Positions 1 to 64,000 of a stretch of DNA of 64,000 nt are shown in pieces. Every line of letters begins with the position of its first letter. Within the stretch, counting starts at the first letter, position 1. A program made the position numbers and the translations under genes. Source of the DNA: Streptomyces sp. NBC_01298. GTDB lineage: Bacteria; Actinomycetota; Actinomycetes; Streptomycetales; Streptomycetaceae. Under the pieces are notes generated by a model, which was not told the origin of the DNA, made no database searches, and saw nothing but the letters and a program-made list of their open reading frames with translations. The stretch covers positions 2,728,001 through 2,792,000 of the forward strand of contig NZ_CP108414.1 of assembly GCF_035978755.1 (NCBI RefSeq), given 5' to 3'.

Positions 1-903
1 ACCACCGCCCTCGGCGCCACCCTCGCCACCGAGCGCCAGGACAAGATCCTGGCCATCGACGCGAACCCCGACGCCGGCACCCTCGGCCGCCGCGTGCGCC
101 GCGAGACCGGGGCCACGATCCGGGACCTGGTCCAGGCGATCCCGTACCTGAACTCGTACATGGACATCCGCCGGTTCACCTCCCAGGCGCCCTCCGGTCT
201 GGAGATCATCGCCAACGACGTGGACCCGGCCGTCTCGACGGCCTTCAACGACGAGGACTACCGCCGCGTCATCGAGACGCTCGGCCGCCAGTACCCGATC
301 ATCCTCACCGACTCGGGCACCGGTCTCCTCTACTCCGCGATGCGCGGGGTCCTGGACCTGGCCGATCAGCTGATCATCATCTCGACCCCGTCGGTGGACG
401 GCGCGAGCAGCGCAAGCACCACCCTCGACTGGCTCTCCGCGCACGGGTACGCCGACCTCGTCTCGCGCTCCCTCACCGTGATCTCCGGCGTCCGCGAGAC
501 CGCCAAGATGATCAAGGTCGAGGACATCGTGCGGCACTTCGAGACCCGCTGCCGCGGTGTCGTGGTGGTCCCGTTCGACGACCACCTCGCGGCCGGCGCC
601 GAGGTCGACCTCGACATGCTCCGGCCCAAGACGCGCGAGGCCTACTTCAACCTCTCCGCCCTGGTCGCCGAGGACTTCATCCGCGCCCAGCAGCAGGCGC
701 CACAGAACCACTGGGGCCAGCCGCAGCCGCCCCAGCAGCCCTACCCGCAGCAGCCGCAGCCGCAGCCGCCCCACCAGCCCCAGCAGCAGCCCCCGTACGG
801 CCAGCAGCCCTACCCCACCCCCGGCCAGCCCTGGCCCCAGCAGCCCGGCCAGCCCCAGCCGCCCCAGCCCAACGGGCCCCCGCGCGACCCGCGCCTGGGC
901 TGA
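1..903 (+). CDS. MinD/ParA-like ATPase, 3' part
   Basis: The open frame enters from the left edge without a start, so the N-terminus and P-loop are missing. The visible part begins with a Rossmann-like segment ([14 protein letters not shown], about residues 17-30) carrying the aspartate of the deviant-Walker MinD/ParA fold. It continues with [24 protein letters not shown] and [11 protein letters not shown], all typical of the family. The last 65 residues are a Gln/Pro-rich tail. In Streptomyces and mycobacteria, MinD-like proteins with proline-rich regions often lie in type VII (ESX) secretion loci, so an ESX cluster may lie just to the left; this is inferred from family and remembered synteny. 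It converges on ribF across a hairpin at 957-1002. Confidence 0.85.
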
Positions 904-956
904 CGGTGGGCGGCTGACCGCCGGCGGCTGACGGCCGGCGCAGCCCGCACACGCAC

Positions 957-1002
957 GAGGGCCCGTACCGCCCCCGGAATCCCCGGGACGGTACGGGCCC
1001 TC
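957..1002. terminator. Bidirectional terminator between the MinD-like gene and ribF
   Basis: A perfect 13-bp inverted repeat (957-969 GAGGGCCCGTACC with 990-1002) encloses a 20-nt loop between two convergent genes. It is symmetric, so it could serve either direction. There is no clear T-run, as is usual in Streptomyces. Confidence 0.75.
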
Positions 1003-1022
1003 GCCCGTCGGCCGACCGCTCG

Positions 1023-1979
1023 TCAGCGCTCCGCGTCGTACGCGTCCGTCAGCACCCGCGCGCGCTTCACGTCGTCGGCGATGGCCTCCAGCAGCCCGTC
1101 CAGCGACTCGAACTTCGCCATCCCGCGCACGTAGGCGAGGAAGTCCACGGCCACGTGCATGCCGTACAGGTCCAGCCCGACCCGGTCGATCGCGTACGCC
1201 TCCACGGTCCGCTCGGTCGCGTCGAACTGCACGTTCGTGCCGACCGAGATCGCCGCCGGCATCCGCTCGCCGTCCGCCGTCAGCCAGCCCGCGTACACCC
1301 CGTCGGCCGGGATCGCGGTGTGCGGCTGCGTCTCCACGTTCGCCGTCGGGTAGCCGAGTTCGCGCCCGCGCTGCGCACCGCGCACCACGATGCCTTCGAG
1401 CCGGTGCGGGCGGCCCAGGATCTCGGCCGCGCCGTCCATGTCGCCCTGCGCCACGAGCTTGCGCGCGAGCGTGGAGGAGAACGGCACGCCGCCGCCCGCC
1501 TCGCCGCGCTCCACCAGGTCCACGACCTCGACCTCGTAGTCGTAGGTGGCGCCGAGCTGCCGCAGGAACTCCACGTTGCCCGCGGCCTTGTGGCCGAAGC
1601 GGAAGTTCGGGCCCTCGATGACCGCCAGCGCGTGCAGCTTGTCGACGAGCACCTTCACGATGAAGTCGGCCGGGGACAGCTGCGAGAACTCCGCCGTGAA
1701 GGGCAGGATCAGCAGCGCGTCCACGCCCAGCCCGGCCATCAGCTCGGCGCGCCGGTCGTACGGGGCCAGGATCGGCGGGTGGCTGCCGGGGCGGACGACC
1801 TCGCTCGGGTGCGGGCTGAAGGTGACGACGACGGAGGGGACGCCGAGTTCGCGCGCCTTGGCCACGGCGCGTCCGATGATCAGCTGATGACCCCGGTGGA
1901 CGCCGTCGTAGGAGCCGATGGTGACGACGCCGCGTCCCCAGTCCTGGGGGATGTCCTCCAAGCCACGCCAGCGCTGCAC
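1023..1979 (-). CDS. ribF: Bifunctional riboflavin kinase / FAD synthetase
   Basis: Converts riboflavin to FMN and then FAD in the cytoplasm. The N-terminal FAD-synthetase domain shows VVTIGSYDGVHRGHQ (about residues 17-31), the HxGH-type nucleotidyltransferase motif, followed by VVVTFSPHPSEV. The C-terminal flavokinase domain shows RGRELGYPTANV and then DGVYAGW. The frame is open further upstream, but GTG at 1979 is preferred: a GAGGAG Shine-Dalgarno lies 8 nt upstream and the protein (318 aa) then begins with the usual QRWRGLEDIP. It is the last gene of the leftward translation-factor neighbourhood, downstream of the large protease-like gene. Confidence 0.95.
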   Translation of the reverse strand: MQRWRGLEDIPQDWGRGVVTIGSYDGVHRGHQLIIGRAVAKARELGVPSVVVTFSPHPSEVVRPGSHPPILAPYDRRAELMAGLGVDALLILPFTAEFSQLSPADFIVKVLVDKLHALAVIEGPNFRFGHKAAGNVEFLRQLGATYDYEVEVVDLVERGEAGGGVPFSSTLARKLVAQGDMDGAAEILGRPHRLEGIVVRGAQRGRELGYPTANVETQPHTAIPADGVYAGWLTADGERMPAAISVGTNVQFDATERTVEAYAIDRVGLDLYGMHVAVDFLAYVRGMAKFESLDGLLEAIADDVKRARVLTDAYDAER

Positions 1980-2035
1980 TGTGACCGCTCCTCGCCCGAA
2001 CCCTTTAGGCCCTGTCCTGATTGCCGATTGCAGGT

Positions 2036-5000
2036 CTAAGACTGCCATGCCGGTGCCCGCTGCCCATCATCGGCGTCGTCCGGCGCGGACGCGCTCCGGG
2101 ACGCACTCGCGGACGCGCTCGCGGACGCGCTGTGAGCGAGGGTCTCGACGGTCCGGCGCGCGCCCGGTCCCAGCAGCGCCGCCGCCTCCTGCGGCGCCCG
2201 CTCCAGCCAGCGGGCCACGAGCGCGCGGAAGGCCGGTTCGGCCCGCGCCAGCTCGACCGTGCGCCGCTCGAAGACCGCCGGCCCGCCCGGTGTCCCCAGC
2301 AGTTGCCGGCCGGTGCGCCGCAGCAGGTCCCGGGTACGGTCCGGCGGCGCGCCGGCGGCCGCGCCCGCCGCCAGCGCGCCGAGGAAGGCGTCGAGCACAT
2401 ACGGATCGAGCTCCTCGCGGAGCAGCGCCTCGGCCAGTTCGCCGCGGAGCGTGTACGAGGACTCCGTGCCCGGGGCGGCCAGTACGCGGGCCAGCGCCGC
2501 CCGGACCGGGGGCGGACCGGAGCCCAGCAGGTCCCGTACGAGCGGGCGGAGCACGGGGGCGGCGGCCAGACCCTGTTCGAGCCGCCGCTCCACGAACTCG
2601 GCGGCGTGCGCCGCGTCCTGCGGGTGCCGCGCGAGGTGGTCCCGTACGAGGTCGGCCGCGCGCCGCGCCAGACCCGGCGTGGTCAGCGCGGCCAGCGCGC
2701 GCACCACCTCCCCGTCGGCCCGCTCCCGCAGTGCGGCGAACACCGCGTCCGGGTCGGGCAGCACGGGGAGCGCGGCCACCAGCGCGGCGGCGGGCAGCCG
2801 CCGGCCGGGCACGGGGTCGCGGAAGCAGGCGAGGGCCTCGGGGAGGTAGCGGGCCCGGACCTGGGGGTCGCGGAGCAGGATCCCGAGGGCGCTCCCGTGC
2901 AGGGAGGCGTCCGCGGGGCGGGCGAGGAGGGCCTGCGCGGCGTAGCGCAGCAGCTCGCGGTCGGCGGGGGTGCGTACGTGCGGGGCGGTGAGCGGCCCGT
3001 ACGCGGCCGCCGCGACCCGGCGGCCGGGCCGCTCGTCGTGGGCCCAGCGGTCCACGGCCCGGCTGAGGGCGGAGGGCTCGTCCTCGGCGAGTACGGCGAG
3101 CAGCTCGTCGGCGCGGGGGTGCGCGGCGGTGACGAGCGCTTCGGCGAGGTCGTCGACGGCCAGGCTGCGATGGGTGTGCAGCAGGGCCTGTGCGGCGGTG
3201 GCGACGGTGGCCCCGGGCCGCCCGAGCAGCCGCCGCTCGTCGCGGAACCAGCCGCAGAGCAGCGGCTGCACCAGGTGCGGTGCCCGGACCAGCCGCCGGG
3301 CGGCGGCGTCGAGGAGCCGGTGGTCATGGGGCACCAGCCGCCGCAGCAGCTCGAACCGGTCCTCCTCGGCGAGGCGCAGCCGGCTCCAGAACCACACCCC
3401 GAACTCCCCCTCGTCCTGGCCGCCCTCACCGGGTGCGGTGGTCCCGCCGGACCCGGTGCCGCCGACGCCGCAGGTGGCAGCCGCCCCGGGACGGACGGGC
3501 CCGGCCAGCGCATCGGGCCCACCGGCCGCCGGCACTCCACCCTGGGCGGGAATCCGCGGCTGCCCGGTGCCACAGGGCCCCGCCCACGCGGCGATGTCCG
3601 CCGGCCCCAGAGTGCCCGCGTACGCGGCGGACCCGGCCGACGCCGAAGGCACCACGACCGGCGCCGGGCGAGGCAAGTCCATCCCGGGAGCCCCGGCGTC
3701 CACGCCGGACCCGGCCGATGCCGAGGGTGCAGCCACCGGCGCCGGGCGGTGCAGGTCCGCCCCGGGAGGCCCCGCATACCCGGCGGAGCCAGCCCATTCC
3801 GGGGATCCGGCCACTGGTGCCGGGCGGGGCAAGTCCATCCCCGAAGTCCCCGCACACCCGGCAGACCCGGCCGACGCCGAAGGCGCCACGACCGGCGCCG
3901 AGCGCGGCAAGTCCACCCCCGAAGTCCCCGCACACCCGGCAGACCCGGCCGACGCCGAAGGCGCCACGACCGGCGCCGAGCGCGGCAAGTCCACCCCGGG
4001 AGACCCGGCGTCCGCGGCGGAGCCGGCCGGTGTCGGGGCCGGGCGCGGCGGGTCCGCCCCCGGAGGGGTGCCCTGCGCCGGAGCAGGACGGGGCCGGGAC
4101 AGGTGCTCGGCCAGGGCGTGCAGGACCGGCAGGTACGGCGTGGCGTCGGGGGCGCGCAGCAGGGTCTCGCCGATGAGACGGGCGGCCCACCAACCCGCCT
4201 CCGGGCCGTCGGCTCCGTCGAGCAGGGCCACGAGCCGCTCCAGCGCGGCTGCCCGCTCCCCGGGCGGCAGCAGACGCACGCCCTCCAACACGGGACCGAT
4301 GCGGTGACGGGGGACGTCCCGACCCAGGGTGTCGAGGGCCACCGGGAGGTCCAGGTGCGCGGCCTGCAGCCAGTCGGCGAGCTCCTCGTGGGCGAAGCGG
4401 TAGCCCTCGCCGGCCGGCACCAGCAGCCCCTCCGTGAGCACCGCGGAAGCCCACCCCGACCGCCAGGGGAACAGTTCCTCGAAGGAGGCCCGGTCCAGCT
4501 GTCCCTGACCCGGCCCCAGACACCGCCGGGCGGCTTCGTGCACCCGCCCGGCCACCCGCGCGGCCAGCCGGCCCACCCCGGGCCCGTACACCCCGGCCGC
4601 ATCCGGCCCGGCCACGCCCGGCCCACCCGCGTACGGCCCCGCCGTGTCCTGCCCACCCGCGTACGACTCAGCCCTGCCCCACTCACCCGAATCCGGCCCG
4701 CCCGAATCCGGCCCACCCGCCCCCGGCCCACCCGCGCCCGGCCCGTCCGCATACAGCCCGCCCGTACCCGGCCCGCCCGCGTACGGCCCCGCCATCCCCC
4801 ACCCGCCCAAATCCGGCCCACCTGAATCAGGCCCACCCGTAGCCGGCCCGCCCAGGAAGGGCGCGGCCGTACCCCGCCCGCCCCCGAACGGCCCGGCCGC
4901 GTCGCATCCGTCCGTCTCCCAACCGTGCGGCCCGCCCCCGGCGGCCGGGTTCGCGGCCGCGGCGCGGCTGTGGGGCTCGGGGAGGGTGGCGGATGCGCGG

Positions 5001-6484
5001 ACGGCCACGCGCAGGCACAGCAGGGCCAGGTGCGCCGCGAAGACCTCGTCACGGGACGGACGGCCCGCGGTGACCCCGGCCGCGCGGATCTCCGCGAGCA
5101 GCCGCAGGGTGAGCGGGTGCCGGGCGTCGGAGTCGGCGACGGCCCCGGCCGGGATGCCCAGCCGGGTCCGGGCCCGCTCCGCTTCCTCGGGGGTGAGGTC
5201 GCCGACCGGGACAGCGGGCGGCAGCCGACGGGCCGGCCGGGCCGGGATCCGGAGCATCCGCGGCGGGTAGAGCTGCCCGGCCGACTCCCAGTGCTCGGGG
5301 CGGGCGGCCACGGCCAGCCGGGCCCCGGTCGCCTCCAGCCAGGCGGCGGTGGCGCCGGTCCACGGCCCGGCCCGCCCCGCGAGCCGCGGCGGCATCTCCT
5401 CGGGCCCGTCCAGGACGACGAGCAGGGGCCGCCCGGCCGAGGCCACGGCCGAGGCCAGCGCCGAGGCCGATGCCGGGTCGGGGCCCCCGTCGGGGCAGCC
5501 GTCCGGCCCCGGGGCGGCGGCCGGAACCTCCAGGATCCGTCCCGCCTCCGCCAGGGCCCGCGCCACCGCGTCGGCCAGCGAGGTGTCGTCGGCCCGCAGG
5601 TCGGCGCCGCGCAGCCAGAGGGTCGGGGCCGGGTGGGGGCCCCGGGCGCGGCGGGCCGCCAGCGCGGCGAGGGCGGTGGTGCGGCCGGTCCCGGGACGGC
5701 CGACCAGCGCGAGGACCCGGTGATCCCCGGCGGCGAAGGCGTCCAGTTCGGCGGCGATCTCCGGGCGGTCCACCGGCTCCGGCCCACCAGTGGCGAGGGC
5801 CGCGCCCAGGGTGGTGCCGGTGAGCTGGAGGGCTCCGGCGAGGTTCAGGTCGGCGCCGAAGCCCGGCACGGTCGCGGCGTTGCGTTCCAGCAGCGCGGCG
5901 AGGGGTCCGCTCGGATCGGCGGCGGCCGCGGCCGCCAGGGGCACGGCGAAACCCCCGGAGCGGTGCTCCGCCCGCAGAGCGGTGCACAGGACCGCGAGCA
6001 CCGCTCCGGTTACGGCGTCCAGCACCGGGCCCCCGCAGGCCTCGCCGCCGAGCCGCAGCGCGTCGCGGCCGTCGGTCCCGATGGCCAGTTCCAGCGCGGC
6101 CGGGAGCAGGTGCAAACCGTCGGTCGCGACCCCAGCCGCGTAAGTGGTCTCGGCCGAGCCGAGCACCCGTGCCTGGCGCCAGCCCCGCGCGGACAGCCGT
6201 ACGTACGTCCCGGGAACGATCACCCCGCGCGGCGCGACCGGCAGCGGCCGCACCCCGAGCCCGTCGCTGCGTACGAGCGCCAGCCCCAGCTCCGGCAGGG
6301 CCGTCACGTCCGAGGCCCCGGCCCGCCAGGTCCGCTCCCCCGGCCCCGGCCCGTGCAGGACCATCCGGGCCAGTCCGTCCACCGCCTCGTGGCTGGTGAG
6401 CACCGTCCCGCGGTCGTCCGCGACGAAGCCGCTCCCCCGCGGCCGTCCGGCGAGATCGCAGATCCTGATCAGTTCCGCCGTCAC
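2036..6484 (-). CDS. Large trypsin-like / NTPase-like multidomain protein
   Basis: A 1482-aa protein of unknown role. Residues 1-190 look like a trypsin-fold domain: TSHEAV with H32, GLALVR around 67-72 where DLALVR is expected, and EACGGPV at 148-154 where GDSGGP is expected. The putative nucleophile is therefore Cys150 and the acidic residue is lost. A central NTPase-like domain has VGRPGTGRTT (261-270), a P-loop with Arg268 in place of lysine, and a Walker-B-like LLVVLDG ending near 360. A Gly-rich pentapeptide region (about 541-638) and a 26-aa repeat block (about 818-961) separate it from a long helical C-terminal half. The GTG start has a GGGGAG site 7 nt upstream. The layout resembles protease-STAND proteins of actinobacteria. 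Whether it is active is unknown. Confidence 0.8.
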   Translation of the reverse strand: MTAELIRICDLAGRPRGSGFVADDRGTVLTSHEAVDGLARMVLHGPGPGERTWRAGASDVTALPELGLALVRSDGLGVRPLPVAPRGVIVPGTYVRLSARGWRQARVLGSAETTYAAGVATDGLHLLPAALELAIGTDGRDALRLGGEACGGPVLDAVTGAVLAVLCTALRAEHRSGGFAVPLAAAAAADPSGPLAALLERNAATVPGFGADLNLAGALQLTGTTLGAALATGGPEPVDRPEIAAELDAFAAGDHRVLALVGRPGTGRTTALAALAARRARGPHPAPTLWLRGADLRADDTSLADAVARALAEAGRILEVPAAAPGPDGCPDGGPDPASASALASAVASAGRPLLVVLDGPEEMPPRLAGRAGPWTGATAAWLEATGARLAVAARPEHWESAGQLYPPRMLRIPARPARRLPPAVPVGDLTPEEAERARTRLGIPAGAVADSDARHPLTLRLLAEIRAAGVTAGRPSRDEVFAAHLALLCLRVAVRASATLPEPHSRAAAANPAAGGGPHGWETDGCDAAGPFGGGRGTAAPFLGGPATGGPDSGGPDLGGWGMAGPYAGGPGTGGLYADGPGAGGPGAGGPDSGGPDSGEWGRAESYAGGQDTAGPYAGGPGVAGPDAAGVYGPGVGRLAARVAGRVHEAARRCLGPGQGQLDRASFEELFPWRSGWASAVLTEGLLVPAGEGYRFAHEELADWLQAAHLDLPVALDTLGRDVPRHRIGPVLEGVRLLPPGERAAALERLVALLDGADGPEAGWWAARLIGETLLRAPDATPYLPVLHALAEHLSRPRPAPAQGTPPGADPPRPAPTPAGSAADAGSPGVDLPRSAPVVAPSASAGSAGCAGTSGVDLPRSAPVVAPSASAGSAGCAGTSGMDLPRPAPVAGSPEWAGSAGYAGPPGADLHRPAPVAAPSASAGSGVDAGAPGMDLPRPAPVVVPSASAGSAAYAGTLGPADIAAWAGPCGTGQPRIPAQGGVPAAGGPDALAGPVRPGAAATCGVGGTGSGGTTAPGEGGQDEGEFGVWFWSRLRLAEEDRFELLRRLVPHDHRLLDAAARRLVRAPHLVQPLLCGWFRDERRLLGRPGATVATAAQALLHTHRSLAVDDLAEALVTAAHPRADELLAVLAEDEPSALSRAVDRWAHDERPGRRVAAAAYGPLTAPHVRTPADRELLRYAAQALLARPADASLHGSALGILLRDPQVRARYLPEALACFRDPVPGRRLPAAALVAALPVLPDPDAVFAALRERADGEVVRALAALTTPGLARRAADLVRDHLARHPQDAAHAAEFVERRLEQGLAAAPVLRPLVRDLLGSGPPPVRAALARVLAAPGTESSYTLRGELAEALLREELDPYVLDAFLGALAAGAAAGAPPDRTRDLLRRTGRQLLGTPGGPAVFERRTVELARAEPAFRALVARWLERAPQEAAALLGPGARRTVETLAHSASASASASASRSASAPDDADDGQRAPAWQS
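3600..4030 (-). repeat. In-frame 78-bp (26-aa) tandem repeats
   Basis: About five copies of a 26-residue unit rich in Ala, Ser, Gly and Pro, with a DLPRSAPV-type core, lie inside the protease/NTPase-like gene. The two copies nearest 3840-4000 are almost identical, which implies recent duplication; the outer copies have diverged. It is probably a flexible linker. Confidence 0.85.
4570..4860 (-). repeat. In-frame Gly-Gly-Pro pentapeptide-like repeats
   Basis: A low-complexity segment in the same gene encodes short degenerate units of the form AGGPxxGGP. It lies just after the NTPase-like domain and separates it from the following helical region. Read on the plus strand it gives proline-rich nonsense frames. 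Confidence 0.75.
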
Positions 6485-6711
6485 CGCACCACTCCCCGCC
6501 GCGCGTGCCCCGTAGCCACGACCGTAGGCAGGTGAAGATCAGCGGGAACAGCACGCGTGGCGAAAGCGCCCCCTTACGCTCCCTCCATTCACTCCGAGCG
6601 CCTGCTCGGACGGGTGAATAAGGGGGTCCGGATGGATAGAGACCTATCCGAGGGGGGTCGTGGAGCGGCGAGCAGCAGCGGTCCCTGTGCGCTCGCCGCT
6701 CCACGTCGAAG

Positions 6712-6788
6712 CAACACCGACCGGGCCAAGCAACACCGGCCGGGCCAAGGAACACCGGCCGGGCAAACGAGAACCGGCCGGCCCGAAG
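6712..6788. repeat. Four tandem 19-20 bp repeats
   Basis: Units begin at 6712, 6731, 6750 and 6769. The core is CAACACCGGCCGGGCCAAG with a few substitutions. The last unit forms the left arm of the hairpin at 6774-6797. Function unknown. Confidence 0.8.
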
Positions 6789-6797
6789 GCCGGCCGG
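6774..6797 (-). terminator. Probable terminator downstream of truB
   Basis: A perfect 9-bp stem (CCGGCCGGC, 6774-6782, with 6789-6797) and 6-nt loop lie about 60 nt past the truB stop on the leftward strand. It is GC-only, without a U-tract. Confidence 0.6.
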
Positions 6798-6807
6798 CGA
6801 ATCGCCT

Positions 6808-6858
6808 CAGCGGAACGCGTAAGCGGAACACGTCAACGGAACAGATCAGTGGAACGGA
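6808..6858. repeat. 13-bp tandem repeats at the truB 3' end
   Basis: Four GGAAC cores are spaced exactly 13 bp apart, directly downstream of the truB stop codon. The intervening 8 bp vary. Similar short arrays sit at the 3' ends of four other genes in the window. Confidence 0.7.
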
Positions 6859-7767
6859 TCAGGCGAAGACCGCGAGCGACTTCGCCTTGCCGCCCTTGCT
6901 CTCGACGAGGCCGAGCAGCTGCCCGTCCGGCCCGTAGACCGCGACCGCCTTGCCGGGCTCGTACTCGTCCGGCATGTCGATCCGCACGCCGTTCGCCAGC
7001 AGCGACGCCCGCCGGGCGTCGAGCTCCCAGCGCGGGAACGCGGCAGCCGCCGCGTCGCCGATCGGCATGACGGTCAGCTCCTCCTGGAGCTGGTCGAGCG
7101 TGCGCGCCCGGTCGATCTTGTACGGGCCCACCCGCGTGCGCCGCAGCGCCGTGAGGTGCCCGCCGACGCCGAGGTCGGCGCCCAGGTCCCGCGCGAGCGC
7201 GCGGATGTACGTACCGCTGGAGCAGACCACGGAGACGACGAGGTCGACGACCTTGGTGCCGTCCTCGGCCTCCGCCTCCCGCATGTCGTACACCTGGAAC
7301 GAGGAGACGGTCACCGGGCGGGCCGGGATCTCGAACTCCTCGCCGTCGCGTGCGCGCTTGTAGGAGCGCACGCCCTTGATCTTGATGGCGCTGACCTTGG
7401 ACGGGACCTGCATGATCGCGCCGGACAGCTTGGCGATGCCCGCGTCCACGCCCTCCCGGGTGACCCCGGTGGCGTCCGTGGAGGAGGTGATCTCGCCCTC
7501 GGCGTCGTCCGTCAGGGTGTTCTGGCCCAGCCGGATGGTGCCGAGGTACTCCTTCTCCGTGAGCGCGAGGTGGCCGAGGAGCTTGGTGGCCTTCTCGACG
7601 CCCAGGACCAGCACGCCCGTAGCCATCGGATCGAGCGTGCCGGCGTGGCCGACGCGGCGGGTCTTGGCGATCCCGCGCATCTTGGCGACCACGTCGTGCG
7701 AAGTGAAACCGGACGGCTTGTCGACGATGACCAGGCCGTCCGGCGTCTTCCCTGCGTTGGTGCTCAT
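6859..7767 (-). CDS. truB: tRNA pseudouridine-55 synthase
   Basis: Makes pseudouridine at position 55 in the T loop of tRNAs. The catalytic aspartate is in GHAGTLDPMATGVL (about residues 41-54), and the KxYxG-type strand (EKEYLGTIRLG) follows. At 302 aa it has normal family length and includes the C-terminal PUA-like extension. Its ATG overlaps the rbfA stop by one base (TAATG), so the two are translationally coupled at the end of the nusA-infB operon. Confidence 0.97.
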   Translation of the reverse strand: MSTNAGKTPDGLVIVDKPSGFTSHDVVAKMRGIAKTRRVGHAGTLDPMATGVLVLGVEKATKLLGHLALTEKEYLGTIRLGQNTLTDDAEGEITSSTDATGVTREGVDAGIAKLSGAIMQVPSKVSAIKIKGVRSYKRARDGEEFEIPARPVTVSSFQVYDMREAEAEDGTKVVDLVVSVVCSSGTYIRALARDLGADLGVGGHLTALRRTRVGPYKIDRARTLDQLQEELTVMPIGDAAAAAFPRWELDARRASLLANGVRIDMPDEYEPGKAVAVYGPDGQLLGLVESKGGKAKSLAVFA

Positions 7768-8243
7768 TACGCGGATGCGTCCCCGTCTTCGTCGGCGACG
7801 TCGTCAGCTTCGGCGTCGTCCTCGTCGGGCTTCTTGTACGGGTCGGCGTCGCCGGCGTACTTCGCGCCCGAGGAGACCTCGCGCACCTGGGCGTCGGAGG
7901 TCCGCGCCTTCTCCAGGAGGTCCTCGATGCTCTTGGCGGTCTCCGGAAGGGCGTCCGCCACGAACGTCAGGGTCGGCGTGAACTTGGTCTGCGCCGCCCG
8001 GCCGACCGCGGAGCGAAGTACGCCCTTGGCGCTCTCCAGACCCGCTGCCGCACTGACCCGCGCCTCGTCGTCGCCGTACACCGTGTAGAAGACCGTGGCC
8101 TCCCGCAGGTCGCCGGTGACCCTGGTGTCCGTGATGGTCACGTGCGTACCGAGGCGGGGGTCCTTGACGCCGCGCTGCAGCTTCTCGGCCACCACCTCCC
8201 GGATGAGGTCCGCCAGCTTCTTCGCCCGCGCATTGTCGGCCAC
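7767..8243 (-). CDS. rbfA: 30S ribosome-binding factor A
   Basis: A small KH-like protein that matures the 16S rRNA 5' end and the 30S subunit. The family pattern is visible: ARAKKLADLIREVVAEKL at the N-terminus, DPRLG, then VTITDTRVTGDLREATVFYTV. The C-terminal 30 residues are an acidic Asp/Glu/Ala tail, common in actinobacterial RbfA. The GTG start has AAGGAG 8 nt upstream. It overlaps truB and follows ylxP. Confidence 0.96.
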   Translation of the reverse strand: MADNARAKKLADLIREVVAEKLQRGVKDPRLGTHVTITDTRVTGDLREATVFYTVYGDDEARVSAAAGLESAKGVLRSAVGRAAQTKFTPTLTFVADALPETAKSIEDLLEKARTSDAQVREVSSGAKYAGDADPYKKPDEDDAEADDVADEDGDASA

Positions 8244-8272
8244 TGGTCCGTCTCCTTCTTAAAGTCTTGCGG

Positions 8273-8566
8273 TCAGTCTTCATCACCGTGGAGCCGCCGT
8301 CGTACCGACAGCAGTTCCACTTCCGGACGTGCCGCGACCAGCCGCTCGCAGCGGTCCAGTACATCCGAGAGGAACCCCGTGTCCCCACTCACCAGAGCGA
8401 CCCCTATACGGGCCCTGCGGTGCAGGTCCTGGTCGCCCACTTCGGCCGCGCTCACAGAGAACTTGCGCTGGAGCTCGGCCACGATGGGCCGGACGACGGA
8501 GCGTTTCTCCTTCAGCGAGTGAACGTCGCCGAGGAGCAGATCGAAGGACAGAGTCCCCACGTACAT
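8273..8566 (-). CDS. DUF503 (YlxP-like) protein
   Basis: A 97-aa protein with the DUF503 pattern: MYVGTLSFDLLLGDVHSLKEKR at the start (quoted in part; the key element is HSLKEKR), then FSVSAAEVGDQD and RARIGVALVSGD. The family is found with rbfA and infB in Gram-positive bacteria; its function is unknown, probably linked to ribosome or RNA metabolism. It ends 29 bp before rbfA. Confidence 0.93.
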   Translation of the reverse strand: MYVGTLSFDLLLGDVHSLKEKRSVVRPIVAELQRKFSVSAAEVGDQDLHRRARIGVALVSGDTGFLSDVLDRCERLVAARPEVELLSVRRRLHGDED

Positions 8567-8650
8567 GCAGTTCCGGATATCCCGCCGGTGCGGGTTCGGT
8601 GGCCTGCCGGCCGTCGCGCGGCAGGGTCATCAGAACCGTACACGCAACGG

Positions 8651-8689
8651 CCGGGGCCGATCGACGGATATTCCGCCGACCGGCCCCGG
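8651..8689 (-). terminator. Hairpin between infB and ylxP
   Basis: A perfect 9-bp stem (CCGGGGCCG, 8651-8659, with 8681-8689) and a second inner stem (CGGA/TCCG) lie about 40 nt past the infB stop. It probably terminates or attenuates transcription into ylxP-rbfA-truB. Confidence 0.65.
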
Positions 8690-8729
8690 TGTTACAGCTA
8701 CCTACGACACGGTGCGAACCGCCTCGCGC

Positions 8730-11700
8730 TTACGCGCGGGGCTTCTCGCGCATCTCGTACGTCGCGATGACGTCGTCGATCTTGATGTCGTTGAAGTTAC
8801 CGAGGTTGATACCACCCTCGAAGCCTTCGCGGATCTCGGTGACGTCGTCCTTGAAGCGGCGCAGACCGGAGATGTTGAGGCTCTCGGCGATGACCTTGCC
8901 ATCGCGCAGGAGCCGCGCCTTGGTGTTGCGCTTGACCTCGCCGGACCGGATGAGGACACCGGCGATGTTGCCCAGCTTGGACGAGCGGAAGACCTCGCGG
9001 ACCTCCGCCGTACCGAGCTCGACCTCTTCGTACTCCGGCTTGAGGAGACCCTTCAGGGCCGCCTCGATCTCCTCGATGGCCTGGTAGATCACCGAGTAGT
9101 AGCGGACGTCGACACCCTCGCGCTCCGCCATCTGCGCGGCACGGCCGGCCGCACGGACGTTGTAGCCGATGACGATGGCGTCGGAGCCCATCGCCAGGTT
9201 GATGTCGGACTCGGTGACCGCACCCACACCGCGGTGCAGGACGCGGATGTCCACCTCTTCGCCGACGTCGAGCTGGAGCAGCGAGGACTCGAGAGCCTCC
9301 ACCGCACCGGACGCGTCGCCCTTGATGATGAGGTTGAGTTCCTGGACCAGACCGGCCTTGAGGACCGAGTCGAGGTCTTCCAGGGACACCCGGCGGACGC
9401 GCTTGGCGAAGTTGGCGTTGCGCTCACGCGCAGCACGCTTCTCGGCGATCTGACGGGCCGTACGGTCCTCGTCGACGACGAGGAAGTTGTCGCCGGCGCC
9501 GGGGACGTTGGTGAGACCCAGGACCAGGACGGGGGTCGCGGGACCCGCTTCCTCGACGTTGTTGCCCTTGTCGTCGAGCATGGCGCGCACGCGGCCGTAG
9601 GCATCGCCCACGACCATCGTGTCGCCGACGCGGAGGGTACCGCGCTGGACGAGGACGGTGGCAACGGCACCGCGGCCGCGGTCGAGGTGGGACTCGATCG
9701 CAATACCCTGAGCGTCCTGCTCCGGGTTGGCGCGCAGGTCGAGCGAGGCGTCGGCGGTGAGGACGACGGCCTCGAGCAGGGAGTCGATGTGCAGACCCTG
9801 CTTGGCGGAGATGTCGACGAACATCGTGTCGCCGCCGTACTCCTCGGCGACCAGACCGAACTCGGTGAGCTGACCGCGCACCTTGACCGGGTCGGCACCC
9901 TCGACATCGATCTTGTTGACCGCGACGACGATCGGAACGCCGGCGGCCTGGGCGTGGTTGAGCGCCTCGATCGTCTGCGGCATCACGCCGTCGTTGGCCG
10001 CGACCACGAGGATCGCGATGTCGGTCGACTTGGCACCACGGGCACGCATGGCGGTGAACGCCTCGTGACCCGGGGTGTCGATGAAGGTGATCTTGCGCTC
10101 TTCATCGTTGACCGTGGCGCTGACCTGGTACGCACCGATGTGCTGCGTGATGCCACCGGCCTCGCCCGCGACGACGTTCGTCTTGCGGATGGCGTCGAGC
10201 AGTCGGGTCTTACCGTGGTCGACGTGACCCATGACGGTCACGACCGGCGGACGCGGCATGAGGAATTCCTCGCCGCCCTCGTCCTCGCCGAACTCGATGT
10301 CGAAGCCCTCGAGGAGCTCGCGGTCCTCTTCCTCCGGGCTGACGATCTGAACGACGTAGTTCATCTCGCCGGCCAGCATTTCGAGGGTCTCGTCGGAGAC
10401 GGACTGCGTGGCAGTGACCATCTCGCCGAGGTTCATCATCACGGCGACGAGCGACGCCGGGTTGGCGTTGATCTTCTCCGCGAAGTCGGTGAGGGAGGCA
10501 CCGCGCGACAGGCGAACGGTCTCGCCGTGACCACGCGGCAGCATGATGCCGCCGACCGACGGGGCCTGCATGGCCTCGTACTCCTGGCGACGCTGGCGCT
10601 TGGACTTGCGTCCACGACGCGCGGGACCACCGGGACGGCCGAAGGCGCCCTGCGTGCCACCACGGGCATTGGGACCACCGGGACGCCCGCCGAAGCCGGG
10701 ACGACCGCCGCCACCGGCACCGGCCGGACCGCCGCCGAAGCCGCCGCCACCGGGACGGGGACCGCCGAAGCCGCCGCCACCACCCGGACGCGAGCCCGGA
10801 CCGGCCGGACGACCGGCGAAGCCGCCGCCCGCGGGACGACCGGCGCCACCGGCGCCGCCGGGACGGGGACCGCCCGCACCGGGACCACGGCCACCGGGGC
10901 CGCCACCGGGACGGGGACCGGGACCACCGGCAGCGGGACGCTGCGGCATCATGCCCGGGTTGGGACGGTTACCACCGGGAGCACCACCGGGACGCGGGGC
11001 GCCGCCCTGCGGACGCGGCATGCCGCCCGGGGTCGGACGACCCGCACCGGCACCCTGGGGACGCGGAGCGCCGCCGGGGCCGCCCTGCGGACGGGGAGCG
11101 CCACCCTGGCGGTCACCGGCGCCGGGGGCGCCGGGACGGGGAGCGCCGGCCGGACGGGGCGCCTGCGGGCGCGCCATGCCGGTGGAGCCACCAGAGGTGA
11201 ACGGGTTGTTGCCCGGACGGGGACCGGCCGGACGGGCGCCCTGCGGACGCGGGGCCGAAGCACCGGGACCGGCGGGACGCTCGGTGCGCGCCGGAGCGGC
11301 ACCGGCCGGACGCGGGGCGCCGGGACGGGCGCCGGACTGGCCGCCCTGGGCCGCCGGACGCTCGGTGCGCTCGGGGCGCTGCTGCGCCGGACGCGGACCG
11401 GGGGTCGCGCCGGGGCCGGCGGGACGGTCGGTGCGCGCCGGAGCCGCGGCGGCCGGAGCCGCCGGAGGCGCGGAGAACTCGGTCGCCACGGGAGCCGCCG
11501 GAGCGGGCTTCGGGGCGGCCGGAGCCTTGGGACCCGGACGCGGACCACCGGGGGCGGCGGTCGGGGTCACCGGGGCGGGGGCGCTGACGGCCGGAGCCTC
11601 GGCAACGACCGGCTTGGGGGCCGGTGCGCCGGGCTTCGGGGCAGCGGGACGTGCAACAGCACCCGGGGTGGGAACCCCGGGCTTGGCGGGGGCGGCCTTG

Positions 11701-11903
11701 CGGGGCTCACCCGGCTTCGCAGCGGACTTGCCGGCGTTGCCGCCGGGGCCCTGCAAAGCATCGGTCAACTTGCGTACGACCGGCGCCTCGATAGTCGAGG
11801 ACGCCGAACGGACGAACTCACCGAGTTCCTGGAGCTTGGCCATGACGACCTTGCTCTCAACTCCGAACTCCTTGGCGAGTTCGTATACCCGGACCTTAGC
11901 CAC
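8730..11903 (-). CDS. infB: Translation initiation factor IF-2
   Basis: A GTPase that delivers initiator fMet-tRNA to the 30S subunit. At 1057 aa it is long. An IF2_N domain opens the protein ([19 protein letters not shown]), then about 370 residues of Pro/Gly/Ala/Arg low complexity, typical of Streptomyces. The GTPase core follows with GHVDHGKT (G1), DTPGHEAF (G3) and NKID (G4), and then the usual C-terminal domains. The GTG start has a strong AAAGGAG site. It lies 156 bp downstream of ylxR in the nusA operon. Confidence 0.98.
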
Positions 11904-12059
11904 TTCGCTCCTTTTAGGTCCGGGTTACGCCGGACCGTCTCTACTTCATGCTCGTACTCATCGCGTACTCATCGAGGGGTGCTCATCGCAATCTCGACCT
12001 ACTTCCAACTCGCGAGGTACCTGACCGCACGGTGATGTGATCCGTGCCGTACTACGTGC

Positions 12060-12347
12060 TTACGGTGTCGCCTCGGCCTCATCGGCCACGGCATTGTGCA
12101 GTTCCGCCGTGTCGAACGGTCCTGCGGACTTGAAGGCCCGGGAGAACGCCCTACGGCGGACAGCCTGGTCGAGGCAGACCACGGCGGGGTGCACGTAGGC
12201 ACCCCGGCCGGGCAGCGTACCGCGAGGATCGGAGACACATTTGTCACCGACCGCCACGATGCGCAGCAGATCGCTCTTGGCCGCTCGCTCCCGACACCCC
12301 ACACAGGTGCGTTCGGGGCATGCGCGGGCTTGCGTCCGGCCAGACAC
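12060..12347 (-). CDS. YlxR (DUF448) RNA-binding protein
   Basis: A 95-aa protein with the family signature [19 protein letters not shown] near the N-terminus and [22 protein letters not shown] in the middle (key part GRGAYVHP). Members are small basic proteins encoded between nusA and infB; roles in RNA binding and transcriptional control have been proposed. The GTG start and position between nusA and infB match the family. Confidence 0.93.
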
Positions 12348-12503
12348 GCTTAAGTCTACCTCCCCGCACCGACCTCACCCCTTCGGGCGAAAAATCGAAC
12401 GGATGTTGTCGTGATCACCAGTGCCGGGTCACGCCGCCGAAACCTCGGCGGCGGACAGCCGTGCACGTCGAGCAGGGCTCTTGTCGCCCCTGCCGTTCTT
12501 GTG

Positions 12504-12529
12504 TACCGCCCGGACAGCTCCGGGCGGTA
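12504..12529. terminator. Perfect 11-bp hairpin directly after nusA
   Basis: TACCGCCCGGA (12504-12514) pairs with 12519-12529 around a 4-nt loop, 6 nt past the nusA stop on the leftward strand. No T-run follows in that direction, so an attenuator or processing site within the operon is as likely as a terminator. Confidence 0.6.
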
Positions 12530-12535
12530 GCGGTT

Positions 12536-13636
12536 TTATTCCCCGCGGCGGTCGTCGCGCCGGTCGTCCCGGCGGTCGTCGCCCCGGTCGCCCCGGTCGT
12601 CGCGGCGCTCGCCGCGGTCGTCACGGCGCTCGCCCCGGTCGCGGTCCTCGCCGTCCGAGGGCTGCTCGGTGTCGGGACGGATGTCGATGCGCCAGCCGGT
12701 CAGGCGGGCGGCGAGGCGGGCGTTCTGGCCCTCCTTGCCGATGGCCAGCGACAGCTGGTAGTCGGGCACGGTCACCCGCGCGGACCGGGTGTCCCAGTCC
12801 ACGACCTCGACCTTGCTCACCCGGGCGGGTGACAGGGCGTTGGCGACCATCTCCGCCGGGTCGTCCGACCAGTCGACGATGTCGATCTTCTCGCCGTGCA
12901 GCTCGGCCATCACGTTGCGCACGCGGCTGCCCATCGGGCCGATGCAGGCGCCCTTCGGGTTGAGGCCGGAGCGGTTGGCGCGGACGGCGATCTTGGTCCT
13001 GTGACCGGCCTCACGGGCGATCGCGCAGATCTCGACGCTGCCGTCGGCGATCTCCGGGACCTCCAGCGCGAACAGCTTCTTCACCAGGTTCGGGTGGGTG
13101 CGCGACAGGGTCACGGACGGACCGCGGACGCCCTTCGCCACCCGCACGACGTACGACTTCAGCCGCAGTCCGTGCGTGTAGTCCTCGCCGGGGACCTGCT
13201 CCTGCACCGGCAGCATGGCCTCCATCTTGCCGATGTCGACCAGGACGTTCTTCGGGTCCTTGCCCTGCTGCACGACGCCGGTGATGACATCACCCTCGCG
13301 GCCCAGGAACTCGCCGAAGGTCAGGTCGTCCTCGGCGTCGCGCAGACGCTGGAGGATCACCTGCTTGGCGGTCGTCGCGGCGATGCGGCCGAAGTCCGAC
13401 GGGGTGTCGTCGAACTCCTTGGCCTCCTGGCCCTCTTCCAGGTCCCTCGGGTCCTCGGTCGCCCACACGATCACGTGACCGTTGGCGCGGTCGAGCACGA
13501 CGCGTGCGCGCCGGAAGCTTCCCTCGGTGCGGTGGTACGCGATGAGGAGGGCCGACTCGATCGCTTCGACGAGCAGGTCGAAGGAAATCTCCTTCTCCCG
13601 GACCAGACCCCGTAGGGCACTCATGTCGATGTCCAC
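12536..13636 (-). CDS. nusA: Transcription termination/antitermination factor NusA
   Basis: Binds RNA polymerase and modulates pausing and termination. Domains in order: N-terminal RNAP-binding region with [16 protein letters not shown]1 domain around [20 protein letters not shown]; tandem KH domains with [18 protein letters not shown] and [17 protein letters not shown]. The protein (366 aa) ends in a 45-residue Arg/Asp-rich repeat tail (RRDDRG-type). It lacks the acidic repeats of enterobacterial NusA, as usual outside proteobacteria. The GTG start has GAGGAGG 7 nt upstream and lies 2 nt after the rimP stop. Confidence 0.97.
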
Positions 13637-13638
13637 GA

Positions 13639-14136
13639 CTACGCCTCCTCTTCCTTCTTGTCCTTGCGGTTGAACTCGATCTCGACACGCGCCTTGGCGA
13701 TGTCGGTGAACACGATGCGGCGGGCGGTCGCCTTGCGGCCCTTCACGCCCGGGACCTCCAGGTCCATGCCCTCGTCGTCGACGTCGAGGATGCGGGCGAT
13801 CACTTCCCCGCCGTCCGACGTCTGGAACTTCACGAGGCGGCCGATCGCCCGGATGTAGTGACGGTGCTCGGTCAGCGGGCGGTCCGCGCCCGGCGAGCTG
13901 ACTTCGAGGACGTACTCGTCCTCACCCATCGCGTCGGTCTCGTCCAGCAGGTCGGAGACCTCGCGGCTCAGCTCGGCGCACGCGTCCAGCTCCACGCCTT
14001 CGTCGGAGTCCACGATGATGCGCAGCATCCGGCGCTTGCCCGCCTTGGACGTCTCGATCTCCTCGAGGTCCAGGCCCTTGGCGGCGACGAGCGGCTCCAG
14101 CAATGCGCGCAGCCTGTCGCTCTGGGTGGTGCTCAT
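13639..14136 (-). CDS. rimP: Ribosome maturation factor RimP
   Basis: Acts in 30S subunit assembly. It has the two-domain layout: [35 protein letters not shown] and [19 protein letters not shown] in the N-domain, and an SH3-like C-domain. It ends in a Lys/Glu tail (165 aa). It is the first gene of the rimP-nusA-ylxR-infB operon. The promoter should lie in the 154-bp divergent space shared with the lipoprotein gene. Confidence 0.95.
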
Positions 14137-14290
14137 CCGGGTGACTCCTCGGCCGCGTGTGCTGTTGTGATTTCCGTCGTGCGTCAGGTCAAAGGGTATC
14201 CGGTCGCGGGGGGTGTTGCCGTCCGCCCTGTGGACGGGGCCCCGGGTACGGTGATCACACCCTGCCGGCCTTCACCCTTAGGACGTCCCC
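14137..14290. promoter_or_regulatory. Divergent promoter region, rimP operon / lipoprotein
   Basis: 154 bp separate the divergent starts. Expected to hold promoters for both, but I see no confident -35/-10 pair. Confidence 0.5.
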
Positions 14291-14842
14291 GTGCCCTCGA
14301 TCCCGCCCTCGCGAAGAGGCCTGCTCGCCGGTGCCGCGGGCGTCGCCGGAGCCGCGCTGCTCAGCGGCTGCTCCGACGACGGGCCGCCCGCCGCGGCCCC
14401 CGAGGTTCCACTCGAACGGCGGATGCGCGAGACGGCCGTTCGTGAGAGCGAGCGACTGCTGGAACGTTACGACGCGACGGCCGCGGCCCATCCGGCCCTC
14501 GCCCAGCGCCTCGTACCGCTGCGCGCCTCGGTCGCGGCGCACACCGCGGCCCTCGCCGACGAGGGCTCCCCGGCGGCCTCGCCCTCCCGCTCCGCCTCCG
14601 CGCACTCCCCCGTCCCGACCGGCGCCGCGGCCGCTCCCCCCGCTCCGGCGGCCGCGCCGGTGCCCGCCGCGGCCGCCGACGCGCTGACCGCCCTCGCGGA
14701 CGCCGAGCGGAGCCTGGCCGAGGCCCGGACGATCTCCCTGGCCGGCGCCCCCGGGGAGCTCGCCCGGATGCTCGCCTCGGTCGCGGCCTGCGGCCACGTG
14801 CACGCGTACCTGCTGACCTCGAACCCGGGAGCCTCCTCGTGA
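14291..14842 (+). CDS. Putative Tat-dependent lipoprotein
   Basis: A 183-aa protein of unknown function. The N-terminus has a twin-arginine motif (SRRGLLA) and a lipobox (LLSGC, Cys near residue 27), so it is probably exported by Tat and lipidated. The mature part is helical, with a Ser/Pro/Ala-rich linker around residues 95-125, and has no recognised catalytic motif. The GTG start sits at 14291. Its stop overlaps the next start (GTGA at 14839-14842), so it is coupled to the ferritin-like gene. Confidence 0.85.
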
Positions 14843-15294
14843 CCTCCACACCCTCCCCCGCCGGCCGGGTCCTGGAGGCGGCGCAGGCCGCGCTCGCCGC
14901 CGAGCACGCGGCCGCGTACGGCTACGGCGTGATCGGGGCCCGGGCCTCCGCCGCGCGCTCCGCCGAGGCCCGCGAGGCGCACGGCGGCCACCTCGCGCGC
15001 CGCGACGCGCTCGCCCGCACCGTGCGTGAGCTGGGCGGTTCCCCGCGGCCCTCGGAGGCCGCGTACACCCTGCCGTTCACCGTGCGCACGCCCGCCGACG
15101 CCGAGCGGCTGGCCGCCGGGATCGAGGACCGGGTGGCCGGCGCGTACTCCGATCTGGTGCGCGCCACCGAGGGCCGGTTGCGCCGCGAGGCGGCCGACGC
15201 GCTGAGCGCCGCGGCCCTGCGGGCGGCACGGTGGCGCGGTGTCGGCGTAGCCTTCCCTGGGCTCACCGAACGCGCGGACACACCGCCGACCTAG
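14839..15294 (+). CDS. Ferritin-like (DUF4439) protein
   Basis: A 151-aa all-helical protein of the DUF4439 ferritin-like type: [19 protein letters not shown] (about 18-36), then [17 protein letters not shown] and AAYTLPF. The EHAAAYGY segment carries the Glu/His expected in the first helix of a ferritin-like bundle. Function unknown; metal binding is inferred from the family. Coupling to the upstream lipoprotein suggests they act together. Confidence 0.85.
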
Positions 15295-15346
15295 CGCGCA
15301 ACCATGCGCGACGGGCCCGGGCACGGCTGAAAGGGACCACGCACGC

Positions 15347-16249
15347 ATGGCTTTCGAACCGCCGCAGCGGCTCCTACGGGCGCTCGGCGAGCTGCCGGAA
15401 TCGGCGCACGTCTCGGACTGGCTGGGGCAGCTCCCCGGGCTGGCGCAGGACGCGCTGGCCCGGCGCGGGGTGCAGGCCCAGCGGGTGCAGGCGCCCGGCG
15501 GGCGCAGCAGCCTGGTCGTCCTCGTCCGGTACGCCGACGGGACCCCGGCCACGCTGAAGCTGGCCCCGCCGGAGCTCCGGCCCGACCGGGAGCTGGCCGC
15601 CCTGGCCCACTGGGGTGGCTTCGGGGCGGTACGGGTCCTCGACACGCGCCATCACGAGGAGGACGGGGCGCTGCTGCTGGAGCGGCTGCACCCCGAGGTC
15701 TCGCTGCGGTCGCTGCCGGAGGCGAAGGCCCTGCTGGAGGCCTGCGGCACGCTGCGCAGGCTGTGGGTGGCCCCGGCGCCGGGGCACGGCTGGGAGACGG
15801 TCGCCGAGCGGACCTCCGAGCAGGCCGAGGTGCTCCGCAAGGCTCCCCCGGAGACGGCGGAGCTGGCCTCGGCGGCGCTGGCGGCCCGCGAGGAACTGAC
15901 GGCGGCGCCGGCCGAGGAACTGCTGCTGCACGGGAACTTCCGGCAGGGCAAGGTCCTCTCCGGCGAGCGCGCTCCGTGGCTGGCGGTGGGTCCGGACCCG
16001 ATGGTCGGCGAGCGGGCGTACGACCTGGCGCGGCTGGTACGGGACCGGCTGGAGGACCAGATGGCCTCCTCGGCGGGGGCCTCGGGCGCCCGGCGACGGG
16101 TGAACAAGCTGGCCGACGCGCTGGAGGTGGACCGGGACCGGCTGCGGGGCTGGACGCTGTTCCGCGCGGTCGAATCGGGCAACCGGGCGCTGGCCGCGGG
16201 GCGGCGTCGGGACGCGGAGCTGCTGCTGGAGTTCGCGGGCTGGTTGTAG
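15347..16249 (+). CDS. Aminoglycoside-phosphotransferase-fold protein, probable pseudokinase
   Basis: 300 aa, resembling the APH(6)/hydroxyurea phosphotransferase family. The N-lobe lysine (ATLKLAPPE, K71) and glutamate (E82) look intact. The C-lobe motifs are degenerate. The catalytic loop, usually HGDLHxGN, reads HGNFRQGK (195-202), with Asp to Asn197 and Asn to Lys202. The metal-binding IDPKP motif reads VGPDP (214-218). The GERAYDLARLVRDR segment that follows is conserved. It is therefore probably not a standard antibiotic kinase; it could bind nucleotide without transfer. Confidence 0.8.
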   Translation: MAFEPPQRLLRALGELPESAHVSDWLGQLPGLAQDALARRGVQAQRVQAPGGRSSLVVLVRYADGTPATLKLAPPELRPDRELAALAHWGGFGAVRVLDTRHHEEDGALLLERLHPEVSLRSLPEAKALLEACGTLRRLWVAPAPGHGWETVAERTSEQAEVLRKAPPETAELASAALAAREELTAAPAEELLLHGNFRQGKVLSGERAPWLAVGPDPMVGERAYDLARLVRDRLEDQMASSAGASGARRRVNKLADALEVDRDRLRGWTLFRAVESGNRALAAGRRRDAELLLEFAGWL

Positions 16250-16290
16250 GGCATAAGCCTTGTGGGGGACCTGCCCGCCAGGAGGACGCC

Positions 16291-17199
16291 ATGCTCCAGG
16301 AACTGCTGACAGCCGGCGCCGTCGCGGGCGTCGGGATCGCGGCCTACGCGGGCGCCGCCGCCCGCGTGGTGAAGCAGTACGAGCGGGGCGTGGTCTTCCG
16401 CCTGGGCCGGCTGCGGGGCGGTGTCCGGGGGCCCGGCTTCACCTTCGTGGTCCCGGTCGTGGACCGGCTGCGCAAGGTCAACATGCAGATCGTGACGATG
16501 CCGGTGCCCGCCCAGGAGGGGATCACGCGGGACAACGTCACGGTGCGGGTGGACGCGGTCGTGTACTTCAAGGTGGTGGACGCGGCCAACGCGATCATCG
16601 AGGTCGAGGACTACCGGTTCGCCGTCTCCCAGATGGCGCAGACCTCGCTGCGGTCGATCATCGGCAAGTCCGACCTGGACGACCTGCTGTCCAACCGGGA
16701 GCAGCTCAACCAGGGCCTGGAGCTGATGATCGACAGTCCGGCGGTGGGCTGGGGCGTCCAGATCGACCGGGTGGAGATCAAGGACGTGTCGCTCCCGGAG
16801 ACGATGAAGCGGTCGATGGCGCGGCAGGCGGAGGCCGACCGGGAGCGGCGGGCGCGGATCATCAACGCGGACGCGGAGCTCCAGGCGTCGAGGAAGCTGG
16901 CCGAGGCGGCGGAGGTCATGTCGGAGCAGCCGGCGGCGCTTCAGCTGCGGCTGCTCCAGACGGTCGTGGCGGTCGCCGCGGAGAAGAACTCCACGCTGGT
17001 CCTCCCGTTCCCGGTGGAACTCCTGCGCTTCCTGGAGCGTGCGGCCCCCGCGCCTGCGGCGACGCCGCCGAGTGCCGCCGCCCCCGCTCCGGCGGTGGCG
17101 CCCCCGGCCACCACCGCGGGGCTCGGCCCCGGGGCGGTCCCGGAGCCCTGCCTGGACGGGTCCCCGCCACCCGCTGCGGAGCCGGACGTGCGCGGGTAG
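16291..17199 (+). CDS. SPFH/band-7 (stomatin-like) membrane protein
   Basis: A 302-aa prohibitin/stomatin homologue. A single N-terminal membrane segment (about residues 5-25) is followed by YERGVVFRLGRL and GPGFTFVVPVVDRL, then VTVRVDAVVYFKVVD and a coiled-coil region rich in Ala/Glu/Arg. A Pro/Ala tail ends the protein. Such proteins form membrane microdomain scaffolds, often with an NfeD partner; none is seen here. The ATG start is chosen because an AGGAGG site lies 5 nt upstream; the frame is open further left. Confidence 0.92.
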   Translation: MLQELLTAGAVAGVGIAAYAGAAARVVKQYERGVVFRLGRLRGGVRGPGFTFVVPVVDRLRKVNMQIVTMPVPAQEGITRDNVTVRVDAVVYFKVVDAANAIIEVEDYRFAVSQMAQTSLRSIIGKSDLDDLLSNREQLNQGLELMIDSPAVGWGVQIDRVEIKDVSLPETMKRSMARQAEADRERRARIINADAELQASRKLAEAAEVMSEQPAALQLRLLQTVVAVAAEKNSTLVLPFPVELLRFLERAAPAPAATPPSAAAPAPAVAPPATTAGLGPGAVPEPCLDGSPPPAAEPDVRG

Positions 17200-17201
17200 A
17201 C

Positions 17202-17232
17202 GCTGCGCGGAGCTGTCCCCTACCCGCCCCGC
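17202..17232. repeat. Partial copy of an intergenic repeat
   Basis: The segment GCTGCGCGGAGCTGTCCCC and the following TACCCGCC match the outer part of the long inverted repeat at 30745-30775. It lies between the convergent SPFH gene and proS, together with a short GCGGCA/TGCCGC hairpin. Confidence 0.55.
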
Positions 17233-17272
17233 GCGGCGGCAAGGGGTGCCGCGGGGACCGCGCCCCGCAGGG

Positions 17273-18976
17273 TTACGCGTCCGCGGTCAGGCGGGACAGG
17301 GCCTCCTCCAGGGGGAGTTCCTCTCGGGTGCCCGAGCGGCGGTCCTGGAGCTCGACCACCGACTCCGCCGAGCGGCGTCCGGCCACCAGGATCCACGGGA
17401 CCCCGATGAGTTCCGCGTCCGTCAGCTTCACACCGGGTGACAGGCCGGGCCGGTCGTCCAGGAGGACGCGCAGCCCCGCCGCGGCCAGCGAATCCGCCGC
17501 CGACTCCGCGAGAGCGAGCGGCACCGCCTTGCCCGCCGCCACGACGTGCACGTCGGCCGGGGCCACCGCCGCCGGCCAGCACAGGCCCCGCTCGTCCGCC
17601 GTCTGCTCGGCCAGCGCGGCCACCGCGCGGGAGACGCCGATCCCGTAGGAGCCCATCGTGACCCGGACCGGCTTGCCCTCCTTGCCGAGCACGTCGAGCC
17701 CGAAGGCGTCGGCGTACTTGCGGCCGAGCTGGAAGATGTGCCCGATCTCGATGGCCCGGTCGAGCCGCAGCCCGGCGCCGCAGGAGGGGCAGGGGTCGCC
17801 CTCTTGGACGACGACCACGTCCAGGTACCGGTCCACCTCGAAGTCCCGCCCGCAGACCACGTTCCGGGCGTGTGTATCGGGCTGGTTGGCGCCCGTCACC
17901 CAGGAGGTGCCCGGCGCGACGCGGGGGTCGGCGAGGTAGGTGACCTTCTCCAGGCCCTGCGGGCCCACGTAGCCCCGTACGAGGTCGGGCCGGCCGGTGA
18001 AGTCCTCCGCCGTCACCAGCTCCACGACCGCCGGGGCCAGGTGCTCGCCGAGCTTGCCGAGGTCGACCTCGCGGTCGCCCGGTACGCCGACGGCGGTGAT
18101 CTCGCCGTCCACCTTCACCAGGAGGTTCTTCAGCGTCGCCGAGGCGGGGATGCCCAGGTGCGCCGCCAGGGACTCGATGGTGGGGGTGTCGGGGGTCGGG
18201 ATCTCCTCCAGCGGGCCGTGCTCCCCCTCGGCCGGGGTCAGGGCGAAGGTCACCGCCTCCGTGTTGGCCGCGTAGCCGCAGGAGGGGCAGTCCGCGAAGG
18301 TGTCCTCGCCGGCCGGGGCCGGTGCCAGGAACTCCTCCGACGCCGAGCCGCCCATCGCGCCCGACACCGCCGACACCACCCGGTGGTCGAGGCCGAGGCG
18401 CTCGAAGATGCGTACGTAGGCCTCGCGGTGGAGCCGGTAGGACTCCGCCAGGCCCTCGTCCGACACGTCGAAGGAGTACGAGTCCTTCATCTGGAACTCG
18501 CGGCCGCGCAGGACGCCCGAGCGGGGCCGCGCCTCGTCGCGGTACTTGGTCTGGATCTGGTACAGCATGACCGGCAGGTCCTTGTAGGACGTGCACTGGT
18601 CCTTGACGACCAGGGTGAAGATCTCCTCGTGGGTGGGGCCGAGCAGGTAGTCGGCGCCCTTGCGGTCCTTGAGCCGGAAGAGCAGGTCCCCGTACTCCGA
18701 CCAGCGCCCGCTGACCTCGTACGGCTCCTTCGGCAGCAGCGCCGGGAGCAGCACTTCCTGCGCCCCGATCCCGTCCATCTCCTCGCGGACGATGCGCGAG
18801 ACGTTGTCCAGGACCCGCTTGCCGAGCGGCAGCCAGCTCCACACCCCGGCGGAGCTGCGCCGGACGTAGCCGGCGCGGACCAGGAGGCGGTGGCTGAGGG
18901 TTTCCGCGTCGGCGGGGTCCTCGCGGAGGGTCTTGGCCATGAGGCGGGACATGCGCTGCACGTGTTGCGTTGACAT
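17273..18976 (-). CDS. proS: Prolyl-tRNA synthetase
   Basis: A class II synthetase charging tRNA-Pro, 567 aa, bacterial type. Motif 2 region: [20 protein letters not shown]. Motif 3: [15 protein letters not shown]. Between motifs 2 and 3 sits the YbaK-like editing insertion (about 225-390), containing [21 protein letters not shown] sequence. The C-terminal anticodon-binding domain has [21 protein letters not shown] in its usual place. It is convergent with the SPFH gene. Confidence 0.97.
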
Positions 18977-19034
18977 GGAGGGAGGCTATCGGGGGCCGCG
19001 CGGGCCTCGGAAACGCTTTCCGGGCCCGCGGGGG

Positions 19035-19607
19035 TCAGGGCCTGCGCAGCGGCAGCGGGGCGCCCATGACGGCGTACGGGAGGCTCGCGCTCGGGAAGAG
19101 GACCTGGCGGGCCAGGTCCGTGTAGCCGAGGGAGCGGTAGAGACCGCGGGCGGGGCTCTCGGTGTCGATCGCGGAGAGGATCGAGCGTTCCTCGGCGGCG
19201 GTGTCGGTGATGAGGGTGATGAGGGCGCGGCCGACGCCCTTGCCCTGGAACCCGGGGTGGACGTGGAGCTCGGTGATCACGAAGGAGCCGTCAAGCCAGC
19301 CTTCGAGGCCGCCGGTCCGCAGATAGGGCTCGACGACTCCGGACCACCAGTGCGTGCGGTCGTTGGGCATGCCGTAGACGAACCCGGCGAGGCCCCCGTC
19401 CTCGGTGAACGCGCCGAGCGCGCGGGCGCCGCGGCAGGTCATGTGGCGCTGGACGATGTAGCGCCGGATGCCGACCTCCTCCTCGCTGAGGCCGAAGGCC
19501 ATGGCCTGCACGCGCAGGGCCTCGTCGACCCGGGCGGCGAGGTCCAGGGCCCCGATGCGCAGGCCGGCGGGCCGGCCGGGGTCTTCTCCCGCGGGGGTAG
19601 GCATCAT
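19035..19607 (-). CDS. GNAT-family N-acetyltransferase
   Basis: A 190-aa predicted acyl-CoA N-acyltransferase. Motif A is clear: ELHVHPGFQGKGVGRALI (the Q/R-x-x-G-x-G/A acetyl-CoA loop is QGKGVG). The preceding strand GFVYGMPND and the YRSLGY near the end also fit. The substrate cannot be told. A tandem array lies between it and the next acetyltransferase. Confidence 0.88.
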   Translation of the reverse strand: MMPTPAGEDPGRPAGLRIGALDLAARVDEALRVQAMAFGLSEEEVGIRRYIVQRHMTCRGARALGAFTEDGGLAGFVYGMPNDRTHWWSGVVEPYLRTGGLEGWLDGSFVITELHVHPGFQGKGVGRALITLITDTAAEERSILSAIDTESPARGLYRSLGYTDLARQVLFPSASLPYAVMGAPLPLRRP

Positions 19608-19667
19608 GCGGCGACCTTACTGGCCGGGCGTGCGGACGGACAGGAAGATCGGGACAGGACGTGCCCG

Positions 19668-19755
19668 ACGCTCGGAACGGCACGCTCGGAACGGCACGCT
19701 CGGAACGGCAACCTCGGAACGGCAACCTCAGAAAGACACCCTCAGAACAGCACGC
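19668..19755. repeat. 14-bp tandem repeats at the 3' end of an acetyltransferase gene
   Basis: Units of ACGCTCGGAACGGC repeat at 14-bp spacing about six times and decay into the last codons of the gene that ends at 19742. The GGAAC core is shared with the 13-bp array next to truB. Confidence 0.8.
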
Positions 19756-20587
19756 TCATGAACGCGCCGACCTCGCGGAAGCCGACCCGGCGGTAGGAGG
19801 CGCGTGCGGCGGTGTTGAAGTCGTTGACGTACAGGCTGACCACCGGTGCCACGTCCCGCAGCGCGTACGCGACGACGGCGGCCATCCCGCTCTCCGAGTG
19901 TCCGCGGCCGCGGAACTCGGGGGCCACCCAGACGCCCTGGATCTGGCAGGCGCGGGAGGTCGCGGCGCCGATCTCGGCCTTGAAGACGACCTTGCCGTCC
20001 TCGACGCGGGCGAAGGAGCGTCCGCTCGCCACCAGCTCGGCCACCCGGGCCTGGTAGAGCAGGCCGCCGTCGCCGGTCATCGGGGAGATGCCGACCTCCT
20101 CGGTGAACATGGCCACGCACGCGGGCATGATCAGGTCCATCTCGTCCTTGCGGATCCGGCGGACCCCGGGGTCGGCGGTCACCGTGGTGGACGGCTGCTC
20201 CATGATCATGAGCGGCTGCCGGGAGCGGACGTCCCGGGCCGGGCCCCAGCTGGGCTCCAGGAGCTGCCACAGCAGCCGCGTCGCATCGGCGGGGCCGACG
20301 ATCGAGGAGCAGCGGCGGCCGGTGCGCCGGGCGCGGTCGGCGAAGGCCCGTACGGCGTCGGGGCCGGCACAGACGGGCACCAGGTTGGCGCCGGCGTAGC
20401 AGAGGGAGCGGAGCTCGCCGTCGGCGTACCAGCCCCACATCTCGCCGCCCAGGCGCCACGGGTCGAGCCCGGCGATCTGGACCCGGGAGGTGACGAAGGC
20501 GTTCTGGACCGGCTCGCGTCCGAGGATGTCGAGCGCGGCGTCGAGATCACTGGGCTCAAGGACCCGGGTGGTGGTCTGCGTCAACAC
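19742..20587 (-). CDS. DUF4081-GNAT N-acetyltransferase
   Basis: 281 aa from a GTG at 20587, chosen because GAGG lies 5-6 nt upstream and the protein then starts at LTQTTTRVLEPSDLDAAL (first residues). An N-terminal DUF4081-like domain (about 1-120) precedes a GNAT domain with GVWVAPEFRGRGHSESGMAA, where RGRGHS is the acetyl-CoA loop, and ASYRRVGFREVG. Actinobacteria often encode this protein beside ispG. Substrate unknown. Confidence 0.9.
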   Translation of the reverse strand: MLTQTTTRVLEPSDLDAALDILGREPVQNAFVTSRVQIAGLDPWRLGGEMWGWYADGELRSLCYAGANLVPVCAGPDAVRAFADRARRTGRRCSSIVGPADATRLLWQLLEPSWGPARDVRSRQPLMIMEQPSTTVTADPGVRRIRKDEMDLIMPACVAMFTEEVGISPMTGDGGLLYQARVAELVASGRSFARVEDGKVVFKAEIGAATSRACQIQGVWVAPEFRGRGHSESGMAAVVAYALRDVAPVVSLYVNDFNTAARASYRRVGFREVGAFMSVLF

Positions 20588-20703
20588 TGGGGCCTCACCA
20601 TGCAAGTCTGCTGATCTCCGCACTGTACCCGGACCGGCTCCGAGATGCCTTGGAGGTCCCTCGGAGGCGCCTTCGGTGCGGTCCGACCGGAGGCCCGCAC
20701 GCC

Positions 20704-20741
20704 GACGGGCCCGGAACCGCACCTGCGGCTCCGGGCCCGTC
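20704..20741 (-). terminator. Terminator downstream of ispG
   Basis: A perfect 12-bp stem (GACGGGCCCGGA, 20704-20715, with 20730-20741) contains a further CCGC/GCGG pairing in its loop. It starts 15 bp past the ispG stop. Confidence 0.75.
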
Positions 20742-20755
20742 ACCTGCTGCGGAAA

Positions 20756-21913
<1,158 letters not shown>

Positions 21914-22031
21914 CTGCTGTGCAACCCCAAGGTGTGGATATAGGTGCCGGGATCGGCGGTCTCCAACGTCCGAGATTACGCCAACCGGCACGGCTCACGT
22001 GCATCGCAGGTGGTGTGCCACCCGAACGTAG

Positions 22032-22060
22032 GGAGCCGGGCACGATGCGTGCCCGGCTCC
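22032..22060 (-). terminator. Terminator downstream of rseP
   Basis: A perfect 13-bp stem (GGAGCCGGGCACG, 22032-22044, with 22048-22060) and a 3-nt loop lie 51 bp past the rseP stop. Confidence 0.8.
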
Positions 22061-22110
22061 GGTCCCCATGCTGTACGGGCGTCCCGTAGGACGATCCGCC
22101 GATCTTTCGA

Positions 22111-23412
22111 TCAGGTGATTTTGATGGGGTTCACCACGTCCGCGGCCAGCACCAGCAAGGTGAAGCAGAGGAAGACCCCGGCCACCACGTAGGCGGCGGG
22201 CATCAGCTTCGCCACGTCGAACGGACCCGGGTCGGCGCGCCGGAAGACGCGGGCGAAGGCCCGCCGCACCGACTCCCACAGGGCGCCCGCGATGTGCCCG
22301 CCGTCCAGCGGCAGCAGGGGCAGCATGTTGAACAGGAAGAGGGAGAGGTTGAACATGCCCAGGACGTTCAGCATGATCGACATCCGCTGCTCGCTCGGGA
22401 TGTCCAGGGCCGCGATCTCCCCGTTGATCCGGGCCGCGCCGATGATGCCCATCGGGGAGTCGGCCTCCCGCTCGGCTCCGTTGAAGACCGCGTTCCACAG
22501 GGCCGGGATCTTGCCGGGGAGCTGGGCCAGGCCCTGCACGCTGCTCTGGACGACCTCGCCGACCCGGTCCGCGGACTGGGTGAAGGTGAGCGGGGCGATC
22601 ACGGACTTCGGGCCGACGCCGAGGTAGCCGGCCGAGACGTACTCGCCCTTGACGTAGCCGCCGTGACCGTCGGTCTTGCCCACGCGGTTCTCCACGAGGC
22701 TGGCGTTCAGGGTCATCTTCTGCCCGTCGCGCAGGACGGTGAGGGTGGCGGGTCCGATGGTGTTCCGGATGTCCTTCTGGAGCGCGTCCCAGTCCTCGAC
22801 CGGCTTGCCCTGGAAGGCCACGATCTTGTCGCCGGCCTTCAGGCCCGCGGCCTTGGCCGGGGCCGCCGGGTCGCCTGCCTGGCAGGTGTCGCGGTTCTCG
22901 CTCTGCTTGATCACGCAGTCGGTGACGGTCTGGACCTGGGTGGTCGTCTGCTGCACCCCGAAGGTCATCCACACGCCGAAGAAGATCGCCATCGCCAGGA
23001 CCAGGTTCATGAACGGTCCCGCGAACATCACGATCACGCGCTTCCACGGCTTGCGCGTGTAGAAGAGCCGCGATTCGTCGCCCGGCTGCAGTTCCTCGTA
23101 GGCCGCCGAGCGCGCGTCCTCGATCATCGAGCGGAACGGCGACGTGGAGCGGGCGGTGATCTTGCCGTCCTGGCCCGGCGGGAACATCCCGATCATGCGG
23201 ATGTAGCCGCCCATCGGGATGGCCTTGAGCCCGTACTCCGTGTCGCCCTTCTTGCGCGACCAGATGGTCCGGCCGAAGCCGACCATGTACTGGGGCACGC
23301 GGATGCCGAAGAGCTTGGCCGTGGAAAGGTGGCCGAGCTCGTGCCAGGCGATCGAGAAGAGCAGCCCGATGACGAAGACGAGCACGCCGATCAAGGTGAG
23401 CAGTACGGTCAT
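22111..23412 (-). CDS. rseP: Site-2 (RIP) metalloprotease, RseP-like
   Basis: A membrane zinc protease that cleaves substrates such as anti-sigma factors within the membrane. 433 aa. The zinc motif HELGH is in the first membrane segment (about residue 24), and the third ligand is in [15 protein letters not shown] near the C-terminus. A PDZ domain lies between ([18 protein letters not shown]). About four membrane spans are predicted. Its ATG overlaps the dxr stop (ATGA), so the two are co-translated. The substrate cannot be told. Confidence 0.95.
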
Positions 23413-24662
23413 GCGCGCGCCTCCACGGCGGCCCGTGCCGCCAGCTCCTGTGCCCGGGCCCTGGCCCAGGTCTCCGCTTCAAGGACGTCCGCGACGGTGA
23501 GGGAAGTTCCCCGGGCGGGCGTTCCGTGCTCATCGACCACGGCAGAGACCGTATCCATGATTGCTGTGAACGGGAGCCGACCGGCCAGGAAGGCCTCTAC
23601 GCACTCCTCGTTCGCCGCATTGAACACGGCGGGCGCCGTACCGCCCAGGGCGCCGACGTGCCGGGCCAGGCCCACCGCCGGGAAGGCCTCGGTGTCCAGC
23701 GGGAAGAACTCCCAGGTCGACGCCTTGGTCCAGTCGAAGGCGGTGGACGCGTCCGGGACCCGCTGGGGCCAGCCGAGGCCGATCGCGATCGGGCCGCGCA
23801 TGTCCGGCGGGGTGGCCTGGGCCAGCGTGGAGCCGTCCGTGAACTCCACCATGGAGTGCACGTACGACTGCGGGTGGACCACGACCTCGATCCGCTCGAA
23901 GGGGATGTCGTAGAGCAGGTGCGCCTCGATGACCTCCAGGCCCTTGTTGACCAGGGTCGCCGAGTTCACGGTGATCACCGGGCCCATCGCCCAGGTCGGG
24001 TGGGCCAGGGCGTCCTGCACCGTGACCGAGGCCAGCTCGGCGCGGGTGCGGCCGCGGAAGGGCCCGCCGGAGGCGGTGACCACGAGCTTGCGGACCTCGG
24101 CGCGGGTGCCCGCGGCCAGGGCCTGGAAGAGCGCGGCGTGCTCGGAGTCGACCGGGATGATCTGGCCCGGCTTCGCCAGGGCCTTCACCAGCGGACCGCC
24201 GACGATCAGCGACTCCTTGTTCGCGAGGGCCAGGGTCCGCCCGGCGCGCAGCGCGGCGAGGGTGGGCGCGAGGCCGATGGAACCGGTGATGCCGTTGAGC
24301 ACGGTGTGGCACTCGGAGGCCGCGAGTTCGGTGGCCGCGTCCGGGCCCGCGAGGATCTCGGGCAGCGGCTCACCGGCGCCGTACTCGGCGTCCAGGGCCT
24401 CCTTGAGGGCCGGTACGACGTCTTCGCGCGCGACGGCCACGGTGTGCACGCGCAGCAGCCTGGCCTGCTCGGCCAGCAGCGCGACCCGGCCGCCGGCGGC
24501 GGACAGGGCCGTGACCCGGAACCGGTCCGGGTTGCGCAGGGCCAGGTCGATGGCCTGGGTCCCGATGGACCCGGTCGAGCCGAGGATGACGATGTCCCGA
24601 CGGCCGGCCGCGGGGTCGAAGAGGAGGTGCGGATCGGCGAGGGGAGATGGGCGGTCGCTCAT
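23409..24662 (-). CDS. dxr: 1-deoxy-D-xylulose 5-phosphate reductoisomerase
   Basis: Second step of the MEP pathway, NADPH- and metal-dependent. 417 aa from the ATG at 24662. The nucleotide-binding [14 protein letters not shown] opens the protein. NKESLIVGG and [13 protein letters not shown] carry catalytic and metal-binding residues, and [14 protein letters not shown] is the flexible loop region. No strong Shine-Dalgarno is seen at this ATG; in-frame upstream starts would overlap the neighbouring gene. It is overlapped by rseP. Confidence 0.96.
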
Positions 24663-24682
24663 GGACCCATTGTTGCCGCAAC

Positions 24683-26002
24683 TCAGGGGCGCCCGGACAC
24701 TGAGCCCCCTTCCGTGACCCGAAGGAGAAGGTGCGGGAGCGTCCCGGCGAAGTCGGGGAGGGTGGTGGCCACCCGCCACCAGGCGTCCGGATCGGAGCCC
24801 AGGGCCAGCGCGAACAGCCGGTCGGCCTCGGACCGGGCGGCGATCACCGGAGCGGACGGTTCGTGGCGGTCGGGGTGGTCCACCTCACCCAGCCAGTGGT
24901 CCTCGTCCAGGGCCCAGCAGGCGGGCGCCTTGTGCCGGATCACGTCCTCGCCGGTGAGCAGGCCGCGGGCGAGGCAGTCGCGCACCCACCGGACGTCCTC
25001 CTGGACGGACTGCATGGGCACCGCGAGGCTCGCCAGGGCCAGTTCGCGGTCCACCCCGCCCACGGGCCCGGCGCCTCCGGGCGCCATGGAGCGCACCGCC
25101 TCCGCGAGCCCGGGGACCGGCTCTCCCGGGGCGGGCTCCGGCAGGGTGCCGCGCACGATCCGGGCCACCAGGACCGGCAGGGTGCCCGGGAAGGCGGGGG
25201 CGTGGCGCAGCAGTTCCGCCCAGAGCCGGGGGTCGTCGCGCAGCGGGCGCAGGGCCCGGGCGACGGCCGTGCGCATGCCCGTGCGCTCGGGCAGGGTCCA
25301 GCGCAGGCCGCGGGCCCGGGACACGTCGGTGAGGAGCAGGGTGCGGTGCGCGGGGGCCACGTGGGCGACGACCTCCTCGTGCGTGACCCGGCCCATCCGT
25401 ACGGCGCGGACGGCGGGCCGGTACCAGGAGCGCTCGTGCGGACCCGCGGTGGCGAGCAGCGCGTGGACGGCCTCCCGGGGCAGGTCCAGGGCCAGCAGCA
25501 GGGCTTCGACCGATCCGGCCGGCAGCGGCCGGCGGAGGTGTTCGGCGAGCAGCGGCTCCGGGTCCGGGTCGTGGGGCAGGGTCAGGACGTCCAGCGGGAC
25601 CCGTGGCCCGCGCCGGCCGTGGCGGCGCAGCAGGCCGATGAGCTCGGCCGCGGTGAGCGGCCCCTCTTCGGGGTCCCGGCCGAGCTCGGCGCGGAGCACC
25701 GGCAGGAGTTCCGGCGGGGTCCGGCGGCGGGCGTACCGGGCGGGCCCGGGCAGGCCGGGCAGCGGCCGGCCCACGACACGGGGGTTGCGGGCGACGTAGC
25801 TCCGGTCGGCCTCGCTTCCGTGGCGGAGCAGCAGGGTGACGGTCGAGGCCGCCAGCCATTCGTCCCGGCACAGGTACTTGAAGGCGGGCTCGTCGAGCCG
25901 GCCGATCATGTCGGTGACGACGTGGTCCGGTGCGTGGCGCAGGACGTGCGCCACGCACCAGGCCAGCCGTCGGCTGGCGCGGTCTTCCTCGGCCGTCGGC
26001 AT
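24683..26002 (-). CDS. Hypothetical protein with an internal duplication
   Basis: 439 aa, no family recognised. It is mostly helical and rich in Arg, Leu and Pro. Two segments look like copies of a module of about 100 residues. One contains GRVTHEEVVAHVAPA and then FPGTLPVLVARIV. The other contains GLLTGEDVIRHKAPA and then FAGTLPHLLLRV. The N-terminus (RLAWCVAHVLRHAPDHVV) is distinct. No signal peptide or membrane segment. It ends 20 bp before dxr starts and may be co-transcribed with it. Confidence 0.75.
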   Translation of the reverse strand: MPTAEEDRASRRLAWCVAHVLRHAPDHVVTDMIGRLDEPAFKYLCRDEWLAASTVTLLLRHGSEADRSYVARNPRVVGRPLPGLPGPARYARRRTPPELLPVLRAELGRDPEEGPLTAAELIGLLRRHGRRGPRVPLDVLTLPHDPDPEPLLAEHLRRPLPAGSVEALLLALDLPREAVHALLATAGPHERSWYRPAVRAVRMGRVTHEEVVAHVAPAHRTLLLTDVSRARGLRWTLPERTGMRTAVARALRPLRDDPRLWAELLRHAPAFPGTLPVLVARIVRGTLPEPAPGEPVPGLAEAVRSMAPGGAGPVGGVDRELALASLAVPMQSVQEDVRWVRDCLARGLLTGEDVIRHKAPACWALDEDHWLGEVDHPDRHEPSAPVIAARSEADRLFALALGSDPDAWWRVATTLPDFAGTLPHLLLRVTEGGSVSGRP

Positions 26003-26028
26003 CGTTCTCGTCCGCCTCGCGCTGTGCT

Positions 26029-26063
26029 CGTACGCGTACCCGTACTCGTACTCATCCTCGTAC
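26029..26063. repeat. Simple CGTAC/CGTACT repeat
   Basis: Short iterations of CGTAC(G/C/T) lie in the upstream region of the hypothetical gene that starts at 26002. They may be promoter-associated or neutral. Confidence 0.5.
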
Positions 26064-26093
26064 GTCGCTCCGACGTCCGGCGATGATTACAGG

Positions 26094-28091
26094 TCAGCGC
26101 AGCGGCCGGTGGACATTTTCGCGGGTTGAGGGGCCCGGGGTGGCGTCGGCGATCCAGGGGCCGTCGCCGGAGGGATCCAGGACGCCCTCCTCCAGCCAGG
26201 TGTAGTTCCCGGACAGCACCCCGGCCACGACCTTGCGGTCCAGGTCGTCGGTGTTGTCCCAGAGCCGCCCGAAGAGCTCCTCCACGCGGAGCCGGGACTG
26301 CCGGCAGAAGGCGTCGGCCAGCTGGTAGGCCTCCCGGCCGTGCTCGCCGGAGGCCCTCAGGTGCTCGGCGCGCACACAGGCCGCGCTCATCGCGAAGAGC
26401 TCGGCGCCGATGTCGACGATCCGGCCGAGGAACCCCTGCTTGGTCTCCATCCGGCCCTGCCAGCGGGACATGGCGTAGAAGGTGGACCGGGCGAGTTTGC
26501 GCGACCCGCGTTCGACGTAGCGCAGATGGGTGGCGAGGTCGGGGTGGCCGCTCGGGTGGAAAGCCCGGTAGGTGCCGGGGACCTGGCCGGCGCCGGTGGC
26601 GAGCTGGGGAAGCCAGCGGGCGTAGAACCCGGCGGCCCGGGCCCCCGCCTTCGCCTTGTCGCCCAGCGCCTTGTCCGGGTCGATGAGGTCGCCGGCCACC
26701 GACAGGTGGGCGTCCACGGCCTCGCGGGCGATCAGCAGGTGCATGATCTCGGTGGATCCCTCGAAGATCCGGTTGATGCGCAGGTCGCGGAGCATCTGCT
26801 CGGCCGGCACGGCCCGCTCGCCGCGGGCGGCGAGGGACTCGGCGGTCTCGAAGCCGCGCCCGCCGCGGATCTGGACCAGCTCGTCGGCCATCAGGCAGGC
26901 CATCTCGGAGCCGTAGAGCTTGGCGAGGGCGGCCTCGATGCGGATGTCGTTGCGGTTCTCGTCGGCCATCTGGGAGGCCAGGTCGACCACGGCCTCCAGG
27001 GCGAAGGTGGTGGCCGCGATGAAGGAGATCTTGGAGCCGACGGCCTCGTGCAGGCCGACGGGCCGTCCCCACTGCTCGCGGACGCCGGACCATTCGCGGG
27101 CGATCTTCAGGCACCACTTCCCCGCGCCCACGCACATGGCGGGCAGCGAGAGCCGGCCGGTGTTCAGCGTGGTCAGCGCGATCTTCAGGCCGGCGCCCTC
27201 GGCGCCGATGCGCTGGGCCGCGGGGACCCTGACCTGGTGGAAGCGGGTGACGCCGTTCTCCAGGCCGCGCAGGCCCATGAAGGCGTTGCGGTGCTCGACG
27301 GTGATGCCCGGGGAGTCGGCCTCGACGACGAAGGCGGTGATCCCGCCCCGGTGGTTCTCGCTCTTCGGCACCCGGGCCATGACGACGAGCAGGTCGGCGA
27401 CGACCCCGTTGGTGGTCCAGAGCTTCACGCCGTCCAGGACGTACGCGTCCTCCCCGTCCGGGACCGCCGTGGTGGCCAGCCGCGCCGGGTCGGAGCCGAC
27501 GTCGGGCTCGGTGAGGAGGAAGGCGCTGATGGCGGTGGTCGCGCAGCGCGGCAGGTAGGCGTCCTTCTGCTCCTGCGTGCCGAACATCTTCAGCGGCTGG
27601 GGCACGCCGATCGACTGGTGGGCGGAGAGCAGGGCGCCGATGGCCGGGCTGACCGAGCCGACGAGGGCGAGCGCCTTGTTGTAGTACACCTGGGTGAGGC
27701 CGAGGCCCCCGTACTTCGGGTCGATCTTCATGCCGAGCGCGCCGAGCTCTTTGAGCCCGCGCACGGTCTCGTCGGGGATCTTCGCCTCGCGCTCGATGCG
27801 CGCTCCGTCGACGGAGGTCTCGCAGAACTCCCGCATCCGGGCCAGGAAGGCCTCCCCGCGCCGGACGTCCTCCTCGGCGGGGAGCGGGTGGGGGTGGATC
27901 AGGTCCAGCCGGAACCGGCCGAGGAACAGCTCCTTGGCGAAGCTCGGCCGCTGCCAGTCCTGTTCCCGGGCCGCTTCCGCGACCTGCCGGGCCTCGCGCT
28001 CGGTCACCTTGGGCGGTGCGGGCGGTGCGGACTCTTCGGGCTCTGGGGGCGGAACGGGCTGTGAGGGCTGTGCGGGCTGTGGTGCGGACAT
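26094..28091 (-). CDS. Large acyl-CoA dehydrogenase
   Basis: FAD-dependent alpha,beta-dehydrogenation of acyl-CoA thioesters. At 665 aa it is longer than the usual ~380-aa enzymes and has an extra C-terminal helical domain, like the very-long-chain/ACAD9 group. Visible motifs: AFLLTEPDVGSDPA (flavin/substrate loop), KLWTTNGVVADLLVVMA and RINRIFEGSTEIMHLLIA, which contains the expected catalytic-glutamate region. The N-terminus is proline-rich. ATG 28091 is preferred over GTG 28103 because GAGGTGA precedes it at a workable distance. Confidence 0.93.
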   Translation of the reverse strand: MSAPQPAQPSQPVPPPEPEESAPPAPPKVTEREARQVAEAAREQDWQRPSFAKELFLGRFRLDLIHPHPLPAEEDVRRGEAFLARMREFCETSVDGARIEREAKIPDETVRGLKELGALGMKIDPKYGGLGLTQVYYNKALALVGSVSPAIGALLSAHQSIGVPQPLKMFGTQEQKDAYLPRCATTAISAFLLTEPDVGSDPARLATTAVPDGEDAYVLDGVKLWTTNGVVADLLVVMARVPKSENHRGGITAFVVEADSPGITVEHRNAFMGLRGLENGVTRFHQVRVPAAQRIGAEGAGLKIALTTLNTGRLSLPAMCVGAGKWCLKIAREWSGVREQWGRPVGLHEAVGSKISFIAATTFALEAVVDLASQMADENRNDIRIEAALAKLYGSEMACLMADELVQIRGGRGFETAESLAARGERAVPAEQMLRDLRINRIFEGSTEIMHLLIAREAVDAHLSVAGDLIDPDKALGDKAKAGARAAGFYARWLPQLATGAGQVPGTYRAFHPSGHPDLATHLRYVERGSRKLARSTFYAMSRWQGRMETKQGFLGRIVDIGAELFAMSAACVRAEHLRASGEHGREAYQLADAFCRQSRLRVEELFGRLWDNTDDLDRKVVAGVLSGNYTWLEEGVLDPSGDGPWIADATPGPSTRENVHRPLR

Positions 28092-28207
28092 GAGGGGGCT
28101 CACCTCGCCGCCGAGAGAGGGGGTGCTTACCGGTGGGTGCTACCAGTGAGTCGTACCCGTTTCGGGCGGCGCGGAAGCGGCGGTAAAAGAGGGACGCCGG
28201 AGCCCGC

Positions 28208-29002
28208 TCAGGCGCCCGGCCGGCCCACGGCCAGCCGGGCGACCCGCTCGGCGTGGGGGACGAGGTAGAAGTGGTCGCCCTCGAAGACGTGGGACGTGAA
28301 GGCGCCCGTGGTGACCGTCGACCACGCCCGGGCCGCGAACGGGGTGACGCGGGGGTCGCGGTCGCCCGTGAGGGCCATGACGTCCGCGCGCAGCGGCGGG
28401 GCGTCCTCGCGGCGGCGGTAGGCGTCGATCAGGCGGAAGTCGTTGCGGACGACCGGCAGGAACAGCTCGCGCAGTTCCGGGTGGCTCCAGACCTCCACGT
28501 GGGGACCGCCCAGAGCGGTGACGGCCGCGATCAGGTCCTCGTCGGTGCGCGGAGGGCGCACGACGGTGGGCGAGGGGAGTCCGCGGCCCGAGACGCACAG
28601 GCGCGTGACGTGGTCCGCCCCGGCGGCTTCGAGGCGCAGGAGGCTCTCGTAGGCCACGGCCGCGCCCATGCTGTGACCGAGGAGCACCGTGGGCACGGGA
28701 GTTTCGGCCAGGAGCTCCGCGGCGACCTGCGGCACCAGGGCGTCCATCGTCGGGATCAGCGGCTCGCCCATGCGGGTTTCGCGTCCCGGGTAGCGCACCG
28801 CCACGAGTTCGACCGAAGGATCCAGGTGCCGGGTCCAGTCGCGGAAGAAGCCCGCGCCGCCTCCCGCGTGCGGGAAGCACACCAGGCGCAGGGCGGGATC
28901 CGCGACGGGACGGTGGCGCACCAGGTAGGACACGTGGGACTCGATTCGTCGGCCGGGGAACGTCTCGCCAGGCGGCGTGGGGACGCGCGCCCGGACGCCC
29001 AC
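28208..29002 (-). CDS. Type II thioesterase (alpha/beta hydrolase)
   Basis: A TEII-like editing thioesterase, which normally clears stalled acyl groups from PKS or NRPS carrier proteins. Motifs: RLVCFPHAGGGAGFFRDW (oxyanion region), LLGHSMGAAVAYE with the nucleophile serine, GDRDPRV with Asp and EGDHFYL with His. 264 aa from the outermost GTG. A GTG at 28933 (first residues VSYLVRHRP) would give about 241 aa, nearer the family norm, but neither has a clear Shine-Dalgarno. No PKS or NRPS gene is in the window. Confidence 0.9.
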   Translation of the reverse strand: MGVRARVPTPPGETFPGRRIESHVSYLVRHRPVADPALRLVCFPHAGGGAGFFRDWTRHLDPSVELVAVRYPGRETRMGEPLIPTMDALVPQVAAELLAETPVPTVLLGHSMGAAVAYESLLRLEAAGADHVTRLCVSGRGLPSPTVVRPPRTDEDLIAAVTALGGPHVEVWSHPELRELFLPVVRNDFRLIDAYRRREDAPPLRADVMALTGDRDPRVTPFAARAWSTVTTGAFTSHVFEGDHFYLVPHAERVARLAVGRPGA

Positions 29003-29025
29003 GACCCTGCCACACGTCGAAAAGA

Positions 29026-29062
29026 GACGGCCGGAGCCCCCGCACAGTAGGCTCCGGCCGTC
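29026..29062 (-). terminator. Terminator downstream of the aldehyde dehydrogenase
   Basis: A perfect 13-bp stem (GACGGCCGGAGCC, 29026-29038, with 29050-29062) is followed on the leftward strand by TCTTTT. It sits 25 bp past the stop and is the best intrinsic terminator in the window. Confidence 0.85.
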
Positions 29063-29086
29063 GGCTTGGTGGCCGTACGAGTTCGG

Positions 29087-30532
29087 TCAGATGTCGAGGC
29101 CGCTGAGGACCAGGACCCGCTCGTAGGTGTAGTCGTCCATCGCGTAGCGCACGCCCTCGCGGCCCACGCCGGACTGCTTGACGCCGCCGTACGGCATCTG
29201 GTCGGCGCGGTAGGACGGGACGTCGCCGACGATCACGCCGCCGACCTCCAGCTCGCGGTGGGCGCGGAACGCGGTCTGGATGTTCCGCGTGAAGACGCCG
29301 GCCTGCAGACCGAACTTCGAGTCGTTGACGGCGGCGAAGGCCTCGTCGGTGTTCTCGACCCGGCGCAGGGTGAGGACCGGTCCGAAGACCTCCTCGGTGG
29401 CGAGGGTGACGCCCGCGGGCACCTCGGCGACGACGGTGGGCTCGTAGGAGGCACCCTCGCGCTTGCCGCCCGTGAGCAGCTTGGCTCCGGCGGCGACGGC
29501 CTCGTCGACCCAGGACTCGACCCGCTTGGCGGCGTCCTCGGAGACGAGGGGGCCGACGTCGGTGGCGGAGTCGTTCGGGTCGCCGGTGACCTGCTCGCGG
29601 ACCTTCGCGACGACCTTCTCGACGAGGCGGTCGTAGACCGTCGCGTCGGCGATCACGCGCTGCACGCCGATGCAGGACTGGCCGGCCTGGTAGTTCGAGA
29701 AGGTGGCGATGCGCGTCGCGGCCCAGTCGAGGTCGGCCTCCGAGGACCAGTCCTCCAGGACCACGGCCGCGGCGTTGCCGCCGAGCTCCAGGGTGCAGTG
29801 CTTGTGGGGCACGGCCTGCTGGATGGCGTAGCCGACCTTGTCCGAACCGGTGAAGGAGATGACGGGCAGGCGCTCGTCCTTGACCAGCTCCGGCATCTTG
29901 TCGTTGGCGACGGGGAGCACGGACCAGGAACCGGCCGGCAGGTCGGTCTCGGCGAGCAGCTCGCCGAGGATCAGACCGGAGAGCGGGGTGGCCGGGGCCG
30001 GCTTCAGGATGATCGGCGCGCCGACGGCGATGGCGGGGGCCACCTTGTGGGCGCACAGGTTCAGCGGGAAGTTGAAGGGCGCGATGCCCAGGACCGGACC
30101 CTTGACGAATCGGCGGGTCAGGGCGAGGCGGCCGACGCCGCCGGCGTCGGTGTCCAGGCGCTGGGCCTCTCCGCCGTTGAAGCGGCGGGCCTCTTCGGAG
30201 GCGAAGCGGAACACGGACACCGCACGGCCGACCTCACCGCGGGCCCACTTGATCGGCTTGCCGTTCTCGGCGGAGATCAGCAGCGCGATCTCCTCGGTGC
30301 GCTCGGCGAGCCGGCGGGCGACGTGGGCCAGGGCCTCGGCGCGTACGTGGGCCGGGGTGGCGGAGAACTCCGCGGTCACGGCGTACGCGGCGGCGACGGC
30401 CTCTTCGACCTGGGCGTCGGTCGGGACGCTGACGGTACCGACGAGGCGGCCGTCCCACGGGGAGTGGACGTCGAAGCTGTCGTCGCCCGTGGCCTGGCGG
30501 CCGGCGAGCCAGAAGGCGTGGGTGGAAGTCAT
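29087..30532 (-). CDS. Aldehyde dehydrogenase (NAD(P)-dependent)
   Basis: 481 aa. ALDH motifs: GIAPFNFPLNLCAHKVAPA (cofactor fold), SFTGSDKVGY, CTLELGGNAAAVV with the general-base Glu, AGQSCIGVQRV with the catalytic Cys, and EEVFGPVLTL. FNFP and the NYQAGQSC segment resemble lactaldehyde or succinate-semialdehyde dehydrogenase-like enzymes. Neighbouring pucR-type and gabT genes make a role after GABA transamination (succinate semialdehyde to succinate) plausible, but this is inferred from context. It is followed by a strong terminator. Confidence 0.92.
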   Translation of the reverse strand: MTSTHAFWLAGRQATGDDSFDVHSPWDGRLVGTVSVPTDAQVEEAVAAAYAVTAEFSATPAHVRAEALAHVARRLAERTEEIALLISAENGKPIKWARGEVGRAVSVFRFASEEARRFNGGEAQRLDTDAGGVGRLALTRRFVKGPVLGIAPFNFPLNLCAHKVAPAIAVGAPIILKPAPATPLSGLILGELLAETDLPAGSWSVLPVANDKMPELVKDERLPVISFTGSDKVGYAIQQAVPHKHCTLELGGNAAAVVLEDWSSEADLDWAATRIATFSNYQAGQSCIGVQRVIADATVYDRLVEKVVAKVREQVTGDPNDSATDVGPLVSEDAAKRVESWVDEAVAAGAKLLTGGKREGASYEPTVVAEVPAGVTLATEEVFGPVLTLRRVENTDEAFAAVNDSKFGLQAGVFTRNIQTAFRAHRELEVGGVIVGDVPSYRADQMPYGGVKQSGVGREGVRYAMDDYTYERVLVLSGLDI

Positions 30533-30756
30533 GCTGATCCCGGCCCTTCGGAGGGTGTGCGGTGGGTCCTTGTCCCCTCCACCGTAGGACTCCGCCGGGG
30601 TTTCGGCGTTTGTCCGGGGTGGAGTACGCGTTCCGCGCGGCGCGCCGCTTTGTCAGTGTCGGGGGCGCGGCTGCTCGTGCGGGGCCCCTGCGGGGGGGCT
30701 GTACGGGTGCCCGCGCGGGCACGGCTGCGCCGGGGGCGGACCGCTGCGCGGGGCGG

Positions 30757-30947
30757 AGTCCCCTACCCGCCCTTCCACCGTTCCCCGGGCTCTGCCCGGA
30801 CCCCGGACGTGCGCTCCGCGCACGTGCCCTCAAACGCCGGGCGGGCTGAAAGCTGCCGCGCAGCGGCAGTATCCAGCCTCGCCGGCGTTTGAGGCGCGGG
30901 GTCTGGGGCGGAGCCCCGGGGAACGGGCGAAGGGTGGGCAGGGGACC
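30757..30947. repeat. Long imperfect inverted repeat in a 569-bp gap
   Basis: The 30533-31101 gap holds no gene. Its core is palindromic. Outer arms of about 50 bp (30757-30806 and 30897-30947) match in inverted orientation with a few mismatches. Within them CTCAAACGCCGG (30829-30840) pairs with 30882-30893, next to GCTG/CAGC, and the centre has CTGCCGC/GCGGCAG. ACGTGCGC/GCGCACGT also pairs at 30808-30826. The CAAACGCCGG and GTCCCCTACCCGCC modules resemble widespread Streptomyces intergenic repeats. Confidence 0.8.
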
Positions 30948-31101
30948 CGGCCCCGCAGGGCCGAACCCAGCCGCACCCGCCCACCGGGCCCCACGCCGGG
31001 ACGGCAGTGGCGGGCACCCGGCCCAGCCACCGACGGACGGAGTCCGGCGCAGCGGCGCGAAGCCGGTGAGGCCTCCAGGGCCGCACCGCGCGAGCGGCGC
31101 G

Positions 31102-32679
31102 TCAGGAAGGCGCGGTCGCCTTCAGGGCGAGCCACAGCTCCATGCGGACGTCCGGGTCGTCCAGGGAGCGGCCGAGGATCTCCTCCACCCGCCGCATGCG
31201 GTAGCGCAGGGTGTGGCGGTGGACGCCGAGGTCGGCCGCCGCCGCGTCCCACTGGCCGTGGCGGGAGAGCCAGGCCTGGAGGGAGGCCACCAGATCGCCG
31301 CGGCCCTTCTCGTCGTGCTCGCGCAGCGCCCGCAGGGTGCCGTCCGCGAAGGCCCGTACCGCGTCGTCGGCCAGGAGCGGGAGGACCGAGCCCGCCGCGA
31401 GGTCCTCGTGCTCGACCATCGGGCGGCCGCGCCGCCGGGCCACGGCCAGGGCCTGGTCGGCCTGCTTGAAGGCGGCCGCCACGCCGGAGGCCGCCGCGGG
31501 GGCCGACAGGCCGAGGACCAGCTCGTCCGGCTCCGGTTCGCCCGTCTCACGGCCCCGGCGGGATTCCAGCGCCTCCGCGTGTTCCACGCACGCCTGCACC
31601 GCCGAGCCCCCGTCGGCCGCCAGGACCACGAGCCGGCCCGGCTCCGGAACCACCAACAGGGTCTCCCCCGTGCGCGCGGCCGCCGATTCCACGGCGTCGG
31701 CGAGCATCGCCAGGCCCTCCGGCTGGGCGGTGCCGGCCAGGGCCGGTTCCGCCACGAGGATCCGGAACGGCGCGTCGAGCAGGGCCCCGTACAGGTCCCC
31801 GGCCACGGCCTGGGCGTGGTCCGCCTGACCGGCGAGCAGCATGCGCAGCACCGCGGCGCCGAGCCGGGACTCGGCGTCGTGCAGGGAGCGGGAGCGTTCG
31901 GTGGTGAGGGTCAGCAGGGCCACCGCGGAGTGGACGGCGTACCGCTCCGCCGTGCCGAGCGGGGCGCCGGTGCCGACGGCCAGGGCTCCGCGCGCCCGGC
32001 GGCCGGTACCGAGCGACTGGAGTTCCACCCGGTCCTCGGAGCCGCCGACCACGGCGCTGGCCGGCGCCGGCCGCTCCCGCAGCCGTTCCACGTCGGGGGT
32101 GAGGCGGGCCGCCCGGCGCGCGGCCCAGTCGGGCGCGGCCGCGACGACGGCGCCCGAGGTGTCGTACAGGGCGGCCCAGCCGTGCACGTGCGCGGCCAGC
32201 TTCGTCAGCAGGTCGGCGGGCCCGTCGGCGGACAGCGCGGCCCGGGTCAGCTCGCGCTGCGCCTCGAAGCCGGCGGTCACCGCCCGGTACTGGTCGGCGG
32301 CGAGGGCGGCGGAGACGGCCTTGCTGATGGCGAGGAACGGGGTGCGCCGGGGCACCTCCAGCAGCGGCAGGTCCTCGGCGGTGGCGGCTTCCACGAGCGC
32401 CTCGGGCACGGCGTCGTAGTTCACCCCGATGGCGAAGCCGATGCCGACGACCCCGGCGGCCGCGAGCCTGCGCACGTAGCGCCGCATCTCCTCGGGGTCC
32501 TCCGCGTCCAGTTTCATCGCGGTGATGAGGAGGAGCTCCCCGCCCTCCATGTAGGGGACGGGGTCGGCGAGCTCACTGACGTGGGCCCAGCGCACCGGGG
32601 TGTCGAGGCGGCCCTCCCCGGCCCGGACGCTGAGCTTGAGCGCCGAGTGCTGGACGAGCGAGGCGAGGGTGAGCGGCAT
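31102..32679 (-). CDS. PucR-family transcriptional regulator
   Basis: 525 aa. An N-terminal PucR ligand-sensing domain (LSVRAGEGRLDTPVRWAHVSEL, key HVSELADP) is followed by a GGDEF-like/CdaR middle region. The C-terminal HTH includes LSRHGQWDAAAADLGVHRHT and LRYRMRRVEEILGR. Family members control purine, proline, GABA or polyamine use. It lies between an aldehyde dehydrogenase gene and gabT, with one gene between it and gabT, so GABA catabolism is the likely regulon. Target sites were not identified. Confidence 0.93.
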   Translation of the reverse strand: MPLTLASLVQHSALKLSVRAGEGRLDTPVRWAHVSELADPVPYMEGGELLLITAMKLDAEDPEEMRRYVRRLAAAGVVGIGFAIGVNYDAVPEALVEAATAEDLPLLEVPRRTPFLAISKAVSAALAADQYRAVTAGFEAQRELTRAALSADGPADLLTKLAAHVHGWAALYDTSGAVVAAAPDWAARRAARLTPDVERLRERPAPASAVVGGSEDRVELQSLGTGRRARGALAVGTGAPLGTAERYAVHSAVALLTLTTERSRSLHDAESRLGAAVLRMLLAGQADHAQAVAGDLYGALLDAPFRILVAEPALAGTAQPEGLAMLADAVESAAARTGETLLVVPEPGRLVVLAADGGSAVQACVEHAEALESRRGRETGEPEPDELVLGLSAPAAASGVAAAFKQADQALAVARRRGRPMVEHEDLAAGSVLPLLADDAVRAFADGTLRALREHDEKGRGDLVASLQAWLSRHGQWDAAAADLGVHRHTLRYRMRRVEEILGRSLDDPDVRMELWLALKATAPS

Positions 32680-32841
32680 GGGTACCGGGGCGCCTTAGGG
32701 AGAGGAGGGGTGCGGCGGCGAGGTGCCGACGGAGGATTCTCGCCGTGGACCACCACCGCGGTTTTCGCCGTGTCGTACGAACGGCACCCTTTGAGTCTGC
32801 CACCTCGTACGGGTTCGCTCCGTTCCCCCGGTCGTCCCGGC

Positions 32842-32877
32842 TCAGTCCTGTCAGTCCTGTCAGTCCCGTCAGTCCTG
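32842..32877. repeat. Four tandem 9-bp units carrying repeated stop codons
   Basis: TCAGTCCTG repeats at 32842, 32851, 32860 (one change) and 32869. The rightmost unit contains the TGA stop of the leftward ATPase gene. The other units place three further TGA codons in the same frame. Confidence 0.85.
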
Positions 32878-35220
32878 TCCCCCGAGCCGCACCAGCAGCG
32901 GGGCGGCCCGCTCGCCGCGGACGGAGGTCAGGGAGATCACGGCGTGGCCGGGGGGCACCACGTGCGCCAGGTCGGAGGCCGACCAGCGTTCCCGCTCCAC
33001 CTGGCGCACGGTCACGGCGTCGGTGGTGACGGCCTTGCCGGAGACCAGCTTCCGGAAGGCGTGGATGGCCCGGGTGAGCGGCTGGTCGGCGAAGACCGTC
33101 CGGTGGGTGACGTCGCGGGTCTCCACCCATTCGGTGCCCCAGGTCTCGGCGAACCGCTTGCCGTCCCAGGTGGTGACCCCGGAGAAGGCCATCCGGCAGC
33201 CCACGGCCCCGAGCAGCGGGGTGCGCAGGGCTTCCGGTACGTCGTCCAGGGTGCGCAGCGTGAGCAGGACTCCCGCGTTGGCCGAGCGGAGCCGCTGGAT
33301 GCCGCGCACCGCCTCCGGGGTGAGCGTGTGGGAGGCGTCGTCGAAGGCGAGGAGCGCGAAGAGCGTGCGGTCGGTACGGGCTGCGGCGGAGGCGTTGAAC
33401 TGGGCGAGCAGCAGCCGGGCCAGCATCCGGGAGGCGTCGGCGTGCCCGCGCTCGGGAAGGTCCACGCGGACCCGCAGGGGGTGCTCCAGGGCCCGCAGGG
33501 AGAAGGGCCGCCCGGCGCCGGTGGTGTCGAAGAACCCGGCGAAGGCGGGCCGGTCCAGCAGCGCGACCCGGTCGGCGAGGGCCGGGCCGGGGTCGGCGGG
33601 GGCCCCTTGCTGGCGTTCGCGCGCGTCGAGCTCGCGGAGCATCCGGTGCTGTCCGGCGGCCTCCAGGGCCTCGCGCAGGCCGGCGAGGGCGACGGGCACG
33701 TGGTCGAGGAGCTCCCGCAGCTCCGGCACGGCGGGGAAACGGCCGTACGCGGCCCGGAACGGTCCGAGGAGCTGAGCGAGGGCGGTGGCGGCGCGGCGCA
33801 CATCGACCCCCGGCAGGTCTCCCACGAAGCCCTCCGCGAGGAGCGTGGCGGCCTCGTCGGCGTCGGTCGTGCCCCCGTAGAGGTCCAGGTCGTAGACGGA
33901 GTCGGGATCGCCGACGCGGACGACGACGTCGTAGCCCTCGTCGGGTCCGAGGGCGGCGCCGGTGGAGGCGACCACGACGACGGCGGCCTGGCCGGCGAGG
34001 GCCTGCAGGGCCAGTGACTCCACGACGGGGCGGACCAGGCGGGAGGTCTTGCCCGCGCCCGAGGGGCCGATGGCGAGCAGCGAGGTGCCGAGGACTCCGG
34101 GGTCGAGGGCGATGCCGCTGCCGCGGCGGGCGTACGGGTTGCGCTCGCCGTCCTGGACGGTGCCGAGCAGCACCTGGCGGGCGAGCAGATCGTGCCGTGC
34201 CGCCCGGACGGGCAGCTCGCGCGCCCCCGACGGGTGGACGCAGGCGCCGGCGCCCTTGTCCCGCACGGACTCGGCGAAGGCCCGCGCCCGCGAGGGATCG
34301 GCCCGTACGGTCTCCCAGGCACGCCGGATCCGCACGAAGTCCACGTCGTTCATCCGCCCGGCCACCACCTCGGCCCCGAGCCGATCGGCCACCTCCGCCA
34401 TCCCGGCGTCCCGCACCTCGGTCCAAGTGAGGTTCTCGGAAGGAGCCCCCGCTGCGGGTACTGGGGACGAGGGGGCCTGCCTGGCTTGGTGGCCCGGACC
34501 CGGCTTGCGCGCCAGCCGGGCGAAGAAGACGAGCACGGGCGCCGTGACCACGGTGTAGACGAGGACGGTCACCACGGTCCGCGTTCCCCGGCTCATCTCC
34601 GCGTACGGCAGGTGGTCGCCCACAAGACCCAGGACCGTCAGCGTGTTCGTTCCGATGAGGAGCAGCACGAACAGTGCACCGGCCACCGCACCCGCAACCC
34701 TGGCCTGGGGTCCACGGGCCGCGACCAGCCGTTCGAAGGCCGGGCCCCACGAGCCCAGCCGACTGAACCACACCACCACCGCGCAGGTCACCAGCAGCAT
34801 GTAGGCCTGCAACCCGGCGGTACCCCGTCCGTCGACCGGATCGCCACCCAGGTCCCACCAGTCCCGGGGGGTGAAGAGCTTGAGCGGCAGGTCCGTGTAC
34901 GGGATGTAGTTGTTGCTCAGCAGCGACCAGACCAGCACGCACGCCAGGAATGAGATGACCGCCCCGCTCAGCAGGGCCCGGTCGGTGGCCTCCTCCGGCT
35001 CCCGTCCCTCACGGGGCCGGTAACCGAAGCGCCAGATGCCCGGCCCCGCCTCCGGGCGAGGGGTACTCAGCCAGTCCGTGAGCCCCGGTCCGACGCTGGG
35101 CGCGTGGGCAGGCCTCGGCGGCGCCAGGCCCTGCACGGGAGACACCAGACCCGGCCGAGTCGGCCTGGGTACATGATCCGCACGGACCCTCTGCCCATCG
35201 TGCGTGCCGTCGGTGTCCAT
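32869..35220 (-). CDS. Membrane-anchored ATPase resembling type IV coupling proteins (TraD/VirD4-like)
   Basis: 783 aa from ATG 35220. About four membrane segments lie in the first 240 residues (around LLSGAVISFLACVLVW, YMLLVTCAVVVWF, VAGALFVLLLIG and VVTVLVYTVV). The cytoplasmic ATPase domain has LLAIGPSGAGKTSRLVRPVV (P-loop) and LFALLAFDDASHT (Walker-B-like), then RSANAGVLLTLRTLDDV. The layout matches VirD4/TraD coupling ATPases that pump DNA or protein. No relaxase or other conjugation gene is nearby, so it may be a chromosomal protein with another role. It is divergent from gabT. Confidence 0.82.
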   Translation of the reverse strand: MDTDGTHDGQRVRADHVPRPTRPGLVSPVQGLAPPRPAHAPSVGPGLTDWLSTPRPEAGPGIWRFGYRPREGREPEEATDRALLSGAVISFLACVLVWSLLSNNYIPYTDLPLKLFTPRDWWDLGGDPVDGRGTAGLQAYMLLVTCAVVVWFSRLGSWGPAFERLVAARGPQARVAGAVAGALFVLLLIGTNTLTVLGLVGDHLPYAEMSRGTRTVVTVLVYTVVTAPVLVFFARLARKPGPGHQARQAPSSPVPAAGAPSENLTWTEVRDAGMAEVADRLGAEVVAGRMNDVDFVRIRRAWETVRADPSRARAFAESVRDKGAGACVHPSGARELPVRAARHDLLARQVLLGTVQDGERNPYARRGSGIALDPGVLGTSLLAIGPSGAGKTSRLVRPVVESLALQALAGQAAVVVVASTGAALGPDEGYDVVVRVGDPDSVYDLDLYGGTTDADEAATLLAEGFVGDLPGVDVRRAATALAQLLGPFRAAYGRFPAVPELRELLDHVPVALAGLREALEAAGQHRMLRELDARERQQGAPADPGPALADRVALLDRPAFAGFFDTTGAGRPFSLRALEHPLRVRVDLPERGHADASRMLARLLLAQFNASAAARTDRTLFALLAFDDASHTLTPEAVRGIQRLRSANAGVLLTLRTLDDVPEALRTPLLGAVGCRMAFSGVTTWDGKRFAETWGTEWVETRDVTHRTVFADQPLTRAIHAFRKLVSGKAVTTDAVTVRQVERERWSASDLAHVVPPGHAVISLTSVRGERAAPLLVRLGGQD

Positions 35221-35246
35221 GAAACCTCTGCCCCCTGCCCGTGAGC

Positions 35247-35290
35247 GCACTGCCCTGCACTGTCCTGCACTGCCCTGCCTGCACTGCCCT
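35247..35290. repeat. 10-bp direct repeats upstream of the ATPase gene
   Basis: GCACTGCCCT occurs at 35247, 35257 (one change), 35267 and, after a 4-bp insert, 35281. The array is 27-70 bp upstream of the ATG at 35220, in the space shared with gabT, a possible iterated operator. The rest of 35221-35496 probably contains the gabT promoter; no confident boxes are seen. Confidence 0.7.
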
Positions 35291-35496
35291 GCGCGCTCAA
35301 TCTAGTGGCCGTTGCCGCCCCGCGACCCGTACCCGGGCATGATCCACAAGACAGGCGCGGATTCCTCCCTATGGCCGTCACGGACAAGGACACGCGGGGA
35401 CCACTCCCGAACGGAGCATGCAGGACCCCGCCTCCCGGGCCTAGCCTGCGGACAAAGACACAAGTGCGTCCGAAAACACCCCCCAGGAGCCCCCCT

Positions 35497-36831
35497 ATGA
35501 CCGCTGTTCCGCAGGAGCGCCGCATCGTCACCGCGATCCCCGGCCCCAAGTCGCAGGAGCTGCAGGCCCGCCGTCTGTCGACGGTGGCCGGCGGCGTGGG
35601 CTCCGTGCTTCCCGTCTTCACCGCCCGCGCGGGCGGCGGCATCATCGAGGACGTCGACGGCAACCGCATGATCGACTTCGGTTCCGGCATCGCCGTGACC
35701 TCGGTCGGCGCCTCCGCCGAGGCCGTCGTGCGCCGCGCCGCCGCGCAGCTCGCCGACTTCACCCACACCTGTTTCATGGTGACCCCCTACGAGGGCTACG
35801 TGGAGGTCTGCGAGGCCCTCGCCGAGCTCACCCCGGGTGACCACGCGAAGAAGTCGGCCCTGTTCAACTCCGGCGCCGAGGCCGTCGAGAACGCCGTCAA
35901 GATCGCCCGTTCGTACACCAAGCGCCAGGCCGTCGTCGTCTTCGACCACGGCTACCACGGCCGTACGAACCTCACGATGGCGCTGACCTCGAAGAACATG
36001 CCGTACAAGCAGGGCTTCGGCCCGTTCGCCCCCGAGGTCTACCGCGTCCCGGTCGCCTACGGCTACCGCTGGCCGACCGGCGCCGAGAACTGCGGCCCCG
36101 AGGCCGCCGCCCAGGCGATCGACAACATCGTCAAGCAGATCGGCGCCGAGAACGTCGCCGCGATCATCATCGAGCCGGTCCTCGGCGAGGGCGGCTTCAT
36201 CGAGCCGGCCAAGGGCTTCCTCCCGGCGATCGTGAAGTTCGCCAACGACAACGGCATCGTCTTCGTCGCCGACGAGATCCAGTCCGGCTTCTGCCGCACC
36301 GGCCAGTGGTTCGCGTGCGAGGACGAGGGCATCGTCCCCGACCTCATCACGACCGCCAAGGGCATCGCGGGCGGCCTGCCGCTCGCGGCCGTGACCGGCC
36401 GCGCCGAGATGATGGACTCCGTGCACGGCGGCGGCCTGGGCGGCACCTACGGCGGCAACCCGGTGGCCTGCGCCGGTGCGCTCGGCTCCATCGAGACCAT
36501 GAAGGAGCTCGACCTCAACGCCGCGGCGAAGAAGATCGAGTCCGTCATGAAGGCCCGCCTGACGGCCATCCAGGAGAAGTACGACATCGTCGGCGACATC
36601 CGCGGCCGCGGCGCCATGATCGCGATCGAGCTCGTCAAGGACCCCAAGTCCAAGACCCCGAACCCGGAGGCGGCCGGCGCGCTCGCCAAGGCCTGCCACG
36701 CCGAGGGCGTGCTCGTCCTCACCTGCGGCACCTACGGCAACGTGCTCCGCTTCCTGCCGCCGCTGGTCATCGGCGAGGACCTGCTGAACGAGGGCCTGGA
36801 CGTCATCGAGGCCGCGTTCGCGACCCTCTGA
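35497..36831 (+). CDS. gabT: 4-aminobutyrate aminotransferase
   Basis: A PLP enzyme converting GABA and 2-oxoglutarate to succinate semialdehyde and glutamate. 444 aa. Class III aminotransferase motifs: IDFGSGIAVTSVG, FNSGAEAVENAVKIAR (phosphate binding), FDHGYHGRT, FVADEIQSGFCRTGQ, and ITTAKGIAGGLPLAAV with the PLP lysine. The ATG is chosen for the AGGAG site about 8 nt upstream; the frame is open further left. Nearby PucR-type regulator and aldehyde dehydrogenase support a GABA role. Confidence 0.94.
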   Translation: MTAVPQERRIVTAIPGPKSQELQARRLSTVAGGVGSVLPVFTARAGGGIIEDVDGNRMIDFGSGIAVTSVGASAEAVVRRAAAQLADFTHTCFMVTPYEGYVEVCEALAELTPGDHAKKSALFNSGAEAVENAVKIARSYTKRQAVVVFDHGYHGRTNLTMALTSKNMPYKQGFGPFAPEVYRVPVAYGYRWPTGAENCGPEAAAQAIDNIVKQIGAENVAAIIIEPVLGEGGFIEPAKGFLPAIVKFANDNGIVFVADEIQSGFCRTGQWFACEDEGIVPDLITTAKGIAGGLPLAAVTGRAEMMDSVHGGGLGGTYGGNPVACAGALGSIETMKELDLNAAAKKIESVMKARLTAIQEKYDIVGDIRGRGAMIAIELVKDPKSKTPNPEAAGALAKACHAEGVLVLTCGTYGNVLRFLPPLVIGEDLLNEGLDVIEAAFATL

Positions 36832-36902
36832 TCGACCGTCCGGTCAAGCGTCCGGCCAACCGTCTGATCGACCGCCTGCGCAGCCCCCTGGTCGAACGTC
36901 TG
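36831..36902. repeat. 12-bp tandem repeats at the gabT 3' end
   Basis: Six degenerate 12-bp units (for example ATCGACCGTCCG and ATCGACCGCCTG) begin in the gabT stop codon. The remaining space to the PAP2 gene (to 37056) shows nothing else clear. Confidence 0.65.
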
Positions 36903-37056
36903 ACACAGGCGGTAGAACGCGGGGACGCGATCCTCGATCACCGCGCGGTCACTACCGGGGGTAACGGTCGGGCGCTGTGAAGAAGGTGTGGGGGGCCGAT
37001 GGCGGGAGCGTTTTCCCGCTGTCGGTCCCCCTTCCGCTGCCGTACGGTTTCTGCAG

Positions 37057-37953
37057 ATGAGTGAGACACCCCGCTCCCGGGAAATCGGGGGCGACACCAG
37101 TACCGGGCTTCCCCAGCGCCGCACTGGGCATGCGTTCGCGCACACTCTTCACCGATCGGACGGCCGCACGCCCCAAACCCCCCGGGGCGCCCGGCATCCC
37201 GATCCGGGCGGCCGCCCCGGAACCACCCCCCCTGTTCCGGGGCGGCCGGCCACTCTCCTCTCGGCGGGTTCCGCCGTCTCCGCGCTCTGCGCGGCGCTCT
37301 TCGCCCTGACCACCTGGCAGGTCCTCGTGTCCGGGCCCCTGCTGGTCCCGGACGCCGCCCTCAGCCGCTCGCTGGTGCGCACGGTCCCCGACGCGGTCAC
37401 CCAGCGCCTCTCCGATCTCGGCAACGTCCCGGTAGCAGTCCCCGTCCTGCTCCTCGCCGTCGTCCACGCCGCCCGGCGCGGCAACCGGCGCGCCGCGGCG
37501 GCCGCGGCCCTGGCCATGGCCCTGGTGCCGGCCCTGATCGTCCCGCTGAAGGAGTGGACCGGCCGTCCGGGCCCCCTGGAGCCCTGGGCCTCCGGCTACT
37601 ACCCCTCGGGCCACACGGCCACCGCTTGCGTGGCGTACACGGGCGCGGCCCTGCTCGTGCGCCCGTACACCCGGGGCCGCTGGCCCCTCCCCCTCGCGGC
37701 GGCCCTCACCGCCCTGACGGCGACGGGGCTGATCCTGCGCGGCTACCACTGGCCCCTGGACGTCCTGGCCAGCCTCCTGATGTGCACGCCGCTGCTGCTC
37801 GTGGTGCGGAGCGCGGCGGGGCGGGGACGCACGGCAGGGCCGGGGCGTGCGCGCCCCGGCCCTGCCGCGTCCGACGACCACTCGGCCGACGGCCAGCCGG
37901 CGGACGGTCAGCCGGCGGACGGTCAGCCGGCCGACGGTCAGCCGCCGAAGTAG
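37057..37953 (+). CDS. PAP2-family membrane phosphatase
   Basis: 298 aa. Five or six membrane helices. The three PAP2 motifs are present: KEWTGRP (KxxxxxxRP), YPSGHTA (PSGH) and LRGYHWPLDVLA (RxxxxxHxxxD, with Leu at the usual Ser). It probably dephosphorylates lipid phosphates or undecaprenyl diphosphate at the membrane. The first ~75 residues are Pro/Arg-rich and atypical, so a later start is possible. The C-terminus consists of four ADGQP units and overlaps the 3' end of the convergent chitinase gene. Confidence 0.85.
   Translation: MSETPRSREIGGDTSTGLPQRRTGHAFAHTLHRSDGRTPQTPRGARHPDPGGRPGTTPPVPGRPATLLSAGSAVSALCAALFALTTWQVLVSGPLLVPDAALSRSLVRTVPDAVTQRLSDLGNVPVAVPVLLLAVVHAARRGNRRAAAAAALAMALVPALIVPLKEWTGRPGPLEPWASGYYPSGHTATACVAYTGAALLVRPYTRGRWPLPLAAALTALTATGLILRGYHWPLDVLASLLMCTPLLLVVRSAAGRGRTAGPGRARPGPAASDDHSADGQPADGQPADGQPADGQPPK
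37885..37944. repeat. Four 15-bp units shared by PAP2 and chitinase 3' ends
   Basis: Units begin at 37885, 37900, 37915 and 37930 and encode ADGQP on the plus strand. On the minus strand the last unit holds the chitinase TGA, and the units at 37900 and 37915 repeat a TGA in that frame. Confidence 0.85.
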
Positions 37954-39800
37954 GCGTCGAAGTTCTTCGAGAACTCCCAGCTGCCGAAGCGGTCCCAGTT
38001 GATCGACCAGGTCATCAGGCCGCGCAGGGCGGGCCAGGTGCCGTGGGTCTGGTACGCGCCACAGTTCGTCTTCTTGGTCAGGCAGTCCAGCGCCTTGTTG
38101 ACCTCCGCCGGGGAGGTGTGGCCGTTGCCCGCGTTGGTCGTGGCCGGCAGGCCGATGGCGACCTGGTCCGCGCGCAGCGGCGGGAAGACGCGGGCGGTGT
38201 TGCCGGCCACGGGGAAGCCCGTGAGCAGCATGTCCGTCATGGCGATGTGGAAGTCGGCTCCGCCCATGGAGTGGTACTGGTTGTCGAGGCCCATGATCGA
38301 GCCCGAGTTGTAGTCCTGGACGTGGAGCAGGGTCAGGTCGTCGCGCAGGCCGTGGATGACCGGGAGGTAGGCGCCGGCGCGCGGGTCCTGGCCGCCCCAG
38401 GGGCCGGATCCGTAGTACTGGTAACCGAGCTGGACGAAGAAGGTCTCGGGGGCCATCGTCAGGATGAAGTCCGGGCCGTACTTGGCCTTCAGGGTCTTCA
38501 CGGCGGAGATCAGGTTGACGATCACCGGGGTGGTGGGGGCGCGGAAGTCGGTGTCGCCGGTGGCCAGGGAGAGGGAGTGGCCCTCGAAGTCGATGTCGAG
38601 GCCGTTGAGCCCGTACTCGTCGATGATCTTGCTGACGGAGGAGACGAAGGTGTCGCGGGCCGCCGTGGTGCCCAGCTGGACCTGGCCGTTCTGGCCGCCG
38701 ATCGAGATCAGGACCTTCTTGCCCGCGGCCTGCTTGGCCTTGATGGCCGCCTTGAAGTCCGCGGCCGATTCGACGTTCGGGCATTCGCTGACCGGGCAGA
38801 GCTGGAAGCGGATGTCGCCCGAGGTCACCGAGGTGGGCTCGCCGAAGGCCAGGTTGATGACGTCCCAGGAGGCGGGTACGTCGGCCATCCGGACGTAGCC
38901 GGAGCCGTTGGCGAAGCTGGCGTGCAGGTAGCCGACCAGGGCGTGCGCGGGCAGGCCGGGGTTGCCCGGGTTGCCGCCGCCGTTCGGCGTGGTCACCGGG
39001 ACCGCGGCGCTCTTGGCGGATTCGCCGGCCGCGTTCACGGCGCTGACCTGGAAGGAGTACGTCGTGGAGGCGGTGAGGCCGGTGACCGTCGCCGACGTGC
39101 CGCCGACGGTGGTCGGGTTCGCGCCGTCCCGGTAGACCTTGTACGAGGTGGCCCCGGTCGCGGCCGCCCAGGAGAGGCCGACCGTGGTGGAGGAGGAGGC
39201 GGACCCGGCGAGCCCGGTGGGGGCGGCCGGGATCTGGGGGCCGGGTCCGGAGCCGCCGGGGTCCGGGCCGACGAGGGTCACGTCGTCGGTGAACTGCGAC
39301 GGCTGGCCGTACCAGCCCTGCGTGTACACGGTCACCGAGGTGGTGCTCGGGCCGGTACGGAAGCTCGTGCTCAGCTGCTTCCAGGCGCCGGGGCTCTGGG
39401 TCCAGGTCTGCGGGTCCGTGGTCCCGGTTCCGGTGGCGCCGAGGTAGACGTACGCCCCCTGCACCCAGGCGCTCAGCGTGTACGCGGAGTCGGGCTTGAC
39501 GGTGACGGTCTGGGAGCAGCGGGCGTTGTCCTGCCCGGCCGGGGTGCTCTTGAGGGCGGAAGTGCCGCCGTGCACCGGGGTGCTGACGGCGGCTCCGCTG
39601 CCGGCCGAGCAGCTCCAGCCGTCCAGGCCGGCTTCGAAGCCGCCGTTGCGGATGAGGTCGGCGTCGGCCGCGGCGGCCGGCTGACCGGCGGCGAGGAGGC
39701 CGGCCGCCGCGAGGGCGGCGGCGGTAAGGAGGGACAGCGCGGAGCGTATGACGGTGGGTCTGGCGGGGCGGGTGGGGCCAGCAGGACGAGTGGGGCGCAC
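37938..39800 (-). CDS. Secreted GH18 chitinase
   Basis: Extracellular endochitinase-type enzyme, 620 aa. A signal peptide (about 1-45, arginine-rich start then a long Ala/Leu core ending AAAAD) is followed by a carbohydrate-binding module (LIRNGGFEAGLDGWSCS, TPVHGGTSALKST; about 45-175), a fibronectin type III domain (about 195-280) and a GH18 barrel. The catalytic DxxDxDxE motif is GLDIDFEGHS, with MAPETF and YNSG further on. GTG 39800 is chosen because GGAGG lies 5 nt upstream; the frame extends further without a start of this quality. The promoter carries a DasR-type site. Confidence 0.94.
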   Translation of the reverse strand: MRPTRPAGPTRPARPTVIRSALSLLTAAALAAAGLLAAGQPAAAADADLIRNGGFEAGLDGWSCSAGSGAAVSTPVHGGTSALKSTPAGQDNARCSQTVTVKPDSAYTLSAWVQGAYVYLGATGTGTTDPQTWTQSPGAWKQLSTSFRTGPSTTSVTVYTQGWYGQPSQFTDDVTLVGPDPGGSGPGPQIPAAPTGLAGSASSSTTVGLSWAAATGATSYKVYRDGANPTTVGGTSATVTGLTASTTYSFQVSAVNAAGESAKSAAVPVTTPNGGGNPGNPGLPAHALVGYLHASFANGSGYVRMADVPASWDVINLAFGEPTSVTSGDIRFQLCPVSECPNVESAADFKAAIKAKQAAGKKVLISIGGQNGQVQLGTTAARDTFVSSVSKIIDEYGLNGLDIDFEGHSLSLATGDTDFRAPTTPVIVNLISAVKTLKAKYGPDFILTMAPETFFVQLGYQYYGSGPWGGQDPRAGAYLPVIHGLRDDLTLLHVQDYNSGSIMGLDNQYHSMGGADFHIAMTDMLLTGFPVAGNTARVFPPLRADQVAIGLPATTNAGNGHTSPAEVNKALDCLTKKTNCGAYQTHGTWPALRGLMTWSINWDRFGSWEFSKNFDAYFGG

Positions 39801-39875
39801 AACTGCCTCCGGTACATGGGGGGATGGAGCCGGGCCGCGCGCGGGCGAGCCGTGGGGGAAGGCGCAGCGGCGCCC

Positions 39876-39904
39876 AAGATGGTCCAGACCAATCTTCTTG
39901 TCAA
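39876..39904 (-). promoter_or_regulatory. Chitinase promoter with overlapping DasR-type (dre) site
   Basis: On the leftward strand, TTGACA (39899-39904) and CATCTT (39876-39881) are separated by exactly 17 bp. The spacer and edge of the -10 contain TGGTCTGGACCA (39880-39891), a close match to the DasR responsive element TGGTCTAGACCA. Chitinase and GlcNAc genes in Streptomyces are known DasR targets, so repression relieved by glucosamine-6-phosphate is expected. Confidence 0.85.
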
Positions 39905-40365
39905 GACTTCCCACCCGTCCGCCCCACGACGCGCGCCGCCGCCTCGTGCATCGCGAGCTCCAGTACCGCCGGATCGGTGAGCGTGCCCCGCCCGTCCGGG
40001 ACGACGAGCCAGCGGACCCCGCCCGTGGCCCGGCCGGGGTACGGGACCACGATCCAGGTCCCGTCACCGGCTCCCCGCACACCCGTCCCGATCCAGCGCG
40101 ACGCCGTGCCCGGGGGCACGAAGAAGCCCAGCCTGGAGTCGCCGAAATCGGCGAGCACCGGGCCGGGCCGGGCGGGCAGCGTGTCCAGTACTTCGAGGGT
40201 GGTGCGTCCCAGCTCCCCCGGCAGGATCAGCACGTCCCACCGGCGGCCGGCGGGCAGCAGGGCGACCCCGAGGGGGTTGCGCTCCCACTCCCAGCGACAG
40301 GCGTCCGGATCGGGCGCCACCGAAACCAGCCACTCCACTGCCGTCTTGTCCCCCGGGATCGTCAT
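39901..40365 (-). CDS. Hypothetical protein
   Basis: 154 aa, not recognised. The sequence is Trp-rich (EWLVSVA, WEWERNPLG, WDVLILP) with alternating strands, and has no signal peptide or membrane segment. It vaguely recalls the N-terminal domain of actinobacterial primase/polymerase-like proteins, but no catalytic residues support this. Its stop codon overlaps the -35 of the chitinase promoter, so transcription from this gene would run through that promoter. The 40366-40560 space upstream shows no further gene. Confidence 0.7.
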   Translation of the reverse strand: MTIPGDKTAVEWLVSVAPDPDACRWEWERNPLGVALLPAGRRWDVLILPGELGRTTLEVLDTLPARPGPVLADFGDSRLGFFVPPGTASRWIGTGVRGAGDGTWIVVPYPGRATGGVRWLVVPDGRGTLTDPAVLELAMHEAAARVVGRTGGKS

Positions 40366-40560
40366 CGCCCGGCCTCCGCTCTCTGTGGGTGAGGTGAAGC
40401 GTTCTCACAGGAGAGAGCGGGGCCGGGCGCAGGTATGACGCGGGTTTCGTTACCCCGTGGTAGTGAAGCAGGTCACACCATCACGGGCGATGTGCGCCCG
40501 GGGCGTGCGGAGGTCGCTTACCCGATCAGCGCACCGGGGCGGCGCCGTCGGGTTCAGGCC

Positions 40561-41979
40561 TCAGCTGTCGAAGCCGAGACCGAACCGGTCCAGCGTCTTC
40601 AGCCACAGGTTGCGGTGTCCGCCCATCCGGTCCGCCCGGGCCAGCGACCACTTCGTCATGGTGATGCCGGTCCAGGCGAAGGGCTCCGGCGGGAAGGGCA
40701 TCGGCTTGGAGCGGACCATCTCCAGCTCGGTGCGCTCGGTCTTCTCCCCCGCCAGGAGGTCCAGCATCACGTCGGCGCCGAAGCGGGTGGCCCCGACGCC
40801 CAGTCCGGTGTAGCCGGCCGCGTAGGCCACCTTGCCCGCGTGCGCGGTGCCGAAGAAGGCGGAGAAGCGCGAGCAGGTGTCGATCGCCCCGCCCCATGCG
40901 TGGCTGAATTTCACCCCTCCCAGCTGCGGGAAGCAGGTGAAGAAGTGCTCGGCGAGCTTGAGGTAGGTCTCGGGCCGGTGGTCGTGCTCGGCGTCGAGCT
41001 TGCCCCCGTACGGGTAGATCGCGTCGTAGCCGCCCCACAGGATCCGCCGGTCGGGGGTGATCCGGAAGTAGTGGAACTGATTGGCGCTGTCGCCGAGGCC
41101 CTGCCGGTTCTTCCAGCCGATCGAGGCGAGCTGCTCCTCGGTCAGCTGCTCCGTCATGAGCGCGTAGTCGTAGACGGGGACGGTCAGCGGGCGCACCCGC
41201 TTGACCAGCGACGGGAAGATGTTGGTCCCCAGCGCCACCCGGCGGGCGAAGACCCGGCCGTACGGGGTCCGCACGGCCATCCCCTCGCCCGAGCCGACCA
41301 GGTCGAGCCCGCGCGTGTTCTCGTAGATCCGGACGCCCAGCTCCAGGCAGGCCCGCTTCAGGCCCCAGGCGAGCTTCGCCGGGTTGAGCATGGCGACGCC
41401 GTCGCGGTCCCAGATCCCGCCGAGGAAGGTCGGGGAGTCGACCTCGGCCCGGATGGCGTCCGCGTCCAGCCACTCGGAGCGGCCGGCGAGGCCGAGCCGC
41501 TCGGCCTCGGCGTGGAACTCGCGGAGCTCCGCGACCTGGTGCGGCTCGGTGGCCACGTCGATCTCGCCGCTGCGCTCGAAGTCGCAGTCGATGCCGTAGC
41601 GGGCGACCGCTTCCTCGATGGCGTCGAGGTTGCGGGCGCCGAGGTCCTCCAGCGTGGCGAGCTCGTCGGGCCAGCGGGCCATCCCGTTCGCCAGGCCGTG
41701 GGTGAGGGAGGCCGCGCAGAAGCCGCCGTTGCGGCCCGAGGCGGCCCAGCCCGCCTCGTGGCCCTCGATGAGCACGACGTCCCGGGCGGGGTCGCGCTCC
41801 TTGGCGATCAGCGCGGTCCACAGACCGCTGTACCCGCCGCCGATGACGAGCAGATCGCAGTGCTCGTCCCCGGTGAGGGCGGGCTCCGCGGCGGGCTTGC
41901 CGGGGTCGTCCAGCCAGTACGAGACCGGCTTCGCTTCGGAAAGAGATCGTGCAGCGGTGCGCATGGCGTCTGGGGCCAT
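40561..41979 (-). CDS. FAD-dependent amine/gamma-glutamylputrescine oxidase-like
   Basis: 472 aa, DadA/PuuB family. The dinucleotide-binding motif is LLVIGGGYSGLWTALIAKE (about residues 43-61), followed by EGHEAGWAASGRNGGFC, where other family members bind FAD. The C-terminal region has AYAAGYTGLGVGATRFGADV. It is the last gene of the polyamine transport cluster, so oxidation of putrescine, a gamma-glutamyl derivative or another primary amine is inferred. ATG 41979 is preferred because GGGAG lies 9 nt upstream; a TTG at 41988 would lie against that site. Confidence 0.9.
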   Translation of the reverse strand: MAPDAMRTAARSLSEAKPVSYWLDDPGKPAAEPALTGDEHCDLLVIGGGYSGLWTALIAKERDPARDVVLIEGHEAGWAASGRNGGFCAASLTHGLANGMARWPDELATLEDLGARNLDAIEEAVARYGIDCDFERSGEIDVATEPHQVAELREFHAEAERLGLAGRSEWLDADAIRAEVDSPTFLGGIWDRDGVAMLNPAKLAWGLKRACLELGVRIYENTRGLDLVGSGEGMAVRTPYGRVFARRVALGTNIFPSLVKRVRPLTVPVYDYALMTEQLTEEQLASIGWKNRQGLGDSANQFHYFRITPDRRILWGGYDAIYPYGGKLDAEHDHRPETYLKLAEHFFTCFPQLGGVKFSHAWGGAIDTCSRFSAFFGTAHAGKVAYAAGYTGLGVGATRFGADVMLDLLAGEKTERTELEMVRSKPMPFPPEPFAWTGITMTKWSLARADRMGGHRNLWLKTLDRFGLGFDS

Positions 41980-42001
41980 GTCTTCCAACTCCCTACAGGT
42001 G

Positions 42002-42808
42002 TTACTTGGGCTGTGCTTTCTTGCGGCGGTTGGCGACCATCTGGCCGCCCAGCACCACCAGGACCGCGATGACGAACATCGCCGTGCCGATGACGTTGAT
42101 CTGTACAGGCGTACCGCGCTGGGCCGATCCCCACACGAACATGGGGAAGGTGACGGTGTTGCCCGAGTTGAAGTTGGTGATGATGAAGTCGTCGAAGGAG
42201 AGCGCGAAGGAGAGCAGCGCGCCCGCCGCGATGCCGGGGGCCGCGATCGGCAGGGTGACGCGCAGGAAGGTCTGCACGGGTCCGGCGTAGAGATCGCGGG
42301 CCGCTTCCTCCAGGCGGGGGTCCATGGAGAGCACCCGGGCCTTGACCGCGGCGACGACGAAGCTGAGGCAGAACATCACGTGGGCGATCAGGATCGTCCA
42401 GAAGCCGAGCTGGATGCCCATGTTGAGGAAGAGGGCGAGCAGGGACGCCGCCATCACGATCTCGGGCATGGCCATCGGCAGGAAGATCAGCGAGTTGACC
42501 GCGCCGCGCCCCCGGAACCGGTAGCGGACCATCGCGAAGGCGATCGCCGTGCCCAGTACGGTCGCGCCGATGGTGGCCCACAGGGCGATCTGGAGCGAGA
42601 GGGACAGGGACCCGCACATGTCGGCGACCCCGCAGGGGTCCTTCCACGCGTCGAGGGAGAACTCCTGCCAGGCGTAGTTGAAGCGCCCGGTGGGGTTGTT
42701 GAAGGAGAAGACCGTGACGACGACGTTCGGCAGGATCAGGTACGCGAGCGTGCCGAGCCCCGCGATCACGACGAGATTGCGGCGCAGCCAGGTGGTGGCG
42801 CTCTTCAT
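42002..42808 (-). CDS. potC: Polyamine ABC transporter permease (PotC-like)
   Basis: 268-aa inner-membrane protein with six predicted helices. The EAA loop that docks with the ATPase is EEAARDLYAGPVQTFLRVTL. PotC-type features include SFNNPTGRFNYAWQEFS after the first helix and FALSFDDFIITNF near the end. Its ATG overlaps the upstream permease stop. It is followed by the oxidase gene after 22 bp. Confidence 0.93.
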   Translation of the reverse strand: MKSATTWLRRNLVVIAGLGTLAYLILPNVVVTVFSFNNPTGRFNYAWQEFSLDAWKDPCGVADMCGSLSLSLQIALWATIGATVLGTAIAFAMVRYRFRGRGAVNSLIFLPMAMPEIVMAASLLALFLNMGIQLGFWTILIAHVMFCLSFVVAAVKARVLSMDPRLEEAARDLYAGPVQTFLRVTLPIAAPGIAAGALLSFALSFDDFIITNFNSGNTVTFPMFVWGSAQRGTPVQINVIGTAMFVIAVLVVLGGQMVANRRKKAQPK

Positions 42809-43737
42809 CAGACCAGGTCCTCCGTCCCCGCTCGGCGGATGTAGATGGTGACCATGACCAGGACGATGGCCATGAGGATGAAGGACAGCGCGGCCGCCGT
42901 CGGATAGTCGAGGATGCGCAGGTACTGCGACTGGATGACGTTTCCGATCATGCGGGTGTCCGTGGAGCCGAGCAGTTCGGCGTTGACGTAGTCGCCGCTC
43001 GCCGGGATGAAGGTCAGCAGGGTCCCGGAGACCACGCCCGGCATGGACAGCGGGAAGGTCACCTTGCGGAAGACCGTGGCGGGACGGGCGTACAGGTCCC
43101 CGGCCGCCTCGTGGAGGCGGGTGTCGATGCGCTCCAGCGAGGTGTAGAGCGGAAGGATCATGAAGGGGAGGAAGTTGTACGTCAGACCGCAGACGACCGC
43201 GAGCGGCGTGGCGAGGACGCGGTCGCCCTCGGTCATGCCGAGCCAGCTGGTGACGTCGAGGAAGCCGACCGTGTTGAGGACGCCGACCACCGGGCCGCCG
43301 TCGGCCAGGATCGTCTTCCAGGCGAGGGTGCGGATCAGGAAGCTGGTGAAGAACGGGGCGATGACCAGCACCAGGAGCAGGTTGCGCCAGCGGCCCGCCT
43401 TGAAGGCGATCAGGTAGGCCAGCGGGTAGCCCAGCAGCAGGCACAGCGCGGTCGCGGTGCCGGCGTAGAGCAGGGAGCGCAGGAACTGCGGGTAGTACTC
43501 GGTGAAGGCGTCCCAGTAGGTCTGGAAGTGCCAGGTGACCTTGAAGCCCTCTTCGAGGGAGCCGGTCTGCACCGAGGTGGAGGCCTGGTAGACCATCGGC
43601 AGCACGAAGAAGACGACCAGCCACAGGATGCCCGGGAGCAGCAGCCAGTACGGGACCAGGCGCTTCTTCAGGGACGGCTTGTGCACCGGGGGCTCGGCGG
43701 AGACGGCGACCTCGGGCAGGGTCGCGGGGGCGGTCAC
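42808..43737 (-). CDS. potB: Polyamine ABC transporter permease (PotB-like)
   Basis: 309-aa inner-membrane permease. An N-terminal cytoplasmic stretch of about 30 residues is followed by six helices. The EAA loop is HEAAGDLYARPATVFRKVTF. PotB-like sequence: SFLIRTLAWKTIL and FIPASGDYVNAELLG. The GTG start at 43737 overlaps the potA stop (GTGA). It pairs with the PotC-like permease. Confidence 0.93.
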   Translation of the reverse strand: MTAPATLPEVAVSAEPPVHKPSLKKRLVPYWLLLPGILWLVVFFVLPMVYQASTSVQTGSLEEGFKVTWHFQTYWDAFTEYYPQFLRSLLYAGTATALCLLLGYPLAYLIAFKAGRWRNLLLVLVIAPFFTSFLIRTLAWKTILADGGPVVGVLNTVGFLDVTSWLGMTEGDRVLATPLAVVCGLTYNFLPFMILPLYTSLERIDTRLHEAAGDLYARPATVFRKVTFPLSMPGVVSGTLLTFIPASGDYVNAELLGSTDTRMIGNVIQSQYLRILDYPTAAALSFILMAIVLVMVTIYIRRAGTEDLV

Positions 43738-44885
43738 GCGCTCTCCTCGACCGTCTCGATGCCGGCGTCGATGTCCTGGGCCGCGTCCAGGCCGAAGGTG
43801 TGCTCCGGGTTCCAGTGCAGTATCACGTCGGCGCCGGGGACGAGGCGGGCGTCGCGCTCGATGTTCTGCACGTACACCTCCAGCTCCGGGCAGACCGGGC
43901 TGTCGATGACGAACTGGGTGGAGACCCCGATGAAGGAGGAGGCCGCGATCTTGCCGGCGACCTTGTTGCGGCCGGCCTCGATGGTGTTCTCCGCGTCCGC
44001 GTGGACCAGGGAGATCTTCTCCGGGCGCACCCCGACCAGCAGCTTGCCGCCGGCGCGGGGTGTGGTCGAACATCGCGCCGCCGGGACGCGCAGCTTCGTA
44101 CCGGCCGAGGAGACGACGACGTCGGACGCGCCGGCCTCCAGGACCTCGGCCTCGATGAGGTTGGAGGTGCCGAGGAAGTTCGCCACGAAGGTCGTCTTCG
44201 GGTTCTCGTAGAGCTCGGCGGGGGCGCCGAGCTGCTCGACGCGGCCGCCGTTCATCACGGCGACCGTGTCGGCCATGGTCATGGCCTCCTCCTGGTCGTG
44301 CGTGACGTGCACGAAGGTGATGCCGACCTCGGTCTGGATGCGCTTGAGCTCCAGCTGCATCTGGCGGCGCAGCTTGAGGTCGAGGGCGCCGAGCGGCTCG
44401 TCGAGGAGCAGCACCTGCGGGTGGTTGATGAGCGCGCGGGCCACGGCGACGCGCTGCTGCTGGCCACCGGAGAGCTGGTGCGGCTTGCGCTGGGCGAACT
44501 GGCCGAGCTGGACCAGCTCCAGCATGTCGTCGACCTGCTTCTTGACCGACTTGATGCCGCGGCGGCGCAGCCCGAAGGCGATGTTCTCCGAGACGTCGAG
44601 GTGCGGGAAGAGGGCGTAGCTCTGGAAGACGGTGTTGACCGGGCGCTTGTACGGCGGCAGGTGCGTGACCTCGCGCTCGCCGAGGCTGACGGTGCCGGTG
44701 GAGGGCTCCTCCAGGCCGGCGATCATGCGCAGGGTGGTGGTCTTCCCGCAGCCCGAGGCGCCGAGCAGGGCGAAGAAGGAGCCCTGGGGAATGGTGAGGT
44801 CCAGCGGGTGCACGGCGGTGAAGGATCCGTAGTGCTTGCTGATCCCGGCGAGGCGGACGTCGCCGCCTTCGGTCTTGTCAGTCAT
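43734..44885 (-). CDS. potA: Polyamine ABC transporter ATP-binding protein (PotA-like)
   Basis: 383 aa. Complete ABC ATPase: Walker [11 protein letters not shown]-loop FQSYALFPH, signature [15 protein letters not shown], Walker [13 protein letters not shown] and H-loop [13 protein letters not shown]-type C-terminal domain follows (about 290-380). It energises PotB/PotC uptake of polyamines from PotD. It overlaps potB and lies 84 bp downstream of the binding-protein gene. Confidence 0.95.
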
Positions 44886-44969
44886 GGGCCTGGGCCTTCG
44901 GTGGTGTGTCGTGGAAGGGGCAGGTGCCGGTTCGGGTGTCTTCGCCGGTGGGGGACGCGGCGGGACCCG

Positions 44970-46220
44970 TCAGGCTCCGATGAGCTTGGCGAACTTCTCC
45001 TCGTACGCCGTCTCTTCCTCGCTGGTGAGGGAGCGGAAGGCGTGCGACTTGGCGGCCATCGCCTTGTCCGGGACGATCAGGACGTTGTCCGCGAGCTCCG
45101 GATCGATCTTGGCCAGCTCGTCCTTGACGCCCTCGACGGGGCAGACGTAGCTGATGTAGGCGGCCAGCTGGGCGGCCACCGCGGGCTCGTAGTAGTAGTC
45201 GATGAGCCGCTCCGCGTTGGCCTTGTGCCGGGCCTTCACGGGGACCAGCAGGTTGTCGCTGGAGGTGATGTAGCCGGGCGCCGGGATCGCGTACTGGATG
45301 TCCGGGTTGCCGGCCTGCAGCTGGATGACGTCGCCGGCCCAGGCCAGGCAGGCTGCGAGGTCGCCCTTGTCGAGGTCCGCCGTGTAGTCGTTCCCGGTGA
45401 AGCGGCGGATCTGCTTCTTGTCCACGCCCTTCTGGAGCCGGCCGATCGCCGCGTCGTAGTCGGCGTCGGTGAAGTTCGCCGGGTCCTTGCCCTGGTCGAG
45501 CAGGGTCATGCCGACGCTGTCGCGCATCTCGGTGAGGAAGCCGACGCGGCCCTTGAGGGAGGGGTCGTCGAGCATCTGCGTGACGGAGTCGACCTTCTTC
45601 CCGCCGGTCGCCTTGGTGTTGTAGGCGATCACCGTGTTGATGCCGGTCCAGGGGTAGCTGTACGCGCGGCCCGGGTCCCAGTCGGGGCTGCGGAACTGCG
45701 GGATCAGGTTGGCGTACGCGTGCGGGAGGTGCGAGGGGTCCAGCTTCTGGGCCCAGCCGAGGCGGATGATGCGCGAGGCCAGCCAGTCGGTGACGACGAT
45801 CAGGTCGCGGCCGGTGTCCTGGCCGGCCGCGAGCTGGGGCTTGATCTTGCCGAAGAACTCGACGTTGTCGTTGATGTCCTCGGTGTACTTGACCTTGATC
45901 CCGGTCCGCTTGGTGAACTCCTCCAGCGTGGGACGGGACTTCTCGTCCTCACTGGTGTCCATGTACTCGGTCCAGTTGGAGAAGCTGATCTCCTTCTCCT
46001 GCGCCGAGTGGTCGTCGGAGGCCGCGGCGTTGCCCTCCGCGCGCTTGGCCGGCGGGATGCCGCAGCCGGCCAGCGCGGACAGGCCGCCGAGGGTGAGCGC
46101 TCCGACTCCGGAGGCGCGCAGCACGGAGCGGCGGGTGAGGGCGCCGCGCCCGGTGGTGAGGCTGCGCCGCATGGCGGCGAATTGCGCCGCCGAGAGGCGG
46201 TCGGGCTCGAACTGCTCCAT
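44970..46220 (-). CDS. potD: Polyamine-binding lipoprotein (PotD-like), Tat type
   Basis: 416-aa solute-binding protein. The unusually long leader carries a twin-arginine motif (TRRSVLRAS, about 30-38) and a lipobox (LAGC, Cys near 53). The mature domain begins with FSNWTEYMDT and contains TGIKVKYTEDINDN, LIVVTDWLASRIIRLGWAQ and YVCPVEGVKDEL, typical of spermidine/putrescine-binding proteins. It feeds PotABC. A paralogue is encoded at 57193-58371. Confidence 0.93.
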   Translation of the reverse strand: MEQFEPDRLSAAQFAAMRRSLTTGRGALTRRSVLRASGVGALTLGGLSALAGCGIPPAKRAEGNAAASDDHSAQEKEISFSNWTEYMDTSEDEKSRPTLEEFTKRTGIKVKYTEDINDNVEFFGKIKPQLAAGQDTGRDLIVVTDWLASRIIRLGWAQKLDPSHLPHAYANLIPQFRSPDWDPGRAYSYPWTGINTVIAYNTKATGGKKVDSVTQMLDDPSLKGRVGFLTEMRDSVGMTLLDQGKDPANFTDADYDAAIGRLQKGVDKKQIRRFTGNDYTADLDKGDLAACLAWAGDVIQLQAGNPDIQYAIPAPGYITSSDNLLVPVKARHKANAERLIDYYYEPAVAAQLAAYISYVCPVEGVKDELAKIDPELADNVLIVPDKAMAAKSHAFRSLTSEEETAYEEKFAKLIGA

Positions 46221-46274
46221 GGGAGGTGCCCTTTCGGGATGGGTGCGAACCGCTGGTCGGGCGGCTCTACGTGG

Positions 46275-47801
46275 TTATCTGTCCCCGAAGATCGTGCGGT
46301 GCCAGTCCTTCGCGGCAACCGCGGTGTTGTCGTACATCACGTGCTTGACCTGCGTGTACTCCTCGAAGGAGTAGCTGCTCATGTCCTTTCCGAACCCGCT
46401 GGCCTTGTAGCCGCCGTGGGGCATCTCGCTGATGATCGGGATGTGGTCGTTGACCCAGACGCAGCCCGCCTGGATCTCCCGGGTGGCACGGTTCGCCCGG
46501 TACACGTCACGGCTCCAGGCCGAGGCCGCGAGACCGTACGGGGTGTCGTTGGCCAGCGCGATGCCCTCGTCGTCGGTGTCGAAGGGCAGGACCACGAGGA
46601 CCGGGCCGAAGATCTCGGACTGGACCACCTCGCTGTCCTGGGCCGCGCCGGAGATCAGCGTGGGCCGGTAGTACGCGCCGTCCGCCAGCTCTCCGCCGGG
46701 GATCTCACCGCCGGTGACGACCGTGGCGTACGCGCGGGCGCGCTCGACGAAACCGGCGACCCGGTCGCGGTGCACGTGCGAGACCAGCGGGCCGAGGTCG
46801 GTCGACGGGTCGAAGGGGTCTCCGACGCGGACGGTCTCCATCAGCTCGGCGACCCGGGCGACGAAGGCGTCGTGGAGGGGGCGCTGGACGTAGGCACGGG
46901 TGGCGGCCGTGCAGTCCTGGCCGGTGTTGATCAGGGAGGCGGCGACGGCGCCGTTGGCGGCGGCCTCCAGGTCGGCGTCGTCGAAGACGAGGAACGGAGC
47001 CTTGCCGCCGAGCTCGAGGTGGAGCCGCTTGACGGTGGCGGTGGCGATCTCGGCGACCCGCTTGCCGATGGCCGTGGACCCCGTGAAGGAGGTCATGACC
47101 ACGTCCGGGTGGCCGACCAGGTGCTCGCCCGCGTCCCGGCCGGCGCCGGTGACGATGTTGACCACGCCGTCGGGCAGGCCCGCCTCCTTGGCCGCCTGGG
47201 CGAACATCAGGGAGGTCAGCGGGGTGAGCTCGGCGGGCTTGAGGACGATGGTGTTGCCCGCGGCGATCGCCGGGAGGATCTTCCAGGCGGCCATCTGCAG
47301 CGGATAGTTCCACGGCGCGATGGAGCCCACGACCCCGATCGCCTCGCGGCGCACGTACGAGGTGTGGTCCCCGGAGTACTCGCCCGCGGCCTGCCCCTGG
47401 AGGTGGCGCGCGGCGCCCGCGAAGAAGGCGGTGTTGTCGATGGTCCCCGGGACGTCGAACTCCGTCGACAGCTTGACCGGCTTGCCGCACTGCAGGGACT
47501 CCGCGTGCGCGAACTCCTCCGCCCGCTCGGCCAGCACCGCGGCCAGCCGGTGCAGCGCTTCGGAGCGCTCTCCGGGGGTGGCTCCCGACCAGCCGGGGAA
47601 GGCCCGCTTGGCGGCGGCGACGGCGGCGTCCACGTCGGCGGTGGAGGCCAGCTCGTAGGTGAGCACCTCCTCGCCGGTGGCGGGGTCGACCACGGTGTGT
47701 GACCGGCCCGAGGTGCCGGGCCGCAGCTGCCCGTCGATGTACTGCGCGCCTGCGGCGAATCGGTCCTTGACCTGGACCTTGACCTGGAAGCGGTTGCCCA
47801 T
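46275..47801 (-). CDS. Gamma-aminobutyraldehyde dehydrogenase-like (PuuC/Prr type)
   Basis: 508 aa. ALDH motifs: SIAPWNYPLQMAAWKILPA, TSFTGSTAIGKRV, HLELGGKAPFLVFDDAD with the base Glu, NTGQDCTAATR with the catalytic Cys, and EIFGPVLVVLPF. The family oxidises aminoaldehydes made from putrescine to GABA. ATG 47801 or GTG 47804 are equally possible. It stands first in the leftward polyamine cluster, with a palindrome just upstream. A close paralogue is at 58490. Confidence 0.92.
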   Translation of the reverse strand: MGNRFQVKVQVKDRFAAGAQYIDGQLRPGTSGRSHTVVDPATGEEVLTYELASTADVDAAVAAAKRAFPGWSGATPGERSEALHRLAAVLAERAEEFAHAESLQCGKPVKLSTEFDVPGTIDNTAFFAGAARHLQGQAAGEYSGDHTSYVRREAIGVVGSIAPWNYPLQMAAWKILPAIAAGNTIVLKPAELTPLTSLMFAQAAKEAGLPDGVVNIVTGAGRDAGEHLVGHPDVVMTSFTGSTAIGKRVAEIATATVKRLHLELGGKAPFLVFDDADLEAAANGAVAASLINTGQDCTAATRAYVQRPLHDAFVARVAELMETVRVGDPFDPSTDLGPLVSHVHRDRVAGFVERARAYATVVTGGEIPGGELADGAYYRPTLISGAAQDSEVVQSEIFGPVLVVLPFDTDDEGIALANDTPYGLAASAWSRDVYRANRATREIQAGCVWVNDHIPIISEMPHGGYKASGFGKDMSSYSFEEYTQVKHVMYDNTAVAAKDWHRTIFGDR

Positions 47802-47829
47802 CACGCTCTCACGCTCTCCGTAGCTACAG

Positions 47830-47847
47830 TTCGAGCTACAGCTCGAA
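47830..47847. promoter_or_regulatory. Perfect inverted repeat upstream of the aminoaldehyde dehydrogenase
   Basis: TTCGAGCT-AC-AGCTCGAA, 29-46 bp upstream of the dehydrogenase start. Position and symmetry suggest an operator. A second pair, GATTCCGT (47889-47896) with ACGGAATC (47917-47924), lies further up in the space shared with the NADAR gene. Confidence 0.6.
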
Positions 47848-47995
47848 TTGAGTGCCGATCCTGGCAGAGGTATACCCCTCGGCCAAGTGATTCCGTTGTT
47901 GCCTTTTGATTACGCGACGGAATCGGTCGACCATGTGTCGAGGCGCGCCCGAAATCCCGTACGAAGTGTCCGGTGCTCCTGCGAGACTCGCATGC

Positions 47996-48571
47996 ATGGA
48001 GAAGATCGAGGAACTGATCGGGCAGGTCAGCCGGGGTGAGCGGGTGAAGTTCCTGCCGTTCTGGGGACACCGTCCGCGGCCGGACGGAACGCTCGGACCG
48101 AGCTGCCTCAGTCAGTGGTGGCCGTCCGAGTTCACCGTGGGTGACGTCCGGTACGCCACCGCCGAGCACTGGATGATGGCCGGAAAGGCGCGCCTGTTCG
48201 AGGATGCCGAGGCGGAGCGCGCGGCTCTGGAGGCGAGGACTCCGGCCGAGGCGAAGAAGGCCGGGCGGCTGGTGCGCGGCTTCGACGACGTGGTCTGGGA
48301 GCGGGAGCGGTTCGCGCTGGTGGTGGAGGGCAGCGTGCACAAGTTCGGCTCCGATCCCGCGCTGACCTCGTACCTGCTCTCGACCGGGAACCGCGTCCTG
48401 GTGGAGGCCAGCCCGATGGACCGGGTCTGGGGCGTGGGCCTGGCCCCCGACGACGAGCGCGCGCTGGACCCGGCGCGGTGGCGCGGCCTGAACCTGCTCG
48501 GCTTCGCGCTCATGGAGGCGCGGGAGCGGCTGGGGGCGGGGCTGCGGGAGGGGGCGCGGGAGGGGCTTTAA
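47996..48571 (+). CDS. NADAR-domain (DUF1768/YbiA-like) protein
   Basis: 191 aa. Strong NADAR signatures: FWGHRPRPDG, FTVGDVRYATAEHWMMAGKARLF (key AEHWMMAGKA), NRVLVEASPMDRVWGVGL and WRGLNLLGFALMEAR. Family members act on riboflavin-pathway N-glycosides or on ADP-ribose adducts, so hydrolysis of an N-glycosidic bond is expected. ATG 47996 is taken as the start because it gives normal family length; no Shine-Dalgarno is seen, so it may be leaderless. The two Y-like RNAs and the Ro-like gene follow on the same strand. Confidence 0.93.
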   Translation: MEKIEELIGQVSRGERVKFLPFWGHRPRPDGTLGPSCLSQWWPSEFTVGDVRYATAEHWMMAGKARLFEDAEAERAALEARTPAEAKKAGRLVRGFDDVVWERERFALVVEGSVHKFGSDPALTSYLLSTGNRVLVEASPMDRVWGVGLAPDDERALDPARWRGLNLLGFALMEARERLGAGLREGAREGL

Positions 48572-48587
48572 TCGCTCGCGGCCGGTA

Positions 48588-48771
48588 CGGGTGTGCGTCT
48601 AGCGTGATCCTTGTCCAGGTGCGCAGGTGAGACTTACTTCCACTCTTAATGGGGCAGCCGCGGGTTCGAGTCCCGTCATCGGCTTCGGGTCGGTGTAGCT
48701 CAGTTGGTAGAGCACCACGTGGTTTCGCCGACCTCGATCTCTGGACACCTCTTCACGCACCTCCCGGTGCG
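48588..48771 (+). ncRNA. Y-like RNA 1 with permuted tRNA-like module (YrlA-like)
   Basis: No tRNA is encoded, but its parts appear in permuted order. T arm: stem 48660-48664/48672-48676 with loop TTCGAGT. Then acceptor-like strands 48677-48683 and 48689-48695, able to form seven pairs (two wobbles) and closed by TTCGG. Then TA, and a D arm (48698-48701/48710-48713) with GG in its loop. The outer Y-type stem pairs GGG (48589-48591) and GTGCGT (48593-48598) with 48755-48765, then an internal loop, then GTG(A)TCC (48604-48610) with GGACAC (48743-48748). CGCACC-TCCC-GGTGCG (48756-48771) could be an alternative 3' hairpin, with a T-rich stretch near 48785. Ends are approximate. Confidence 0.82.
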
Positions 48772-48825
48772 CGGGCAGCGGCTCCTTCTTTTGCAAAGAA
48801 ACCCAGGCCGCAGCCACTTTGATCT

Positions 48826-48998
48826 CGGGAGGCACACGTACGGGAAGCCCGGTGCGCAGGCAACGGTTACTTCTCCGGATCAGCAGGTCGCGGGTTCGAG
48901 TCCCGCCCGGCTCCGGCCGGTAGCTCAGATGGTTAGAGCGGCTGACACAAGTCCGTCGTCGACTCCGATCTCGGGCCTCCCGTACGTCCCGCCTCCCC
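48826..48998 (+). ncRNA. Y-like RNA 2 with permuted tRNA-like module (YrlA-like)
   Basis: A paralogue of the first unit. Outer stem: GGGAGGC (48827-48833) with GCCTCCC (48991-48997), a 2/3-nt internal loop, and ten pairs ACGTACGGGA (48836-48845) with 48978-48987. Inside: T arm 48890-48894/48902-48906 with loop TTCGAGT, acceptor-like hairpin CCGGC-TCCG-GCCGG (48907-48920), TA, and D arm 48923-48926/48936-48939 with GG in its loop. It ends about 30 nt before the Ro-like ATG, so it may be cut from, or lie in, the leader of that mRNA. Ends are approximate. Confidence 0.85.
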
Positions 48999-49027
48999 CG
49001 GTTTCCACTGAATTCGGGGGGATTCAC

Positions 49028-50656
49028 ATGGCTCGTTTCAACCTGCTCCGCTCCAAGGCGGCGCCCACCGCGCCCGCTCCGTCCACCACGCCCACCTCAC
49101 CGGTCCGCTCCACCGGCCGCCGCGCAGCCAACGCGCACGGCAGCCCCGGCTTCGTGCGCGATCCGCGCTCCGAGCTGTTCCTGCTCGCCGTCGCCAACTT
49201 CGTGACGCAGCGGACCGCCTACGAGTCCGGCGAGGCCCGCGACGACCGCTACGCCGCGCTCGTGCGCACCCTCGCCGTGGAGGATCCCGCGTGGACCGCG
49301 GGCCTGCTCGCTTGGCTGCGGCAGGGCGGCAACATGCGGACGGCCTCGCTCGTCGGAGCCGCCGAGTACGTCAAGGCGCGGCTCGACGCCGGAGCGACCG
49401 ACGGGCCGTCGAACCGGCAGGTGGTGGACTCCGTACTGCTGCGCGCAGACGAGCCCGGCGAACTGCTCGCCTACTGGACGGCCGTGTACGGGCGCAGCGT
49501 GCCCAAGCCCGTCAAGCGCGGGATCGCCGACGCGGTGCGCCGCCTCTACTCCGGCAACTCCCTGCTGAAGTACGACACCGCCTCCCGGGGATACCGCTTC
49601 GGCGACGTCCTCAACCTGGTGCACGCCTCCCCCGACCCGGACAAGCCCTGGCAGGGCGAGCTGTTCCGGTACGCCCTCGACCGCCGGCACAGCCCGGAGA
49701 CCGCCGAGGCGCCGCCGGGCAACCGCACCCTGCGCGCGCACCGGGCCCTGATGGAGCTGCCCGTGGCGGAGCGCCGGGCCGTGGTCACCTCGGCGGACGG
49801 CGCCGAGCGGCTCGCCGCGGCGGGCATGACCTGGGAGGCACTGGCCGGCTGGCTGCAGGGGCCGATGGACGCGGCCGCCTGGGAGGCGGTCATCCCGTCC
49901 ATGGGCGTGATGGCGCTGCTGCGCAACCTGCGCAACTTCGACGAGGCCGGGGTCTCGGACGCGGTGGCCGAGCGGGTCGCGGCGAAGATCTCCGACCCGG
50001 AGACCGTCGCCCGGGCCCGGCAGTTCCCCTTCCGCTACCTGGCGGCCCACCGGCACGCGCCCTCGCTGCGCTGGGCGTACCCGCTGGAGCGGGCGCTGGG
50101 CCACTCCCTGGCCCTCGTACCGGCCCTGCCCGGGCGGACGCTGGTCCTGGTGGACCGGTCCGGGTCGATGTGGTCGCCGCTGTCGGACCGCTCGCAGCTC
50201 AACCGGGCCGACGCCGCGGCCGTCTTCGGGGCGGCGCTGGCGCTGCGCGCCGAGGACGCGGACCTGGTGCAGTTCGGCTCCACCAGCAAGGCGGTCGGCT
50301 TCCGGCGGGGCGAGTCGGTGCTGAAGGTGCTGGAGCGGTTCGAGGACCTCGGCGGCACCTACACGGCGGAGGCGGTGCGCGCGCACTACGCGGGGCACGA
50401 CCGGGTCCTGATCGTCACCGACGAGCAGGCCACCTTCGCCTACGGCGGCGATCCGGCGGCCCTGGTGCCGGACACGGTGCCGGTCTACACGTGGAACCTC
50501 GCCGGCCACCGGGTGGGCCACGCGCCCTCCGGGTCCGCGCACCGGCACACCTTCGGCGGGCTCACCGACGCGGCCTTCCGCATGGTGTCCCTGATCGAGG
50601 ACGGCCGGGACGCCAGGTGGCCCTGGGAGACCGGGCCGGAGGACGCGGACGCCTGA
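49028..50656 (+). CDS. rsr: TROVE-domain protein, Ro60 homologue (Rsr-like)
   Basis: 542 aa. A ring-forming RNA-binding protein that in other bacteria binds Y RNAs and works in RNA quality control and rRNA/tRNA processing with exonucleases such as PNPase. The TROVE domain has SPGFVRDPRSELFLLAVANFV at its start (key FVRDPRSELFLL), AWTAGLLAWLRQGGNMRTAS and LLAYWTAVYGRSVPKPVKRGI (key PKPVKRGIADAV). The C-terminal von Willebrand A domain has the MIDAS motif VLVDRSGSMW (Asp near residue 376) and DLVQFGST. ATG 49028 has GGGGGG 6 nt upstream; earlier in-frame codons fall inside the RNAs. Two Y-like RNAs lie directly upstream. Confidence 0.95.
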   Translation: MARFNLLRSKAAPTAPAPSTTPTSPVRSTGRRAANAHGSPGFVRDPRSELFLLAVANFVTQRTAYESGEARDDRYAALVRTLAVEDPAWTAGLLAWLRQGGNMRTASLVGAAEYVKARLDAGATDGPSNRQVVDSVLLRADEPGELLAYWTAVYGRSVPKPVKRGIADAVRRLYSGNSLLKYDTASRGYRFGDVLNLVHASPDPDKPWQGELFRYALDRRHSPETAEAPPGNRTLRAHRALMELPVAERRAVVTSADGAERLAAAGMTWEALAGWLQGPMDAAAWEAVIPSMGVMALLRNLRNFDEAGVSDAVAERVAAKISDPETVARARQFPFRYLAAHRHAPSLRWAYPLERALGHSLALVPALPGRTLVLVDRSGSMWSPLSDRSQLNRADAAAVFGAALALRAEDADLVQFGSTSKAVGFRRGESVLKVLERFEDLGGTYTAEAVRAHYAGHDRVLIVTDEQATFAYGGDPAALVPDTVPVYTWNLAGHRVGHAPSGSAHRHTFGGLTDAAFRMVSLIEDGRDARWPWETGPEDADA

Positions 50657-50666
50657 GGGCGGGGTC

Positions 50667-50707
50667 GAGGGCCGGGCAGGGACGATCACCGTCCCCGCCC
50701 GGCCCTC
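50667..50707. terminator. Bidirectional terminator after the Ro-like gene
   Basis: GAGGGCCGGGC (50667-50677) pairs perfectly with 50697-50707, with an inner GGGAC/GTCCC. It lies between two convergent genes. Confidence 0.8.
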
Positions 50708-50729
50708 CGTCGTGCCCGCCGGTCGCGGT

Positions 50730-51473
50730 TCAACCCCGGTGGAGGACCTGCGTGTTCTCGTACGGGGACGAGAACTCCGAGTCGTAGTCGGAGTCGCCGC
50801 CCTCGGACGTGGTGGCGATGAAGATGAAGAACACGATCCACACGAGGCTGAGCACGATGCCGACCGCGCCGGTGATGATGCCGGCCAGCGCCATGCCCCC
50901 GTTGTCGGCCTCGCCGCGCTTGGCCTTTCCTCGGCCCAGCACTCCGAAGATGACGGCCGGAACGCCGAACAAAAGGCCGAAGTAGCACGAGCACACGGCG
51001 AGGATCCCGAGCACGAGCGCGGTGACGCCGAAGCCGTTGCTCTTGGGCGCGTACCCCGGATACCCGGGGTAGCCCGGATACCCGGGGTAGCCGGGCTGGC
51101 CGGGGTAGCCGGGGTACCCCGGCTGGCCGCCGTACGGCGGCTGCGGGGCGCCTTGGTGGGTGGGGTAGCCGCCGTACGGGGCCTGCGGCGCGCCCGGCTG
51201 GGCCGGGTAGCCGTACCCGGCGGCGGGATCCTGCTGCGCCGGGTAGCCGAAGGCGGGCGTCGTACCGGGCGCCTGCCCGGGCTGGGGTGCGGTCCCGGGC
51301 GCGGGCGCGGGCTGCGGTATGCCTCCGCCGCCGGGCATCCCCGCGACGGTCTGCTGGTCGTGCACCCCCGGCGCACCCTGCGACCCCTGCCCGCCCTGCT
51401 GTTTGCCCAGATCGACCGCGGGCTGCTCCGGCGGCGCCCAGGGGTCTCGCGACTCGGGGCTCTGATCGGTCAT
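50730..51473 (-). CDS. DUF4190 membrane protein with PGYPG repeats
   Basis: 247 aa. A proline/glutamine/glycine/tyrosine-rich cytoplasmic-type N-terminus (about 1-145) includes seven or more PGYPG units near residues 115-145. Two membrane helices follow ([25 protein letters not shown] and [20 protein letters not shown] region), separated by a basic [13 protein letters not shown] loop, as in DUF4190. The function is unknown. It converges on the Ro-like gene. Confidence 0.88.
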
Positions 51474-51594
51474 ACGGCGCCCCCCTCTCGTACGGCCATG
51501 CTAAGCGCTCCCTCCGACAGGCCCCTTCGCCAGTGCGGATCCTGCCTACGATGAACCCCGTTCCATCCGCACCGCGTCCTTCGGAGGCACCCTC

Positions 51595-52620
51595 ATGCCC
51601 GACCTGCACCCCTTCATCGCGGGGCTGCCCAAGGCCGAACTCCACGTCCACCACGTCGGCTCGGCCTCCCCCCGCATCGTGGCCGAACTCGCCTCCCGGC
51701 ACCCCGACTCCAAGGTCCCCACGGACCCCGAGGCCATCGCCGACTACTTCACCTTCACCGACTTCGCGCACTTCATCGAGGTCTACCTCTCCGTCGTCGA
51801 CCTGGTCCGCACCCCCGACGACGTGCGCACCCTCACCTTCGAGATCGCCCGCGACATGGCCCGGCAGAACATCCGGTACGCCGAGCTCACCATCACCCCG
51901 TACTCCTCGACCCGCCGCGGGATCGACGAGAAGGCCTTCATGGAGGCCATCGAGGACGCCCGCAAGGCGGCCGAGACCGAGCTCGGCGTGATCCTGCGCT
52001 GGTGCTTCGACATCCCCGGCGAGGCCGGCGAGGAAGCCGCCGCCGAGACCCTGCGCCTCGCCGTCGACCTGCGCCCCGAGGGCCTGGTCTCCTTCGGCCT
52101 CGGCGGCCCCGAGATCGGCGTCCCGCGCCCGCAGTTCAAGCCGTACTTCGACGCGGCGCGCGCCGCCGGGCTGCACAGCGTGCCGCACTCCGGCGAGACC
52201 ACCGGCCCGCAGAGCATCTGGGACGCCATCCGCGACCTGGGCGCCGAGCGCATCGGACACGGCACCAGCGCCACCCAGGACCCGGAGCTCCTGGCCTACC
52301 TGGCCGAGCACCGCATCGCGCTGGAGGTCTGCCCCACCTCCAACATCGCCACCCGCGCCGTCGCCACGCTGGACGAGCACCCCGTCAAGGAGATGGTGGC
52401 GGCCGGCGTGCTCGTCACCATCAACAGCGACGACCCGCCGATGTTCGGCTCCGACCTCAACAACGAGTACGCGGTGACCGCCCGCCTGCTGGACCTGGAC
52501 GAGCGCGGCCTGGCCCAGCTCGCGAAGAACGCCGTCGAGGCCTCCTTCCTCGACCCGGCCGGCAAGGCGAAGCTCACCGCCGAGATCGACACGTACACCT
52601 CCGCCTGGCTGGCTTCCTGA
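51595..52620 (+). CDS. Adenosine deaminase-family enzyme, possibly aminodeoxyfutalosine deaminase
   Basis: 341 aa, TIM-barrel zinc aminohydrolase. Motifs: KAELHVHHVGS (HxH zinc ligands), HSVPHSGETTGP (catalytic Glu region), AERIGHGTSA and INSDDPPMFG (zinc Asp). The HVHHVG variant of the usual HLHLDG suggests a subgroup with a different substrate. From memory, the S. coelicolor protein at the comparable place (SCO5662) was linked to futalosine menaquinone synthesis by deamination of aminodeoxyfutalosine. This is context-based and unverified. ATG has GGAGG 8 nt upstream. Confidence 0.88.
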   Translation: MPDLHPFIAGLPKAELHVHHVGSASPRIVAELASRHPDSKVPTDPEAIADYFTFTDFAHFIEVYLSVVDLVRTPDDVRTLTFEIARDMARQNIRYAELTITPYSSTRRGIDEKAFMEAIEDARKAAETELGVILRWCFDIPGEAGEEAAAETLRLAVDLRPEGLVSFGLGGPEIGVPRPQFKPYFDAARAAGLHSVPHSGETTGPQSIWDAIRDLGAERIGHGTSATQDPELLAYLAEHRIALEVCPTSNIATRAVATLDEHPVKEMVAAGVLVTINSDDPPMFGSDLNNEYAVTARLLDLDERGLAQLAKNAVEASFLDPAGKAKLTAEIDTYTSAWLAS

Positions 52621-52640
52621 CGGCCCAGCAGAATGGGCGC

Positions 52641-53330
52641 ATGCGCACCCTGACTGCCGTAGGACACCGCGGGGATCCCTACCGCGTCCGCGAGAACACC
52701 CTGCCCTCCATCCGGTCCGCCTTCGACCGGGGGGCGGACGCGGTGGAGATCGACGTACGGACGACGCGCGACGGGGTCCCCGTACTGCTCCACGACGAGG
52801 ACCTCCGGCGGCTGTGGGGCCACGACGTACGGCTCGAGGACGTCACGGCCCCGCAGCTGAAGGAGCTGACCGGCGGCGGGATCCCGACCCTGCGCGAGGC
52901 CCTGATGGCCGCCGGCGCGGGCCGGGTCATGATCGACCTGCCGGGTGCGACGGCCCGGGCCGTGCGGACCGTCGTCGGTCAGGTCCGCGAATGCGGGGCC
53001 CGCGACCGTGCGTACTACTGCGCGGGTCCGGCCACCATGCTGGCGGTGCGCGCCGCCGATCCGCGCGCCGAGATCGCGCTGACCTGGACTACCCTGGCTC
53101 CCCCGCGCCGGGTGCTGATCGACGCGGTGGCCCCGAGCTGGCTCAACTACCGCTTCGGGCTGGTCGGCCCGGAGCTGGTGGACGCCCTGCACCGGGACGG
53201 TCTGCTGGTATCGGCCTGGACCCCGGACACCAAGCGCGCGATGCGCGCGCTGATCAGGGCCGGAGTCGACTCGATCACGACGAACCGGGTGGACGCGCTG
53301 AGAGCCGTACGGGCCGGGCTCGGCCGGTGA
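52641..53330 (+). CDS. Glycerophosphodiester phosphodiesterase-like protein
   Basis: 229 aa. GDPD motifs: VGHRGDPYRVRENTLPSI (HRG...ENT), AVEIDVRTTRDGVPVLLHDEDL (E.D and HD metal/catalytic residues) and, near the C-terminus, LVSAWTPDTKRAMRALIRAGVDSITTNR. It probably hydrolyses glycerophosphodiesters to glycerol-3-phosphate. No signal peptide, so cytoplasmic. It starts 20 bp after the deaminase gene, and its TGA overlaps the GTG of the sensor kinase gene. Confidence 0.92.
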   Translation: MRTLTAVGHRGDPYRVRENTLPSIRSAFDRGADAVEIDVRTTRDGVPVLLHDEDLRRLWGHDVRLEDVTAPQLKELTGGGIPTLREALMAAGAGRVMIDLPGATARAVRTVVGQVRECGARDRAYYCAGPATMLAVRAADPRAEIALTWTTLAPPRRVLIDAVAPSWLNYRFGLVGPELVDALHRDGLLVSAWTPDTKRAMRALIRAGVDSITTNRVDALRAVRAGLGR

Positions 53331-54532
53331 TACGGGCCTGGGGGGAGATCGCGGGGCGGATCCGGAGCGCCGGTCCGCACCGGCAGGACCTCGGGCTGAC
53401 GCTGCTGGTGCAACTGGCCGTCACGATGCCCTTCGTGGTGCCGCGGCCGGCCGGGGCGCCGCCCGCGGACTGGATCTCGTACGCGATGACCACGCTCGGC
53501 GTGCTGCCGCTGATCTGGCGCCGGCGGGCTCCGGTGACGGTGCTGGTCGCGATCCTGGCGGCCGGCGGCGTGTACAACCTGGGGGGAGACGGCCCGGGGC
53601 AGCCGCTTCCGTACGCCGGGTTGATCGCCTTCTACACGGTCGCCCTGCGGTGCACGGCCCGGGTGCGGCTGACGGTGGGCGGGCTCACGGTCCTCACGGT
53701 CGCCGTGTCGGTGTACTGGAACACCGGGACCGCGCGCGAGCTGCTCTTCACTCTCTTCGTCTCCGGGGCCGCGTACGCGCTGGGGCGGCTGCAGCACACC
53801 CGGCAGGCGTACACCGCGGCCCTCCTGGACCGGGCGGCCGAGCTGGAGCGGGCCAACCGGATCGAGGCGGAGCAGGCGGCCGCCCGCGAACGGGCCCGGA
53901 TCGCGCGGGAGATGCACGACATCCTCTCGCACGCGGTCAGCATCATGATCGTGCAGGCCGAGGCCGGTCCGGTGGCCGTGCGCAGGGCCCCCGAGCGCGC
54001 CGAGGCCGCGTTCGAGGCCATCGCGGAGACGGGCCGGGACGCCATGGCCCAGCTGCGCACGATGCTGGGGGTGCTGCGCACGGACGAGGCGGCTCCGCGC
54101 TCCCCGCAGCCCGGTGTCGGGGAGCTGGAGGGGCTGCTGGAGCGGGTCCGGGGCAGCGGGCCCGAGGTACGCCTGGAGCGCACGGGTGCGGTACGCGCCC
54201 TGCCAGCGGCGCTGGAGGCGACGGTGTACCGGGTGGTGCAGGAGGCCCTGACCAATGTGGTCAAGCACGCCGGGGCTTCGGCGGTGGCCGTGGTCCTGGC
54301 CTATGGGGAGCGGGAGCTCACGGTGACGGTGACGGACGACGGGCGGGGCCCGGTGGCCGGGGCCGGTGCGGGTTCCGTGCCGCGGGCGCGACCCGGCGGG
54401 CACGGCCTGATCGGGATCCGCGAGCGGGCGGCCGCCCACGGGGGTACGGCCCGGACGGGCCCGGGCCCGGACGGCACCGGCTTCGAGCTGCGCGTCGTGC
54501 TTGTAACGTCGGGCGCGGAGGTGGGGAAGTGA
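53327..54532 (+). CDS. Two-component sensor histidine kinase (NarL/DesK-like)
   Basis: 401 aa. Four or five membrane segments (about 22-150) and no large extracellular domain, so membrane or intramembrane sensing is likely. The HisKA_3 box is RIAREMHDILSHAVSIM with phospho-acceptor His197. The HATPase region has EALTNVVKHAGA (N box), VTDDGRGP and GHGLIGIRERAAAHGG (G box). Its GTG overlaps the previous stop and its TGA overlaps the response-regulator GTG at 54529, so the three are tightly coupled. Confidence 0.94.
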   Translation: MIRAWGEIAGRIRSAGPHRQDLGLTLLVQLAVTMPFVVPRPAGAPPADWISYAMTTLGVLPLIWRRRAPVTVLVAILAAGGVYNLGGDGPGQPLPYAGLIAFYTVALRCTARVRLTVGGLTVLTVAVSVYWNTGTARELLFTLFVSGAAYALGRLQHTRQAYTAALLDRAAELERANRIEAEQAAARERARIAREMHDILSHAVSIMIVQAEAGPVAVRRAPERAEAAFEAIAETGRDAMAQLRTMLGVLRTDEAAPRSPQPGVGELEGLLERVRGSGPEVRLERTGAVRALPAALEATVYRVVQEALTNVVKHAGASAVAVVLAYGERELTVTVTDDGRGPVAGAGAGSVPRARPGGHGLIGIRERAAAHGGTARTGPGPDGTGFELRVVLVTSGAEVGK

Positions 54533-55218
54533 CGATCCGTGTGGTGGTGGCCGACGACCAGGAACTGGTGCGCAGCGGCTTCGCGATGATCCTGGACGCC
54601 CAGGAGGACATCGAGGTGGTGGCGGAGGTCGGCGACGGGGCGGCGGCGGTCGCGGCGGTACGCTCCCTCGCGCCCGACGTGGCGCTGCTGGACGTCCGGA
54701 TGCCGGTGCTGGACGGGATCGAGGCGTGCCGGGAGATCTCGGGGACCGGTTCCTGCCGGACGGTGATGCTGACGACCTTCGACTCGGACGAGTACGTGTA
54801 CGAGGCGCTGCACGCGGGGGCCAGCGGGTTCCTGCTGAAGGACGTGCGGCGGGACGATCTGGTGCACGCCGTACGGGTGGTGGCGGCGGGCGATTCCCTG
54901 CTGGCTCCTTCGGTGGCCCGGCGGCTGATCGCGGAGTACACGGCGGCGACGGCCCGGCCGGGCGCCGGGGAGACGCTGTCCGCGGAGCGACTGGAAGTGC
55001 TGACGGCCCGTGAGCGGGAGACGCTGCTGCACCTGGGGCGGGGGCTGTCGAACGCGGAGCTCGCGGCGGAGCTGATGGTGAGCGAGCACACGGTCAAGTC
55101 GCACGTGGGCAACGTGCTGTCGAAGCTGGGGCTGCGGGACCGGATCCAGGCGGTGATCTGCGCGTACGAGACGGGTCTGATCGCGGCTGGCTCTCCGGTA
55201 TCTCCCTCTGGGGAGTGA
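54529..55218 (+). CDS. NarL/LuxR-family response regulator
   Basis: 229 aa. Receiver domain with acidic pair ADD (9-10), phospho-acceptor Asp55 in ALLDVRMP, TTFD and LLKD (Lys). The C-terminal LuxR HTH has LTARERETLLHLGRGLSNAELA (key LTARERE) and SEHTVKSHVGNVLSKLGLRDR. Partner of the adjacent kinase through a GTGA overlap. Target genes are unknown; the downstream beta-lactamase-fold gene is a candidate. Confidence 0.95.
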   Translation: MTIRVVVADDQELVRSGFAMILDAQEDIEVVAEVGDGAAAVAAVRSLAPDVALLDVRMPVLDGIEACREISGTGSCRTVMLTTFDSDEYVYEALHAGASGFLLKDVRRDDLVHAVRVVAAGDSLLAPSVARRLIAEYTAATARPGAGETLSAERLEVLTARERETLLHLGRGLSNAELAAELMVSEHTVKSHVGNVLSKLGLRDRIQAVICAYETGLIAAGSPVSPSGE

Positions 55219-55364
55219 GACGGGTCGTATCTCCTAGCTCTCGGTGGTGAGTTGTCGTACCGGCAAAGACCCCTCTTGATGGTGATCCGCAACTACCCCT
55301 TTGACCAGCAACATTGAGGTCATCGGGGCGGAAGTCGCCCGGAGAGCCGACAGGGGGATCCACC

Positions 55365-56573
55365 ATGAACCGAGCGACCCGCACACTGATCGCCACCGCC
55401 CTGGTCCTGGGCGTCGCGGCCGGACCGGCCGCCGCCCACGCCGGGTCGGTGGGGGCGTCTGCCCCGGCCGTCAGCTCCGCGACGCAGGGGCCCGCACCGC
55501 AGGTCTCGACCCCGCCTAACGCCACGGCACTGGAGCAGGCGCTCGCGGGGCTCGGGGCGGACCACAAGGACGCCACGGCCGCGCTGGTACGGGTGGGCGG
55601 CGCGAGCGGCAGCTGGCAGGGCGGTTCCGGTGTCGCGGACATCCGCACCGGGCGCGCGGCGATCGAGGAGGGCCGGTTCCGGGCCGGATCGGTCACCAAG
55701 GTCTTCACCTCGGCGGTAGTGCTCCAGCTCGCCGCCGAGGGCAGGCTCGACCTCGACGGGCCGGTCCGCCGGTACCTGCCCGGGACCGTCCCCGAGGCTT
55801 ACGGCGCGGTCACCGTACGGCAGTTGCTCAACCACACCAGCGGGATTCCGGCGGCCGACGGTCCGGGCGACTCCTTCGAGGCGCAGTGGGAGCACCGCTT
55901 CGACGTGACCGATCCGCACGACCAGATCGCCGATGCGGCGGCCAAGAGCCCCGAGTTCGCCCCGGGCACGGCCCAGCACTACCTGAACATCAACTACACG
56001 GTGCTGGGCGCGCTGATCGAGAAGGTGACGGGCGGGACGTACGAGAAGGCGGTCGCGGCGCGGGTACTGAAGCCGCTGGGGCTGCGGGACACCTCGTTCC
56101 CGGGCCGTTTCCAGACCCGCATACCGGGTCGCCACAACCACGGGTACCAGGCGGTGGCGCGCCAGGACGGTTCCACCGAGCTGCGGGACGTGACGGAGTG
56201 GAACTCCTCGGACCGGTGGGCGGCGGGCGACATCATCTCCACCACGGCCGATCTGGAGCGGTTCACCGTCGCCCTGTTCGGCGGACGCCTCGTACCGGCG
56301 GCGCAGTTGGAGGAGATGTTCACGGTCCCCGGGGTCAAGGACTTCGTCACGGGCAAGTCCGCGACGCTGACGGCCGGGATGTCGCGGATGAAGCTGCCCG
56401 ACGGCACGGTCGCCTGGGGCAAGACGGGCGGCCGGCACGGCTACAACACCGCGATAGGCGGGACCCGCGACCTGTCCCGCACCCTTGTGTACTCGGTCAA
56501 CTCGACCGATGCCAAGGGCCAGGACATGAACCCGGTGGCCCTCGGCATCATCATGGCCGCCTTCGCCCAGTAG
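55365..56573 (+). CDS. Secreted serine beta-lactamase / D,D-carboxypeptidase-like protein
   Basis: 402 aa. Signal peptide (about 1-32, ending AAAHA). Class C/AmpH-like fold: GSVTKVFTSAVVLQLAAEG with the SxxK nucleophile (SVTK), QHYLNINYTVLG with the tyrosine motif (YxN), LLNHTSGIP, and WGKTGGRHGYN (KTG). It probably acts on peptidoglycan peptides or another ester/amide outside the cell rather than necessarily on antibiotics. ATG follows a GGGGGA-type site. The rightward two-component genes lie upstream across 146 bp. Confidence 0.92.
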   Translation: MNRATRTLIATALVLGVAAGPAAAHAGSVGASAPAVSSATQGPAPQVSTPPNATALEQALAGLGADHKDATAALVRVGGASGSWQGGSGVADIRTGRAAIEEGRFRAGSVTKVFTSAVVLQLAAEGRLDLDGPVRRYLPGTVPEAYGAVTVRQLLNHTSGIPAADGPGDSFEAQWEHRFDVTDPHDQIADAAAKSPEFAPGTAQHYLNINYTVLGALIEKVTGGTYEKAVAARVLKPLGLRDTSFPGRFQTRIPGRHNHGYQAVARQDGSTELRDVTEWNSSDRWAAGDIISTTADLERFTVALFGGRLVPAAQLEEMFTVPGVKDFVTGKSATLTAGMSRMKLPDGTVAWGKTGGRHGYNTAIGGTRDLSRTLVYSVNSTDAKGQDMNPVALGIIMAAFAQ

Positions 56574-56580
56574 CCCGGAC

Positions 56581-57102
56581 TCAGACCCGGGTCCCGGCCG
56601 GTGCCGGTGCCGGGGCCACGGACGGGGCCCGGCCTGCGTCCGCCGGCATCGCCTCCAGCCGCTTGATCATGCGTCGCAGGATCAGCAGCGGGATCACCCC
56701 GAAGGCGCCGAAGGACATGTCGATCAGCGACCACCAGACGGGGATGCCCCGGACGGGAGCGCAGATCAGGGCCAGCGGGATGATGCCGGCGCAGGCGATC
56801 ATGCCGGCCTCGACGATCCAGATGTTCCGGACGGGATCGCGGTGGACCCCGTAGAAGAACACCGCGATCACCAGATGGGCGAAGGCGAGCCAGTCGGTGC
56901 CGTAGAGGAGGAAGGGGTATTCGGAATCCGCCCGCACCAGCCCGTCCCCGACGTGTCGCAACCACGCGTTGTCCAGCAGGGCGTTGGCCCAGCGGAGCTC
57001 GCTCACCAGGGGGAAGGCGGTGAGTCCGCTCAGCACGAGGCAGACGAGGAACAGGGCAAGCCAGGCACGGATCCGCCGCAGAAGGGCGCTTCTCTCGCTC
57101 AT
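56581..57102 (-). CDS. Membrane protein of unknown function
   Basis: 173 aa with four predicted helices (LALFLVCLVLSGLTAF, LAFAHLVIAVFFYG, IWIVEAGMIACAGIIPLALI and SFGAFGVIPLLIL regions) and a proline/alanine tail. The segment WLRHVGDGL, YPFLLYGTDWLAF and HRDPVRNIW lies between helices. The family was not recognised. ATG 57102 is chosen; the in-frame ATG at 57132 would lie inside an operator-like palindrome. Neither has a Shine-Dalgarno. Expression is probably set by the tandem palindromes just upstream. Confidence 0.82.
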   Translation of the reverse strand: MSERSALLRRIRAWLALFLVCLVLSGLTAFPLVSELRWANALLDNAWLRHVGDGLVRADSEYPFLLYGTDWLAFAHLVIAVFFYGVHRDPVRNIWIVEAGMIACAGIIPLALICAPVRGIPVWWSLIDMSFGAFGVIPLLILRRMIKRLEAMPADAGRAPSVAPAPAPAGTRV

Positions 57103-57124
57103 GGGAGGAAGCCTACGCAGTTTT

Positions 57125-57160
57125 CTGAACATGTTCAGCCGAATTGCTGAACATGTTCAG
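57125..57160. promoter_or_regulatory. Two identical perfect palindromes, tandem operator
   Basis: CTGAACATGTTCAG occurs at 57125-57138 and 57147-57160, 22 bp apart centre to centre (about two helical turns), 23-58 bp upstream of the membrane-protein start. This is the arrangement expected for two dimers of a TetR-, MarR- or similar repressor. The regulator gene is not obvious nearby. Confidence 0.8.
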
Positions 57161-57192
57161 TTCCGCTGCCGGGTCGCGATCGGGCCCGCCCC

Positions 57193-58371
57193 TCAAAGAC
57201 CGACGATGCCGTTCCAGCGCTTGGCGAAGGACGAGCGCTCGGCGGAGGAGATGTCGCGGGCCACGACGAGCCGCTTGCGCATGTCCTCGTCGGGGAAGAT
57301 CAGCGGGTTCTCGGCCAGTTCGGCGGTCTCCTGGTCGTCCGAGGCGGCCAGCACCTCGCGGGCGGCGGGGACCGGACAGACGTAGTTGACGGAGGCGGCG
57401 AGCAGCGCGGCCACTTCCGGGTCGTAGTAGAAGTCGATGAGCGCCTCGGCGTTGGCCTTGCGGGGAGCCAGGTTGGGGATGAGCAGGCTCTCCGCCCAGA
57501 GTTCGCCCCCTTCCTCGGGGACCACGAACTCGATGTCGGGGTTGTCGGCCTGGAGCTGGATCGCGTCCCCGGAGTACGCCTGGCAGGCCAGCACGTCGCC
57601 CTTGCTCAGGTCGGAGGTGTAGTCGTTGCCGGTGAAGCGGCGGATGTGCTTCTTCTTCACCATGCTCTCGACCTGGTCGCACATCCGGTGGAAATCGGTT
57701 TCGGTCCACCGGGTCACGTCGGCCCCGTTGCCCTGCATCAGCAGGGAGAAGGACTCGTCGAGGCCGGAGAAGAGCGTCACCTTGCCGGCCAGGTCCGGGT
57801 GCCACAGGTCCTTGACGGACTTGATCTCGCGGCCGAGGGCCTTGCGGTTGTAGGCGATGCCTGTGATCCCCGACTGCCAGGGCACGGTGTGCAGCCGGCC
57901 CTCGTCGAAGGCGGGCGAGCGCAGTTGCGGGTCCAGGTGCTTCGACACGTTCGCCTGCGCCGAGCGGTCCATCTTCTGGGCCCAGCCGAGGCGGACGAAG
58001 CGGGCGGCCATCCAGTCGCTGACCACGACCACGTCGTGACCGGTCTGCTGGTGGTTCATCAGCGCCGGGCTGATCTTGCCGAAGAACTCGTCGTTGTCGT
58101 TGATCTCCTCGGTGTACCGGACCTCGATGCCGGTCTTCTCCGAGAAGGCCTCCAGGGTCGGGCGCCGGCTCTCGTCCTCTTCGTCGGTGTCGATGTAGAG
58201 GGGCCAGTTGGAGAAGGCGACGCTCCGGTCGGCGACGGAGCGGTCCCGGCCCTCCCGCCGGTCCTCCGGGACGTACGCGGCCGGGACACCACAGCCGGTG
58301 AGGCCGGCCAGCAGGCCCGCGGCACCGAGGCCGCGCAGCGCCGCGCGGCGGGAAAAGGCGAGTTCAGGCAT
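57193..58371 (-). CDS. Second polyamine-binding lipoprotein (PotD-like), Tat type
   Basis: 392 aa, a paralogue of the 44970-46220 product. Twin-arginine leader (FSRRAALRG) and lipobox (LTGCG). The mature part begins FSNWPLYIDT, then TGIEVRYTEEINDN, VVVVSDWMAARFVRLGWAQ and YVCPVPAAREVL. It has no permease or ATPase genes beside it and may feed PotABC. It follows an aminoaldehyde dehydrogenase gene across a hairpin. ATG 58371 gives a normal leader; no Shine-Dalgarno is seen, and an upstream ATG at 58413 falls inside the hairpin. Confidence 0.9.
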   Translation of the reverse strand: MPELAFSRRAALRGLGAAGLLAGLTGCGVPAAYVPEDRREGRDRSVADRSVAFSNWPLYIDTDEEDESRRPTLEAFSEKTGIEVRYTEEINDNDEFFGKISPALMNHQQTGHDVVVVSDWMAARFVRLGWAQKMDRSAQANVSKHLDPQLRSPAFDEGRLHTVPWQSGITGIAYNRKALGREIKSVKDLWHPDLAGKVTLFSGLDESFSLLMQGNGADVTRWTETDFHRMCDQVESMVKKKHIRRFTGNDYTSDLSKGDVLACQAYSGDAIQLQADNPDIEFVVPEEGGELWAESLLIPNLAPRKANAEALIDFYYDPEVAALLAASVNYVCPVPAAREVLAASDDQETAELAENPLIFPDEDMRKRLVVARDISSAERSSFAKRWNGIVGL

Positions 58372-58396
58372 GGAAGGAGCCTGGTGGAACGCCAAA

Positions 58397-58431
58397 GGGC
58401 GGGCAATAGACATGTTGTCTACTACCCGCCC
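58397..58431 (-). terminator. Hairpin between dehydrogenase and binding-protein genes
   Basis: GGGCGGG (58397-58403) pairs with 58425-58431, and TAGACA/TGTCTA pair inside across small internal loops. On the leftward strand it is followed by CTTTGG. It may terminate the upstream dehydrogenase message or control the binding-protein leader. Confidence 0.6.
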
Positions 58432-58489
58432 CTTCAAGGCAGTGCCCTGGCCGATGCGGCGGCCGTCAGGCCGCCCGCCCGGCTTCCGG

Positions 58490-59929
58490 TCAGCCGTCGA
58501 GCGAGGTCATGACGTGCTTGATGCGCGTGTAGTCCTCGAAGCCGTAGGCGGAGAGGTCCTTGCCGTAGCCGGACTTCTTGTATCCGCCGTGGGGCATCTC
58601 GGCGACGAGCGGGATGTGGGTGTTGATCCACACGCAGCCGAAGTCGAGGTTCTTGGACATCCGCATCGCGCGGCCGTGGTCCTTGGTCCACACCGACGAG
58701 GCGAGCGCGAACTCGACGTCGTTCGCGTACGCCAGGGCCTGGTCCTCGTCCGTGAAGGACTGGACCGTGATGACGGGGCCGAAGACCTCGTTCTGGATGA
58801 TCTCGTCGTCCTGCTTGAGGCCCGAGACCACGGTCGGGGCGTAGAAGTAGCCCTTCTCGCCGACCTGGTGGCCGCCCGCCTCGACCTTGGCGTGGGCGGG
58901 GAGCCGCTCGATGAAGCCCGCGACCTGCTTCAGCTGGTTCGGGTTGTTCAGCGGACCGTAGAGCACGTCCTCGTCGTCCGGCTGACCGGTCTTGGTGTCG
59001 GCCGCGTTCTTGGCCAGCGCCGCGACGAACTCGTCGTGGATCGACTCGTGGACCAGTACGCGGCAGGCCGCGGTGCAGTCCTGGCCGGCGTTGAAGAAGC
59101 CGGCGACCGCGATGTCCTCGGCGGCCTTGGCGATGTCGGCGTCCTCGAAGACCACGACGGGGGCCTTGCCGCCGAGCTCCAGGTGGACGCGCTTGACGTC
59201 CTTGGAGGCGCTCTCGGCGACCTGCATGCCCGCGCGCACCGAGCCGGTGATGGAGGCCATCGCCGGAGTGCGGTGCTCGACCATGGCCCGGCCGGTGTCG
59301 CGGTCGCCGCAGACGACGTTGAAGACGCCCTTGGGCAGGATCGAGCCGATGATCTCCGCCATCAGGATGGTGGAGGCCGGGGTGGTGTCCGAGGGCTTGA
59401 GGACCACGGTGTTGCCCGCGGCCAGGGCCGGGGCGAACTTCCAGACGGCCATCATCATCGGGTAGTTCCACGGAGCGACCTGCGCACAGACGCCGACCGG
59501 CTCACGGCGGACGATCGAGGTCATGCCCTCCATGTACTCGCCGGCCGAACGGCCCTCGAGCAGGCGCGCGGCACCGGCGAAGAAGCGGATCTGGTCCACC
59601 ATCGGCGGCAGCTCCTCGCTGGCCGTGAGGCCGAGCGGCTTGCCGGTGTTCTCCGATTCGGTGGCGACCAGCTCGTCCGCGCGGGCCTCGAAGGCGTCCG
59701 CGATCTTCAGCAGGGCCTTCTGGCGCTCGGAGGGGGTCGCGTCGCGCCAGGACGGGAAGGCCGCGGCGGCGGCGGCCATGGCGGCGTCGACGTCCGCCTG
59801 GCCGGAGAGGGGGGCGGTCGCGTACGCCTCGCCCGTGGCGGGGTTGACCACCTCGGTGGTCCGCCCGTCGGCGGCGTCCTTGAACTCCCCGCCGATGTAG
59901 TTGCGCAGACGACGCAGTTCGGTGGTCAC
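58490..59929 (-). CDS. Gamma-aminobutyraldehyde dehydrogenase-like
   Basis: 479 aa. ALDH motifs: QVAPWNYPMMMAVWKFAPA, ASITGSVRAGMQV, HLELGGKAPVVVFEDAD with the base Glu, NAGQDCTAACR with the catalytic Cys, and NEVFGPVITVQSF. It is a paralogue of the 46275-47801 enzyme. GTG 59929 is chosen (AGGAG about 10 nt upstream, protein begins TTELRRLRNYIGG); the frame is open further left. It is divergent from an Lrp-type regulator and aminotransferase, so it probably oxidises the aminoaldehyde made by that aminotransferase. Confidence 0.92.
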   Translation of the reverse strand: MTTELRRLRNYIGGEFKDAADGRTTEVVNPATGEAYATAPLSGQADVDAAMAAAAAAFPSWRDATPSERQKALLKIADAFEARADELVATESENTGKPLGLTASEELPPMVDQIRFFAGAARLLEGRSAGEYMEGMTSIVRREPVGVCAQVAPWNYPMMMAVWKFAPALAAGNTVVLKPSDTTPASTILMAEIIGSILPKGVFNVVCGDRDTGRAMVEHRTPAMASITGSVRAGMQVAESASKDVKRVHLELGGKAPVVVFEDADIAKAAEDIAVAGFFNAGQDCTAACRVLVHESIHDEFVAALAKNAADTKTGQPDDEDVLYGPLNNPNQLKQVAGFIERLPAHAKVEAGGHQVGEKGYFYAPTVVSGLKQDDEIIQNEVFGPVITVQSFTDEDQALAYANDVEFALASSVWTKDHGRAMRMSKNLDFGCVWINTHIPLVAEMPHGGYKKSGYGKDLSAYGFEDYTRIKHVMTSLDG

Positions 59930-60116
59930 TACAGCCACACTCCTGTGATCACATGTCCAATGGTTGAGACAGCTACCCAAGCCTAGCCTCTCGGACGCCG
60001 TTTTCGACAGGCCCACACATCACGAACTACGGAATCAGTGAGATCTGACTCCCCAAACAACGAATTACATCGTTCTCGCCTTGCGGAACAGACGACTCCT
60101 CGTGCACAGTGAGGTC
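59930..60116. promoter_or_regulatory. Divergent regulatory region, dehydrogenase / Lrp
   Basis: A relatively AT-rich space. It holds the perfect palindrome TGTGATCACA (59944-59953), 15 bp from the dehydrogenase start, AACGA-N6-TCGTT around 60056-60071, and ACGGAATC at 60029-60036, also found upstream of the paralogous dehydrogenase. Autoregulation by the adjacent Lrp protein is likely. Confidence 0.55.
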
Positions 60117-60605
60117 GTGGTCAGTCGAAGCGCAGATTCCAGGACAAGACAACCGTCCCCTTCGGTCGATGCTGTGTCCCTGGCGATCATCGAGCAACTG
60201 CAAGAGGACGGTCGCCGCCCCTACGCGGCGATCGGCAAGGCCGTCGGCCTGTCCGAAGCAGCGGTGCGCCAGCGGGTTCAGAAGCTGCTCGACCAGGGCG
60301 TCATGCAGATCGTCGCCGTCACCGACCCGCTCACCGTGGGGCTCCGGCGCCAGGCGATGGTCGGCATCAACGTCGAGGGAGACCTCGACCCCGTGGCCGA
60401 CGCGCTGACCGCGATGGCCGAATGCGAGTACGTGGTGATGACCGCGGGCTCGTTCGACCTGATGGTGGAGATCGTCTGCGAGGACGACGACCACCTGCTC
60501 GACACGATCAACAAGAAGATCCGTGCGCTCCCCGGCGTGCGATCAACCGAAAGCTTCGTTTACCTGAAGCTGAAGAAGCAGACCTACATGTGGGGAACGA
60601 GATAG
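60117..60605 (+). CDS. Lrp/AsnC-family transcriptional regulator
   Basis: About 162 aa. N-terminal HTH: VSLAIIEQLQEDGRRPYAAIG and LSEAAVRQRVQKLLDQGVMQI (key SEAAVRQRV). C-terminal RAM ligand domain: AMVGINVEGDLDPVADAL and VMTAGSFDLMVEIVCEDDDHLL. It probably senses an amino acid or amine and controls the aminotransferase and the divergent dehydrogenase. The start is uncertain: GTG 60117, GTG 60102 and TTG 60081 are in frame and none has a well-placed Shine-Dalgarno. The aminotransferase starts 3 nt after it ends. Confidence 0.92.
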   Translation: MVSRSADSRTRQPSPSVDAVSLAIIEQLQEDGRRPYAAIGKAVGLSEAAVRQRVQKLLDQGVMQIVAVTDPLTVGLRRQAMVGINVEGDLDPVADALTAMAECEYVVMTAGSFDLMVEIVCEDDDHLLDTINKKIRALPGVRSTESFVYLKLKKQTYMWGTR

Positions 60606-60608
60606 CCC

Positions 60609-61970
60609 GTGAGCCAGGACCTCTCCAAGACCGCGTACGACCACCTGTGGATGCACTTCACCCGCATGTCGTCATACGAGAACTCGCCCGTCCCCACCAT
60701 CGTGCGGGGTGAGGGCACCTACATCTTCGACGACAAGGGCAAGCGCTACCTGGACGGTCTCGCCGGACTGTTCGTGGTCAACGCCGGTCACGGCCGCAAG
60801 GAACTGGCCGAGGTCGCCTACAAGCAGGCGCAGGAACTCGCGTTCTTCCCCATCTGGTCGTACGCGCACCCCAAGGCCGTCGAGCTCGCCGAGCGCCTCG
60901 CGCACTACGCCCCGGGCGACCTGAACAAGGTCTTCTTCACCACCGGTGGCGGCGAGGCCGTCGAGACCGCCTGGAAGCTCGCCAAGCAGTACTTCAAGCT
61001 GCAGGGCAAGCACACCAAGTACAAGGTCATCTCCCGCGCGGTCGCCTATCACGGCACCCCGCAGGGCGCGCTGTCCATCACCGGCCTGCCGGCCCTCAAG
61101 GCCCCCTTCGAGCCGCTGGTCCCCGGCGCGCACAAGGTGGTCAACACCAACATCTACCGCGCCCCGATCTACGGCGACGACCCCGAGGCCTACGGCCGCT
61201 GGTGCGCCGACCAGATCGAGCAGGAGATCCTGTTCGAGGGCGCCGACACCGTCGCCGCCGTCTTCCTGGAGCCGGTGCAGAACGCCGGTGGCTGCTTCCC
61301 GCCGCCGCCCGGCTACTTCCAGCGCGTCCGCGAGATCTGTGACGAGTACGACGTCCTGCTCGTCTCCGACGAGACGATCTGCGCCTTCGGCCGCCTCGGC
61401 ACGATGTTCGCCTGTGACAAGTTCGACTACATCCCGGACATGATCACCTGCGCCAAGGGCATGACCTCGGGCTACTCCCCGATCGGTGCCTGCATCATCT
61501 CGGACCGCCTCGCCGAGCCGTTCTACAAGGGTGACAACACCTTCCTGCACGGCTACACCTTCGGAGGACACCCGGTGTCCTCCGCGGTGGCGCTCGCCAA
61601 CCTCGACATCTTCGACAAGGAAGGCCTCAACCAGCACGTGCTGGACAACGAGGACGCCTTCCGCTCGACGCTGGAGAAGCTGCACGACCTGCCGATCGTC
61701 GGCGACGTCCGCGGCAACGGCTACTTCTACGGCATCGAGCTCGTCAAGGACAAGGCCACCAAGGAGTCCTTCACGGACGAGGAGACCGAGCGCGTGCTCT
61801 ACGGCTTCCTCTCCAAGGCGCTCTTCGAGAACGGCCTGTACTGCCGCGCCGACGACCGTGGCGACCCGGTCATCCAGCTGGCCCCGCCGCTGATCGCCGA
61901 CCAGGGCACCTTCGACGAGATCGAGGGCATCCTGCGCCGCGTGCTCACCGAGGCCTGGACCAAGCTCTAA
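60609..61970 (+). CDS. Class III aminotransferase, probable polyamine/diamine type
   Basis: 453 aa PLP enzyme. Motifs: FTTGGGEAVETAWKLAKQY (phosphate binding), YHGTPQGALSITG, FLEPVQNAGGCFPPPPGYF, LLVSDETICAFGRLG and MITCAKGMTSGYSPIGA with the PLP lysine. It resembles the omega-amino-acid/putrescine:pyruvate group more than GabT. With the aminoaldehyde dehydrogenase and the binding protein nearby, it likely transaminates putrescine or a related diamine to an aminoaldehyde. The GTG start lies 3 nt after the Lrp stop, so they form one operon. It ends before a strong terminator. Confidence 0.92.
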   Translation: MSQDLSKTAYDHLWMHFTRMSSYENSPVPTIVRGEGTYIFDDKGKRYLDGLAGLFVVNAGHGRKELAEVAYKQAQELAFFPIWSYAHPKAVELAERLAHYAPGDLNKVFFTTGGGEAVETAWKLAKQYFKLQGKHTKYKVISRAVAYHGTPQGALSITGLPALKAPFEPLVPGAHKVVNTNIYRAPIYGDDPEAYGRWCADQIEQEILFEGADTVAAVFLEPVQNAGGCFPPPPGYFQRVREICDEYDVLLVSDETICAFGRLGTMFACDKFDYIPDMITCAKGMTSGYSPIGACIISDRLAEPFYKGDNTFLHGYTFGGHPVSSAVALANLDIFDKEGLNQHVLDNEDAFRSTLEKLHDLPIVGDVRGNGYFYGIELVKDKATKESFTDEETERVLYGFLSKALFENGLYCRADDRGDPVIQLAPPLIADQGTFDEIEGILRRVLTEAWTKL

Positions 61971-62016
61971 CCAGCCCGCGTCCTCCCACCGTCCCGCAGG
62001 CGGCAAACTGCCGGAC

Positions 62017-62069
62017 CACACGGCCCGGATCCTCCGTTCGAGTGAGAACGAGGGGGTCCGGGCCGTGTG
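62017..62069 (+). terminator. Strong terminator after the aminotransferase
   Basis: CACACGGCCCGGA (62017-62029) pairs perfectly with 62057-62069, with CCTC/GAGG and GTTC/GAAC pairs inside. It lies 47 bp past the stop. Confidence 0.8.
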
Positions 62070-62164
62070 CTGTCACCATCCAAGACGTTCATCTCTTTAC
62101 ATCTCATTGCGGCGCCAGTGACCAAGCGGGCTCCGCTTCGTTCCCCCGGACGGAGGTGTACGCC

Positions 62165-62965
62165 ATGGTGGCTCCACGGGACAACGCCGCGCTGGACAAT
62201 GCCCGGCCCGACAGTGCCCTGCCCCAGGACGATCTGCTCTGGGCACGGTCCCTTCACTACTCCCACAGCGGTTCACCGGGCCTGATCGGGGTCTCGGTCG
62301 GCGTCCGCTCGGGAGAGATCCTCGCCGTGACCGGCCCCCGGGGCAGCGGCAAGACCACGCTGCTGCGCTGCCTGTCCGGACAGCTCCGGCCCGAGCAGGG
62401 CGAGGTCTGGTTCAACAGCGTCCCCGTGCACACCATGGGCGCCCCGGCCCGCGAGCGGCTGCGCCGCGACCGCTTCGGCTGGATCGGCCCCGAGCCGCGG
62501 CTGCTGCCCGAGCTCCGCGTCTGGGAGAACGCCGCCCTGCCGCTGCTGATCGCCGGCGCGAGTCACCGCACCGCGAAACGGGCCGCCTGCGAATGGCTGG
62601 ACCGCCTCGACATCGGCGCCTTCGCCCGCAAGCACCCCGGCGCCCTCAACCGGGCCGAGTCCCAGCGCGTCGCGCTCGCCCGCGCCCTCGCGCACCTGCC
62701 CGCCGTGGTCTTCGCCGACGAACCCACCGCCCCGCTGCACCGCGCCGAGCGCTCCCTGCTGCTGCGCACGCTCACCACGGCCGCCCGCTCCCACGGCATC
62801 ACCGTGCTCCTGGCCACCCACGACGAGGAGACCGCGGCCGCCGCCGACCGGCGCTTCTCCCTGCTGGACGGCCGACCCGCCGCCGCGGCGACCGCGGCCG
62901 GGCTCTCCCCCACCTCCTTCCCCCAGCCCCCGGAGGAACAGGCCGCGTGCTCGCTCTCCGCCTAG
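62165..62965 (+). CDS. ABC transporter ATP-binding protein with degenerate signature
   Basis: 266 aa, LolD/MacB-type (FtsX partner). Walker A is GPRGSGKTTLLRCL and Walker B is VVFADEPTAPLHRAE; the H-loop is LLATHDEE. The signature, normally LSGGQ, reads LNRAESQRVALARAL, with both glycines lost. ATG 62165 is preferred (GGAGG 8 nt upstream); the frame is open further left. Its 3' end overlaps the permease start by 19 bp. The substrate is unknown. Confidence 0.9.
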   Translation: MVAPRDNAALDNARPDSALPQDDLLWARSLHYSHSGSPGLIGVSVGVRSGEILAVTGPRGSGKTTLLRCLSGQLRPEQGEVWFNSVPVHTMGAPARERLRRDRFGWIGPEPRLLPELRVWENAALPLLIAGASHRTAKRAACEWLDRLDIGAFARKHPGALNRAESQRVALARALAHLPAVVFADEPTAPLHRAERSLLLRTLTTAARSHGITVLLATHDEETAAAADRRFSLLDGRPAAAATAAGLSPTSFPQPPEEQAACSLSA

Positions 62966-64000
62966 CCCGCGGCTCCCGGCCGCTGGTACAGCTGCGCCGG
63001 CTGCTCGTCGCCGCCGCGTCGGCCGGCAGCGGCTTCCTGCTGCTGTACGTGCTCGCGCAGGCCACGGCCCGGCCCGCCGGATCGTTCCCTCAGCTGCTGT
63101 GGGCCCTGGTCCCCCTCGGCGCCACCGTCCAGTTCGCCGTCGCCGTGGCCCGGACCGACCCCGCGACCCGGCCCCTGGAGGGGCTGGACGCCGCCGGGCT
63201 GGGACCCGTACGGCTCACGCTGGTCGCGACGATCTCCACCGCCGTGGCCTGCGCCCTCGGCAGCGCCGTGGCCCTGGCCGTCTTCCTCCACCTGCGCGGG
63301 GAGGTGACGGGGTTCCCGTTCGACGGTGCCGGGGCCGGCTTGCTCCACGCCGACCAGCCCCTGCCCGTGGCCGCCGCCCTCACCCTGCTGGCCCTGCTCC
63401 CGGTGGCCGCCTCGATCGCCACCGCCCTCGCCCTGCGCCCGCACCCCCGGCCCGCGCCGCAGGCCGCACTGCCCTGGGGCATCGCCCTCACCGCCTGCGG
63501 ACTCGCCGCGCTGGCCTACGCCCGCCCCGGCGGAGCCGGCGTGCCCGCGGGCTGGGCCCTGACCGCCCTCGGACTGGCCCTCGCCGGTCCGGGCCTCGCC
63601 TATGCCTGCGGGGCGCTGGTCCAGGCCGTCCGCCCGGGCGCGCTCCGGCTGCTGGCCGGGCGGGCCCTCCAGGAGGAGGCCCCCCGGCTGGGCGCACCCC
63701 TCGGGGTCCTGTGCGCCGTCGGGGCGGGCGCCCTCAGCGCCCTGGCCCTGCGCGACCACGGCGGACTCCAGGTCCCGCTCGGCCCGCTGACCGCTCCCGC
63801 CGCCGCCCTGGTGGCCCTGTGCGCGACCGCCACCCTGCTCACCTCCGCGGTCGAGGTCCACCAGGCCCGGGCCGCCACCCGCGAGACCCTGACCGGGCTC
63901 GGCGCCCCGGGCAAGGTCCTCCGTACGGCCGCGACCGTACGGGCCACCGCGCTGGTGGCGGTGTGCCTGCCGCTCAGCTGGGGTGTGTCACAGCTGACGT
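62947..64000 (+). CDS. FtsX-like ABC permease, 5' part
   Basis: Starts at GTG 62947 with GGAGG about 10 nt upstream and remains open to the window end (351 codons). Repeated hydrophobic segments of 20-25 residues are seen, for example GSGFLLLYVLAQ, LLWALVPLGATVQFAVAVA, STAVACALGSAVALAVFL and LTLLALLPVAASIATALAL. The pattern fits an FtsX/MacB-type permease working with the overlapping ATPase gene. The C-terminus is beyond the window. Confidence 0.85.
   Translation, partial: MLALRLARGSRPLVQLRRLLVAAASAGSGFLLLYVLAQATARPAGSFPQLLWALVPLGATVQFAVAVARTDPATRPLEGLDAAGLGPVRLTLVATISTAVACALGSAVALAVFLHLRGEVTGFPFDGAGAGLLHADQPLPVAAALTLLALLPVAASIATALALRPHPRPAPQAALPWGIALTACGLAALAYARPGGAGVPAGWALTALGLALAGPGLAYACGALVQAVRPGALRLLAGRALQEEAPRLGAPLGVLCAVGAGALSALALRDHGGLQVPLGPLTAPAAALVALCATATLLTSAVEVHQARAATRETLTGLGAPGKVLRTAATVRATALVAVCLPLSWGVSQLT

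Follow-up and report, generated by a model that had tools for sequence, protein, structure and literature searches.

Positions 47996–50656 of a 64,000-nucleotide stretch of the Streptomyces sp. NBC_01298 genome (here termed the window) very probably hold a bacterial Ro locus composed of a promoter, three Y-type RNAs, and a Ro ring protein, with a NADAR gene as a resident neighbor. The NADAR gene (48571 being its last position, 47996 its first) and ro (49028–50656) lie on the forward strand and are separated by a spacer of 456 bp (48572–49027), the length given in the original prediction. This spacer, upstream of ro, contains three Y-type RNA genes on the same strand in the order Y1 (48611–48748), Ym (48758–48834), and Y2 (48844–48979). 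The original prediction had described two paralogous tRNA-mimic units; both are real, but Ym was overlooked and the RNAs total three. The proposed pairing of Y-like, tRNA-mimicking RNA genes with a ro gene was supported.

The ro gene encodes a TROVE and von Willebrand factor A (vWA) protein of 542 aa, identified from Pfam, a PDB sequence match, an AlphaFold2 model, and Foldseek. The Pfam TROVE domain (PF05731) scores 56.1 bits against a cut-off of 23, covering only residues 281–341, and an NCBIfam search with the protein gave no match. The AlphaFold2 model (pLDDT 86.6) aligns to 1yvp, 1yvr, and 2i91 with TM-scores of 0.75–0.76 by query and 0.77–0.78 by target, and all 13 Foldseek matches at E ≤0.001 are Ro/TROVE structures; the modeled overall fold, a helical-repeat ring plus vWA domain, is thus predicted to be that of Ro. 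The vWA DxSxS metal-site (MIDAS) residues D376, S378, and S380 are invariant across 36 aligned Ro sequences. A search of 150 sampled Streptomyces gave no Ro match in 66. Directly before the ro start codon is a conserved imperfect inverted repeat, GAATTC-GGGG-GGATTC (49010–49025, forward strand), which recurs in slightly varied form in 16 upstream regions compared and is possibly a ribosome-binding-site hairpin.

The Y cassette appears to have its own promoter element. A −10-like box, CTAGCGT (48599–48605, forward strand), lies upstream of Y1 and is a conserved motif in related loci: TANNNT occurs no more than 45 bases ahead of the first Y RNA motif in 78 of 80 loci (7 of 560 background windows), and CTANNNT in 67 of 80 (1 of 560). 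Where Y1 is missing (L058 and L060), the box stays before Ym. A simple scan yielded no full sigma-70 promoter pair; the transcription start and co-transcription of the Y cassette are putative.

Both tRNA-mimic RNAs match the Rfam YrlA family (RF02553), Y1 at 32.8 bits (48653–48716, E 2.5e-5) and Y2 at 54.1 bits (48860–48965, E 1.7e-11), although neither these two nor any of 14 related loci reach the gathering score of 69. A covariance model (R1) built from 23 sequences of relatives, the window’s own Y1 among them, scores Y1 at 142.8 bits and Y2 at 64.0 bits; a second model (R2), whose 27 building sequences include the window’s own Ym, scores Ym at 89.1 bits. Across 80 related Ro loci, Y1 occurs at ≥100 bits (model R1) in 62 and is absent from 18, Y2 occurs in 74 and is absent from six, and Ym occurs in 75, with four shortened remnants and one absence. 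All three RNAs have common end motifs within the closing stem: its 5′ side bears GGUGCG..AGG or a near variant, and its 3′ side GAUCUC. In Y1 and Y2, but not in Ym, a T arm, acceptor, and D arm follow in permuted order, making Ym a small Y-like RNA that lacks a tRNA module.

The structure of Y1 is supported by comparison among relatives. Single-sequence folding gives Y1 little support (z −1.03) and Y2 strong support (z −4.41). In the alignment of Y1, 99.1% of cells pair over the 40 pairs of the structure, which, together with the retention of Y1 and Y2 in related loci, indicates that these units are not chance. Changes on both sides of a pair were found in 25 cells, against a mean of 5.0 in shuffled alignments (0/500 shuffles as high). 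On four of five covariation measures, none of the 500 shuffles equaled the observed value, whereas the fifth measure, further pair types, was no better than shuffles (283/500). A wider Y1 set, in an alignment fitted to the model, gave 139 cells with both-side changes against 29.2 in shuffles. For Y2 (T arm 48890–48906, D arm 48923–48939), 16 of 38 predicted pairs have both-side changes, and the D arm has repeatedly switched among three main tRNA types: standard, initiator-Met-like, and Leu-like.

Y1 carries a more extensive module. Along the forward strand, an anticodon arm (48638–48654) with the 7-nt loop CTCTTAA and an anticodon-like CTT (48645–48647) precedes the T arm (48660–48676) and the acceptor 3′ half (48677–48683); the latter pairs, over a 5-nt loop, with the acceptor 5′ half (48689–48695), which is followed by TA and the D arm (48698–48713). 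As read from its sequence, this module makes up an entire circularly permuted tRNA that includes the anticodon arm. Among 64 rotated units, the covarying acceptor halves form 7 bp in 63 and 6 bp in one, and the loop joining them spans 4–9 nt. ARAGORN called a tRNA in 63 of these 64 units, in eight when they were left unrotated, and in none when the anticodon arm was deleted. The program is no test of the arm, since shuffled arms were still accepted in 60 of 64 units, and we rejected it as proof; the candidate anticodon arm rests instead on covariation (both-side changes at two pairs of its 5-bp stem) and position-wise conservation.

A tandem tRNA-Asn junction (4-nt gap; L159–L163) also scores about 60 bits against model positions 28–107 (28–105 in some), so that a tandem pair could yield a permuted module, and many of the matches to the model, which came from 164 of 296 genomes, may represent tRNA pairs and not Y RNAs. 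Derivation of Y1 from such a junction is an idea only, and we did not retain it: Thr, Gly, His, and Arg tRNAs are all closer to Y1 as a whole than is tRNA-Asn, whose mean identity to it is 0.68. Full-length Y-like matches also occur near Ro in viral contigs and in further families.

The locus resembles known Ro systems in several respects. In work by Chen from 2014, each species is said to carry at least one tRNA-like Y RNA near Ro. YrlA of Salmonella, Mycobacterium, and others is likewise encoded adjacent to ro, with a long end stem and a permuted T arm, acceptor, and D arm, and it is described, in excerpts of the source, as a mimic of tRNA D, T, and acceptor arms (PMC8394870). Y1 differs in possessing a separate anticodon arm (7-nt loop), which the Rfam consensus lacks and on which those excerpts of PMC8394870 are silent; Y2 differs in the three main tRNA types of its D arm. 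Titles and opening lines of abstracts revealed no Y RNA with an anticodon arm, although an earlier case may be described by Chen 2014, by Wang 2018, in a 2020 review, or by Burroughs and Aravind 2016. The Salmonella rsr-yrlBA-rtcBA operon similarly combines Ro with more than one Y RNA per cluster, according to part of PMC7790460, and Ym could be the counterpart of a YrlB-like RNA; in Streptomyces sp. NBC_01298, however, the RNA genes are upstream of ro and RtcB is outside the cluster, the genome’s RtcB match being approximately 1.27 Mb away. The Deinococcus radiodurans complex of Rsr, Y RNA, and PNPase (RYPER) also unites a Ro-type protein with a Y RNA as presumed nuclease tether (excerpts of PMC8394870 and PMC7790460); here there are three RNAs, two of them with tRNA modules, and the Ro model matches Rsr (2nvo; TM-score 0.58 by query, 0.62 by target) more weakly than the animal Ro entries 1yvp, 1yvr, and 2i91. 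Related Ro proteins occur on mobile elements, with matches in 79 phage records (50,697 searched) and 29 plasmid records (72,556 searched). The phage proteins are 44–54% identical in the best 15 of the 79 records, those of the four Streptomyces plasmids are 72–74% identical, and Y-like RNAs lie upstream of ro in viral contigs.

The best reading of Y1 is an unusually full tRNA mimic within a Ro/Y RNA particle, with any role of its anticodon arm being putative. Among alternatives, Y1 could act as a decoy for, or a sensor of, anticodon nucleases or other enzymes that target the anticodon loop, with the arm as bait and the triplet tracking changing attackers. Such a function would fit the loop framework C32 U33 A38, which is without change on the Ro tree, set against at least 17 changes at each of anticodon positions 34 and 35; viral contigs and another family have the arm as well, and part of PMC7790460 raises the possibility that YrlA competitively inhibits an anticodon nuclease. 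Yet neutral drift in an exposed loop would explain the fast change at 34 and 35 equally well; positions 44 and 47, outside the anticodon, changed 11 and 15 times. The arm is intact in 58 of 62 Y1 units, having been lost in L053, L073, and L090 and being one loop base short in L055; it is not indispensable, and these losses slightly lower the odds of a bait. Moreover, the YrlA tRNA-like domain is, in the same excerpts, no substrate of the nuclease studied (PMC7790460). We consider the decoy function unlikely.

The original prediction joined NADAR to the Ro/Y RNA pathway as one RNA-repair module, in which NADAR would strip ADP-ribose from these RNAs or from tRNAs. The gene has a clear NADAR domain (PF08719, 164.7 bits; YbiA subfamily), and E57, K64, and E137 align with the NADAR structure 8bau, which by our mapping would make them the catalytic residues named in excerpts of PMC11543638; NADAR enzymes tested elsewhere undo guanosine ADP-ribosylation (PMC11543638 and PMC11125620, each in part). 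The shared strand, the 39 bases from the NADAR stop codon to Y1, and the adjacency maintained across a clade of 20 rows of the Ro tree also favor a joint module. The link was nonetheless not sustained. NADAR adjoins Ro in only 8 of 82 sampled Streptomyces having both genes, 19 of 80 Ro loci, and 2 of 28 genomes with both genes in a class-wide sample, so that retention beside ro in relatives, whose absence the original prediction had named as refuting it, does not hold. Of 15 chosen NADAR regions that have no adjacent Ro, 11 keep the neighbors on both sides and one more keeps those on one side, and in 19 loci the distance separating the NADAR match end from Y1 ranges between 43 and 676 nt. The NADAR-site Ro genes form a single clade, which points to one insertion beside a resident gene, and the −10-like box belongs to the cassette itself. 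Among the papers matching NADAR with Ro60, all but one use the word in another sense, judging from their titles, and the remaining one, PMC7824862, places NADAR and TROVE in separate sections in the passages concerned. The joint module is therefore highly improbable, and NADAR is probably a chance neighbor outside the module.

Permuted tRNA genes occur in some algae and archaea, and the ARAGORN calls would suit the processing of Y1 into a decoding tRNA, an exceedingly improbable outcome in view of the loop joining the acceptor halves, the position of the module inside a covarying Y stem, and at least 27 changes of the triplet over 56 tips while the body stayed alike.

Under the preferred reading, of a Ro locus with an unusually full tRNA mimic, the Y cassette landed once beside the resident NADAR gene. 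The end motifs within the closing stem would be the likely Ro-binding part; the permuted tRNA modules of Y1 and Y2 may be matured by tRNA-modifying enzymes and would dock a tRNA-recognizing partner, with Ym as a plain Y RNA. By analogy with Deinococcus Rsr/Y RNA/PNPase, the particle would most likely gate or tether Ro for the handling of structured RNA. Part of PMC7790460 names tRNA decay and nuclease inhibition as possible functions for such modules in bacterial Y RNAs. Were the bait function correct, the frozen loop framework, fast triplet turnover, and Y2 D-arm swaps would imply a particle that keeps changing the tRNA it impersonates; that actinobacterial and phage Ro loci encode a class of Y RNA which displays a complete tRNA with its anticodon arm as bait for anticodon-loop enzymes (nucleases or modification enzymes) is an unlikely extension. 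The tempting link between NADAR and Ro is weakened, and the locus provides a natural Y RNA with an added anticodon arm, such that Y1, Ym, and Y2 could be compared for binding or cleavage by anticodon enzymes, with natural arm losses and tRNA-type changes as ready variants.

The upstream gene of the locus (47996-48571) encodes a NADAR protein that matches PF08719 at 164.7 bits, far over the cut-off, and also passes TIGR02464 (NCBIfam); its residues E57, K64, and E137 align with NADAR structure 8bau and, by our own mapping, are the probable counterparts of the catalytic residues named in the available portion of PMC11543638. The ro gene (49028-50656) encodes a 542-aa protein, assigned from Pfam, an AF2 model, and Foldseek-type structure matches. 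The Pfam TROVE match is partial (residues 281-341 only); the AF2 model (pLDDT 86.6, pTM 0.86) has 13 structure matches at E 0.001 or better, all Ro/TROVE, with TM values (by query) of 0.75-0.76 to three animal Ro entries (1yvp, 1yvr, and 2i91), compared with a lower 0.58 to Deinococcus Rsr (2nvo). Immediately upstream of the ro start codon, an imperfect inverted repeat (GAATTC-GGGG-GGATTC, 49010-49025) recurs in slightly varied form across 16 upstream regions; it may mask or expose the ribosome-binding site. The genome of Streptomyces sp. NBC_01298 encodes RtcB ~1.27 Mb from the Ro locus; in the rtcBA-linked form RtcB is beside Ro, and the present locus is therefore not of that form. This is a real Ro/Y RNA locus, of a kind already known.

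ARAGORN identified no tRNA in the window, and an Rfam scan of the window at the gathering cut-off gave no match in the NADAR-to-ro spacer (48572-49027); at a relaxed threshold the spacer yielded two YrlA (RF02553) matches, which score 54.1 and 32.8 bits where the cut-off is 69. Elsewhere in the window lies an Rfam match to Scr5676 (Streptomyces RNA 5676; 37055-37160, + strand, 68.1 bits). Upstream regions of 16 loci, including the window's, contain a third unit between the two YrlA-like ones, with end motifs in common and no tRNA module. A regular-expression search with a similarity filter of 0.90 supplied units of relatives, which were aligned (23 Y1, 27 Ym, and 27 of 29 chosen Y2, leaving out L077 and L088, both Leu-like Y2), and covariance models were built from Y1 (R1) and Ym (R2). 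R1 matches Y1 (48611-48748) at 142.8 bits and Y2 (48844-48979) at 64.0 bits, and R2 matches Ym (48758-48834) at 89.1 bits; the window's Y1 and Ym were themselves building sequences. Both tRNA-mimic units of the original prediction are present before ro, together with a module-less third, Ym, that it had not included. Among the best 80 of 290 relatives (counts read from lists by hand), Y1 was found in 62 loci, Y2 in 74, and Ym in 75; Ym is reduced to bare-hairpin remnants in four (L074, L087, L093, and L117), is absent from one (L076), and is the sole Y unit kept in L107. All 80 loci are listed as Streptomyces, except that one is written [Kitasatospora] papulosa, pointing to a Streptomyces-type genome. 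Within 45 bases before the first Y motif, TANNNT occurs in 78/80 loci (7/560 background windows) and CTANNNT in 67/80 (1/560).

Y1 is a permuted tRNA, its module wholly enclosed by the Y stem. The module opens with the anticodon arm (5-bp stem, loop of 7 nt), after which come a variable region of 5 nt and the T arm (5 bp). The acceptor halves follow, the 3' half first, separated by a 4-9-nt loop and forming 7 bp, and TA and the D arm (4 bp) complete the module. In the proposed structure 99.1% of cells are paired, versus 32-47% in slid versions, and both-side changes occur at 8 pairs in 25 cells (shuffled mean 5.0; 0/500 shuffles as high), while further pair types were no better than chance (19 versus 18.7 in shuffles). 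The anticodon stem has both-side changes at two pairs (in 5 and 1 of 23 sequences), rising to 7 and 4 once the set is widened to 45 matches, which were fitted to the model and so are biased towards it. When Y1 was rotated to normal order, ARAGORN called a tRNA in 63/64 units, compared with 8/64 unrotated and 0/64 with the arm deleted; with the anticodon arm shuffled it still called 60/64, and so is no test of that arm. The Rfam YrlA consensus is without this anticodon hairpin, and the available text of PMC8394870 names only D, T, and acceptor arms for YrlA, to which Y1 adds the anticodon arm. In the literature surveyed, as far as its accessible text extends, no description was found of a Y RNA variant with a complete permuted tRNA.

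The sequence pattern read 56 of 62 Y1 loci (missing L046, L054, L055, L053, L073, and L090). The anticodon arm is intact in 58/62 units, including L046 and L054; the natural variants are L055, with an anticodon loop one base short, and L053, L073, and L090, in which the arm is gone. Parsimony on the Ro protein tree of the 56 pattern-read loci, for which positions 27-29, 50, 52-56, and 58 are fixed by the pattern and uninformative, gave zero changes at positions 32, 33, 38, 41, 42, 46, and 48, and 17, 17, 3, and 10 changes at 34, 35, 36, and 37, respectively. Paired positions change equally (30/40, 6 and 6; 31/39, 2 and 2). The triplet, most commonly CAT, CTT, GAT, or GTT, underwent at least 27 changes over 56 tips, below the shuffled mean of 34.8, and hence keeps some family signal. 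Positions 44, 47, and 59 also vary (11, 15, and 9 changes); rapid change thus extends beyond the anticodon, and that at 34-35 can be accounted for by neutral drift. Because the arm also occurs near Ro in genomes of another family (L145-L148) and in viral contigs (L278, L263, and L287), it either predates Streptomyces or has travelled; in one of the sequence sets compared, L150, L153, and a second L092 row, which is a Y2, are without it. In Streptomyces, tRNA-Asn(GUU) genes occur as tandem pairs separated by only 4-5 nt (L159-L163; G000:C1:6231121-6231271), and the sequence across the junction of such a pair matches Y1's permuted module; such junctions could be the origin of these modules.

Y2 comprises T, acceptor, and D arms and resembles YrlA in that the Y stem stands where the anticodon stem would be. 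Its D arm has three main types: of 67 units in the first reading, 47 have the standard form, 11 a Leu-like one, 7 an initiator-Met-like one, and 2 another. Four Leu-like units share 91% identity with the D region of tRNA-Leu(CAG), and four Met-like units 82-95% with initiator tRNA, L012 tying with tRNA-Asp at 82%; in six Leu-like units the stretch before the T arm appears longer, as in class II tRNAs. The switching of the Y2 D arm among these types is seen across the window's unit and relatives L010, L012, L045, L023, L075, L094, and L117. A Ro tree was labelled with these types for 76 rows, 52 of them standard, 18 Leu, and 6 Met-like (six loci without Y2 and L081 omitted, L052, L067, and L097 typed by hand, two outgroups assigned standard by default). 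On it the Leu label requires 9 changes, compared with 6 for the Met-like label, and well-supported branches force at least 5 of each; Met-like labels do not cluster beyond chance (500/500 shuffles as low). Recurrent replacement of the D-arm segment and exchange between strains would both fit.

The original prediction joined NADAR to the Ro pathway by inference, which the distribution of NADAR does not support. Among 150 Streptomyces, 84 have a Ro match (a few of them fragments, e.g., G066, G125, and G132) and 142 a NADAR match; the two lie within ~1 kb in 8 of the 82 with both (G000, G074, G012, G054, G083, G042, G039, and G134), as judged by eye from places, where split assemblies could mask a few. 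NADAR occurs in 19/80 Ro loci (flanks up to 6 kb), and in a class sample of 296 genomes (TROVE 37, NADAR 68, both 28) the two are adjacent in 2/28, G000 and G434, of the same genus. In 15 NADAR regions hand-chosen from the 142 genomes, all without adjacent Ro, the window's NADAR neighbors (a transporter gene, aldehyde dehydrogenase, DUF4190, and adenosine deaminase) are all kept in 11, one retains DUF4190 and adenosine deaminase, and three retain none. Since these neighbors are kept without Ro, a Y-Ro cassette was most likely inserted between NADAR and DUF4190. Across 19 loci, between 43 and 676 nt separate Y1 from the end of the NADAR match. NADAR-site Ro genes (20 rows) form one side of a single branch (support 100); a NADAR-Ro functional link peculiar to this clade could exist but finds no support beyond adjacency, and NADAR looks like a neighbor only. 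Some genomes have two Ro genes, as in G039 and G134, where one is at the NADAR site and the other, 72-73% identical, elsewhere; G038 has a single Ro gene (73% identical) away from NADAR. In L058, L060, and L107, where the cassette is not at NADAR, the upstream frame resembles a PhoX-type phosphatase, as read by eye.

Related Ro genes were identified in 79/50,697 phage records and 29/72,556 plasmid records (E 1e-5), and in 26 viral contigs, with R1 matches of at least 40 bits in 20/26 viral Ro loci (hand count). Other families and some viral contigs have at least three Y-like matches close to one Ro gene (L145-L149, L264, L276, L286, and L288). According to the available portions of the respective papers, Deinococcus Rsr is tethered to PNPase by Y RNA (PMC7790460), and tRNA-modifying enzymes act on YrlA as a substrate (PMC8394870). 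Genes, structures, conservation, and insertion constitute the established part of the mechanism proposed here, in which Y1, Y2, and Ym would bind the window's Ro through their common end, and the tRNA modules of the Y RNAs would recruit a tRNA-binding partner.
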